Shown: one piece after another, positions 1 to 40,711 of the stretch
How the letters are laid out: the number at the start of each line of letters is the position of its first letter
Position numbering within the stretch: the first letter of the stretch is position 1
NCBI GenBank assembly: GCA_009377795.1
Contig: WHTJ01000038.1
Span: 1-40,711, forward strand
Origin: Propionibacteriales bacterium
GTDB taxonomy: Bacteria; Actinomycetota; Actinomycetes; Propionibacteriales; Nocardioidaceae
Reading direction: 5' to 3'
DNA: 40,711 nt
Notes under the pieces: generated by a model
The model's database searches: none
What the model was told of the DNA's origin: nothing
What the model saw: only the letters and a program-made list of their open reading frames with translations
Made by a program: the position numbers and the translations under genes

Positions 1-109
1 CTCACGCAGCTCATCGGGGTACTTCCTCGGTGCTGCCACGAAAACTTCCTCTCCGGTCTGACACAAGATCAAACCCGGTTCGAAAGTCTCCGGGAAAGCG
101 GGGGAAGCT

Positions 110-1072
110 CAGCGTGGCCGCTACGGGTCGGCCGGCAACAAGGACGACCGGTTCGACGCGTTCGTGCTCGCCGACACCCTGCGCACCGACCGGGCCAGAC
201 TCACACCGCTGACACCAGACAGCCCGGACACCGTCGCCTTGCGGCGGGCCTGCCGCGCACGCAAGGACCTGGTTAGCCACCGAGTGGCGGTGGCTAACCA
301 GCTGCGCGCCCACCTGCGCAACGTCTTTCCCGGCGCAGTCGGCCTGTTCAAAGACATTGACTCCCAGATCAGCCTGGCGTTCCTGGCCCGCTTCGACACC
401 CAAGACCGCGCGGACTGGCTGTCGCCCAAGCGTCTGGCCGCCTGGCTGTCCAGCGTCGGCTACAGCGGCCGGAAAGACCCCGCCCAGCTGCACGCCCACC
501 TGACCACCGCACCCCACGGCATCACCGGCGCCGACGCCGACACCCAGGCCCACATCACCCACGCACTGGTGGCCGTGCTGACCACCCTGACCCAACAGAT
601 CAAGGCACTGTCGGCGCAGATCACAGCTCAGCTCGCTGCCCACACAGACCAGCACATCTTCACCAGCCTGCCCCGCTCCGGAACCGTCCGCGCCGCCCGA
701 CTCCTCGCCGAAATCGGCGACAGCCGCGCCCGGTTCCCCACCCCCGAAACACTCGCCTGCCTCGCCGGCGTCGCACCCTCGACCCGCCAATCCGGAAAGC
801 TCAGATCCGTTGGGTTCCGCTGGGCATGCGACAAACAACTCCGAGACGCCGTCTGCGACTTCGCCGCCGACACCAGACACGTCAACCCCTGGGCAGCCGA
901 CCTCTACAACCGAGCCCGCACCAGAGGACACGACCACCCCCACGCCGTGCGCATCCTCGCCCGCGCCTGGCTCTTCGTCATCTGGCACTGCTGGCAAGAC
1001 CACATCGCCTACGACCCCACCAAACACAACGCGCTCCAACGACTGCTCAACCCAAACCAGCAGGCGGCTTGA
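110..1072 (+). pseudogene. IS110-family transposase, 5'-truncated
   Basis: The reading frame gives the end of the DEDD (RuvC-like) domain, with NKDDRFDAFVLADTLRTD near its start, then a helical linker and the C-terminal Transposase_20 region with GVAPSTRQSGK (the serine-containing motif). Full IS110 transposases have about 400 residues. Here roughly the first 90, which carry the first catalytic acidic residues, are missing. An in-frame TGA lies near position 60, and sequence before about 110 does not continue the family. The first plausible start (ATG at 164) would give only 302 aa, so the gene is probably inactive. Bases 1-109 hold no recognisable gene. The stop codon is followed by about 15 bp resembling an IS110 right end, and then directly by restriction-methylase coding sequence. 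Confidence 0.8.
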
Positions 1073-1087
1073 CACAGGGCTTCTCAT
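110..1087 (+). mobile_element. Partial IS110-family insertion sequence
   Basis: This is the remnant insertion sequence carrying the truncated transposase. IS110 elements generally lack long terminal inverted repeats, so the edges are inferred. The right edge is placed near 1087, because the next codons (HYTTEQN) already belong to the interrupted methylase. The left edge is placed near 110, where transposase similarity stops. The left end of the element is absent, so a deletion or second rearrangement has occurred there. Confidence 0.5.
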
Positions 1088-2875
1088 TACACGACCGAGC
1101 AAAACATCCTGCGCACCATCCGGCCCCTGTTCCTGGACGAACTCGAAGCCGAACTCGCCGCCGCTACGAGCTTGCCGAAGCTTCGGGCCTTCCACAACAA
1201 GCTTGCCTACCTGACATTCTTCGACCCAGCCTGCGGATGCGGCAACTTTCTGGTCATCGCCTACCGAGAACTTCGTCGATTAGAGACGGAGTGTTTACGC
1301 CGCATAGCCACCAAGGAGCGCGCGACTGGACAGCTTGCAGTGAGTCTAGACCTGCTCTGCAAGGTGCGCGTGGATCAGTTCTACGGCATGGAGATCGAGG
1401 AGTTCCCTTCTCAAATCGCCAGGACCGCCCTCTACCTGATGGACCATTTGGAGAACGAGAGGGTCTCCGCAGAGTTTGGCGAGCACTACGTTCGCTTTCC
1501 CATCCCTGCTTCGCCACACATCCACACCGGGAACGCACTCCGGGATGACTGGAACATCCTCCTGCCCGCATCTAACTGCAACTATGTCTTCGGCAATCCG
1601 CCATTCGCCGGCCAGAAGACGCGCGCAACAGACCAAACCGCGGACTTGAAACATGTATGGGCCGGTGGCTACGTTCGTTGGCTCGACTACGTGAGCGGTT
1701 GGTACCGGTTGGCAGCAGACTACATCGCCAGCTCAGGCGCAAAGGCAGCATTCGTCTCGACAAACTCGATAACCCAAGGCGAGCAGGTCGCCCGCATATG
1801 GCGCACGCTGCTCGACAAGAGTATGAAGATCGACTTCGCACATCGCACGTTCGCATGGACATCAGAAGCCAAAGGCAAGGCCATTGTGCACGTGGTCGTC
1901 GTGGGCTTCTCAAGGACCAACGGCCAGTCACGCAAGATGATCTTTGACTACCCGAACATCCACAAGGAGCCGGTCCAAGAACACGTGCATCACATCAACC
2001 CCTACCTGCTCGATGCACCGGACGTCCTTGTCGAGTCCGCCACCCGGCCAATCTCGCCTGCGCTCCCACCTGTTCAGTATGGGAACAAACCGAGCGATGG
2101 GGGGCACCTAATCGTCGACGACCCGGACGACCTACCTGCTGAGATTGACCAAGCTCGTAGGTACATCCGACCGCTCCTTGGCGCGCACGATCTTCTACAC
2201 GGCAATCAGCGGTTTTGCATCTGGATGGACCGACCAGACGCCGACACGGTGGCCCGTTCGAAGTGGCTCCGTGAGCGGCTGGAGGCTGTTCGACGCTTCA
2301 GACTGGAAAGCACCGCCGCCGACACGCAGAAGCTGGCGGACCGCCCGTGGCGGTTCTTTCGGATCCCCCAGCCCACTGTCCCCTACATTGCTATCCCCCG
2401 GCACGTGTCCCAAACGCGACAGTGGTTCACGGTTGCTTACGAGTCGCCGGAAGTGATCGCCTCAGATGCCCTGTTCACCGTTGTTGACCCGGATGGCATC
2501 CTCTTCCCCATCCTCTCCTCGGCAATGTTCACCGCCTGGTTACGCACTATCGGCGGGCGCATCAAGAGCGACCTCCGGTTCTCCGGTCCGGTCGTATATA
2601 ACACGTTCCCGCTACCGAATCTCGGCCCAAGCGAGCGGGAGCGGATCATCGAGGCCGGTCGTGAGCTGACCAAGGCGCGGGAGAACCACGCGGACAAGTC
2701 GCTTGCCCAGATGTACAGCCCATTGGCGACCCCCAGTGACCTACTTGCAGCTCATCGGAAGGTAGACCTTCCCGTGGACCGCGCCCTCACACCACGAGGC
2801 CGGCCAGCAAGCGTTACCGACCGGATGCGGATACTTTTCCCCGCGTACGAGCGAGCCCTCGGACGCCTGACATGA
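1085..2875 (+). pseudogene. MmeI-like type IIG restriction/DNA methyltransferase, N-terminus lost to IS110
   Basis: Known members of this family order their domains as nuclease, helical connector, SAM-dependent N6-adenine methylase and target-recognition domain. Here the frame begins within the HYT(S/T)E-x-NIL segment that normally opens the methylase domain (motif X region). It continues through motif I DPACGCGNF (about 1222-1248) and motif IV NPPF (about 1594-1606), and ends in a TRD-type C-terminus with an RILFPAYERAL tail. The nuclease and connector are missing from the window because the IS110 remnant sits directly in front, in the same frame. The longest ORF with a start (TTG at 1172, 567 aa) excludes motif X. 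Motif I has Cys where Ser or Thr is usual. It is probably inactive; a fusion product is unlikely because the transposase ends in TGA. Confidence 0.8.
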
Positions 2876-3028
2876 CCGGCTTTGGGCAGCTCGCGCCGTT
2901 TGCTCGGATGAGGTAGATACTGAGGGCAGCGTCAGACACCCCAGCCTCCCGACCTTCGGCGACGCCATCAGCTCGAGGACCTGGTCGGGTCTGCAACCCG
3001 CGGATCCGCACGGTTCAACCTGGTCCGG

Positions 3029-4834
3029 TCAGCCTTGGTGCGCGCCTCCTCTGGACGAAGGCAAGGGTTCGAGGCCATTGGCAACGCGGACGAAGTTGAC
3101 CACTTGGCGGACCCGCTTCGCAAGGTCGAGCCGCCAACTTGTGGTCGAGTCCCACCGATCCACTACCGCCCGTGCAATTGCAACCTTGTTCACATCGACG
3201 GACCGGGGGCGGAGAAGCTCTCTGCCCAACGGATTCGCGTACGGCTCACCGCTCCATCTTGTTGTCGCCTTCGGGTGCACCTCTGCAACGGCAGTTCGCA
3301 GATCCTCAGGTGCCACATAATTCTCGACCGTGTAGCCATTGGTCACCCAGGCGAGCCCTGGTCCTTGGTCGAACTCTCTCTTGACACGCTGCTTGGTCGG
3401 GTTGATGCGGCTTTGTGGTTTGAGCTTGTCAGAGTCGATGACAATGGCGATGTGCCGGTTGAGCCTTCGAAGCGAGATGAAGTCATGCACATCGGGATCG
3501 TCTGCGGTCAGGTGGTTGAGCAACCGGCCACCGTAGAACATCAGCGAGTAGTGAATCCCCTCGACCAAGCTGGGATCAACCAAGCTGATCCAGTGGCGGA
3601 GGTAGATACGATCGGATGGCCCTTCGACCCAGATTACGGCGTTGGACTGAACCAGATCCGAGGGTCGGTAGCCAAGATCGGCACAGATCGCCGCCACGTC
3701 GCTGGGCTCGGCAGCGATACAAATTTCCGTTCCTGCGTTGCCAAGAGTGGCGTGGAAGATCGACGCGATCTCTGCGTCCAACATGTGCGCCGAGTGCGTC
3801 GCGATCAGGTACTGGTTACTGGTCTCGGTCGCCAGATAGCGCAATAGCTTGCGCTGGAGAAGTGGGTGCAGGTGGATCTCCGGTTCCTCGATACAGACCA
3901 GGTGGTCGGACAGCAAGCTTGCGGCGCACGCGAGGATTACCACTTGGTGAACACCCGTGCCCAAGTTCTCCAGAGGAAGAACACGCCCGCCGCTCTCGAC
4001 ATGCATCGTCTCGCGGTCATACGGGATCTCGATTCGTACGGTGGGGTCGTCCAGAACCCAACCAACGAATCGCTCGATCTTCTGGAAGATCGCCTTATCT
4101 GCCTGCTGGGATGCGGTAGGTCGCTCAAGCCTGGCCAGCTCATCGATCAGCCCTGTGCCGTGATGGCTGATTCCTGTGGCCTCACCGCCGCCCTTTCGGA
4201 TTTGGCGGAAGGCCTCGATGGTCTCCACAGAGGGGACTGACGCCAGCGGGTTGAAGACCGCCAGGACTCGCCCCAGGTCATCGCCGACGGTTCCACCTTG
4301 CGATCCGGTCAATGCCGCCGATGCCGACGCTAGCGCCCCAGCCTGGCGACGGGGCAACTCCTGCATTGCTTCGCCGATCTGGCTTTTCGACGGCACCAAA
4401 CGTGCCCGATCCCGGTCCTGCTCGAAGAGGTACCGGAACCACAGCAGGTCGCCCCCGGTCAAACGCAGCGGAGGAGTGGCCAGCGCGTGTTGCAGGTCAT
4501 CGAAGTGTGGGCTCAGAGATACGCCGCTCCGCGTCTTATCGTTGAGAGCCTCGATCTCCTGGCGGCCGACGTGGATGGCGATGGCCAGTTCTGCAGGACT
4601 CCCAGCTGGGTCACCGTTCGGTGCGTCCAAACCCGAGATAGCTGACACCTGTACATTCCCCTGCCGGCCGTAACAGGCACCGAGCACCCGCTGAGCGAAC
4701 CGCAGGACATTCGACTTTCCGGTGTTGTTCTGCCCAGCCAGAAGGTTGACCTTGGAGAGCGGCGCGAGAAGTTGCAACCGCTCCTCACGGAAGCTCCGAA
4801 ATCCCCGGAGCCCCAGTCCGACTATCTGCTCCAT
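3029..4834 (-). CDS. OLD-family ATP-dependent endonuclease (AAA + TOPRIM)
   Basis: The protein has 601 residues. An ABC/SMC-type ATPase half shows Walker A GQNNTGKS (34-41), a signature-like LGTGVHQ (291-297) and Walker B CIEEPEIHLHP (314-324). It is followed by a C-terminal TOPRIM half with E404 in WVEGPSD, the IVIDSDK motif (Asp467, Asp469) and NGYTVENYV (499-507), typical of OLD nucleases. Family members cleave DNA and several act in phage defence (P2 Old, Gabija GajA). No UvrD-like helicase partner (GajB) lies next to it, so it looks stand-alone. The ATG at 4834 has GGGAGAA upstream. It converges on the broken MmeI-like gene, consistent with a decayed defence island. All key residues I can locate are intact. 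Confidence 0.85.
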   Translation of the reverse strand: MEQIVGLGLRGFRSFREERLQLLAPLSKVNLLAGQNNTGKSNVLRFAQRVLGACYGRQGNVQVSAISGLDAPNGDPAGSPAELAIAIHVGRQEIEALNDKTRSGVSLSPHFDDLQHALATPPLRLTGGDLLWFRYLFEQDRDRARLVPSKSQIGEAMQELPRRQAGALASASAALTGSQGGTVGDDLGRVLAVFNPLASVPSVETIEAFRQIRKGGGEATGISHHGTGLIDELARLERPTASQQADKAIFQKIERFVGWVLDDPTVRIEIPYDRETMHVESGGRVLPLENLGTGVHQVVILACAASLLSDHLVCIEEPEIHLHPLLQRKLLRYLATETSNQYLIATHSAHMLDAEIASIFHATLGNAGTEICIAAEPSDVAAICADLGYRPSDLVQSNAVIWVEGPSDRIYLRHWISLVDPSLVEGIHYSLMFYGGRLLNHLTADDPDVHDFISLRRLNRHIAIVIDSDKLKPQSRINPTKQRVKREFDQGPGLAWVTNGYTVENYVAPEDLRTAVAEVHPKATTRWSGEPYANPLGRELLRPRSVDVNKVAIARAVVDRWDSTTSWRLDLAKRVRQVVNFVRVANGLEPLPSSRGGAHQG

Positions 4835-4930
4835 GCCAACGATTCTCCCAGGCTGGCTTAGATCGTCATGGCCTTATGGCACCGTCGCCGGATCGGGAAT
4901 ACTGCTGATGTTAGCCTGACTTGCAGGTCC

Positions 4931-5230
4931 TTAGCGAGCCGGCACCAAGGCTCCCGACAGTCCGTCGTCGGGCTCGTCATCGTCGTCATCCGAGGTCGAC
5001 TCAGTAGTGGTCCAGAACAGGCCTCCTTGACGTTCTGCGATGTCCCGGCGTACCGGATCGATGATGTGTTGATAGCGCTGGGCCATGCCCGTCGTCGACC
5101 AGCCCATGGCGCCCATTGCGGCCCGCTCGGTGATACCAAGGACAAGCAGTGCGGTCGCCGCCGTGTGCCGCGCGTCGTGTAGGCGTTCTCGTTGTGCTTC
5201 CGCGCACGACCGTCCGGTGGCAGCCTCACG
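4931..5230 (-). pseudogene. Tyrosine recombinase (integrase), C-terminal fragment
   Basis: The frame contains RLHDARHTAATALL, the H-x-x-R box of tyrosine recombinases. It continues to GAMGWSTTGMAQRYQHI, in which the second conserved His position is occupied by Trp or shifted and the nucleophilic Tyr-x-H segment is recognisable as RYQHI. It ends in an acidic tail. Only about 85 residues remain. The core-binding domain and the first catalytic Arg are absent, and the frame is closed by TGA upstream of about 5230. It is probably a relic of the integrase that inserted this accessory region. No intact integrase is visible in the window. Confidence 0.7.
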
Positions 5231-5340
5231 ACCAGCTCAGAGTCACGCCGCGTCCAGTGGGTCGATCCGTCAGAGTTGGACGGTCTTGAGATTCACCCGT
5301 CGATGCGGCTGAGGATTGACCACGGGCTCTCCAATACGGA

Positions 5341-5359
5341 TCACCCCTACTTGGGGTGA
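5341..5359. terminator. Hairpin at the end of the HD-domain gene
   Basis: TCACCCC (5341-5347) and GGGGTGA (5353-5359) form a perfect 7-bp stem with a 5-nt loop. It overlaps the stop codon of the minus-strand HD gene. There is no U-tract, so intrinsic terminator activity is uncertain. Confidence 0.4.
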
Positions 5360-5901
5360 CTCGCAGTCTCAAGCCGGGAGCGCGTGCGATCGACCGCTCC
5401 CAGCAACTCCTCTCGCGCCTCGGTGATGAACCGCGTGACTACGTGCCCGGCTCCATATCGCTGCTTGATCTCATCCATCCGCGCGCGGGCGTCGACCTCC
5501 TGGCCGTCTGGCGCTGTGGTCAGGTCACAGAACCAAAGACCGTCGCGTATCGAGCCCTGCTCGTCGTGGAACTGGCCTACCTCCTCGGCGAGTCCGCGCA
5601 ATCTTGCTTCGTGCGCTGCGCATGAGTGATGCGCCACGAGATGCACCAGACGCGCTGGTGCACCAGCGTCTTGCAGGAAGTACGCACCGTCGAGCGGGTG
5701 AAAGCCGGTGCGTACCAGGTCCGGGGAATAGCCAACGTCATGCAGGATCGCAGCCGCCTCCAGTAGCTCGCTGTCGGCTCCGGAGATTGGCCGCAGCGCT
5801 CGTGCCTGGCGAGCTACGCCTTGCACGTGTGCCCAGCGATTCGGTAAGGATTCGGCGAGTTTCTCTTGTGCGGCACGGAAAGCCCACTCGAACATTGACA
5901 T
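5347..5901 (-). CDS. HD-domain metal-dependent phosphohydrolase
   Basis: This 184-residue protein has an HD fold. An early His lies in NRWAHVQGVA, the metal-binding HD pair is in AAILHDVGYS, and further His residues appear in GFHPLDGA and VAHHSCAA. Such small HD proteins hydrolyse phosphomonoesters or phosphodiesters of nucleotides; the substrate cannot be read from sequence. It starts at the ATG at 5901 and is divergent from the small HTH gene at 6002, with about 100 bp between them. It lies in the mobile region, but nothing ties it to defence or transfer directly. Confidence 0.75.
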   Translation of the reverse strand: MSMFEWAFRAAQEKLAESLPNRWAHVQGVARQARALRPISGADSELLEAAAILHDVGYSPDLVRTGFHPLDGAYFLQDAGAPARLVHLVAHHSCAAHEARLRGLAEEVGQFHDEQGSIRDGLWFCDLTTAPDGQEVDARARMDEIKQRYGAGHVVTRFITEAREELLGAVDRTRSRLETASHPK

Positions 5902-6001
5902 CTTGCTGACGCTACACGGCCGTGGCCGACTCTCGATCTACCCTCGCTGTCCATTGCTGTAAGCACACGGCAGACAGCGCCCACGCTGTAGACTGCGACC
6001 C

Positions 6002-6211
6002 ATGGCCGACCAGGAGCTTCCGACCGACTGGTGGACGACAGAGGACGTGGCAACATACCTCGGCGTGACGCCCTCAACAATCCGGGCGTACGTCACGCGG
6101 AATCAGATGCCCGACCCCGACCGCCGCATGGGACGCCTGCGCCTGTGGCGGCCAAGAACTATCGAACGTTGGCACCAACAGAGGCCTAGAGCCGGCCAGT
6201 CGGAAGAGTAA
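6002..6211 (+). CDS. Small helix-turn-helix protein, excisionase/AlpA-like
   Basis: This 69-residue protein has the MerR/AlpA-type winged helix seen in excisionases and small element regulators. It reads WWTTEDVATYLGVTPSTIRAYVTRNQMP, then a basic wing and WRPRTIERWHQQRP. No Shine-Dalgarno sequence precedes the ATG, but TAGACT sits at 5988-5993, a good distance for a -10 box of a leaderless transcript. It lies about 770 bp from the integrase relic and 67 bp before a GTCTCA repeat doublet, which suits a recombination directionality factor. A plain transcriptional regulator is the alternative. Confidence 0.65.
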   Translation: MADQELPTDWWTTEDVATYLGVTPSTIRAYVTRNQMPDPDRRMGRLRLWRPRTIERWHQQRPRAGQSEE

Positions 6212-6277
6212 GCGGGGCGTAGGCCGGGTCCACCCGGACGGAGCGAACCAGATGCTAGCCCCGATCGTCCAGCCGCA

Positions 6278-6301
6278 GTCTCAGTTTGGGTCTCAGTCTC
6301 C
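6278..6301 (+). repeat. GTCTCA doublet, copy A (putative integrase arm-type site)
   Basis: GTCTCA occurs at 6278-6283 and 6290-6295 (12-bp period), with a third partial GTCTCC at 6296. The same doublet precedes all three tRNA-Ser fragments, but no tRNA fragment follows here; the 3' end of the tetR gene lies where one would be expected. It may be a relic of another attachment site. Confidence 0.45.
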
Positions 6302-6355
6302 CTGACAACCCCGACGCGGCGCACACCTGGAGAGGCATCACGGCCGGGGGCTTCA

Positions 6356-7081
6356 CTACCGTTGGCGCGCCGAGTTCTCGCGGTCGTGATCGGCAGAGGG
6401 ATGCCGGGTGGCCGATGTTGTCGAGGTGGTGAGGGCTTCGAGGATCAGGTTGAGTCCCCACGCGAACTCGTCGCCGAAGTCGTAGCCGGGCCGGAGGTAG
6501 TAGTCGGTCGCCATCTCTACGAGGTGGGGGTGCTCGCCGGTGGAGAATCTCTCCATGACGGGCTCGGCGACGTCGGCGACGGTGTCCGAGCCGTCGAAGG
6601 GCAGGCCGACCTCCTGGAGCGCGAAGCCGTAGGTGTAGCTGTCGAGCAGGGCGTAGGCGTGGGCGGTCATCTCGGTGGAGAAGCCCGCGGCCCGCAGGGT
6701 GGCGATGACCGCGTCGTGGTGGCGCAGCGTCGCCGGGCCGGGGCTGGTGCGCGACTCCATCAGTCCGATCGCCCACGGGTGGGCACGCAGTACCCGGCGG
6801 GCCGAGTCGGCTCGCCGACGGATCTCCGTACGCCAGTCCCCGCCGGTCGTGGGCAGCTCGATCTCGCTGAACACGAGGTCGACGATGCCGTCGAGAATCT
6901 CGTCCTTGTTGGCGACGTAGTAGTAGACCGACATCGGCTTCACGCCCAGGCTCCGGGCGAGCGAGCGGATGGTCAGGGAATCGATACCGCCCGCGTCGGC
7001 AACGGCCATCGCGCCCCGCAGCACGCGTTCCCGGCTGAGTCGCGGGCGTTCTGCGCGGCTGTCGTCCGAGCGTTCAGACAT
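6356..7081 (-). CDS. TetR/AcrR-family regulator (TetR_C_1 type)
   Basis: This 241-residue protein has an N-terminal TetR HTH (about 15-65: RERVLRGAMAVADAGG, then SLARSLGVKPMSVYYYVANKDEIL) and a C-terminal ligand-binding domain like that of tetracycline repressors. It is divergent from the dehydrogenase operon beginning at 7193. The 111-bp spacer carries two 11-bp GTACTnnGTAC-like palindromes. It very likely represses that operon and itself, and releases on binding a small-molecule inducer. The inducer is unknown. Confidence 0.85.
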   Translation of the reverse strand: MSERSDDSRAERPRLSRERVLRGAMAVADAGGIDSLTIRSLARSLGVKPMSVYYYVANKDEILDGIVDLVFSEIELPTTGGDWRTEIRRRADSARRVLRAHPWAIGLMESRTSPGPATLRHHDAVIATLRAAGFSTEMTAHAYALLDSYTYGFALQEVGLPFDGSDTVADVAEPVMERFSTGEHPHLVEMATDYYLRPGYDFGDEFAWGLNLILEALTTSTTSATRHPSADHDRENSARQR

Positions 7082-7136
7082 CTCACTCCCATTCGCCGGT
7101 CAGGTTCATCTGGTCAGTTTGAGCAATAGTGCTTTC

Positions 7137-7169
7137 GTACTTTGTACTGGGCTGTACCGTACTAAGTAC
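7137..7169. promoter_or_regulatory. Tandem TetR operator palindromes
   Basis: GTACTTTGTAC (7137-7147) and the perfect palindrome GTACTAAGTAC (7159-7169) lie 22 bp centre to centre, i.e. two helical turns on the same face. They sit between the divergent tetR and dehydrogenase genes, in the expected promoter zone of the latter. The operator role is inferred. Confidence 0.65.
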
Positions 7170-7192
7170 TACCATCCGACACGAGGACACCT

Positions 7193-8236
7193 ATGACAGG
7201 CACGGCGGCAGAACACCAGGCACCCGATCCCAGCCCTGAGGGGAGGCTGGCAGATGCCGGTGCGATGACCGCGATCGTGCAGGACTCCTACGGCGGCGCC
7301 GACGTGCTGCGGCACGAGCGGATTGCCCGCCCCGAGGTCGCCGAGAACGAGGTGCTCGTCCGCGTGCACGCTGCCGGCCTGGACCGCGGCACCTGGCACC
7401 TGATGACCGGCAAGCCCTACCTGATGCGGGTGGCGGGCCTCGGTTTCCGCCGACCGAAGGACCGGGTACCCGGGCGTGATCTGGCCGGCACGGTCGCCGC
7501 CGTCGGCGCGGCGGTGACCCGGTTCGCGGTCGGGGACCAGGTGTTCGGGGTCGGCCGCGGCGCCTTCGCCGAGTATGCGGTGGCTCGGGAGGACAAGCTG
7601 GCCCGCAAACCGGTGAATCTCTCCTTCGAGCAGGCCGCGGTGGTGCCGATCTCGGCCGCCACCGCCCTCCAGGCGCTGTCCGACGCCGGCCGCGTCGAGT
7701 CGGGTCAGCAGGTGCTCGTCATCGGAGCATCCGGCGGCGTCGGCAGCTACGCCGTACAGCTGGCCAAGACCTTCGGGGCAGAAGTTACCGGCGTGGCCAG
7801 CACAGCAAAGCTAGGCCTGGTGCGCTCCCTCGGTGCCGACCGAGTCCTCGACTACACCCGCGACGACTACGCCGACGGCACCCACCACTACGACCTGGTC
7901 CTCGACATCGCCGGGAACCCGAAGCTGTCCCGGCTGCGGCGTGCGCTCACGCCCCGGGGGACAGCGGTGCTCGTCGGCGGCGAGGACGGCGGCAACCTCA
8001 CCGGAGGCATGAACCGAACGCTGCGCGCCCTGGCCCTGTCACCGTTCGTCGGCCAGCGGTTCGCGACCTTCGTCAACAAGGAACGGGCCAGCGACCTCGA
8101 CCGGCTCACCGAGCACATCGAAGCCGACCAGGTGACGCCGAGCATCGACCGCACCTATCCGCTGGACCGAGTCCCGGAGGCGATGCGCCACCTCGCGGCC
8201 GGGAAGGTCCGAGGCAAGGTCGCCATCACCATCTGA
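7193..8236 (+). CDS. NAD(P)-dependent dehydrogenase, MDR superfamily (quinone oxidoreductase-like)
   Basis: This 347-residue protein has an N-terminal GroES-like domain, including VPGRDLAGTVAAVG, and a Rossmann domain with nucleotide-binding GASGGVG (178-184). The Cys/His ligands of structural and catalytic zinc are not evident, so a zinc-free quinone/enone-reductase-type MDR is likely. The ATG at 7193 follows CGAGG at good spacing. A second in-frame ATG at 7265 begins the part conserved in the family, so the first 24 residues may be an extension. It is the first gene of a TetR-regulated operon with a DUF4386 protein and an SDR, suggesting a stress or detoxification role for reactive carbonyls or quinones. 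Confidence 0.85.
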   Translation: MTGTAAEHQAPDPSPEGRLADAGAMTAIVQDSYGGADVLRHERIARPEVAENEVLVRVHAAGLDRGTWHLMTGKPYLMRVAGLGFRRPKDRVPGRDLAGTVAAVGAAVTRFAVGDQVFGVGRGAFAEYAVAREDKLARKPVNLSFEQAAVVPISAATALQALSDAGRVESGQQVLVIGASGGVGSYAVQLAKTFGAEVTGVASTAKLGLVRSLGADRVLDYTRDDYADGTHHYDLVLDIAGNPKLSRLRRALTPRGTAVLVGGEDGGNLTGGMNRTLRALALSPFVGQRFATFVNKERASDLDRLTEHIEADQVTPSIDRTYPLDRVPEAMRHLAAGKVRGKVAITI

Positions 8237-8307
8237 GCACCATCCGAACACCCGTCGGCGCTGCGCAATCCGCCGGACCGATCCCCGCAGAGACAAGAGG
8301 CAAACAC

Positions 8308-9075
8308 GTGACCACCACCGCAATACCGTGGATCTCGGGCGACCGCGGGCACGGCGCCGTACCCACCGAAGCCAGAAACCCACGGACCGGCTCCCGCATG
8401 TGGAGCTCTCGGCTGATCGGAGCCCTGTTCCTGGCCGGATTCGTCGTCTACGGCACCGGCTCGGTGCTGGTGACCTCGGTCGTCGACGGTCCCGACTTCC
8501 TCGCAGGCGTCGGCGCGCAGCAGACCACCCTGTTCATGGGTGCCTTCCTGATGTTGGCGACCACCGCCGTCGATATCGGCAAGGCGGTGCTGTTCTTCCC
8601 GGTCCTGGAACGCCACGGCAAGCGGACCGCTGTGGCCTACCTGGCCACGATGATCTTCGAGATGGCCCTGATGACGGTCGGAGTGCTCGCCCTGCTGATG
8701 CTCGTCCCCCTGTCCGACCAGGTCGACGTCGGGCGGCTGGGTGCGGATGCTGCCCAGGCTCTCGGGTCGCTCGCGGTCGACGCGAACGAGACGGCCTACC
8801 AGATCGGGCAGCTCTCCCTCGGCTTCGGGTGCCTCTTCCTGTGTGCGCTGCTGTTCCGGACCCGGCTGGTCCCCAAATGGCTGGCGGGCTGGGGCCTGGT
8901 CGGCTACGCGCTCCACATGTCCGGCGCGGCCGCAGAGATCCTCGGTGCCCCGATCAGCCTGGTGCTGCTGATCCCGGGCGGAATCTTCGAGGTGACGCTC
9001 GCGATCTGGCTGCTCATCAAGGGCTTCACGCCGGCGGCGTACGACGGACCGCCAGTGACCCAGATCGACGAATGA
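8308..9075 (+). CDS. DUF4386-type multi-pass membrane protein
   Basis: The protein has 255 residues with about six membrane-spanning segments: near 35-55, 73-98, 105-137, 158-178, 187-205 and 215-235. The arrangement and the motif near QQTTLFMGAFLMLATTAVD match DUF4386 proteins. GTG start with GAGG about 8 bp upstream. An in-frame ATG at residue 31 is an alternative start nearer to the first helix. The biochemical role of the family is unknown. Its place between two reductases under one TetR promoter suggests a membrane partner for the same response. Confidence 0.75.
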   Translation: MTTTAIPWISGDRGHGAVPTEARNPRTGSRMWSSRLIGALFLAGFVVYGTGSVLVTSVVDGPDFLAGVGAQQTTLFMGAFLMLATTAVDIGKAVLFFPVLERHGKRTAVAYLATMIFEMALMTVGVLALLMLVPLSDQVDVGRLGADAAQALGSLAVDANETAYQIGQLSLGFGCLFLCALLFRTRLVPKWLAGWGLVGYALHMSGAAAEILGAPISLVLLIPGGIFEVTLAIWLLIKGFTPAAYDGPPVTQIDE

Positions 9076-9087
9076 GCAGGCTGGCCA

Positions 9088-9951
9088 ATGACATCGATGA
9101 CCGGGAGGACGGTGCTGGTCACCGGCGGTACCGGCGGAATCGGCAGGGCCACCGCCCTGGGCCTGGCCAGGATGGGCGCGGACGTTGCGATCACCGGCAG
9201 GGACGCCGTCCGCGCGCAGGATGCCGCTGCGGAGATCCGCTCCACCACCGGCGCGACGGTCGACGTCTTCATCGCGGATCTGTCCACCCAGTCGGAGGTG
9301 CGCCGGCTGGCCGCCGAGGCGCTCGAACAACTTCCCCGCATCGACGTCCTGATCAACAACGTCGGCGGGTACTGGAACACCCGCCACGTCACCGCCGACG
9401 GACTCGAGCAGACCCTTGCCGTCAACCATCTCGCGCCGTTCCTGCTCACGAACCTGCTCCTTACCCGGCTCGAGCAGGGCGGCCATGCTCGCGTGGTCAC
9501 GGTCTCCTCCCACGCCCACGCGCAGGGCAGGATCGACTTCGACGACCTCCAGAGTGCGCGTTCCTACGCTGGGGCGCGTGCCTACAACCAGTCCAAGCTC
9601 GCCAACGTCCTGTTCAGCTACGAGCTGGCCAGGAGACGGCGACCTAGCCTGGTTGCCGCCAATGCTCTGCATCCCGGCGTCGTGAGCACAGCCTTCGGAG
9701 CAGAAGACCCCGCCAGGACGCAGCAGCTGCTGGTGCCGTTCCTGCGACCCTTCATGAAGAGCGCGGCCCAGGGTGCCGCAACGTCGATCCATGTCGCGTC
9801 CGCTCCCGCACTCGAAGGCGTCACGGGCCGCTACTTCACCAACAGCCAGCCGAAGCGATCGGCCCAGCGCAGCTACGACGAGGCCACGGCAGCGAGGCTG
9901 TGGCGGATCAGCGCCGACCTGGTTGGCCTTGTCCCAGGAAGCAGGCGGTAA
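9088..9951 (+). CDS. Short-chain dehydrogenase/reductase (SDR)
   Basis: This 287-residue classical SDR has the TGGTGGIG cofactor loop (12-19), an NNVG-type motif (90-93), catalytic Ser140/141 (TVSSH) and the Tyr166-x3-Lys170 pair (YNQSK). It resembles the retinol-dehydrogenase/WW-oxidoreductase-like branch. The start is 12 bp after the stop of the DUF4386 gene, with GAGCAGG upstream, so it is probably the last gene of the operon. Substrate unknown; NADP(H) use is likely because of the basic residue after the glycine loop region (TGRD). Confidence 0.85.
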   Translation: MTSMTGRTVLVTGGTGGIGRATALGLARMGADVAITGRDAVRAQDAAAEIRSTTGATVDVFIADLSTQSEVRRLAAEALEQLPRIDVLINNVGGYWNTRHVTADGLEQTLAVNHLAPFLLTNLLLTRLEQGGHARVVTVSSHAHAQGRIDFDDLQSARSYAGARAYNQSKLANVLFSYELARRRRPSLVAANALHPGVVSTAFGAEDPARTQQLLVPFLRPFMKSAAQGAATSIHVASAPALEGVTGRYFTNSQPKRSAQRSYDEATAARLWRISADLVGLVPGSRR

Positions 9952-10075
9952 CGAGTCGAGGCCGGTGACGATTTCCATTGGCGGGCAAAGAGGCGCATGT
10001 TCCCCACCACGATTTCCCGCGGGAGTTGAAGATGGCAAAACGTATTCGCTTGGGACGCAAGATGGGGAACCTATC

Positions 10076-10159
10076 GTGAAGGCACTCGTCGTATATGAAT
10101 CCATCTTCGGCAATACCGAGCAGGCGGCCCGTGCGATCGGTGATGGACTGGCCGAGTAG
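10076..10159 (+). pseudogene. Flavodoxin-domain protein, N-terminal fragment
   Basis: A GTG start with GGGGA upstream begins KALVVYESIFGNTEQAARAI, the FMN phosphate-binding loop (YESxFGNT) of flavodoxin-like proteins. After 27 codons the frame stops at TAG, exactly where the first GTCTCA of an attachment region begins. Flavodoxins need about 140 or more residues, so this is a gene start severed at an element boundary. Confidence 0.7.
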
Positions 10160-10176
10160 TCTCAATTTTAGTCTCA
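10159..10176 (+). repeat. GTCTCA doublet, copy B
   Basis: GTCTCA at 10159-10164 and 10171-10176, 12-bp period, followed by TTCG. The second hexamer begins 102 bp before the tRNA-Ser fragment at 10273. It is probably an arm-type integrase binding site. Confidence 0.55.
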
Positions 10177-10272
10177 TTCGCGTCTGTCCGCGACCGTTCG
10201 CGAGTGGTCGCCAGGACACTGGCAGAGCGTAAGAGGGCAGCCGTACGTCGTTGGCGGACCGTCGAGGACGGA

Positions 10273-10329
10273 CTTGGAAAGCGTGTTGGGTTAACGCCCT
10301 CGCGGGTTCGAATCCCGCATCCTCCGCCA
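10273..10329 (+). repeat. tRNA-Ser(GGA) 3' half, attachment-site copy 1
   Basis: This 57-bp stretch runs from the anticodon loop (CTTGGAAAG, anticodon GGA) through the anticodon 3' stem, the long class-II variable arm (GGG TTAA CGCCC), the T-arm (GGGTTCGAATCCC) and the acceptor 3' strand ATCCTCC-G-CCA. There is no 5' half (no GGAGGAT acceptor strand, no D-arm), so it is not a functional tRNA. It is identical to copies at 12920 and 16471, and the flanks diverge right after CCA, as expected for att cores of tRNA-integrating elements. Confidence 0.85.
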
Positions 10330-10376
10330 AACGCTCGGCGGCGACGTTTCCACAGCTCAGGGCGCGGTTTAGGCTG

Positions 10377-10516
10377 ACGCGCCGGCCGACGACTTTCTCG
10401 CCGTGGCCTGGCACCGGCACTTGCTCGAGCGGCACCTCGAGGATCGCCGCAAGACAAGCGCGAAACGTCGTCGATTCCGACGTCGCGAACGAGTCACCCA
10501 GCGAGACCTCGCGCAT
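10377..10516 (-). pseudogene. Possible N-terminal fragment of a hypothetical protein
   Basis: Read on the minus strand from the ATG at 10516, the first 40 or so residues (MREVSLGDSF, then FRACLAAILEVPLEQVP) look like the start of a hypothetical family opening with a CFRACxAxxLxLPLExVP-type motif, except that here Thr replaces the first Cys. Past about 10380 the frame runs into the tRNA fragment and becomes meaningless. It fits a gene cut at the attachment site. I cannot name a function. Confidence 0.35.
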
Positions 10517-10576
10517 GGAAACCGATCATAAGCCGATCCCGACCCGCGTTGACTTCGCCGGACGGCTATCGGGGTG

Positions 10577-11707
10577 TCAGACGCGATACTCCGCGGCGAG
10601 CGGACAGCGGAAGGAGTCCTTGCCGGCGATTCCCACATTATTGAGGTAGCGCACGACGGCACCGTATGCGCCGACGAGGCTGGTCTCCGTGTAGCTGATC
10701 TTGTGCCGGGCGCAGTACTCCCGCACAAGAGGTTGCACCTGGCGCAGGTTGGGCCGGGGCATGCTCGGGAATAGATGGTGTTCGATCTGATAGTTGAGCC
10801 CGCCAAGTGCGAAATCCATCGCCCGGCCACCGCGGATGTTGCGGGACATGAGCACCTGCCGCCGCAGAAAGTCGACCTTCTGGTTTGGCGCGACGATCGG
10901 CATGCCGATGTGGTTCGGCGCGAAGGAGCCTCCCAGGAACAGGCCGAACAATCCCATCTGAACACCGAAGAACGCGGCGGCCTTGCCCGGCGGCAACACG
11001 AGGAGCAGCACGGCCACATAGGCGCCAATGCGCGTGACCACGAAGGCCGCTTCGCACCAGCGGTGCGTCAGAGCCTCCCGGCGCCCGATCATTCGGATGC
11101 TCGCGACGTGCATGGAGAGCCCTTCCAGCAGGAGGAGCGGGAAGAGCAGATACCCCTGCCGGCGGGTCAAGCGAGCACTCAGCCCACGCCTTCTCTGCGC
11201 AGCAGCGGGCGTGAACACGAGAACACCCGGCTCGACGTCCGGGTCGGCGCCTTCCTTGTTCGGGTTGGCGTGGTGCCGATTGTGCTTGGGCAGCCACCAC
11301 CCGTAACTCAGGCCCATGAACAACCCCGAGATCACCCGGGAGGTCCATTCGTTCCAGCGGGGAGACGCGAAGATCTGGCGATGTGCCCCGTCGTGGCCGA
11401 GGAAGCCGAACTGCGCGAGTACGGCGGCCAGGACGCCGGCAAGCACCAGCTGGAACCAGGAGTCGCCCAAGAACCCGAACGCCACCCAAATCCCCGCGAA
11501 CACCAACACGGATCCGATGAGCTTTGACCAGTAGTAGCCGTAACGGCGCTTGAGCAGTCCGGACGCCTTGATCCGGTGAGACAGCTCGGTGAATGTGCTG
11601 ACGTACCGTTCACTCACAGAGCCGCCGTCATGATCTGACGGCGCCGCCCCACCGTACGCCTCGGGGCCCGAGGCCTCCGATCGCACGCGGGCAAGGGTTT
11701 CACTCAT
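10577..11707 (-). CDS. Membrane fatty acid / acyl-CoA desaturase
   Basis: This 376-residue protein has the three histidine boxes of membrane di-iron desaturases: HDGAH (105-109), HNRHH (142-146) and QIEHH (307-311). The Q-x-x-HH third box and the overall pattern match linoleoyl-CoA/delta-6-like and mycobacterial DesA3-type front-end desaturases. Hydrophobic pairs near 63-103, 186-205 and 225-262 cross the membrane. ATG at 11707 with GAGG 6-7 bp upstream. It introduces a double bond into acyl chains, which suits membrane fluidity control; the cold-shock gene upstream on the same strand is a suggestive neighbour. An electron donor gene is not visible. Confidence 0.88.
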   Translation of the reverse strand: MSETLARVRSEASGPEAYGGAAPSDHDGGSVSERYVSTFTELSHRIKASGLLKRRYGYYWSKLIGSVLVFAGIWVAFGFLGDSWFQLVLAGVLAAVLAQFGFLGHDGAHRQIFASPRWNEWTSRVISGLFMGLSYGWWLPKHNRHHANPNKEGADPDVEPGVLVFTPAAAQRRRGLSARLTRRQGYLLFPLLLLEGLSMHVASIRMIGRREALTHRWCEAAFVVTRIGAYVAVLLLVLPPGKAAAFFGVQMGLFGLFLGGSFAPNHIGMPIVAPNQKVDFLRRQVLMSRNIRGGRAMDFALGGLNYQIEHHLFPSMPRPNLRQVQPLVREYCARHKISYTETSLVGAYGAVVRYLNNVGIAGKDSFRCPLAAEYRV

Positions 11708-11910
11708 ATAGGCCTCATAAAATCTTCTCGCGGCAAAGCTCCGTTGGGTAGCCGCACATCATTGCCCATCCCGGTCGCTCCAGCCTAACTTCCAATGCCA
11801 GCACCGTGCCCATTACGCGGTCGCGCAAACCCGGGCCGGGTATCGCGGGGCCCCGCATCCTGGCCGGCATTGGCTCATGGAACATGCGTCGAGCTATGAA
11901 ACGGATCGGA

Positions 11911-12114
11911 TCAGAGCGGGCGTACCGCCGAGGCCTGCGGGCCCTTCGGCCCCTGCACGATCTCGAACTGCACGCGCTGTTCCTCGTTCAGGCTGCGGAA
12001 GCCGCCACTTTGGATCTCGGAGTAGTGGACGAAGACGTCGGCACCACCATCGTCGGTGGCGATGAAGCCGAAGCCCTTGTCCGCGTTGAACCACTTAACT
12101 GTGCCCTGTGCCAT
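11911..12114 (-). CDS. Cold-shock domain protein
   Basis: This 67-residue CspA-type OB-fold protein has RNP1 KGFGFI and RNP2 VFVHYSEI, after the canonical MAQGTVKWF start. ATG at 12114 with an excellent AGGAGAG ribosome site. Such proteins bind single-stranded RNA/DNA and melt RNA structure. About 200 bp of non-coding sequence lies upstream, consistent with the long leaders of csp genes. Confidence 0.93.
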
Positions 12115-12387
12115 GTCTCTCCTGACAGGATCGGTAAGCATCCCACACGGTGTGAGATACCAGCTGCCGTCTTCGTGGGCGGCGCTCCCGGTAGTTCCTA
12201 GGAGAAACAACACGCCCACGGCATCTGTAGTCCGCGGGCGTGGGGTTAAGCACTAACACACAGAATTGACGACTGCACCGATCTAACCACGAAGTGGGCG
12301 CGGCCTATTCCGGAGCTCTCGGGTTTTCGCTTGGCCCGGGCCCGTGGCAGCCCCTCTGCCCTCGGGGAGCCGGGGGTATATGTCCGC

Positions 12388-12849
12388 TCAGTCGATCGTG
12401 TGGCCGCCGTTCACTGTGATCCGCTCGCCGGTGACGAACCCGGCCGCGTCGGACGCGAGGAAGACCACCGCGGCCACGTCGTCGGGCCGGCCGATGTGCC
12501 CGAGCGGTACGTCGGCCAGGCAGCCGTCCAACGTGAACTCGATCACCCAGTAGGCGTGGTAGATGATCTCGCCATCGCTCAACTCACCCTCTGCATCGAC
12601 GTCGATCTCGACTGCACGCAGGACACTGCAGCTCCGACACGTGCGTGATCTGGTCAGCGCCTCGGGTTCCTCATCCATAGCTGCGACCTTGGCAGCCACC
12701 AGCGTCTCTAGGACCTCGCCGTTACCGACTGACTTAGCCAGCTGCCTGTAGCTTTCTTCTGCAGCCACGATCCGCTTCCTGACCTCTTGTTCGATCCAGG
12801 CCCGCCGTCTCAGTTTCCGTCTCATTCGCAGCCGTTCGGGCTCGTTCAC
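12388..12849 (-). pseudogene. Chimeric ORF: unknown N-terminus fused to the C-terminal end of an SDR
   Basis: The last 39 residues ([20 protein letters not shown] onward to VNGGHTID, 12388-12507) are the unmistakable C-terminal end of a short-chain dehydrogenase. The catalytic Tyr-Lys and the cofactor loop are absent. The preceding 114 residues are unrelated, charged, and contain a CRSC motif that I do not recognise. The first residues are a translation of the GTCTCA doublet (MRRKLRRR), so the annotated start lies inside the attachment region. I read this as an SDR gene end joined by rearrangement to a small unknown gene. Expression is unproven. Confidence 0.55.
12807..12824 (+). repeat. GTCTCA doublet, copy C
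   Basis: GTCTCA at 12807-12812 and 12819-12824 (12-bp period). The second hexamer begins 101 bp before tRNA-Ser copy 2. The roughly 100 bp in between closely resemble those before copy 3, for example the shared GACCGTCCATCGGCGACCA. Confidence 0.6.
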
Positions 12850-12919
12850 GACCGTCCATCGGCGACCAACCTGAGCGCGGAGGCGAGTCCCGGTACGTCG
12901 ACGGACGCCGAGGCGTGCC

Positions 12920-12976
12920 CTTGGAAAGCGTGTTGGGTTAACGCCCTCGCGGGTTCGAATCCCGCATCCTCCGCCA
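12920..12976 (+). repeat. tRNA-Ser(GGA) 3' half, attachment-site copy 2
   Basis: A 57-bp direct repeat identical to copies 1 and 3, from the anticodon loop to CCA. No 5' half is present. Left flank homologous to copy 3 for more than 100 bp; right flank unique. Confidence 0.85.
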
Positions 12977-13098
12977 ACCGGCCAGGCACGATGCCAAGCC
13001 GGGGTCGGCCGGCACGCCCGGCCCGAGAGCGTCCGTCTCAGTTGGGGAGGTCTAGTGTCGTGCGCCAGGAGCAGCAGCGTGCGTTGCTGTGCCGATGC

Positions 13099-13689
13099 CT
13101 ACGCTCCGCGTTCGCCCGCCGAACGCCCGAAGTAGAGGCTGAGTGCAGCAAGGACGGAACATACGTCGCGCCGACGTGCTGAGACATCCCAACGAAGCCG
13201 CGGCTTGGTCCGGCAGATACTGCACCGCCCCCGGCCGTCGACGCGATGCATCCGATGGAGCAGCGTGACCGCACCAAGAACACGCAGCATCTGCTCAGCC
13301 GTGTCGCGGCTGAGCGTGGCCTCGCCGCCCAATAGCGTGTCGGTCAACTCACCCAACCCGGCCCCGACCGCTCGATAGCGTGACGTCGCGGGGGTCGAGT
13401 CGATAGATTCCGTGACCTCCAAGTAGTCCGGCACCGGCGCACTGGCAGACTGGACCTTGGCGAGCCCGTCGAACTCCCCGTCCTTGGCACCGGCGATGAA
13501 GGCGGCCAACTCAGCCCCTGTGTAGACCAGAGCTGGCCCGTCGGGATCGCGCGAGTTGCGCATCATCACTTCGCCGGTGGGCAACCGTGCAAGCTCGACA
13601 CAGTTGCCCTGGGCTCCGCTGTACCTGCTCTTGAGCCAGGTGGCCCCCGGTACGCGGTTGGCACGCATGCCATTGAAGGTCCTGGCCAT
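13099..13689 (-). CDS. DUF397 protein with C-terminal Cys-containing extension
   Basis: The protein has 196 residues from the ATG at 13689, which has GGAGG 10 bp upstream. The first 70 carry a DUF397 domain (WLKSRYSGAQGNCVELARL, then MMRNSRDPDGPALVYT and AAFIAGAKDGEFDG). The remaining 120 are unusual for the family: a helical stretch, then GRCSICR and a tail ending in LSLYFG. That tail may be a separate small domain joined through a frame-preserving fusion, or a neighbouring gene read through. DUF397 proteins are typically encoded next to XRE/DUF5753 regulators, as here, and act with them in actinomycete development or antibiotic control. Confidence 0.75.
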   Translation of the reverse strand: MARTFNGMRANRVPGATWLKSRYSGAQGNCVELARLPTGEVMMRNSRDPDGPALVYTGAELAAFIAGAKDGEFDGLAKVQSASAPVPDYLEVTESIDSTPATSRYRAVGAGLGELTDTLLGGEATLSRDTAEQMLRVLGAVTLLHRMHRVDGRGRCSICRTKPRLRWDVSARRRDVCSVLAALSLYFGRSAGERGA

Positions 13690-13721
13690 CGTCTCGCCAC
13701 CTCCGCAAACCAACGCGACGC

Positions 13722-13792
13722 TGCATATGCATCAGCCCTGTGCGGATGAGCATACGGCGATCTGGAGCCGAGTGCTAGTGCAGTTGCATACG
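13722..13792. promoter_or_regulatory. Repeated GCATA(T/C)G motifs upstream of the DUF397 gene
   Basis: The 10-bp palindrome TGCATATGCA (13722-13731) and two further GCATACG copies (13750-13756, 13786-13792) lie in the 245-bp gap between the XRE regulator and the DUF397 gene, i.e. in the DUF397 promoter region. They may be binding sites of the regulator; this is inference. Confidence 0.4.
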
Positions 13793-13934
13793 CTCTTGCC
13801 GACGATGCGCGCTAGGTGCAGGGCATGGTAGACAATGCGTCTGAGCTGTGCAGTTACCAGGGCAGACCTCTTGACTCAGACGGCCCTCGCAGGTGCCGCA
13901 CCATCCGTACCAGCAGCTGTGCGGCAGAACTTGC

Positions 13935-14825
13935 TCAGCGGTCAGCCACTAGCTTCAAGAGCAGCTGGCGACTCTCCTCCGGTGTCTTGGCCTCGACCGC
14001 CAACCGGTCCAGGCACCGGCCGTACACCTCGACCTCATCAAGTCGGTCAAGGTAGATCGCCCCGGTCAAGTGCTCGACGTACACGATGGTCGGAAGCTCG
14101 CCCTCCGGGAACCTGAGCACAGTGAAAGCTCCCTCCGCGGAGCTGGTGCTGTGCTCGTAGCTGAGGATCTGGAGCGCGATGTGCGACATCCTCGTGACTT
14201 CGAGAAGCGAACGGAGCTGGTCCTTTAGCACCCGGTGCCCGCCAATCGGCCGGTACAGCACCGACTCGTCGATCACTGCCCAGAACTGGGGTGCGCCGGG
14301 TCGGGCCAATAGCCGCTGCCGCCTCCTCCGCACGCTGAGCCGTCGCTCGACCTCGTCGTCGCTCGTTTCGGGACGACCGTGGGTCATGATCGCCCTCGCG
14401 TATTCCTCCGTTTGCAGCAACCCAGGAACAAACTGGTGCTCGTAGGACTGAATCCGCGAGACCGACTCCTCCAAGCCGACATAGTCGTTGAACCAGTCCG
14501 GGATCACGTCGCTGTAGCGGTGCCACCAGCCAGGCTGGTTCGCGGTCCTCGCCAACTCCAGGAACACTGCCCGCTCGTCTGGATCACTGACAGCGTAGAG
14601 GGTCAACAGATCCTCAACGTCACGTTCCTTGAACCCGACCCTGCCACGCTCGAGCCGACTCATCTTCGACTCGGATGCACGGATGGTGTAGGCGGCGTCA
14701 GCACGTGAGATCTCGGCCGCCTCCCGCAGCCGTCGCAGCTGAGCCCCCAGCACCATGCGCCGAGCCGTAGGCGCCCCAGACTGCCTGCTGACGGAACTGC
14801 CGTCCGTCGAGTCATCGTCCGTCAT
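13935..14825 (-). CDS. XRE-family regulator with DUF5753 domain
   Basis: This 296-residue protein has an N-terminal lambda-repressor-like HTH (about 24-80: LGAQLRRLREAAEISRADAA, then ASESKMSRLERGR). The DUF5753 sensor-like domain (about 105-290) includes QFVPGLLQTEEYARA, SLLEVTRMSHIALQIL and VYVEHLTGAIYLD. It pairs with the downstream DUF397 gene, as in WhiJ-type systems of Streptomyces. ATG at 14825 with AAGGAGA 7 bp upstream. It is divergent from the SAM methyltransferase at 15198, with about 370 bp between. Confidence 0.9.
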   Translation of the reverse strand: MTDDDSTDGSSVSRQSGAPTARRMVLGAQLRRLREAAEISRADAAYTIRASESKMSRLERGRVGFKERDVEDLLTLYAVSDPDERAVFLELARTANQPGWWHRYSDVIPDWFNDYVGLEESVSRIQSYEHQFVPGLLQTEEYARAIMTHGRPETSDDEVERRLSVRRRRQRLLARPGAPQFWAVIDESVLYRPIGGHRVLKDQLRSLLEVTRMSHIALQILSYEHSTSSAEGAFTVLRFPEGELPTIVYVEHLTGAIYLDRLDEVEVYGRCLDRLAVEAKTPEESRQLLLKLVADR

Positions 14826-15197
14826 CGCACGTCTCCTTGCTACTCACCGAACTCTGCGGCGCCCTCGGTCCAGCATCGCACGCTCGCCGTGCCGGCGAAT
14901 CTCTATCCTATGCAGCCACCGGTTGACCGCCTGATGTCAAGGTCCTTACGATTGCGAATGTCGTCGAGCAGCTGATCAACAGGCTCTGGCACCGCTACGT
15001 ACGTCGTAGACAGCCGATCAGCTGACGGTGGCCGAGTTCCCACCCGGTGGGCCGTAGGGGTGTGGGTTGGTCGGGTTCATGCCACTGCCTTCGGTTGTCC
15101 GTTGGTCGCCGAAGGCGTGATGCCCTTGCCGGACAGCCGATCAACCAGCTCTACGCTATGGCCAACCGCCGTACGCCATCACCTAGCGAGGTCCGTC
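14826..15197. other. 372-bp divergent intergenic region
   Basis: Between the XRE regulator and the SAM methyltransferase. I see no convincing gene. Possible promoter-like pieces are TTGACA on the minus strand (about 14935) and TTGCCG/TACGCT on the plus strand (15126, 15152), but their spacings are poor. Confidence 0.4.
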
Positions 15198-16058
15198 ATG
15201 CCCGACGCCCCACACCCCGAACGAGTTCCCGTCGGAGTCGACCCCACCCGAGCCAGCATCGCGCGGGTATACGACGCCTTCCTCGGTGGCGACGATAACT
15301 ACGAGATCGACCGCGAGGTCATGAACGGCGTGTTGAAGGTCGCTCCCGAAGCCAGTGACATGGCCAACGAGAACCGAGGCTTCCTGATCCGCGCATGCCG
15401 GTTCCTCGCTTACCAGACCGGCGTCACGCAGTACCTGGACTGCGGCTCAGGCCTTCCCACCGCCGAGAACGTCCACCAGGTCGTCCAGCGTTTCCATCCC
15501 GAAGCAAGGGTCATTTATGTCGACAACGACCCGGTCGTCCTGGCGCATGGTCGGGCGCTCCTGGAGGAGAACGAGTTCACCCACTTCATATCGGCTGATA
15601 TCTTCAACCCGCGGGAGATCCTCGAGAACGAAGTGGTACGCAAGCACCTCGACTTCTCCGAGCCGGTCGCGTTCTTCCACTTCGGCACCCTGCACCATTA
15701 CGAAGGGGCACGGGACCAACCCGCGAAGCTCATGCAGGACTACATCGACGCCCTACCGTCCGGCTCGTATGTGGGCATCACACACTTCCTGGACCCAGAG
15801 AACGAGGACAGCGATACCGCCCGCAAGATGGAGCACATGTTCCGGCACAGCCCGATGGGGTCCGGAACCTTCCGCACCATGAGCGAGATAGAGGAGCTTT
15901 TCGACGGCCTCGAGGTGTTGGAGCCCGGAGTAACGATCTGCGCCGACTGGTGGCCTGACGGCCCACGGCTGAAGGAGCTCAACGTTGCGCAGCGCTGTAT
16001 TGCCGGAGGGGTCGCTCGTAAGCCAAAGCGTCTCGCCACGGTGCAGACTCCGCAGTGA
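15198..16058 (+). CDS. SAM-dependent methyltransferase, DUF574/Methyltransf_19 family
   Basis: The protein has 286 residues from the ATG at 15198, preceded by GAGG. It opens with VDPTRASIARVYDAFLGGDDNYEIDRE, the hallmark of this actinobacterial family. A SAM-binding YLDCGSGLPT and ARVIYVDNDP (acidic residue binding the ribose) follow, and the C-terminal part contains THFLDPEN. An upstream in-frame ATG at 15060 gives a non-conserved extension and is less likely. These genes are often encoded near XRE/DUF397 modules; the methyl acceptor is unknown. Its stop overlaps the next start (GTGA), so the two were probably translationally coupled. Confidence 0.88.
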   Translation: MPDAPHPERVPVGVDPTRASIARVYDAFLGGDDNYEIDREVMNGVLKVAPEASDMANENRGFLIRACRFLAYQTGVTQYLDCGSGLPTAENVHQVVQRFHPEARVIYVDNDPVVLAHGRALLEENEFTHFISADIFNPREILENEVVRKHLDFSEPVAFFHFGTLHHYEGARDQPAKLMQDYIDALPSGSYVGITHFLDPENEDSDTARKMEHMFRHSPMGSGTFRTMSEIEELFDGLEVLEPGVTICADWWPDGPRLKELNVAQRCIAGGVARKPKRLATVQTPQ

Positions 16059-16348
16059 CACCTTCGAGTCATGTGTTCTGTTCCACTTGCGGACGAGTGC
16101 GTGAGGCTAATCTCGCTGCGACAGTTCCACGGCCGTCCTGCCCTCGATGTGGCGAGATGGGCATTACGGTGAAGTTGAAAACTGCAAGTGAGGTCAATAT
16201 TGCAGGGTCCTTCTCCGGAACGATGGCTCCAAGTGATGTTGACCGGGTTGGGCTAAGCGTTGGCAGTTGCTTCAGCAGAAGCTCAATGAGGTCGATCGCA
16301 AGCACAAATCAGCTTCGAGAGTCGGACAGCGCCTGCCAATCAACGTGA
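16055..16348 (+). pseudogene. Zinc-ribbon hypothetical protein, frameshifted and truncated
   Basis: GTG at 16055 overlaps the methyltransferase stop. The N-terminus has two CxxC knuckles (FCSTCGR and SCPRCGE), a zinc ribbon, followed by a beta-rich stretch. Around 16238-16245 the sensible frame changes: a neighbouring frame then reads PGWAKRWQLLQQKLNEVDRK, which resembles the end of such proteins, while the original frame turns to low-quality sequence. Coding signal ends just before a GTCTCA doublet at 16358. I interpret a frameshift plus truncation by an integration event; a sequencing error could also explain the shift. Confidence 0.5.
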
Positions 16349-16357
16349 GGGTCGGCC

Positions 16358-16375
16358 GTCTCAGTTTCCGTCTCA
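16358..16375 (+). repeat. GTCTCA doublet, copy D
   Basis: GTCTCA at 16358-16363 and 16370-16375 (12-bp period). The second hexamer begins 101 bp before tRNA-Ser copy 3. Confidence 0.6.
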
Positions 16376-16470
16376 TTCGCCCCCGTCCGTGTCTGTCCGC
16401 GACCGTCCATCGGCGACCATCCTGAGCGCGGAGGCGAGCCCAGGTACGTCGACGGACGGCGAGACGAGCC

Positions 16471-16527
16471 CTTGGAAAGCGTGTTGGGTTAACGCCCTCG
16501 CGGGTTCGAATCCCGCATCCTCCGCCA
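16471..16527 (+). repeat. tRNA-Ser(GGA) 3' half, attachment-site copy 3
   Basis: Third identical 57-bp copy, from the anticodon loop to CCA. The sequence to its right contains an MFS transporter end with no beginning, marking the outer edge of the stacked elements. Confidence 0.85.
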
Positions 16528-16591
16528 CGCGAGCTTTCGGACGTTTACGCAGGTCAGGCGGCGATTTCGGAAGACCTGAAGCACCCTCGCC

Positions 16592-16732
16592 GCCGGCTAC
16601 AACCTGGTCTTCCTCATGACGGCCGGGCTCGGCCTGGCCACCGCGGTGGTCAGCCTGCTGCTGCCGCACTCGCTACCAGGCCGAGCAGCTGGCCAGCCAA
16701 CCGGCCGGCTCACAAAACCCGAGGGTGCATGA
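16592..16732 (+). pseudogene. MFS transporter, C-terminal fragment
   Basis: AGYNLVFLMTAGLGLATAVV and the following LLLPHS form a typical last transmembrane helix of a drug-type MFS permease. A polar tail ends at TGA (16730-16732). The other eleven helices are missing, and 65 bp upstream lies tRNA copy 3. This is the right-hand half of a gene severed by recombination at that site. Confidence 0.6.
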
Positions 16733-16920
16733 AACCCGGGACGCTTCAAGCTCCTTCACGCGGGACATGGTGACGCGGGGTGGCGTGTAGCGACGGGTTC
16801 GTCCCGTACGGGGTTTTCCGGATGGTCCAGGCATCTGCGTCGGCTTATCGTTCAGATTGACTCGTTCTGACTGACCGAGCTCCGATGGATACGGTCGGCG
16901 GGAGTTTCTGGGGAGGGGAA

Positions 16921-17289
16921 ATGAATGTTTCGGAAGGGTCAGGGCGGATCCAGCACGACGACCTTACGCCCGCGATCAGGCCGCGGTGGGCCGTCGTCGG
17001 TGCCGATGGGAGTCTCGTGCGTGACAGGGGCGCGACCGCCTCGGCGCGTACTGTGGCGGGCGACTACGAGGTGTTCTTCAACCGCGACGTCTCCGAATGC
17101 GATTTCGTGGCGACGTTGGGAAACCCGGGCGCCGGCAACCCGGACCCCGGCTTCATCGTCGTCGCAGCGCGGGTCGGTCAGCCGAACGGGGTGTTCGTGG
17201 CGACCTCCAACACCGCTGGCGCCAGCACGGACCGTTCGTTCCACCTGCAAAGTGGAGTGCTGATCCGAGCGGAAGGGACGGCTGGATGA
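16921..17289 (+). CDS. Hypothetical beta-rich protein, first gene of the TGT-like operon
   Basis: The protein has 122 residues from the ATG at 16921, which has GGGGAGGGG just upstream (the earlier in-frame ATG at 16885 lacks this). No signal peptide or membrane segment. Residues 20-115 look beta-stranded: RWAVVGADGSLVRDRG, GDYEVFFNRDVSECDFVATLG, FIVVAARVGQPNGVFVATSN and a final RSFHLQSGVLI. This pattern is reminiscent of jelly-roll or tail-fibre-tip folds. I do not recognise a named family with confidence. Its stop overlaps the next start (ATGA), so it is coupled to the 479-aa gene. Confidence 0.7.
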   Translation: MNVSEGSGRIQHDDLTPAIRPRWAVVGADGSLVRDRGATASARTVAGDYEVFFNRDVSECDFVATLGNPGAGNPDPGFIVVAARVGQPNGVFVATSNTAGASTDRSFHLQSGVLIRAEGTAG

Positions 17290-18725
17290 TGTCTGCGGTG
17301 GAGAGTTTGGCGGTGGTGCCGGTTCCGCCGGCCTCGGAGCACAGTGGCGAGGCGCTGGCGGGTTTGCTGGTGCCGCAGCGGCAGGCGGCCCGGGACGCGG
17401 ACTGGCCGACACTGCTGCAGTTGTCGCTGAACCTGCTGGGTGCCGCGCATGGGCATGGGGTGGCTATCCGGGCGGTGCGCGGCTCGGCTGCGGTGCAGGC
17501 TGAAGCAGCGGTGGAGATGGCGGCGCAGCTACAGGACGGGCTGGCTGAGCTGGCGGCCCGGGACGATCATGCCGCGCAGGCGCAGGGCATCCGGGAGCAC
17601 CTGCAGGGGATCGACGCGTCGTTGGCGACGCGAGCCGGCCCGCTGCTGGATCAGGTGGCGGCCGGGTCGATCGAGCCTGGACCGTTCGAGGAGGGCCGGG
17701 CGTCGGCGGCGGTGTTGGGGCAGGCGGCGGGCACCGAGCTGGAGGCGGGGTTGTGTGTGGCCGCGGCGGCGCGGGGACTGCTGGGGCTGGTGCATTGGGT
17801 GGTGAACACCGCCGACCCGGGCTCGCCGGATCTATCGCGGTTCGACGCCCAGCTGGAAGCGTTCCAGCAGGCCCACGCCGAGACGGCGCAGACGCTGCGG
17901 GCGGGCGAGCTGGCGCTGCACACCGCGTGCGCCGACGGGCGGCCGGCCGCGGTGGAGGCTGAGGCGGCCGGGCTGTCGGGAACGGTGCAGGAGGTGGTGG
18001 TGCCGTTCGCCGCCCAGCAAACGGTCGGCCGGGGATGGGTGGCGGCGCTACGCCAGGCCGGCCGGGGCGGGGACGCCGAGCAGATCGGCCGGGTGCTGGC
18101 CGCCGACGCACTGCTGCTGCGGCGGGCGATCGCCGATGCGGCGGTGGCTGAACAGCTACGGCTGGACCTGGCGTTGCGGGAGCAGCCGGAGCCAGTGGCC
18201 GCGCTGCTGCAGGCCAGCGGGGTGGCCTTCGACGCCGAGCTACCGAATGGCCGCGACACCCCACTGGCGCATCTGGGCGCCGCCGACGACGGCGACTTCG
18301 TGCAGGTGGAGGGGTTCGTGGTGGAGGCCACCGCGGACCGGGAAGCCGACGGGAAGCTGGTGGGCCGGCTGGTGGTGCAGGATGCCTCCAGCCAAGCCAC
18401 CGCGGAGCTGGCGACCGTCTTTCTGCATCCGCCGCACGTGGGGATCACGCTGGGCTGTTATCTGGTGGCCCACGGGATTTTCCGGGTGTCGTCTGCCCGG
18501 CTTCAGGGCCGGCCGGGGGTGGAGGTGGATGCGTTGGCGCCGGCGGCGCTGGGGCAGGCCGCCTGGCAGGCGCGGCTGTGGTTCACCGCCGGCCGCTGGC
18601 TGGATATGTGGCGCAGCAACCTGAACCTGTGCTGGTCGCTGGGCGGCCACACCGCCGGCCCGGACGACAGCGAGGAACCCACCCGCGGCGCGGCGGAGCT
18701 GATCTACGCCCCGTTCGCCCGCTGA
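17286..18725 (+). CDS. Hypothetical 479-aa protein, helical N-terminus with OB-like C-terminal part
   Basis: The start ATG at 17286 (or 17289) overlaps the previous stop; upstream ORF extension would run through that gene in another frame. Residues 20-310 are Ala-rich and predicted helical, with repeated amphipathic segments. Residues 335-420 (DFVQVEGFVVEATA, GKLVGRLVVQDASSQATAELA, YLVAHGIFRVSSARLQG) have the strand-turn pattern of an OB-fold, which would suggest nucleic-acid binding. The C-terminus is Trp-rich (WQARLWFTAGRWLDMWRSNLNLCW). I cannot assign a family. It is followed 24 bp later by the small coiled-coil gene, so all four genes appear co-transcribed. Confidence 0.75.
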   Translation: MMSAVESLAVVPVPPASEHSGEALAGLLVPQRQAARDADWPTLLQLSLNLLGAAHGHGVAIRAVRGSAAVQAEAAVEMAAQLQDGLAELAARDDHAAQAQGIREHLQGIDASLATRAGPLLDQVAAGSIEPGPFEEGRASAAVLGQAAGTELEAGLCVAAAARGLLGLVHWVVNTADPGSPDLSRFDAQLEAFQQAHAETAQTLRAGELALHTACADGRPAAVEAEAAGLSGTVQEVVVPFAAQQTVGRGWVAALRQAGRGGDAEQIGRVLAADALLLRRAIADAAVAEQLRLDLALREQPEPVAALLQASGVAFDAELPNGRDTPLAHLGAADDGDFVQVEGFVVEATADREADGKLVGRLVVQDASSQATAELATVFLHPPHVGITLGCYLVAHGIFRVSSARLQGRPGVEVDALAPAALGQAAWQARLWFTAGRWLDMWRSNLNLCWSLGGHTAGPDDSEEPTRGAAELIYAPFAR

Positions 18726-18749
18726 GCCGACGCGGAAAGGGAGGTTGTG

Positions 18750-19085
18750 ATGGCTGGGTCTGCATGCGAGACACTGCGGGATGAGGCCCGCGATGCCCGC
18801 CGGGACGCCGAGCAGGCGGCCACGGAGACCAAGGAGAGCCTGCAGGAGGCCCGCGACGACACTGGCAAGGCGATCGCGTTGTGCGCGACCACCGCCGGCG
18901 GTTTCGCCGCCGGCGTGGCCGCCGGGCTGGCCACCACCCCGGCGTGCCTGGGCGGGGTCTGGGAGGCGGCCACCTCCTGGTGCGATGTGCGGGACTCCGG
19001 CAAGGAGGCCGTCGATGCGACCGCTGCCGCCGCGGAGGCGCAGCAAGCGTATCTGGCCTGCTTGAACGACCACAAACGCAGCTAA
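18750..19085 (+). CDS. Small protein with coiled coil and glycine-rich hydrophobic segment
   Basis: The protein has 111 residues from the ATG at 18750, preceded by GGGAGG at 5 bp (the in-frame GTG at 18747 is too close to it). Residues 5-40 are highly charged and heptad-like (coiled coil). Residues 41-70 form a Gly/Ala-rich hydrophobic stretch (GGFAAGVAAGLATTP) resembling a glycine zipper. A second amphipathic helix follows. Four cysteines lie near positions 6, 45, 66 and 78, plus one near 103. It could oligomerise or insert into membrane. No named family recognised. Confidence 0.7.
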   Translation: MAGSACETLRDEARDARRDAEQAATETKESLQEARDDTGKAIALCATTAGGFAAGVAAGLATTPACLGGVWEAATSWCDVRDSGKEAVDATAAAAEAQQAYLACLNDHKRS

Positions 19086-19107
19086 GCCTGCTGTCGGCGC
19101 GGTCGTG

Positions 19108-20526
19108 ATGGGACAGTTCTTCTACAACCTCTCACCGGACACCTTCACCCCGGCCAACCTGCAGCTGGAGCCGGTCGGCTACCTGCTGGCCCCCAACAAC
19201 GCCACCCCGCAGCTGACCGGGCTGGCCCGCCGGGTCCGCGCCGCCGGGTTGGGGCTGCTGGCCGACAACGGCAACTTCACCGTGATCGGTCAGGTCCGGG
19301 CCGCCCTGTCTGAGGCGGCCGCGGCGCTGCACGCGCAGGTCGACGCGGTGGAGGACCGGCTGGGCCGGTCGGTCCGGCCCGGTGAGCTGCCCGATCGACT
19401 GCAGGCCGACTATTTCGAGTTGTCGGTGCGGGCCCGGGAGCTTGCCCGGCAGCTGGCCGGCGACGGCGAGGCCAGCCTGGCCGGGCAGCTGGCGCTGGAC
19501 CCCACCTATCTGATCGGGGTCGAGGACATCACCGCCGCCTGCTGGCTGGCGCTGGACCTGGAACGCAGCCACACCGGACGGCGGCGCCGGGACTGGCGCC
19601 GGATGAACACCGCGGTCGCCCGCCGCGCCGCGGAGCGGATCGACCGGCTGCCGGAGCGGCTGCGCGAGCGGTACTATCCGGTGGCCTGCGCGGAGTCCTA
19701 CAACACCGCCTGGGACGCCGGACAGGTGTTCGCCGACCACGGTCTGACCCCGATCGCAATGGGCTTCGGCGCCTTCATGGCCGACGCCAACTACACGGAT
19801 CACGTGTTCATCGGCCGCCGCCGGATCGATTTCCCCGGCCGGCTGCCGAACCGCTACACCCGCACCGTGCTGGTCGCCCGCGGCTTCTGGGACGGCTACC
19901 GCTCCGCCGCCGGCACGACCCCGCAGGGGTTCCACTTCCTCGGCCTGGGCGCCCCGATCATGCTCCCGCTGGTCGCCCTGGCCGCCGACAACGACACCGC
20001 CTTGAGTTTCGACGCGACCAGCCCGATCAAGGACGCACTGCGTGATGGTGTGCTCTACGTCACCAAGCCCGCCTACCTTAAGATCCGCATCCGCAAGAGC
20101 GCCGGCTGGCTGGCCTCCGACCTGCGCCGCACCTGGGACTGCCCCTGCCCGTTCTGCACCGCATTCGCCGAACAGTTCCCGTTCGACTATCCAGTCGGGC
20201 ACGCCTGGCGGACTGCCCATCCCGACCAGGACCCCACCGCAGCCGACCTGCGCCCCGGAGGCGCGCTCTACGACGCCTACCCGCTGTTCTCCGAACCGCC
20301 GTCCGGGCCCCGTCGCGACGCCGTCGACCACGCCCGCATCGGACACAACCACTGGGCCCTGGAAACCATCCTCACCGCCATCCGCGAAAGCCGCGGCCAC
20401 GACACCCTGCGGGCGCATGTGCAGGCAGTGGTCGCCGCCTACACACCGACCACCTCACCGCCCTTCGCTGAGGCCGTCACCAACGGGCTGCGGTTCGCCA
20501 CCGCCGACATCGAATCATCGCCCTAA
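19108..20526 (+). CDS. tRNA-guanine transglycosylase (TGT)-like / DpdA-like base-exchange enzyme
   Basis: The protein has 472 residues from the ATG at 19108. TGTs swap guanine in nucleic acid for a 7-deazaguanine; DpdA relatives do so in DNA. I see the TGT core out to its ends. DNGNF (53-57) matches DSGGF with the general-acid Asp. FLGLGAP (277-283) stands for the VGGL-type loop. SFDATSPIKDALRDGVLY (300-317) matches the FDCVxPTRxARxGxLF nucleophile segment, with Asp302. KIRIRKSAGWL leads into the zinc motif CPCPFC (Cys345, 347, 350), and a candidate fourth ligand is at His413/415 in IGHNHWALE. Similarity to bacterial Tgt is distant and the 100-190 region is an insertion. The gene is 22 bp after the small protein gene. 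No queC/D/E/F genes are in the window, so preQ0 would have to come from elsewhere. Confidence 0.75.
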   Translation: MGQFFYNLSPDTFTPANLQLEPVGYLLAPNNATPQLTGLARRVRAAGLGLLADNGNFTVIGQVRAALSEAAAALHAQVDAVEDRLGRSVRPGELPDRLQADYFELSVRARELARQLAGDGEASLAGQLALDPTYLIGVEDITAACWLALDLERSHTGRRRRDWRRMNTAVARRAAERIDRLPERLRERYYPVACAESYNTAWDAGQVFADHGLTPIAMGFGAFMADANYTDHVFIGRRRIDFPGRLPNRYTRTVLVARGFWDGYRSAAGTTPQGFHFLGLGAPIMLPLVALAADNDTALSFDATSPIKDALRDGVLYVTKPAYLKIRIRKSAGWLASDLRRTWDCPCPFCTAFAEQFPFDYPVGHAWRTAHPDQDPTAADLRPGGALYDAYPLFSEPPSGPRRDAVDHARIGHNHWALETILTAIRESRGHDTLRAHVQAVVAAYTPTTSPPFAEAVTNGLRFATADIESSP

Positions 20527-20534
20527 TGGGATCC

Positions 20535-20910
20535 GACTGGCGTTTCCTCCGACGGTTCTGGTGGAGACTCTCAGATCCCGGTGTAACTGGCCCGAAGTGC
20601 CATGCTCAAGCAGAACTGGCCTACGTGTACTGACCACGGACGTTAGGTACGGCGTGCCTGCTGGACGATGAACGCGCTCCCGAAGGCGGGACAACAGGAG
20701 AGAGGGAACGCGACCGGCGGTCATGAGCTCGCCATGGACGAATCCACTCCGCCAACCGCTGGACCGGTGAGACACGATGACGCGATCCAGCAGCTAGGTC
20801 GCGAATCCACCGGAGAAGCAAAGGAGCCGTAGGATTTGGCCCGGGATTCCGGACGGTTGTGCAGACCATGTTGCGTTTTCGGGCTCGTTCAGCCGGAACA
20901 ACAGCGGCCG
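20535..20910 (+). other. Non-coding region with possible group II intron remnant
   Basis: No protein of quality fits here, yet the stretch has features recalling the structured leader of bacterial group II introns. The phrase CTGGCCTACG followed by GATGAACGCGCTCCCGAAGG (about 20618-20690) is one. A GAGCCGT (20824-20830) facing ACGGTT (20853-20858), as in domain V, is another, along with pairing CGCGACC/GGTCGCG. The domain V-like loop is 2 nt too long and lacks a clear tetraloop. No reverse transcriptase ORF exists. It abuts the point where the AfsR-like gene loses similarity. Weak call. Confidence 0.25.
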
Positions 20911-22732
20911 ATGAGGCCGGGTCGGTGCCGAACGGCGACTCGTGGTGCGTCAGCCCGAAATCGCGAGCCCAGGCGAGGAACCCGTCGACCACGCGATCGG
21001 TCTCCCCGGCCGCATCCCGCTCCGCCGTACTGAACTCCCGCACGGTCTCCAGCATCCGAATGCGTGTGCCCGATGGGCTGTCGCTCACCTTGAGCAGCGA
21101 CTGATCGACCAGATTCTCCAGGATCTCCAGGGCGTCACCGTCACGGTCGCCGAGCAGGTACCGCGCGGCCTCCGCGGTGAAGCCGCTCGGGAAGACCGAC
21201 AACGCCCGCATCGCCGCCTGCTCGCCCGGTTCGAGGAGGTTCCAGCTCCAGTCGACCACGGCGCGCAGAGTGTGGTGCCGCTCCGGTGCGTCCCGCGGAC
21301 CGCCACGCAGCAAGGAGAAACGGTCGTCCAGGGCTCGGGCGATCTCCGCCACCGACATGACCCGGACCCGGGCGGCCGCGAGCTCCACTGCGAGCGGCAG
21401 CCCGTCCAGACGACGGCACAGGTCCTCCACCACCTCGGCCGGTAGGTCGACACCCGGGCGGGCGGCCGTCGCGCGCTGACCGAACAGCTCGACGGTCGTG
21501 GTCGGGTTCAGCTCCGGCAGCCGGTACACCGACTCCGACGACAGGCCCAGTGGAGCACGGCTGGTCGTGAGCACTCGCACGCCCTGTGTCATCGACACCA
21601 GGGCCCCTACCAGCTCGACGACGCCACGGATCACGTGTTCACAGTTGTCCAGCACCAGCAGTACCGGACCCGGACCGAGGGTGTCGACGATGCCGGCAAG
21701 GGTGTCCGTGGTGTTGGCGAGGCGGCCCATCGCGGCGCGTCGGGCGTCGCCGACCCCGAGGGTTGCCGCGACCTCGCTAGCGACGTCGTCATCGGTGAAG
21801 ACCCCGGCGAGCGCGACGACGTACACGATCCGCTGCTCCGCCTGGCGGCTCACGGCATGCGCGAGCCGCGTCTTGCCGAGCCCGCCGGGACCGACGATCG
21901 ACGTGACCCGCGATGTACGCAGCAGGTTCGCCACCGCGGCGATGTCCTCGTCGCGGCCGAGCAGCCGGTTGGGCTCCTGTGCGACACCGTGCCGGACCAC
22001 AGGCGCCGTACCCTCCAACAGCCGCCAATGCATGGCCTGCAGCTCCGCGCCCGGATCGGAACCCAGCTCGTCGCGCAACGACCGGCGATACGCCTCATAC
22101 CTGTCCAGTGCCGCGGACGGTCCCGCCGTCTCCGCCTCACAACGCAGCAGCTCCAGCAGCACCTCCTCGTCCCGCGGGCGCTCGCGAGCCACATCGGAGA
22201 GCGGCTCGAAGGCCTCCGCCCGGCGACCCAGCCGGGACAGCGCCAGTGCACGGGCACGCACCAGCGATCGGTACGTCGACGCACGCTCCACGCGCAGCTC
22301 GCCCACCGGGTCACCGAACCCGGTGTCGTCGCCCGGTGGTCCCTCCCACAGCGCGAGACCCGCCTCGGCATCGGCGAGCGCGGCCGCATGATCCCCGGCA
22401 CGAGAGGCGCGCGCGCTTGCGGACGCGCTGAGCAGAACGGCAGAGGCGTCGACCCGGTCCTCGCTCAGAGACAACCGGTAGCCGGTGGATGTGCTGACGA
22501 TGACCTCAGCACCCAACTGCGCCCGAGCGCGCGAGACAAGGACCTGCAGTGCCTTCGTCGGATTCTCCGGCTGCTCATCCGGCCACAACCCCTCCACCAA
22601 CCGGGCAGTGCTCCGACCCCTGCGCAAGTCACCCACGAGGAGCGCGAGCAGGCCACGGAGCCGCGGGCTGGTGATCTCCCGGTCACGGTAGGACACCTCC
22701 GACAGCAGACTCAGCTCGGTCTCGGTGGTCAC
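20621..22732 (-). pseudogene. AfsR/SARP-like regulator (BTAD + NB-ARC ATPase), C-terminally truncated
   Basis: Reading from GTG at 22732, residues 1-90 are an OmpR-type winged helix and 95-240 the bacterial transcriptional activator (BTAD) domain. About 255-560 form an NB-ARC-type ATPase with Walker A GPGGLGKT (281-288) and Walker B LLVLDNCEH (358-366). Related proteins continue with several hundred residues of TPR repeats to about 900-1,100 aa. Here similarity ends near residue 605 (about 20910), shortly after DFGLTHHESPFG, and a random-looking basic tail runs to the stop at 20621. DNA-binding and ATPase parts are intact, so partial function is possible. Such regulators usually activate secondary-metabolite genes; none is next to it. 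Confidence 0.8.
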
Positions 22733-22953
22733 CGAATCAGATTAACCAGGACGGTCGTCATTCTTCTGCGGTTCGGATACTGACAGGCTCGGCCGATACC
22801 GCCGAGGGCCGAACGGCACGCTCTGTCGACAGTCCCGCATGGCTTGCGGCTCCGACATAGTGCTGCGCCGCGGACGCGCTCCGGTGCTGCGGTGTGCCCG
22901 TTCCCCGTCCCCGCGGTGGCGGCACGCTCGGAGGCCGACCGCATCGGGTTACG

Positions 22954-24441
22954 TCAGACCCCTATCCGCTCCCAGGGTCCCCAGATCGCGAAGGTCATGC
23001 CGCGGCTTGCCTGGATGTTGACGAACAGGGTGTGACCGTCGGGCGAGAACGTCGACCCTGCGAACTCGTCGCCGAACCGGGGTGAGCCGGTGAGCTGGCT
23101 GACCAGACGGTTTAGTGCGATGTCCCAGAGCTGTCCGCCGCGGGACAGGCCGCGGATGTAGTTGTCGACCGAGCTGTCCTCGCAGACGACGAGGGTCCCG
23201 CGGGCGCTGGTCGTGATGTTGTCCGGGAAGTCGAACCGGAGGTTCGCTTCGGCGGGGTCGACCGGGGCCTGGAAGATAATCTGGAGCATTTGCGAGCGGC
23301 AGTTATATGCCCATACCTGGCCGTTGCCGCGACCAAACCCGTTGGCATTGTCGTCGTCGGAGTCGTCCTCTGCGGGGCCGCCGCCCTGGGTCGAGGTGAA
23401 GTAGACGACGTTGTCGTCGTAGACCTGTCCCTCGAGGCGGGAGAAGAGCGCGGCGCCTTTTGCACGGCCCTGCTCGCCGACCGCGACCAGCGCGGCGTCG
23501 TTGGTGGTTGGAGCCGGCTGACCGGGCGTGAACGGGAAGGTTGGGTTCGGGTTCTCGATGTCGACCCATTCGACGGCGTACGTAGCCCGCTGTGGCTGTC
23601 GAGCCTCGAGGTGAAGGTTCGGCTGGCCTTTGACGGCGAGCATCTGCAGCCGACCGTCGTTGTCGAGCCTGCCGGTCTGCATCGGGTTGGTTGCGGGAAT
23701 GTAGCGGTAGAAGCCGGACGGGAACTCGAAGTTGTCCTCGGTGAGGTAGAGGATGCCGTCGACCGGGTCGAATGAGACCGCTTCGTGCGCGAAGCGTCCG
23801 GCCTGGGTGATCGGCTGGCGGTCACTTTGGCCGTCGGCCGGCACTTCGAAGACGTACCCGTGCGGCTTCTGCAGCGCGACGTTGGAGGCGCCGGTGAAGT
23901 CCGACCCAACGTCGGGTCCGTTGACCGTCTCCTCGCAGGTGATCCAGGACCCCCATGGCATCACGCCGCCGCTGCAGTTGAACATCGTGCCGTTCAGGCT
24001 GGTGTAGGCGTGCACAACCTCACCGAAGGGCGTCACCTCGATCGTCGTAGTGCCGGCGCCGGCCTGCGCGTCGTACGGCGTGCCAGGCCCGAAAGCCGGA
24101 GTGTTGGGGGAGTTGGTGATCTCGTGGTTGCGAACCAGCACCACGTTGCCATCGGGCCCGCGGAAAGTGCCCATGCCGTCGTGGCGGCCGGGAAGCGTCG
24201 TACCGTCGTCAAGGGTCACCGTGAACTCGGTGTCATGGAAGGACCGGTACGAGAAGCCCGCCGGCAGGTGCAGCCGTACCATGCCGTCCCGCTCGTCCGC
24301 GATCGGACGCAGCGCGCGGAACGGAGCGTTGGGTGCGGCGCCAGCTGTCGGCGGGCCCAGCAAACCCTGGAACGGGCCACCCGCGAGAGCGGCCACAGCG
24401 GCCGCGCCACCCTTGAGCACCGTGCGACGTTCGACGGTCAT
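22954..24441 (-). CDS. PhoX-family (DUF839) phosphatase, Tat-exported
   Basis: The protein has 495 residues from the ATG at 24441, which has GGGAGG upstream; a longer in-frame start at 24474 adds 11 unconserved residues. ERRTVLKGG followed by an Ala-rich hydrophobic stretch and AGAA is a twin-arginine signal with a likely cleavage site. The mature part matches DUF839/PhoX beta-propellers: NHEITNSPN, GGVMPWGSWITCEETVNG, GRFAHEAVSFDP, YLTEDNFEFPSGFYRYIP and EFAGSTFSPDGHTLFVNIQ. PhoX enzymes use Fe/Ca and release phosphate from organic esters outside the cell. An Asp-rich insert (EDDSDDDNANG) may be a surface loop. It appears monocistronic. Confidence 0.88.
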   Translation of the reverse strand: MTVERRTVLKGGAAAVAALAGGPFQGLLGPPTAGAAPNAPFRALRPIADERDGMVRLHLPAGFSYRSFHDTEFTVTLDDGTTLPGRHDGMGTFRGPDGNVVLVRNHEITNSPNTPAFGPGTPYDAQAGAGTTTIEVTPFGEVVHAYTSLNGTMFNCSGGVMPWGSWITCEETVNGPDVGSDFTGASNVALQKPHGYVFEVPADGQSDRQPITQAGRFAHEAVSFDPVDGILYLTEDNFEFPSGFYRYIPATNPMQTGRLDNDGRLQMLAVKGQPNLHLEARQPQRATYAVEWVDIENPNPTFPFTPGQPAPTTNDAALVAVGEQGRAKGAALFSRLEGQVYDDNVVYFTSTQGGGPAEDDSDDDNANGFGRGNGQVWAYNCRSQMLQIIFQAPVDPAEANLRFDFPDNITTSARGTLVVCEDSSVDNYIRGLSRGGQLWDIALNRLVSQLTGSPRFGDEFAGSTFSPDGHTLFVNIQASRGMTFAIWGPWERIGV

Positions 24442-24474
24442 CTCTGGCCTCCCTGCCTCCCCGAGTGCCGTCAA

Positions 24475-25136
24475 ACCTCCACGCTAGACCCGACGCTGGC
24501 GATGAGATAGCCCCCAAACCGGACGACTAAGGCCGCGAGCACGGCCCGGCGATCGACGGATCAATCTAACCCGACCATCGGCGCTGTAAGCGCCCTCCAC
24601 GTTTCGACGAGCGGAGTCAGGTGCTCCCGGCCGATGCGGTCTCGTGACTGGGTTGCATCCACGAGAGGGTGGTCATCCTTGCCACGATGATGCCGCAGCG
24701 GACGAGCTTGACTGAGTGCGATCCGGACGCATTCGACAGTCTCGACACCACGTTCTACGGCCTCGAACCGAGACAGCCTGCCGACAGCAAGCTCGACGCC
24801 GCGATTCGGCGGCACCGGAACCGCTCCACCTGACACACCAGTCCCGGCCTCCGCTGCGCGTGTCCAGGCCGCTGCGCGCCACTACGTGATCGAGCAGAGT
24901 TCGAGCCTGGACCCACTCCGCTCCGGCCTACGAACATCGGCGCTTACCAGGTGAAGCGGGGTTGTGTGACGCGCCAAAGTAAAGCTGGGAACGATCCAGC
25001 GCTCACAGGGAGAACCACCCACGGCACGTCAACGCCGAGTCGGGCTGCACCTCCGGCCGCAGCTGTGATGACTGCCGCTCAACCCGATTGACCTGTCCTG
25101 CGTTTAACTGAGTGACAGACGCAGAAAGGGGCGACG
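24475..25136. other. 662-bp region without a convincing gene
   Basis: Between the divergent phoX and sigma-factor genes. Short ORFs on both strands have no family resemblance I can name. One 40-codon plus-strand piece (TECDPDAFDSLDTTFYGL, about 24715-24830) looks protein-like and may be a gene fragment. GGCGC-TGTAA-GCGCC (24580-24594) forms a small hairpin. Confidence 0.4.
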
Positions 25137-25640
25137 GTGCGCCGGCCGGACTGGGAGAGCGACTTCGAGGAGTTCGTTCTCGCGGCGTGGCAGCGACTCC
25201 GCCGGGCGGCGTATCTGATGACCGGAAGCCATCACGACGCCGAGGACCTTGTGCAGTCTGTGCTCGCCAAGATGTACGCATCCTGGCCACGAGTGAGGAA
25301 CACCGACGTATATGCGTATGCGTGGCGAAGCCTGCTCAACGCGAACATCGACCGGTCGAGGCGACGCCGATTCATAGAGGTCCATCAATTTCCTGAGGTG
25401 ATCGACCAGCCGCCGGAACCCGGTATAGAGCATCGAGATCAGATCGTTGACCTATTGGCCTCGCTCACCCAGCGGGAACGGGCGATGGTGGTCCTTCGCT
25501 ATTACTGCGATGCCTCGGTAGAACAGGTGGCCGACCATCTGGGCGTCTCCGAAGGCACGGTCAAGAGCGTCACGTCCCGGGCTTTGGCCAAGCTACGGGT
25601 GCAACCGTCGTCGGCCATACCGGAGGGGAATAGATCATGA
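25137..25640 (+). CDS. SigE-family ECF RNA polymerase sigma factor
   Basis: This 167-residue protein has sigma region 2 (FVLAAWQRLRRAAYLMTGSH, then DAEDLVQSVLAKMY) and region 4 (LLASLTQRERAMVVLRYY, then VEQVADHLGVSEGTVKSVTS), linked by a short region. GTG at 25137 is preceded by AAAGGGG. The SigE-type ECF group is common in actinomycetes. Its stop overlaps the ATG of the next gene (ATGA), typical for a sigma factor and its regulator. The target regulon cannot be read here. Confidence 0.92.
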   Translation: MRRPDWESDFEEFVLAAWQRLRRAAYLMTGSHHDAEDLVQSVLAKMYASWPRVRNTDVYAYAWRSLLNANIDRSRRRRFIEVHQFPEVIDQPPEPGIEHRDQIVDLLASLTQRERAMVVLRYYCDASVEQVADHLGVSEGTVKSVTSRALAKLRVQPSSAIPEGNRS

Positions 25641-26587
25641 CGACGATCGATGAGCTCAAGGAGCAGCTTCACGAGGCCGGTGGCTCGCTGGCGCCGCCGG
25701 ACCTCGACGCGATCACCGCGCGCGGCCGCCGGATGCGCCGCCGGCGCCAGGTGGGCAGGACCGTGGCCGCGGTTGCCGTTGTGGGATTCAGCGGCCTGCT
25801 GGGAACCGGCGCAGTGGCCGTGCTGGGAGGCGACACGGCTGAGGCGCCGGACGCCGGAGCGGAAGGGGGTGACGGCTTCCATGACGAACTGTTGACCGCC
25901 GCCGAACGTGAGGTCCTCGAGTCGAATCCAGATGCGCGTCGCGTGGGAAACTCCGTGGCGGTCACCAGTCAGGTACCGCCCGGCAAAGTGATCGAGCGGC
26001 ATGAAATCGCGGGCCGGGCCATCGCGATTGGTCACCACTACATGCGTTCGGACGAGAAGGGTCTGGTGGATGCCAACGTGCCCGACCCGGAACATACCTA
26101 CATCCTTGAAGAGGCCGCCTTCCAAGGCGACGGTGCGGAATCACTGCTGTGCGGGCAAGGAAAGGACTTCGAAGACCCCGGTCAGGTCGGGGAGGACGAC
26201 GATACGCATCAATGCATGCTCGCCACCGCTGAGGAGGGACCGGACGGCAAACTCCGGGACAACCTTTGGTACGGCAGCCCCTCGTTCCGAAAGCCTGGCG
26301 CCGAGATGGAGGCGTTCATCTGGCCCACATTCGTGGGCAACCAGCCAGGGATCTGGGTGTTCGGGGGCATGGACGGAACCGCGGCTACGCGAGTGGAATT
26401 GACCCTGGCGGACGGTTCGACAGCTGAAGCAGAGGTTTACCACGACATCGCTCCAGGCGACACCATCTGGACGGCTACGCTCGTTCGACCCGTGGTCACA
26501 GCAACTGCGTACAACCAGGGCGGCGAAGTACTCGAAAAGCACGAGTTCGAACCGTGCGGCGGCGGCGTGGACTGCGAGCTCCGCTAG
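25637..26587 (+). CDS. Membrane-anchored putative anti-sigma partner
   Basis: The 316-residue protein starts with a cytosolic 40-residue segment (TIDELKEQLHEAGGSLAPPDLD, then an Arg-rich RGRRMRRRRQVG). One membrane helix follows (about 41-64, TVAAVAVVGFSGLLGTGAVAVL), then a 250-residue extracellular part with three or four Cys and beta-type sequence. This is the layout of proteins encoded with SigE-type ECF factors that are presumed to hold them at the membrane. No canonical zinc anti-sigma motif (HxxxCxxC) is present. Coupled to the sigma gene by a 4-bp overlap; its end overlaps that of the convergent ABC permease. Confidence 0.75.
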   Translation: MTTIDELKEQLHEAGGSLAPPDLDAITARGRRMRRRRQVGRTVAAVAVVGFSGLLGTGAVAVLGGDTAEAPDAGAEGGDGFHDELLTAAEREVLESNPDARRVGNSVAVTSQVPPGKVIERHEIAGRAIAIGHHYMRSDEKGLVDANVPDPEHTYILEEAAFQGDGAESLLCGQGKDFEDPGQVGEDDDTHQCMLATAEEGPDGKLRDNLWYGSPSFRKPGAEMEAFIWPTFVGNQPGIWVFGGMDGTAATRVELTLADGSTAEAEVYHDIAPGDTIWTATLVRPVVTATAYNQGGEVLEKHEFEPCGGGVDCELR

Positions 26588-27408
26588 TAGCGGCCGAGAG
26601 TGCCGCGACGCTTCGCGACGGATTCGCCCAAGTTGAACGCGAGGATCCCGGCAGCCAGGTAGCCGATGGGTACGACCAGCAGCGGAACGAGACCGCCCAG
26701 ACCCCACGGTGCGGTGACCGACTGGTCGGTGAGCATCGCCTTGTAGAGACTCCCCACGGCGTCGGTCAGCGGGAAGTAGTGGCTGGCGGTGGCCCACCAG
26801 CCGGGTACGTCGATGAGGGGGACGGCGCTGGCGCTGAACAGCATCACCATCAGCAGCACGGCGTCGTTGACCAGCTGGATCCGCTTCCAGACCAGGGTCG
26901 CACCGGCGACGATCAGGGAGACTCCCACGCCGGCGACCATGACCATGACCGCGGGTAGCAGGGCAGCCGCGTTCCAGTTGAGCCGGATCGGGACGAACGC
27001 CGAAACGATGGCATAGGTGCCGGCGGCCACGAACATGGTCTCGACGAGGGCGGCGACGACGCGCCCGGCGGCGGCGACCAGCCAGGACGGCAGCGGAGAG
27101 AGGTAGACCTGCTCGATCGTGCCGGCCTGGATCTCGCTGAGCAGACGCCAGAACATCTTGACGACCTGCATGTAGAAGAAGGTGAACGGCACGAACCAGA
27201 CGACCATGATGGAGGTGGTCGCGCTGTCTAGCGACCACTCCACGCCCCCGCTGACGATCTGCCGGCCGTGGCCCAGCAGCGGGCCGAGCAGCACGATGAA
27301 GGCGCCGAACATGGGCAGCTCGACGAGGATCTGGAGGCGCTCGGACCAGGCGAACCGCATGCCCTTGCGGACCTCGTTGCCCAGCGCGATGAGGAGACGG
27401 GTGATCAT
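26584..27408 (-). CDS. ABC-2 type transporter permease (second subunit)
   Basis: This 274-residue protein has six predicted membrane helices (about 33-50, 67-88, 112-135, 140-170, 180-198 and 238-258). The segment EIQAGTIEQVYLSPLPSWLVAAAGR is the coupling/loop region conserved in ABC-2 exporters. Its ATG overlaps the stop of the first permease by 4 bp. It is the third gene of an ATPase-permease-permease operon that likely exports a drug, lipid or peptide. Confidence 0.85.
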   Translation of the reverse strand: MITRLLIALGNEVRKGMRFAWSERLQILVELPMFGAFIVLLGPLLGHGRQIVSGGVEWSLDSATTSIMVVWFVPFTFFYMQVVKMFWRLLSEIQAGTIEQVYLSPLPSWLVAAAGRVVAALVETMFVAAGTYAIVSAFVPIRLNWNAAALLPAVMVMVAGVGVSLIVAGATLVWKRIQLVNDAVLLMVMLFSASAVPLIDVPGWWATASHYFPLTDAVGSLYKAMLTDQSVTAPWGLGGLVPLLVVPIGYLAAGILAFNLGESVAKRRGTLGRY

Positions 27409-28232
27409 CGCGGACTCAGTCCTCCCTCATGCCGCGCGCGGCCGATGTTGACGACGTAGGTCACCAGACCCACCGCGAGCAGCACGGCGGTGTGGACCAG
27501 CAGCCAGGGCAGCGTGCCGTCCGACCAGGTTGCCCCGAGGGGGTGGCCCGCCAGTGTGGTGTTGAGCGCCTGGACCCCCAGGGCAGTGGGGATGAAGCGT
27601 GCGAAGGTCTCCAGGACGTCCGGGAAGACCGCGATCGGGACCATCATCCCGCCGAAGACCATGATCACCATGTTGAAGACGTGGGTGATGGCGCCGATGC
27701 TGGCGACCCGCACCGTCAGGGCGGCGATCAGCAGCCCGTAGGCGAGCCCGTCGACCACGGTGAGCAGCGCCGGGAGCAGCGCGGCCAGATGCAGGTCGTA
27801 GTCGAGCCCGAACCAGAGCACGAGCACGACCGCGAGCACGAACGCACTGGCCAGCCCCTCGACCGCCAGCGCGGCGACGCGGCCCAGCACCTGCGCGTGT
27901 GGCGAGGCCGGGCTGAGCTGGGTCTGCTCCAGCGTGCCGCCATAGATCTCCTCGGCGACGCCGCCGCTGCCCTGCAGCGCCGCGATGCTGGCGACCACCA
28001 TGGCCAGCAGCGCCGGCAGGGTGAGGACCATCAGCGGCTTGACGATGTGGCCGCCGCCGATGAAGAGGCTGACGCCGAGGTAGGTGAGGCCGTTCAGGAC
28101 CACACCCACGACCACCATGGAGCGCCGGTGCCACATCAGCCGCACGCCCTTGGCGGCCTCGTTCGAAGCCAGCCGGGCCTGGAGCCCGAGCCAGGAGCGC
28201 GGCTCCCCGACTACGAGCGGCGGCGCGCTCAT
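27405..28232 (-). CDS. ABC-2 type transporter permease (first subunit)
   Basis: This 275-residue integral membrane protein has an N-terminal cytosolic segment with EAAKGVRLMWHRRSM, six membrane segments, and GVAEEIYGGTLEQTQLSPASPHAQVLGR as the ABC-2 coupling stretch. It is paralogous in layout to the second permease; the two probably form a heterodimer. The ATG overlaps the ATPase stop by 4 bp. Confidence 0.85.
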   Translation of the reverse strand: MSAPPLVVGEPRSWLGLQARLASNEAAKGVRLMWHRRSMVVVGVVLNGLTYLGVSLFIGGGHIVKPLMVLTLPALLAMVVASIAALQGSGGVAEEIYGGTLEQTQLSPASPHAQVLGRVAALAVEGLASAFVLAVVLVLWFGLDYDLHLAALLPALLTVVDGLAYGLLIAALTVRVASIGAITHVFNMVIMVFGGMMVPIAVFPDVLETFARFIPTALGVQALNTTLAGHPLGATWSDGTLPWLLVHTAVLLAVGLVTYVVNIGRARHEGGLSPR

Positions 28233-29284
28233 CGGGCCGTCTCCGTCACATCCGCGGCGCCGTCGACGGTTCCGCCGGACGGACCCGGCTCGGCGTTGAC
28301 CAGCCGGAGGAAGACCTCCTCCAGGCTGGGCCGCGCCTGCGCCACCGACACCAGAGGTGCGTCCGCAGACTGCAGCCGGTTGAGCACGGCGTACAGCAAC
28401 TGCCGGTCGCCGTCAGGCAGCAGCACACGGGTCTGCTCGCCCGCCGGCTCGGCGTGGGCACCCGAAGGGAGGACGTCCGCGAGGCCGCCAAGGGGGCCGG
28501 CGACGCGGATCTCGAACCGGTTCTCGGCGTGCCGGGACAGCAGCTCCGCGGTGGGCAGGTCGGCGATGACCTCACCCTCCTTGATCACCGCGATCCGGTC
28601 GGACAGCTCCTGGGCGACCTCCAACTGGTGAGTGGTCAGCACGATCGTCTTGCCATCGGTGCGTGCCAGGCGCGCGATCCAGTCCTTGACGGTGCGGGCC
28701 GCCTCCACGTCCAGCCCGATGGTGGGCTCGTCGAGCAGGATGACCGGTGGGTCGGTGATCAGGGCCGCCGCGACGGCGACCTTCTGCTGCATGCCCCGGG
28801 AGTACGTCCCGACCGACTCGTGGCGTCGCTCCCAGAGGCCGAGCTCGGTCAGCAACCGCTCTGCCCGGGGCTTGACCTTGGCGCCGCGCAGGCCCTTCAG
28901 CCGGCCGAAGTAGAGCAAGTTCTCCCACGCCGACATCGGCCAGTACACGTTGCGGGAGCCCTCGAGCACCGCGCCGATCTGCCGGACCGCGTGCCGGCGC
29001 TGCCGCGCCACGTCGTACCCGCCGAGCCTGACCGTCCCCCAGGTCGGAGTGACCAGGCCACCGAGCATCTTGATGATGGTCGTCTTGCCCGCGCCGTTCG
29101 GGCCGAGCAGCCCGACCACTTGTCCCCACGGCACCGAGAGCGTCGTCGACTGAACCGCGGTGACGCTGCTCCGGCCGCGACTGTAGACCTTGCCTAGGCC
29201 GGACAGCTCGATCGCAGCCGGAGCCTCGGGGGTGGCCGCTGACGCCAGGCTGTCTGGGTGAGCGCTCGTTCGACCTGTACTCAT
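28229..29284 (-). CDS. ABC transporter ATP-binding protein (DrrA/CcmA-like)
   Basis: This 351-residue protein has Walker A GPNGAGKT (61-68), Q-loop region QIGAVLEG (102-109), signature YSRGMQQ (161-167), Walker B VILLDEP (181-187) and the His switch TTHQLEVAQ. The C-terminal 100 residues resemble the extension found in drug and multidrug exporter ATPases. The first 22 residues are poorly conserved, so a later start is possible. First gene of the exporter operon; divergent from the TetR gene at 29377 across a 92-bp operator region. Confidence 0.9.
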   Translation of the reverse strand: MSTGRTSAHPDSLASAATPEAPAAIELSGLGKVYSRGRSSVTAVQSTTLSVPWGQVVGLLGPNGAGKTTIIKMLGGLVTPTWGTVRLGGYDVARQRRHAVRQIGAVLEGSRNVYWPMSAWENLLYFGRLKGLRGAKVKPRAERLLTELGLWERRHESVGTYSRGMQQKVAVAAALITDPPVILLDEPTIGLDVEAARTVKDWIARLARTDGKTIVLTTHQLEVAQELSDRIAVIKEGEVIADLPTAELLSRHAENRFEIRVAGPLGGLADVLPSGAHAEPAGEQTRVLLPDGDRQLLYAVLNRLQSADAPLVSVAQARPSLEEVFLRLVNAEPGPSGGTVDGAADVTETAR

Positions 29285-29292
29285 GGCTCCTC

Positions 29293-29339
29293 ACTTATGT
29301 CGTAAGTTATCCCTGACGATAGACACGTACGGCGTAAGT
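29293..29339. promoter_or_regulatory. Two TetR-type operators between the exporter operon and its regulator
   Basis: ACTTATGTCGTAAGT (29293-29307; arms ACTTA/TAAGT) and ACGTACGGCGTAAGT (29325-29339) agree at 12 of 15 positions and are 32 bp apart, about three helical turns. They lie in the 92-bp space between the divergent genes. Repression of both by the TetR protein is inferred. Confidence 0.65.
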
Positions 29340-29376
29340 AGTCAAGGCCTTATGGCGGAAAGATAAGATGTAAGTC

Positions 29377-30075
29377 ATGAGCACAGGCATCACGCAGCAG
29401 ACACCGGCCCGGACCCGGTCCCGGGTGCGAGCCGGGCTGAGTCGGCAGCAGGTTCTGGACGGCGCGTTGAGCTATATCGATGAGCATGGCCTGGCCGCCC
29501 TGAGCATGCACAAGCTCGGCGAGGCGCTCGGGGTGAAGGCCATGTCGCTGTACAACCACGTCACCAACAAGGACGACCTGCTCAATGGGGTCACCGACCT
29601 GCTCTGGTCACAGGTGGCGCCGCCCCCTGCGCGAGCGGACTCCTGGCACGACATCGCCCGCACGCTGGCCGCATCCCTGCGCGAGGTTGTCAGCGAGCAT
29701 CCGCATCCGGCGCACCTCCTGGTCTCCAGCCAGGTGCTCTCCGAGCACGCGCTGCTGCTTGCAGACACCTACCGCACCGCCCTGGTGGAGTCCGGTCTCC
29801 CCGAGTCGTCCGCGGAGGCCTTCCTCCGCACCATCGTGACCTACAGCCTCGGCTACAGCCTGGCGGAGCTGTCCTGGTCGCGGGCGGTCCCCGAAGCCGG
29901 CGAGGACGAGCTCGCGCAGATCCGCCGGGTCGACAGCCTGCTGCCTCCCGGAGCCTCCGACCATCTGCTGCGCACGGCGATCTGGTTCTGCGCCGAGTGC
30001 GACACCACCGAACAGTTCGAGCTCGGCATCAGCCTGATGAGCGCCGGCCTCGACGCGACCCTGACCGACTGCTGA
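29377..30075 (+). CDS. TetR/AcrR-family regulator of the ABC exporter
   Basis: This 232-residue protein has an N-terminal HTH (about 20-70: SRQQVLDGALSYIDEHGLAALSMHKLGEALGVKAMSLYNHVTNKDDLL is the region, ending in NKDDLL) and a TetR_C-like C-terminal ligand domain. There is no clear Shine-Dalgarno sequence before the ATG at 29377. It is divergent from the ABC operon, the usual place for a substrate-responsive repressor of an exporter. Confidence 0.87.
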   Translation: MSTGITQQTPARTRSRVRAGLSRQQVLDGALSYIDEHGLAALSMHKLGEALGVKAMSLYNHVTNKDDLLNGVTDLLWSQVAPPPARADSWHDIARTLAASLREVVSEHPHPAHLLVSSQVLSEHALLLADTYRTALVESGLPESSAEAFLRTIVTYSLGYSLAELSWSRAVPEAGEDELAQIRRVDSLLPPGASDHLLRTAIWFCAECDTTEQFELGISLMSAGLDATLTDC

Positions 30076-30191
30076 GCCGCAACCCCGCATGCGGGTACCT
30101 CGACGACGGCGACCATTCGGCCAGCGCCAGAACAGGAGCCAAGCGAACCCGTGTCGAGTGGCGCATCCCAGCCACTCCATGGGGTGGCCTA

Positions 30192-30209
30192 GTCTCGGTT
30201 TTGGTCTCA
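30192..30209 (+). repeat. GTCTCA doublet, copy E
   Basis: GTCTCG (30192-30197) and GTCTCA (30204-30209) keep the same 12-bp period and flanking GTTTTG-like spacer as the four other doublets. No tRNA fragment lies about 100 bp downstream. It may be a relic of another integration, 14 kb from the tRNA copies. Confidence 0.4.
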
Positions 30210-30347
30210 TTTGATCGTGGAACGTGACGATCCCTCGCTGTGACAGGACACCGAGGTTGTCCGATGAGACCGTGCGCCTGGCGGATTCAGCCATCCGCCT
30301 CCCGAACAACTCCTGGAGCCAGTGCTCTGGGCCCGATCCCCCGGGTT

Positions 30348-30387
30348 TAGGTAAATCGTCGTCGTTCCAGCGCTCACGAATTACCTA
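30348..30387. repeat. Inverted repeat 3' of the MFS gene
   Basis: TAGGTAAATCG (30348-30358) and CGAATTACCTA (30377-30387) are inverted with one mismatch and an 18-nt spacer, AT-rich against a GC-rich background. It lies 17 bp past the end of the minus-strand MFS gene, so a terminator or operator role is possible. Confidence 0.45.
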
Positions 30388-30404
30388 GACCTCGGCCGGC
30401 CCCG

Positions 30405-31616
30405 TCACCCTGGCGGGACCGACCGCCGTACCTGTCGCGGCAAGGTCCACGGCACCAGGAGGGCAGCGACCACGGCGAAGGCGGCGAGGACGAGGAAGGC
30501 CGAGGCGACGCTGCCCAGGGTCTCGGCCAGGATGCTTCCCGCCCAGGGGCCGGCGGCGGTCGCGAGCATGACGGGCGCGAGCATGACGCCGTTGAGGCGC
30601 CCGAAGTTGAGCGTCCCCCACCGATCGCTTACCGCGGTGGCCTGGATCAGCGTGAAGACACCGCGGGACGCGCCGGAGAGAACGGATGCGGCGAACAGCA
30701 CCAGCATCGGCCCGGGCAGCACCGCCATCAGCAAGGTGGTCGCGGCCACCGCCCCGAAGATCAGGGCGCTCCGTGTGCCTGGGGTCGTGCGCGCCGCGAA
30801 CCACGCGTAGCCGAGTCGGCCGCAGACCTGGCCCACTCCGCCGAGACCCAGGCCGATCGCGGCCTCGAAGCCGGAGAGGCCGCGCTCCAGCAGGAGGGGG
30901 ACGAGGTTGACCACGGCGGCGTACACGCACAGCGCCGCCGCACTCATCGCGAACAGGAGCACGACGAAGGAGCGGCTGCGCCACACCGCTCGGGCATGCT
31001 CATCCACGGACGCCTCCGCGGGGCCGCGGTCCGCGCGCTCCCACGAGGTGCGTAGGCCGAACCAGTGGGCAGGAATCGTGATCACGGCAAGGATCCCGGC
31101 GAGGACGACATAGGCCTCGCGCCATCCCAGCCATTGCTCCAGGGCAGCGACGATCGGCGCGAAGACGGTCGAGGCGAGACCACCGACGAGGGTGACCACC
31201 GTGAGCGCTCGGATCCGGTCGGCTCCTCCCCAGTGCGTCAGCGCGGCGAAGGCGGGCGGGTAGAGCAGCGCGGAGGTCGCGGCACCGGTGACCACCCAGG
31301 CGGCCAGGTACAGCGGGTACGTGGGCGCGTACGCGACGGCGACGATCGCGGGGGTGGCCAGTATCGAGCCGGCGGTCATGACCGGACGCGGCCCGAACCG
31401 GTCGATGCTGCGGCCGACCCCGATGCCGACCAGGGCGGCGGTGACCAGCGAGACGGAGAACCCGCCGGTCACTGCCGACGGGGCCCACCCGGTCGTGTCC
31501 ATGATCGCGGGGGCGAGGACCGGAAACGCGTAGTAGAGGATGCCCCAACTGGTGATCTCGGTCAGGCACAGAATCGCGACCACGCGCTTGAGCGTCCTGC
31601 GGTCCAGTGTGTTCAT
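30405..31616 (-). CDS. MFS transporter
   Basis: This 403-residue protein has about twelve membrane helices with a large central cytosolic loop (about 190-215). The first loop reads GVGRSIDRFGPRPVM, a version of the MFS GxxxDRxGRR motif. The sequence has the look of the monocarboxylate/oxalate-type carriers. It is the last gene of the minus-strand run ThDP enzyme, acyl-CoA dehydrogenase, CoA-transferase, MFS, 40 bp after the CoA-transferase, so it probably imports or exports the organic acid handled by that operon. Confidence 0.85.
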   Translation of the reverse strand: MNTLDRRTLKRVVAILCLTEITSWGILYYAFPVLAPAIMDTTGWAPSAVTGGFSVSLVTAALVGIGVGRSIDRFGPRPVMTAGSILATPAIVAVAYAPTYPLYLAAWVVTGAATSALLYPPAFAALTHWGGADRIRALTVVTLVGGLASTVFAPIVAALEQWLGWREAYVVLAGILAVITIPAHWFGLRTSWERADRGPAEASVDEHARAVWRSRSFVVLLFAMSAAALCVYAAVVNLVPLLLERGLSGFEAAIGLGLGGVGQVCGRLGYAWFAARTTPGTRSALIFGAVAATTLLMAVLPGPMLVLFAASVLSGASRGVFTLIQATAVSDRWGTLNFGRLNGVMLAPVMLATAAGPWAGSILAETLGSVASAFLVLAAFAVVAALLVPWTLPRQVRRSVPPG

Positions 31617-31656
31617 CTCGGGGACCGGCCGGGGCAGCGTAGTCGAGACGCCGCCG

Positions 31657-32841
31657 TCACCGAACGGCCGCGCCGGTGACGGCGGCGATCTGCTCCGCGG
31701 TGAAGCCGAGATCCCGCAGGACCGACGCGGTGTCGACGCCCGGCTCGGATGGCGGCGTACGGACCGATCCGGGAGTGCGCTGCAGCTTCACCGGGATCCC
31801 CACGCCGGTGTACCCCTCCAGCTCGACGACGAGGTCCCGGTACCGGACCTGCGGGTTGGTCAGCGTCTCGCCCACGTCGTGCACCGGGCTCGACGGCACG
31901 CCCCGGGCGAGGAGGGCCTGCCCGAGCGCCTCGCGGTCCCACTCGCGCAGCAGCGGCACGAGGATGCTGCGGAGGTCGTCGCGCTGGACGACCCGGTCGG
32001 GGTTGGTGACGAACCGGGGGTCGTCGGCCAGCTCGGGCACCCCGAGGACGCCCGCGAGCTCCCGGAACTGCCGGTCGTTGCCCACGGCGAGGAAGAAGAT
32101 CCCGTCCCGGCAGTGGAAGGTGTCGTACGGCGCGATGGTCGGGTGTGCCGAGCCCGTGCGGGCCGGCACGCGGCCGTCGGCGAACCAGCTGGGGGTGTGG
32201 GGATGCAGCAGGTTCACCGCGGTGTCGAGCAGCGTGCAGTCCACCAGCTGGCCGCGCCCGGAGGAGTGCCGTTCGTTCAGTGCGAGCAGGATGCCGGTGA
32301 ACGCGAAGACGCCGGTGACCATGTCGACGATCGGAACCCCCACCCGCAGCGGCGGTCCGCCCGTCTCCCCGTTGATGCTCATCAGACCGCCGTACGCCTG
32401 GAGCACCGCGTCGTAGCCGGGCGCCCCGCCCATCGGCCCGTCGACACCGAATCCCGTGATCCGGGCGTGGATCAGGCGCGGGTAGCGGTCGGCGAGGACC
32501 TCGTCGCCGAAGCCCCACGTCTCGAGCGTGCCGGCCTTGTAGTTCTCCACCAGTACGTCGGCGTCCTCGAGCAGACGCGCCAGCGCCTCTCGACCGAGGT
32601 CGGAGCGGAGGTCCAGCACGATGTTGCGCTTGTTCCGGTTCAGGCCGGTGAAGTAGGCGCTGGTGGCCGGACCGACGAAGGGTGGCCCCCACCCGCGGGT
32701 CTCGTCCCCGGCGGGTGGCTCCACCTTGACGACCTCGGCGCCGTGGTCGGCGAGCATCTGGGTGCACAGCGGGCCGGCCAGAACCCGGGACAGGTCCACG
32801 ACCCGCAGGCCGGCGAGTGCGCCATCCGCAGTGGGCATCAA
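31657..32841 (-). CDS. CaiB/BaiF-type (class III) CoA-transferase
   Basis: This 394-residue protein has the class III fold markers GLRVVDLSRVLAGPLCTQMLADHGAEVVKVEPP, split by its known turn at LAGP. It also has NRNKRNIVLDLR, and GYDAVLQAYGGLMSINGE, in which Asp144 corresponds to the catalytic Asp of formyl-CoA transferase. It moves CoA between carboxylic acids, so it can activate the substrate without ATP. Gap to the acyl-CoA dehydrogenase gene upstream is 9 bp, hence the same operon. Confidence 0.9.
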   Translation of the reverse strand: MMPTADGALAGLRVVDLSRVLAGPLCTQMLADHGAEVVKVEPPAGDETRGWGPPFVGPATSAYFTGLNRNKRNIVLDLRSDLGREALARLLEDADVLVENYKAGTLETWGFGDEVLADRYPRLIHARITGFGVDGPMGGAPGYDAVLQAYGGLMSINGETGGPPLRVGVPIVDMVTGVFAFTGILLALNERHSSGRGQLVDCTLLDTAVNLLHPHTPSWFADGRVPARTGSAHPTIAPYDTFHCRDGIFFLAVGNDRQFRELAGVLGVPELADDPRFVTNPDRVVQRDDLRSILVPLLREWDREALGQALLARGVPSSPVHDVGETLTNPQVRYRDLVVELEGYTGVGIPVKLQRTPGSVRTPPSEPGVDTASVLRDLGFTAEQIAAVTGAAVR

Positions 32842-32850
32842 GGTTGCCTC

Positions 32851-34017
32851 TCAGTAGGACTTCGGGAGGCCCAGGACGTGCTGGGCGACATGGTTGAGCA
32901 CCATCTCCTGGCTGACCGGAGCCAGGCGTAACAGTCGCGCCTCCCGGAAGTACCGCTCGACGTGGTACTCCTTGGCGTACCCCATGCCGCCATGGGTCTG
33001 GATCGCCTGATCGGCAGCCTGGAACCCGGCGTCGGCGCAGAGGAACTTCGCCATGTTCGCCTCGCGGGCGCAGGGCAGCCCGTGGTCGTAGCGCCAGGCC
33101 GCGTTGCGCGCCATCAACTCGGCCGCGTCGAGCCTGGTCGCCGCCTCGGCGAGGGGAAAGGCGATTCCCTGGTTCATGCCGATCGGGCGGTCGAAGACGA
33201 TCCGCTCACCGGCGTAGCGCGTCGCCTTGGCCAGTGCGGCCCTGCCGATGCCGAGCGCCTCGTGGGCGAGCAGGATGCGCTCCGGGTTCAGACCGTCGAG
33301 CAGGTAGCGGAAGCCCCGGCCCTCCTCACCGACCCGCGCACTCTCCGGGACGCGCAGGTCGTCGATGAAGACCTCGTACGACGGGACCGCGTTCCTGCCC
33401 AGCTTGGGTATCGGGCGCAGCTGGACGGCCTCGGAGTCGATGTCGACGAGGAACAGGGACATGCCGTCGGTGGGTTTCGCGACGTCCGCGCGCGCCGTCG
33501 TACGGCAGATCAGCACCATCTTCTGCGACTGCCCGGCCTTGGTGATCCAGACCTTGCGACCGTTGATCACATAGTCGTTCCCGTCGCGGCGGGCGAACGT
33601 CGAGATCCGCGTGGTGTCCGTACCGGCGTTCGGTTCCGTGACACCGAAGCAGACGTGCAGCGTGCCGTCCGCCGCGCGCGGCAGGATCTCCTCCTGCTGC
33701 TCCCGGCTCCCGTGCTTGACGATGGTGTTGAGGCCGAAGATGGTCAGGTGCATGGTGCTGCAGCCGTTCATCGCGGCACCGGAGGCGGCGACCTCTTCCA
33801 AGAGCAGGGAGGCCTCGAGGATGCCCAGTCCCCCTCCGCCGAACTCCTCGGGGATGGCGATCCCGAGCCAGCCGCCCTCCGCGAACGCGTTGTAGAACTC
33901 CCACGGGAACTCGTGCTTCTCGTCGCACTCGGCCCAGTAGTCGTCGGAGAAGGTGGCGGCGAGTCCGCGGACCGCGGCGGACAGCTGCTCCTGGTCCTCG
34001 GTCAGTGAGAAGTCCAC
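32851..34017 (-). CDS. Acyl-CoA dehydrogenase
   Basis: This 388-residue flavoprotein has CFGVTEPNAGTDTT (123-136) and VWITKAGQ (156-163) of the middle domain and QTHGGMGYAKEYHVERYFREAR (340-361) near the C-terminus. The usual catalytic Glu in IYEGT is replaced (RLAPVSQE). Glu247 in NPERILLA falls where isovaleryl-CoA and long-chain dehydrogenases carry their base, so activity on branched or unusual acyl-CoAs is plausible. It oxidises acyl-CoA to enoyl-CoA, passing electrons to ETF. It lies 24 bp after the ThDP enzyme gene. Confidence 0.9.
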   Translation of the reverse strand: MDFSLTEDQEQLSAAVRGLAATFSDDYWAECDEKHEFPWEFYNAFAEGGWLGIAIPEEFGGGGLGILEASLLLEEVAASGAAMNGCSTMHLTIFGLNTIVKHGSREQQEEILPRAADGTLHVCFGVTEPNAGTDTTRISTFARRDGNDYVINGRKVWITKAGQSQKMVLICRTTARADVAKPTDGMSLFLVDIDSEAVQLRPIPKLGRNAVPSYEVFIDDLRVPESARVGEEGRGFRYLLDGLNPERILLAHEALGIGRAALAKATRYAGERIVFDRPIGMNQGIAFPLAEAATRLDAAELMARNAAWRYDHGLPCAREANMAKFLCADAGFQAADQAIQTHGGMGYAKEYHVERYFREARLLRLAPVSQEMVLNHVAQHVLGLPKSY

Positions 34018-34041
34018 GTGGTCACCTCTCTCGTGGCCTGC

Positions 34042-35607
34042 TCATCCGCGGGTCACCCGCATGACGTGAGGGTACGCGGACGGGTCGATCCGGGCGTCCA
34101 CCAGGCGTGGCCCGGAAACCGGTTCCGCCAGCGCCCGCCGTAGCCCGTCGGCGTCGTGGACCACGGTGCCCGGTACTCCCATCGAGTCCGCGATCCCGGC
34201 GAAGTCCATGGAACCGTAGACGACCGCGCCGTCCCCACCCTGGGCCTCCCGTTGCTTCAGCCGGATCAGGGTCAGGGCCAGGTCGTTGAGCACGATCACC
34301 GTGATGTCGAGACCGAGCCGGGCAACCGTCTCCAGCTCGGCGAGGACCATGCCCAGTCCACCGTCCCCGGTCAGGCACAGGACACGTCGCTCGGGGCGCG
34401 CAAGGGCCGCCCCGATGGCGGCGGGCAGGGCGAACCCCATCGTCGCGAGACCGTTGGAGATGAGCACCGAGTCCGGCTCGTCGGTCTCCCACAGCGGCAT
34501 CGCCAGGAGCATGTGAGCCCCGGCGTCCACCGTCAACAGCGAGTCGCCCATCGTCTGGTGCGCCGTGCGTACGACGTCGTGCGGACTGAGCCCCGCGGTC
34601 GGGATCTCGAGATCCGCCACCGCGCGCCTGCGGGCCTCCTCACCGGTCTTCGCCGGCCACACCGGCCGCAGCGCGCCGATCAGCTGGGGAAGGCACTCGT
34701 CGTAGGAGCCGACCACAAGCTCCGGTGTCCCGAAGAACGTGGTCTCCACCGGGTGGCTGTGCAGCATCACCACGGGCGCCTCGTAGGTCCAGGGTCCGGG
34801 CATCGGCTCCACGGAATCCAGGCCCACGCCGAGGACCAGGTCGGACTGCTCGAGCAACGGTCGCTCGACGGCGGCTCCGGTGAACAGGCCGGCGTAGCTG
34901 GACCAGGACTCGGGCACGGTCCCCTTGGCCTCGTAGGTCACGAGGATCGGGCAGTCCAGGGAGGCGAGCAGCTCCCGCATGCGCTCGGCGTACCTCGCGG
35001 CGTCCAGACCCAGCACGATGAGGGGGCGCTCCGCGCCGGCACACATCCGCCGGGCCCGCTCCAGGGCGGTCGCGTCCGTCTCCGGGACCGCCGGCAGCTC
35101 CGGTGGCGGGTCGCCGGGGACGGTGGGATCGAAGGCCACGTGCACAGCGCCGGCCGGCGGCCTACCCGCGAGGGTGGCGGCGGCGCGGATCACCTCGTCT
35201 GGATCGCGCGTACCCAGGCGCCCGCTCCACTTCGTCACAGGGGCGGCGACCTGCACCTGGTCGAGGCGCTGGTGAGCGATCCGATCGGCATCGGCGTGCG
35301 AGACGGTGTCGCTCAGCAGGACCAGAGGGAATCTGTCCAGGGTGGCCTGGGCGAGGCCGTTGCCGGCACTCATGAGACCGGGCCCTCTGGTGACGACGGC
35401 GGCCCCGGGCGTCCGGGTGAGGTGGCCGTAGCTGCCGGCCATGATGCACGCCGCGGTCTCCCCGTGGGTCAGGACGAAGTCGATGCCGACCGCCTCGGCG
35501 GAGCCGATCATGTCCAGGTTCGGGCCGCCGCCCGGCACGCCGAAGATCGTCCGCACACCCGCCGCCCGGAGCCCCCGCGCCAACGAGCTAGCCAGGTCGC
35601 GCGGCAT
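34042..35607 (-). CDS. Thiamine-diphosphate-dependent enzyme (acetolactate synthase / 2-hydroxyacyl-CoA lyase-like)
   Basis: The protein has 521 residues from the ATG at 35607, which has GGAGGAGGG just upstream (the GTG 15 bp earlier would begin inside that site). It has the three-domain ThDP fold: a PYR domain with catalytic Glu50 in THGETAAC, a central domain around 190-330, and a PP domain with the cofactor motif GDGG (414-417) to ND (441-442). This could be a decarboxylase, lyase or carboligase; the family cannot separate these by eye. With a CoA-transferase and an acyl-CoA dehydrogenase in the same operon, a lyase or decarboxylase of a 2-hydroxy- or 2-oxoacid (CoA) is plausible. It is divergent from the enoyl-CoA hydratase gene. 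Confidence 0.85.
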   Translation of the reverse strand: MPRDLASSLARGLRAAGVRTIFGVPGGGPNLDMIGSAEAVGIDFVLTHGETAACIMAGSYGHLTRTPGAAVVTRGPGLMSAGNGLAQATLDRFPLVLLSDTVSHADADRIAHQRLDQVQVAAPVTKWSGRLGTRDPDEVIRAAATLAGRPPAGAVHVAFDPTVPGDPPPELPAVPETDATALERARRMCAGAERPLIVLGLDAARYAERMRELLASLDCPILVTYEAKGTVPESWSSYAGLFTGAAVERPLLEQSDLVLGVGLDSVEPMPGPWTYEAPVVMLHSHPVETTFFGTPELVVGSYDECLPQLIGALRPVWPAKTGEEARRRAVADLEIPTAGLSPHDVVRTAHQTMGDSLLTVDAGAHMLLAMPLWETDEPDSVLISNGLATMGFALPAAIGAALARPERRVLCLTGDGGLGMVLAELETVARLGLDITVIVLNDLALTLIRLKQREAQGGDGAVVYGSMDFAGIADSMGVPGTVVHDADGLRRALAEPVSGPRLVDARIDPSAYPHVMRVTRG

Positions 35608-35654
35608 TCGGCCCTCCTCCACGTCGCCGTCCCCTGTCTTCGGAGCGGTCGGTC

Positions 35655-35667
35655 ACATGCTACATGT
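35655..35667. promoter_or_regulatory. Inverted repeat in the divergent promoter region of the catabolic cluster
   Basis: ACATG-CTA-CATGT is a perfect 13-bp palindrome about 50 bp from the ThDP gene start and 75 bp from the hydratase start. It could be an operator for a shared regulator; no regulator gene is visible in the cluster inside this window. Confidence 0.45.
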
Positions 35668-35740
35668 CAGTACCCTGGGCGATGGCCGGCTCTCGTACGA
35701 TCCGGTCCGGCTGTAGCGGGCGCGCAGAAAGGGCAGAGGC

Positions 35741-36490
35741 ATGTCGACTCCCACCGTCCACGACACCGACCGGGTCCGGTGGGTGTCGTTCAACCGTCCG
35801 GAGAAGCTGAATGCGCTGACCCGCGACGACATCCGCTCGGTGACCCGTGCCGTGCAGGACCTGCCGGCAGACGTACGGTGCCTGGTCTTCACCGGCAGCG
35901 GCAGCCGGGCGTTCTCGGCGGGCGTCCACGTCGACACCTTCGACGGCCTGACGCCTGAGGACGCCCGGCAGTTCATCTCCGAGCTCGGCGCCATGATCGC
36001 GGCCGCCCGCCGGGCACCGGTCCCGACGCTGTGCGCGATCCAGGGGTACTGCCTCGGCGGTGCGATGGAGCTCGCCATGGCCTGCGACCTGCGGGTCGCC
36101 TCGACCGACGCGGTCTTCGGAATGCCCGAGATCAAGGTGGGGATCCCCTCCGTCATCGACGCCGCGCTCCTCCAGCAGCATCTCGGCCTGGCCAAGGCGA
36201 AGGAGCTCCTGCTGACCGGTGACCTGTACGGCGTCGCCGAGCTCGCCCCGCTCGGCTTCGTGAACAAGGTGGTCGAGCCCGCGGCGCTGACGGAGGCTGC
36301 CACGGAGCTCGCAGCCCGCGTCACCGGCCATTCTCCGGCGGCGATCGCGGCGCAGAAGCGCCTCTTCGAGACCTGGCAGAACGCGAGCCTCGAGGACTCG
36401 ATCAAGGCGAGCATCGTGGAGTTCGCGCTGGTGTTCGCCGACCCGGGCACGCAGCAGCGCATCGCCTCGTACCGCTCCGGCACCAGCTGA
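35741..36490 (+). CDS. Enoyl-CoA hydratase/isomerase family protein
   Basis: This 249-residue crotonase-fold protein has the oxyanion loop AFSAGVHVD (57-65), GYCLGGAMELAMACDLR (102-118) and FGMPEIKVGIPS (126-137). Glu110 and Glu130 match the two catalytic glutamates of hydratases (spacing 20, as in the rat enzyme). It would hydrate the enoyl-CoA made by the acyl-CoA dehydrogenase. It has a good AGAAAGGGCAGAGG ribosome site. It is the only plus-strand gene in the cluster and converges on the ketopantoate-reductase-like gene 12 bp away. Confidence 0.9.
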   Translation: MSTPTVHDTDRVRWVSFNRPEKLNALTRDDIRSVTRAVQDLPADVRCLVFTGSGSRAFSAGVHVDTFDGLTPEDARQFISELGAMIAAARRAPVPTLCAIQGYCLGGAMELAMACDLRVASTDAVFGMPEIKVGIPSVIDAALLQQHLGLAKAKELLLTGDLYGVAELAPLGFVNKVVEPAALTEAATELAARVTGHSPAAIAAQKRLFETWQNASLEDSIKASIVEFALVFADPGTQQRIASYRSGTS

Positions 36491-36502
36491 CGAACCCTGC
36501 CG

Positions 36503-37567
36503 TCAACGAGTCCCTCCGACCAGCGCCTCGACGCGCCGCAGGTTGGCGGAGTCCTTGCCCAGGCGATCGCAGTCGATCTGTCCGACCAACTGCTCCAGCG
36601 CGGCGTTGACCGGCGTGGCCACCCCGGTATCCCGGCCGAGCCGGACGACGTGGCCGTTGAGGTAGCGCACCTCGGTACGTCGCCCCCGGTCCACGTCCTG
36701 GAGCAGCGAGGGCCGGCTCTCGGAGGAACCCGTACGCTCGGCCGCGACCTCGCCCAGGGCGGCGGCTGCCTCCTCGGCCGCGGCCGGGTCGTCGAGAGCC
36801 GCGATGAACAGCCCGGGGTCGAACCGTCCGAAGACCCGGTCCGGCCGCACGCCGACGGCGTAGGCCACCGCGAGAGTCTCGGCGGCGGCCCGGACGCACA
36901 GGGGGACCGACTGCGGGTCGCTCCACAGCCGGTGGGTCGTCCACCCGGTGAGCCCCGCCGGGGCGTTCGTCATCGTGTTGACCGCCAGCTTCGCCCACTT
37001 GACAGCCGCGAGATCGTCAGTGATCTCCGTCTCTCCTGAGGGTGCGACGAGCGCAGCGAGCGTCTCGAGGTCCGCGGCGCCGCCGGCGCCGACGTACCCG
37101 AGGCTGAAGGTGCGGCGACTCCGCGGCAGGTAGCGGGTGACCCTGCCCGGCCGGGTGAGCTCAGCAGGCACATGGACACAACAGCCGACGAGACGCTCGG
37201 GGTCGACCAGACGGGAGAACCACTCCTCGGTCATCCCGTTCTGCACCGGGACCACAAGACTTCGCTCGTGGAGCAGCGGTTCCATCAGCCGCACGGCGAT
37301 GGCACTGTCGTAGGCCTTCACCGCGACGAAGAGTAGGTCGATCGACCCGGCGACGCGGTCGAGATCGTCGACGTGGAAGGCGTCCAGCCGCACTCTCAGT
37401 GACTCGTCCGGCGCGGTGATCCGTACCCCGTCATTCCGCATCGCCTCGACGTGAGGGAACCACCCGTCGACCACGGTCACCCGCCGGCCGGCGAGCGTGA
37501 GATGCGCCGCCAGGAGGGAGCCGATGCTGCCGGCACCGACGACGCCGATGTGCTCCAGCGCAGCCAT
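36503..37567 (-). CDS. Ketopantoate reductase-family dehydrogenase (ApbA/PanE-like)
   Basis: The protein has 354 residues from the ATG at 37567, preceded by GAGG; longer ORF extension upstream is out of family. It shows GAGSIG nucleotide-binding loop (11-16), VKAYDS, QNGM, KWAKLAVNTMTNA (catalytic Lys and Asn) and SLLQDVDRGRRTEVRYLNG near the C-terminus, all ApbA/PanE hallmarks. It reduces a 2-oxoacid or oxidises a 2-hydroxyacid with NADP(H). In this setting a paralogue acting on the cluster's own substrate is likelier than pantothenate synthesis. It is 7 bp after the RraA-like gene. Confidence 0.87.
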   Translation of the reverse strand: MAALEHIGVVGAGSIGSLLAAHLTLAGRRVTVVDGWFPHVEAMRNDGVRITAPDESLRVRLDAFHVDDLDRVAGSIDLLFVAVKAYDSAIAVRLMEPLLHERSLVVPVQNGMTEEWFSRLVDPERLVGCCVHVPAELTRPGRVTRYLPRSRRTFSLGYVGAGGAADLETLAALVAPSGETEITDDLAAVKWAKLAVNTMTNAPAGLTGWTTHRLWSDPQSVPLCVRAAAETLAVAYAVGVRPDRVFGRFDPGLFIAALDDPAAAEEAAAALGEVAAERTGSSESRPSLLQDVDRGRRTEVRYLNGHVVRLGRDTGVATPVNAALEQLVGQIDCDRLGKDSANLRRVEALVGGTR

Positions 37568-37574
37568 CACCGCC

Positions 37575-38213
37575 TCACATCGTCCCCGCCCGCGTCCGCG
37601 CGGCGCCGAAGCCGGCACCCCCGGCCAGCGCGGAGCGGAAGGCCTCCTCCCGCTCCTGCAGCCGCGCGGCTGCTTCCAGGACGTCGGGGCTCCGGTCCCG
37701 AGGCACCACGCAGACCCCCGTGCTGTCCACCACGACGAGGTCGCGGTCGCGCACGAGGACGCCGCCGAGCTCCACCTGCTCGCCCACGCGCTGTACGGCG
37801 AGCCGTCCCTTGCCGCTGCGCGGCATCGGTCCCCGGCACCAGACGACCAGGGGCGTCGCGCCGATCTCCTCCACATCGCGGACCCATCCGGCGGTGACCA
37901 GCCCGACACAGCCACGCCCGGCAGTACGGGTCGCTGCCAACCCACCCCACGCCGAGGCCGTGGTGCTCGCCGCCCAGCCGAGCACCAGCATGTCGCCGTC
38001 AGCCGCCTCGTCGAGGTACTCCGCGAGCCCCGGGATGTCGGGCTCGTCGGTGTCCACCACCGTCGCGGTGCGCGCGGGTCCCATCACCGGCGGGACGCCA
38101 CCCGCGAGACGGGTCAGGCCGGTGACGACTCCCGGCTCGAGTCCCAGGCCGTCCATCGCGTCCGAGACCGCGGGGGTCTCGAACCGGCGTCGGTACGTCG
38201 TGTCATCCGCCAT
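37575..38213 (-). CDS. RraA-family protein (aldolase/oxaloacetate decarboxylase-like)
   Basis: The protein has 212 residues from the ATG at 38213, which overlaps the MFS stop by 4 bp. The core reads WGGLAATRTAGRGCVGLVTAGWVRDVEEI. The GG-x-A segment and the R-D-x-x-E motif are the metal and substrate site of class II HMG/CHA-type aldolases, which share the fold with RNase E regulator RraA. Catabolic context favours an aldolase or 2-oxoacid decarboxylase over an RNase regulator. The very long ORF running through it from 39800 is a frame shadow. Confidence 0.85.
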   Translation of the reverse strand: MADDTTYRRRFETPAVSDAMDGLGLEPGVVTGLTRLAGGVPPVMGPARTATVVDTDEPDIPGLAEYLDEAADGDMLVLGWAASTTASAWGGLAATRTAGRGCVGLVTAGWVRDVEEIGATPLVVWCRGPMPRSGKGRLAVQRVGEQVELGGVLVRDRDLVVVDSTGVCVVPRDRSPDVLEAAARLQEREEAFRSALAGGAGFGAARTRAGTM

Positions 38214-39424
38214 CAGCGAGTCCTTCCGACCGGCCCGCGCCGGCTCCGGAGATGGTTGCGGGCACCCAAGGTCGTGGCGGACGCCAGCAGGCTCACCACG
38301 CCGGCCCCGAGCCAGGCGGTCGGGTAACCGGCGCGGTCGACCGCGATCCCGAAACACAGCGGCCCGATCCCGGCACCCAGGGACAGGCCGGTCTGCACGA
38401 CGCCGGTCGCGGCCGCGGGAGCGCGGCGGTACCAGGTGACGATGGTGTAGTGGAAGATGCCGGTCCAGGCCCAGCCGAGGACGAAGCCGAACACGGCGCC
38501 GACGACGAACAGCGCGAGGTTGTCCCCGGCCAGGAGGAGGTACCCGACCGAGCCGATGCCCAGCAGCACCGCGATGATCGCGAACCGGCTCCGGTTGGGC
38601 GCGCGGTCGACACCCCAGCCCAGAGCGATCCTCGACACCACGGTCGCCCACGACAGGAGCGCGTAGAGCCAACCGGCGGTGGCCGGCGCGAAGCCGGCGG
38701 TGACGGACGAGTCCACGAGGAACGCCCCGAGCGACGTGGCAGCGGCCGCTCCGAGGAACCCGCCGGCGGTCAGGAACGCCAGCGACGAGAGCGGCGCCTC
38801 GCTGTCCCGGAGCGTCCCGGTCCGGGTACGACGGGCGACGCCCCGGTCGGCATGCCGAACCCAGAGCCACCCGGCGTACCCGACGGTCAGGATGCTCGCG
38901 AGACCGAAGGCCCAGCGCCAGCCGACGGCGACCCCGATCGTCGGCACGGCGACTCCGCCGAGCAGGGCGGCCGCGGGCACGCAGGACTGCTTGATGCCGA
39001 AGGCGAGCCCGAGACGACGGACGGGGATCGAGACCGACAGCAGCATGTTGGCCGCCGGCTGCGCCATCGCGTTGGCAGCACCGGCGAGCGCCAGCGCCAA
39101 GGCCAGCTGGACCCACGACTGCGACAGCGCCGCGCCGACCATCGACGTACCGCTCAGGGTGGCGGCCAGGGCCATGCCACGTCCGGCGCCCAGCCACTCG
39201 ACCAGCTGACCCATCGGCACCGAGCCGCCCGAACTCATCAGGAAGTACGTCGCCACCATGCCGCCGAGCGCCGCGGTACCGAAGTCGAGGTCCTCCCGCA
39301 GCTGCACGGCGAGCGCGCTGACGAGGAACACCGGCAGCACCGCAGCGACGGCGATGATCACCCCGCGGGCCGCCGAGGACCGGTCGACGAAGGCAGGATC
39401 GATGCCCTGCTCGGGGATCACCAT
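38213..39424 (-). CDS. MFS transporter
   Basis: This 403-residue protein has about twelve membrane helices. Features are MGQLVEWLGAGRGMA (loop 2-3 motif), AANAMAQPAANMLLS and a GIKQSCVPAAALLGG segment in helix 5, as in the CynX/NNP-like carriers. It is the middle gene of TRAP permease, MFS, RraA, KPR. Two different importers in one run suggest several related substrates, or import plus efflux. Confidence 0.85.
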   Translation of the reverse strand: MVIPEQGIDPAFVDRSSAARGVIIAVAAVLPVFLVSALAVQLREDLDFGTAALGGMVATYFLMSSGGSVPMGQLVEWLGAGRGMALAATLSGTSMVGAALSQSWVQLALALALAGAANAMAQPAANMLLSVSIPVRRLGLAFGIKQSCVPAAALLGGVAVPTIGVAVGWRWAFGLASILTVGYAGWLWVRHADRGVARRTRTGTLRDSEAPLSSLAFLTAGGFLGAAAATSLGAFLVDSSVTAGFAPATAGWLYALLSWATVVSRIALGWGVDRAPNRSRFAIIAVLLGIGSVGYLLLAGDNLALFVVGAVFGFVLGWAWTGIFHYTIVTWYRRAPAAATGVVQTGLSLGAGIGPLCFGIAVDRAGYPTAWLGAGVVSLLASATTLGARNHLRSRRGPVGRTR

Positions 39425-39460
39425 GCCGGGTTGTTCGCGTGCGAACGACGCGGAACGAGG

Positions 39461-40711
39461 TCAGCCACGGCTTTCCTCGGGCTGCGAGACGTCGCGCGTC
39501 GGCCGGCTCGTCCGCAGCCACTGCAAGACGTACACCACGACGCCCAGGCTCAGACCGATGAGGTTCGTGACCAGACCGGGCGCGATGAGCAGGATGCCGG
39601 CAGCGAGGAGAACGATCCGCTCGTACCACGTGGTGGGTTTCCGCAGGTACCCGGACATCCCGGCACTGAGGGCGTAGATGCCGATCACGGCCGAGATCAC
39701 GACCGGCACCGCATCGGCAACGGGTCCGTCGACCAGGGCGGTGTAGGCCATCAGGAACGGCACGATGTAGAGGCCGCGCGCGAGGAGCCACGACTGCCAC
39801 GCGGTCCGCATCGGCCTGCCGCCGGAGATCCCGGAGGCCGCGAAGGACGCCAGCGCGATGGGCGGCGTGACGTTCGCGTCCTGGCTGACCCAGAACACGA
39901 TCAGGTGCGCCACCAGGAGCGGGACACCCATGTCGGTCAGCGCGGGCGCGGCCAGGATGGCCACCATGATGTAGGACGAGGTGACGGTCAGTCCCGCGCC
40001 GAGGAGCCAGGACACGACGGTGACAAGGACCAGCGCGGCCAGCAGGTAGCCGCCGGAGAGATCCACGATGAGGTCCGAGAACCGCAGCCCCAGACCGGTC
40101 AGGTCGACGACGCCGATGACGATGCCGATCGTGCCGACGACGGCACCGACGGTGAGGGAGGACATCCCGCCGATGCGGAGCGCGTCGAAGATGTCGCGGA
40201 GGTTCATCCGGTGGCCGCGGTAGGGCACCAGGACGCCGATCACCACGATGGAGACGATCGCCCAGAACCCCGCGAACGCCGGGCTGAAGCGCATCACCAC
40301 CAGGGTGAAGAGGAGGACGAGCGGGATCATGTAGTACCAGCCGCGCAGCAGGACGGACTTCCAGTCCGGCAGCTCCTCGGCGGGAAGCCCTCTCAGGTTC
40401 TGTTTGATGGCCTGGAAGTCCACCAGGAGGTAGACGGACAGGAAGTACAGCAGGGCCGGCACGATCGAGACCAGCACGATCGTCGTGTACGACGTCTGGG
40501 TGAACTCCGCGATCAGGAACGCGCCCGCGCCCATCACCGGGGGCAGCATCTGGCCGCCCACCGAGGAGGCCGCCTCGACGGCGCCGGAGAACTCCTTGGT
40601 GTAGCCCACCCGCCGCATCAGCGGGATCGTGAAGGTGCCCGTGGTCATCACGTTGGCCACCGGGCTGCCGTTGACCGAGCCCATGATGGCGCTGACCGTC
40701 ACCGCCACCTT
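39461..40711 (-). CDS. TRAP transporter permease, 4TM/12TM fusion type (partial)
   Basis: The C-terminal 415 or more residues of a TRAP-TAXI fused permease: SVNGSPVANVMTTGTFTIPLM, GGQMLPPVMGAGAFLIAEF, and many hydrophobic helices with SQDANVTPPIALASFAASGISGG split across the loop near 280-300. The gene continues beyond the right edge, where the N-terminal DctQ-like part and probably the TAXI solute-binding protein lie. It takes up organic acids with a sodium or proton gradient. It is followed 36 bp later by the MFS gene. Confidence 0.88.
   Translation of the reverse strand, partial: KVAVTVSAIMGSVNGSPVANVMTTGTFTIPLMRRVGYTKEFSGAVEAASSVGGQMLPPVMGAGAFLIAEFTQTSYTTIVLVSIVPALLYFLSVYLLVDFQAIKQNLRGLPAEELPDWKSVLLRGWYYMIPLVLLFTLVVMRFSPAFAGFWAIVSIVVIGVLVPYRGHRMNLRDIFDALRIGGMSSLTVGAVVGTIGIVIGVVDLTGLGLRFSDLIVDLSGGYLLAALVLVTVVSWLLGAGLTVTSSYIMVAILAAPALTDMGVPLLVAHLIVFWVSQDANVTPPIALASFAASGISGGRPMRTAWQSWLLARGLYIVPFLMAYTALVDGPVADAVPVVISAVIGIYALSAGMSGYLRKPTTWYERIVLLAAGILLIAPGLVTNLIGLSLGVVVYVLQWLRTSRPTRDVSQPEESRG

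Follow-up and report, generated by a model that had tools for sequence, protein, structure and literature searches.

TGT-fold enzymes are known from the formation of queuosine and archaeosine in tRNA and from the marking of DNA (DpdA). The window analyzed here, a 40,711-nucleotide stretch of DNA from a Propionibacteriales bacterium, carries a divergent gene resembling these enzymes at the end of four tightly packed open reading frames. It raises the question of whether the product of this gene is a TGT relative, which of the neighboring genes belong with it, and on what such a unit might act. ORF reading of the plus strand between positions 16921 and 20526 identified the four frames, denoted g1 to g4, and third-position GC was of the coding type in all of them, confirming that they are real genes, as the first-pass annotation had claimed. 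The stacked integration sites that it placed beside the operon were likewise borne out: three copies of the 61-nt 3′ end of tRNA-Ser(GGA) lie at positions 10273, 12920 and 16471, and the intact tRNA-Ser(GGA) gene sits on another contig. A promoter and terminator scan found none.

Features of the g1 to g4 locus; positions refer to the window, and g4 residues are numbered from the ATG at 19108.
Feature	Position	Strand	Description
g1	16921..17289	+	122 aa; stop overlaps g2 start; outside the conserved cassette
g2	17286..18725	+	479 aa; predicted helical N-terminal part and C-terminal OB fold; relatives at 7/7 loci
OB-fold domain of g2 (predicted)	18243..18530	+	residues about 320-415; VIA-align and Foldseek
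g3	18747/18750..19085	+	112/111 aa; small Ala/Gly-rich helical protein, hairpin-type cysteine pattern
g4	19105/19108..20526	+	473/472 aa; divergent enzyme with predicted TGT fold
Asp53 codon (DNGNF)	19264..19266	+	aligned with Asp of DSGGF in Tgt
Asp140 codon (GVEDIT)	19525..19527	+	aligned with second base-binding Asp of Tgt
Asp302 codon (FDATSP)	20011..20013	+	aligned with nucleophile Asp of Tgt
CPCPFC, predicted zinc ligands Cys345/347/350	20140..20157	+	aligned with CxCYTC of Tgt
HNHW, candidate fourth zinc ligand (His)	20344..20355	+	invariant 7/7; aligned near Tgt His

We found g4 in seven genomes: two of Cellulomonas, one each of Micromonospora and Nocardioides, a deltaproteobacterial MAG, a Burkholderiales MAG and that of the window. 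The structure of g4 was predicted by AlphaFold with a pLDDT of 89.5 and a pTM of 0.90. VIA-align superimposed the model onto the archaeosine TGT 1iq8 with a Z score of 24.6 (rmsd 3.1 over 309 residues) and onto 2oko with a Z score of 22.5 (rmsd 3.2 over 304 residues); all 50 rows shown were TGT-family entries. A structure search yielded six PDB matches with E ≤ 0.001, every one of them a TGT. The model thus shows that g4 carries a predicted TGT (β/α) barrel, so that the structure-prediction check named in the annotation did not refute it. From sequence alone, membership of g4 in the TGT family would be weakly founded. No Pfam or PADLOC model matched g4 at E ≤ 10, PF01702 failed to match any of the seven members at the same limit, TIGR00449 gave a single match among them (E 0.29), and a PDB sequence search returned three unrelated matches (best E 0.15).

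The putative active-site motifs agree with the fold. Asp53, Asp140 and Asp302, which we take to correspond to Asp102 (Z. mobilis numbering), Asp156 and the nucleophile Asp280 of Tgt, are invariant in all seven members, as are the three cysteines of the CxCxxC motif and HNHW. The aspartates were placed in register with the Tgt motifs by hhalign (alignment E 0.024, probability 2%); in global mode it gave no useful alignment. On this alignment, the putative nucleophile, the two base-pocket aspartates and the zinc motifs of g4 follow one another in TGT order. The annotation was therefore right in regarding g4 as a TGT relative, and Asp53, Asp302 and CPCPFC stand where it had placed them. Its single insertion of 90 residues gave way to two, since about 33 extra residues precede Asp140 and about 43 follow it. 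The spacing between Asp53 and Asp302 is 249 residues, whereas bacterial Tgts have a median of 173 (measurable in 15 of the 19 examined); the Micromonospora protein lacks nearly all of the extra stretch before Asp140 (56 versus 54). At the strand corresponding to the base-reading glutamine of Tgt, presumably Gln203, manual reading identified PVASA or PVACA at a point where the automatic alignment is shifted. This glutamine seems to be replaced by Ser or Cys in g4, and the guanine specificity of the enzyme is therefore not assured.

Next to g4, g2 and g3 were present at all seven loci by ORF reading. The order g2-g3 is always kept, and g4 lies before, after or opposite to the pair. For g1, the best tblastn match at the six other loci (L001 to L006) had an E-value of 0.017 and was located in L002 away from the cassette; a weak match to a PHROG tail protein (E 1.3e-4) was seen, and the phage collection contained no match at E ≤ 0.01. 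With no convincing relative at the other loci, g1 was rejected as a member. The conserved unit thus consists of g2, g3 and g4: the operon proposed in the annotation, and the co-occurrence that it named as a check, held for these three genes and not for the fourth. When the window was compared with L006, and L003 with L004, blastn at E ≤ 1e-10 matched the cassette and nothing else. In both of these close pairs, g2 and g4 had diverged most at third codon positions, and overall the same was true of each of the three genes; the cassette genes are under purifying selection.

Homology of the partners across distant loci was harder to follow. When 1053 ORFs were ranked with a g2 profile built from three loci, the g2 genes of the remaining four loci took the next four places, whereas profiles from the window and L006 or from L003 and L004 did not significantly retrieve the remaining ones; a five-member g3 profile ranked the L003 g3 eighth (E 0.39). 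The g2 of the window and the g3 of the window and of L006 are accordingly tied to their distant counterparts by rank, position and sequence pattern, not by significant E-values. A divergent Tgt paralogue grouped by chance with unrelated neighbors would fit this fast divergence of g2 and g3, with several cross-locus matches at E > 0.05. Such a grouping is highly improbable, given that the trio occurs at seven of seven loci in at least three classes and that the flanks of both close pairs do not match. Because g4 co-occurs with fixed partners, we regard the multi-gene module as real.

The cassette is rare and patchy across bacteria. A species-wide scan gave six loci from 23 pattern matches; it reaches close relatives only, so that seven members are a lower bound. 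Profile and protein sweeps of 296, 396, 300, 219, 260, 215 and 192 genomes, sets that may overlap, returned known carriers only. A 54-residue g4-like fragment in genome G1062 (E 7.2e-4), interrupted by an internal stop, was dropped as a chance match. No matches were obtained for the window g4 in viral contigs, plasmids and phages, for the g4 profile in viral contigs, for the L001 g4 in viral contigs and phages, for the L002 g4 in plasmids, for the window g2 in plasmids, or for the L002 g2 in plasmids and viral contigs, the viral-contig scans relying on short exact peptide patterns. A virus or plasmid origin of the cassette thus found no support in these scans of g4 and g2. The flanks that were read contained no conserved defence neighbors, and none of ten scanned flank genes from the six other loci was a known defence gene. 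The patchy distribution with its shuffled gene order suggests a conflict (defence-type) role over a housekeeping one.

The supply of a modified base differs between the hosts. The genome of the window (96.8% complete) matched neither the PF01702 Tgt nor QueC (PF06508; the control of this search was positive in 12 of 14), and QueC was equally without a match in the L004 host. The L005 and L006 hosts gave short partial QueC matches only, and the L003 host contains a QueC-family frame of 281 aa, which makes a preQ0 supply there probable. Full-length QueC together with Tgt was found in the L001 and L002 hosts, and both proteobacterial hosts possess the two genes, so that a deazaguanine could be the substrate in the latter two. 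In the window's genome the classical 7-deazaguanine reading is left without a host-made base, and the 7-deazaguanine DNA modification considered in the annotation was not upheld for this host. Its DpdA-like label for g4 is not established: phage 9g DpdA aligned at an E-value of 0.092 only, and PADLOC, a library that may not include a DpdA model, gave no match at E ≤ 10 for the four window genes or any of the seven g4 members. More generally, a Dpd-like or tRNA modification system that uses preQ0, preQ1 or queuine, host-made or salvaged, would account for the TGT fold and motifs of g4, for the base-supply genes at L001 to L003 and for the phage 9g alignment, which is in register at both catalytic-type motifs. 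We consider it unlikely in view of the QueC results for the window, L004, L005 and L006; moreover, when ten window neighbors were compared with PADLOC, the listed matches (for one ATPase, 25 of 115) included none to a Dpd-type gene.

For g2, AlphaFold gave a low overall pLDDT of 58.7 with a well-predicted OB region. VIA-align matched this region to the N-terminal domain of archaeal MCM (Z 11.6, rmsd 2.4 over 84 residues), with further rows for the OB folds of AspRS/AsnRS, PolC and RPA, and the best Foldseek E-value was 3.1e-3; the model thus shows a predicted OB fold in g2. Consistent with this assignment, the Pfam matches RMI2 (E 0.01) and tRNA_anti-like (E 0.049), one g2 member each, are both OB folds; a PDB sequence search gave no match. 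The N-terminal part of g2 is helical in the model, and its fold is unassigned. In g3, a four-cysteine pattern was read by eye at all seven loci, with a hand-chosen start in L002, and the automatic alignment retained C6, C66 and A73 as its only invariant columns. The reading by eye shows a pattern of the hairpin type, and the middle of the putative hairpin is hydrophobic. Pfam returned 19 families for g3, one member each (best TrbK, E 0.002), and a PDB sequence search three unrelated matches (best E 0.77).

These features could also describe an effector in which g4 hydrolyses guanine from RNA or DNA, leaving abasic damage, g2 targets or restrains it, and g3 serves as membrane effector or stabiliser. 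The retained nucleophile Asp302, the hydrophobic middle of g3 and the hosts in which no base supply was detected are compatible with it. The one g3 member that touches the two-TM effector family SLATT_1 does so at E 0.81, a chance-level value listed among unrelated families, and we judge such an effector decidedly unlikely.

Taken together, we favor, with a probability of roughly 40%, a mobile conflict-type module in which the OB protein would guide the TGT-fold protein g4, whose substrate would be guanine in nucleic acid, and the hairpin protein would be a membrane or structural partner. The three-gene chromosomal cassette would move between bacteria as a unit. For the target, the base that enters and the part played by g3, we infer the following. 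By analogy with Tgt, g4 would break the glycosidic bond of guanine via a covalent Asp302-sugar intermediate, and g2 may position RNA or single-stranded DNA on it. The Ala/Gly-rich helical hairpin of g3, stapled by two disulfides or by metal, might face the membrane or act structurally. The incoming group could be water, an ordinary purine, or a base that is scavenged or comes from a phage; a host-made base of the known pathway is probably not used, because no preQ0 synthesis is evident in some hosts. A fuller version is rather doubtful: the conflict module would operate without a 7-deazaguanine supply, through OB-guided removal or exchange of guanine (or of a phage modified guanine) or conjugation of a base to a partner protein, and the disulfide-stapled hairpin would carry the response to the membrane.

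How does the cassette compare with known systems? With Tgt, archaeosine TGT and QTRT1, g4 shares the barrel fold (Z 22-25) and the motif order DxG, Asp, LGxGxP, nucleophile Asp and CxCxxC...H. It differs from this family in its identity of about 12-15%, with no match reaching the reporting limits applied for Pfam, PADLOC and PHROGs, in a shorter N-terminus, extra helices and a β-hairpin with an invariant RYxRT, in the nucleophile motif DATSP instead of DCVMPT, and in being always accompanied by g2 and g3. Like the Dpd clusters, the cassette would employ a TGT-superfamily enzyme outside tRNA modification, and the nucleophile-type motif D-[AS]-[TS]-S is similar in phage 9g DpdA on a weak alignment. 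In the 9g protein, however, the region aligned with the CxCxxC of g4 is without this motif, and the partner genes differ from those of Dpd. BRC systems (BREX-related capture, GNAT and TGT) likewise recruited a TGT homologue into a conflict operon (PMC12839542); they are defined by PglZ, HerA/FtsK and other large components, in contrast to g1 to g4, of which none matches a PADLOC model.

A further comparison is with type IV CBASS, where, according to PMC11996544, a role of the TGT fold in nucleobase-protein conjugation has been known since 2025 and Cap10 is a TGT-family enzyme remodelled for binding a deazaguanine-linked protein N-terminus. There, too, the fold belongs to a multi-gene module and serves a purpose other than tRNA modification. 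By extension, g4 might bind a base or transfer it onto g2 or g3, as Cap10 does with its nucleotidyltransferase; g3 would be a fitting small, fixed partner with conserved cysteines, and the Cap10-CdnD structure (9ntn) is one of the first entries other than Tgt in the structure search with g4 (E 0.054, probability 0.93). Across the 9ntn chains the Foldseek values were E 0.054-0.057 and TM 0.24-0.32, far below those of the Tgt matches. On the other side, g1 to g4 include neither a CD-NTase nor a QueC-like Cap9, QueC gave no match in the window's genome, PADLOC was silent on the four window genes and all seven g4 members, and the OB fold of g2 points to nucleic acid. We therefore find conjugation quite unlikely and retain the guanine-directed conflict module as the preferred reading. 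Among the papers listed by the literature searches, none was recognised as describing the g2-g3-g4 trio. With its fixed partners, and with some hosts showing no sign of the usual base, the cassette may represent an undescribed nucleic-acid- or protein-editing system. If so, g4 would extend the TGT fold by one more branch, tied to partners of no recognised family and living in hosts seemingly devoid of that base, and would add yet another chemistry or target to the fold; the three-gene unit is small enough for direct cloning and assay.

Four consecutive open reading frames on the forward strand, g1 to g4, are tightly packed (Table): g1 and g2 overlap by four bases, and the gaps are 21 to 24 bases between g2 and g3 and about 20 between g3 and g4. 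Codon-position GC is of the coding type in all four. Searches of Pfam, PADLOC, NCBIfam and PHROGs at E ≤ 10 yielded no credible match, with the sole exception of a PHROG tail protein match for g1 (E 1.3e-4).

Table. Features of the window, of L003 and of its host genome.
Feature	Location	Strand	Remarks
Type IIG gene, MmeI-like	window 1340-2875		fragment-like; only profile positions 407-908 of 912 covered
AAA ATPase	window 3029-4834	-	similar to GajA/OLD/AriA defence ATPases
tRNA-Ser(GGA) 3' end, copy 1	window 10273-10333		61 nt
Short-chain dehydrogenase	window 12388-12849	-	match to C-terminal end only; adjoins integration repeat
tRNA-Ser(GGA) 3' end, copy 2	window 12920-12980		61 nt
tRNA-Ser(GGA) 3' end, copy 3	window 16471-16531		61 nt
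Four-ORF group	window 16921-20526	+	g1 to g4
g1		+	122 aa
g2		+	479 aa
g3		+	111-112 aa
g4		+	472-473 aa
Possible promoter before g4	L003 7926-7955		judged by eye
QueC-family frame	L003 host, G656 C3:28661-29230		281 aa, 85.9 bits

A species-wide scan revealed six g4 loci (L001 to L006), whose products share 40-69% identity with g4 of the window in the best segment. The motifs DNG, ED, GFGA, RYxRT, LGxGA, DATSP, CxCxxC and HNHW are invariant across the seven aligned homologues. The AlphaFold model derived from this alignment (pLDDT 89.5, pTM 0.90) was compared by VIA-align with archaeosine TGT (1iq8; Z 24.6, rmsd 3.1, 309 residues) and Zymomonas Tgt (2oko; Z 22.5, rmsd 3.2, 304 residues); all of the best 50 entries listed belonged to the TGT family. 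TGTs also accounted for six of six Foldseek PDB matches at E ≤ 0.001, followed by Cap10-CdnD (9ntn; E 0.054), and the best-scoring named entry in BFVD, at E 3.3e-4, was a TGT from Achromobacter phage Motura. As modelled, g4 is a TGT-fold protein.

Sequence comparison on its own gives a marginal link: with 19 bacterial Tgts as reference, hhalign returned E 0.024 at 2% probability, PF01702 failed on all seven members, and TIGR00449 matched one, at E 0.29. In the hhalign register, g4 falls on what we take to be the Tgt sites, namely the Asp of DSGGF (g4 Asp53), the next pocket Asp (Asp140), the nucleophile Asp (Asp302) and the zinc cysteines (CPCPFC), and LGLGAP falls on Tgt LMGVGTP. The barrel fold seen by AlphaFold, VIA-align and Foldseek, together with these motifs, bears out the TGT relationship proposed in the first-pass annotation. 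The 90-residue insertion described there is not a single one: Asp53 and Asp302 lie 249 residues apart, compared with a median of 173 in the 15 of 19 Tgts measured, the extra length is split over two places, and the Micromonospora g4 is nearly devoid of the first stretch. Where Tgt has its base-reading Gln, g4 members may carry Ser, or Cys in the window protein, as aligned by eye at a place where the automatic alignment is out of register. A weak alignment of single sequences (E 0.092) shows DATSP to be similar to its counterpart in phage 9g DpdA.

The ORFs near g4 were read in L001-L006. Each locus encodes a 450-497 aa protein whose C-terminal domain is OB-like, and the next gene specifies a small protein rich in Ala and Gly. 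The window, L005 and L006 have the order g2-g3-g4, whereas L001, L003 and L004 have g4-g2-g3; in L002, g4 is convergent with g2-g3. Independently of position, profile searches were run over the complete set of 1053 ORFs (70 aa or longer) of the window and the six loci. With a g2 profile built from L001, L002 and L005, the remaining four g2 genes took the next ranks (L003, 8.1e-6; L004, 1.3e-4; L006, 0.078; window, 0.56), and a five-member profile gave 3.3e-8 for L003 and 1.2e-7 for L004. The equivalent g3 profile ranked L003 and L004 next (2.1e-4 and 2.3e-3) and the window g3 only ninth (1.9); with five members, L003 g3 came only eighth (0.39). By these ranks and E-values, g2 homology is well supported when taken as a set; for g3 of the window and L006, the case for homology is one of position and pattern. 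Of the four-gene operon originally annotated, g2, g3 and g4 form the conserved unit, present at all seven loci, and g1 has no such partner in the six others. The stacked integration sites reported beside it are confirmed: three tRNA-Ser(GGA) 3' ends, of which copies two and three belong to a longer 178-nt repeat (90%), mark past integrations, and the intact gene lies on contig C160. Elsewhere in the window, the type IIG gene appears to have its N-terminal part missing or elsewhere, and the short-chain dehydrogenase gene looks truncated. Neighbouring genes in the window include DUF397, DUF5753 and Methyltransf_19, which would point to an actinomycete host.

Pairwise blastn (E ≤ 1e-10) gave a single match between the window and L006 (17376-20502 versus 6289-9398, 69.6%) and between L003 and L004 (7909-11215 versus 7909-11200, 81.1%); the flanks, about 6 to 8 kb per side in the loci, did not match in either pair. 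No conserved neighbour was found among 10 flank genes scanned in L001-L006. Judged by the blastn comparisons, the g2-g3-g4 cassette moves alone. Conservation is lowest at the third codon position for g2 and g4 in each of the two pairs, as it is for g3, which is expected under purifying selection. Similarity between the Cellulomonas loci L003 and L004 starts some 60-75 bases upstream of g4, and this conserved stretch contains TTGTCA - 17 nt - TAGCCT (TACCCT in L004), a possible promoter.

For g2 the predicted structure is of low quality as a whole (pLDDT 58.7), with a well-predicted OB part that matches an archaeal MCM N-terminal domain (Z 11.6); many tRNA-synthetase and replication OB folds score just below. 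All seven g3 proteins have four cysteines, one near each terminus and one in or near each of two hydrophobic stretches. The two arm spacings covary: the window and L006 have 39/38, L003 and L004 have 39/38 (or 42), L001 has 45/46, and L002 and L005 have 45/44 (or 46). This pattern is consistent with a hairpin of antiparallel helices that two pairs of cysteines hold together, and the covariation may reflect one single evolutionary change. Two stretches exceed the hydrophobicity limit in five of the seven members, and one in the window and L006.

The cassette is rare. Its carriers besides the window's host are a Deltaproteobacteria MAG, a Burkholderiales MAG, Cellulomonas carbonis, C. endophytica, Micromonospora chaiyaphumensis and Nocardioides donggukensis; further genome sweeps returned known carriers only, plus one discarded fragment, and no member was found in the phages, plasmids and viral contigs searched. 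No base supply by the known route was detected in the window's host: its genome (96.8% complete) contained no match to PF01702 (controls positive 14/14) or to QueC (PF06508; controls positive 12/14). PF01702 was likewise without matches in the hosts of L003-L006, and QueC in that of L004. The L001 and L002 hosts each had one PF01702 match and strong QueC matches; the L005 and L006 hosts had short partial QueC matches only, below the cut-off in L005 and with one just above it in L006. In the L003 host, Cellulomonas carbonis, the QueC-family frame lies on the same contig, about 230 kb from the cassette. By these profile results, no fewer than two of the seven hosts lack the known route of the deazaguanine pathway; its presence in two further hosts is doubtful.

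We infer that g4 performs glycosidic chemistry on guanine; g2 would guide nucleic acid, g3 would have a membrane or structural role, and the cassette may function in conflict. Since the defining features of Dpd and CBASS that were tested were not found, we class it as neither; the nearest precedents are DpdA (PMC6884629), Cap10 (PMC11996544) and the TGT of BRC systems (PMC12839542).
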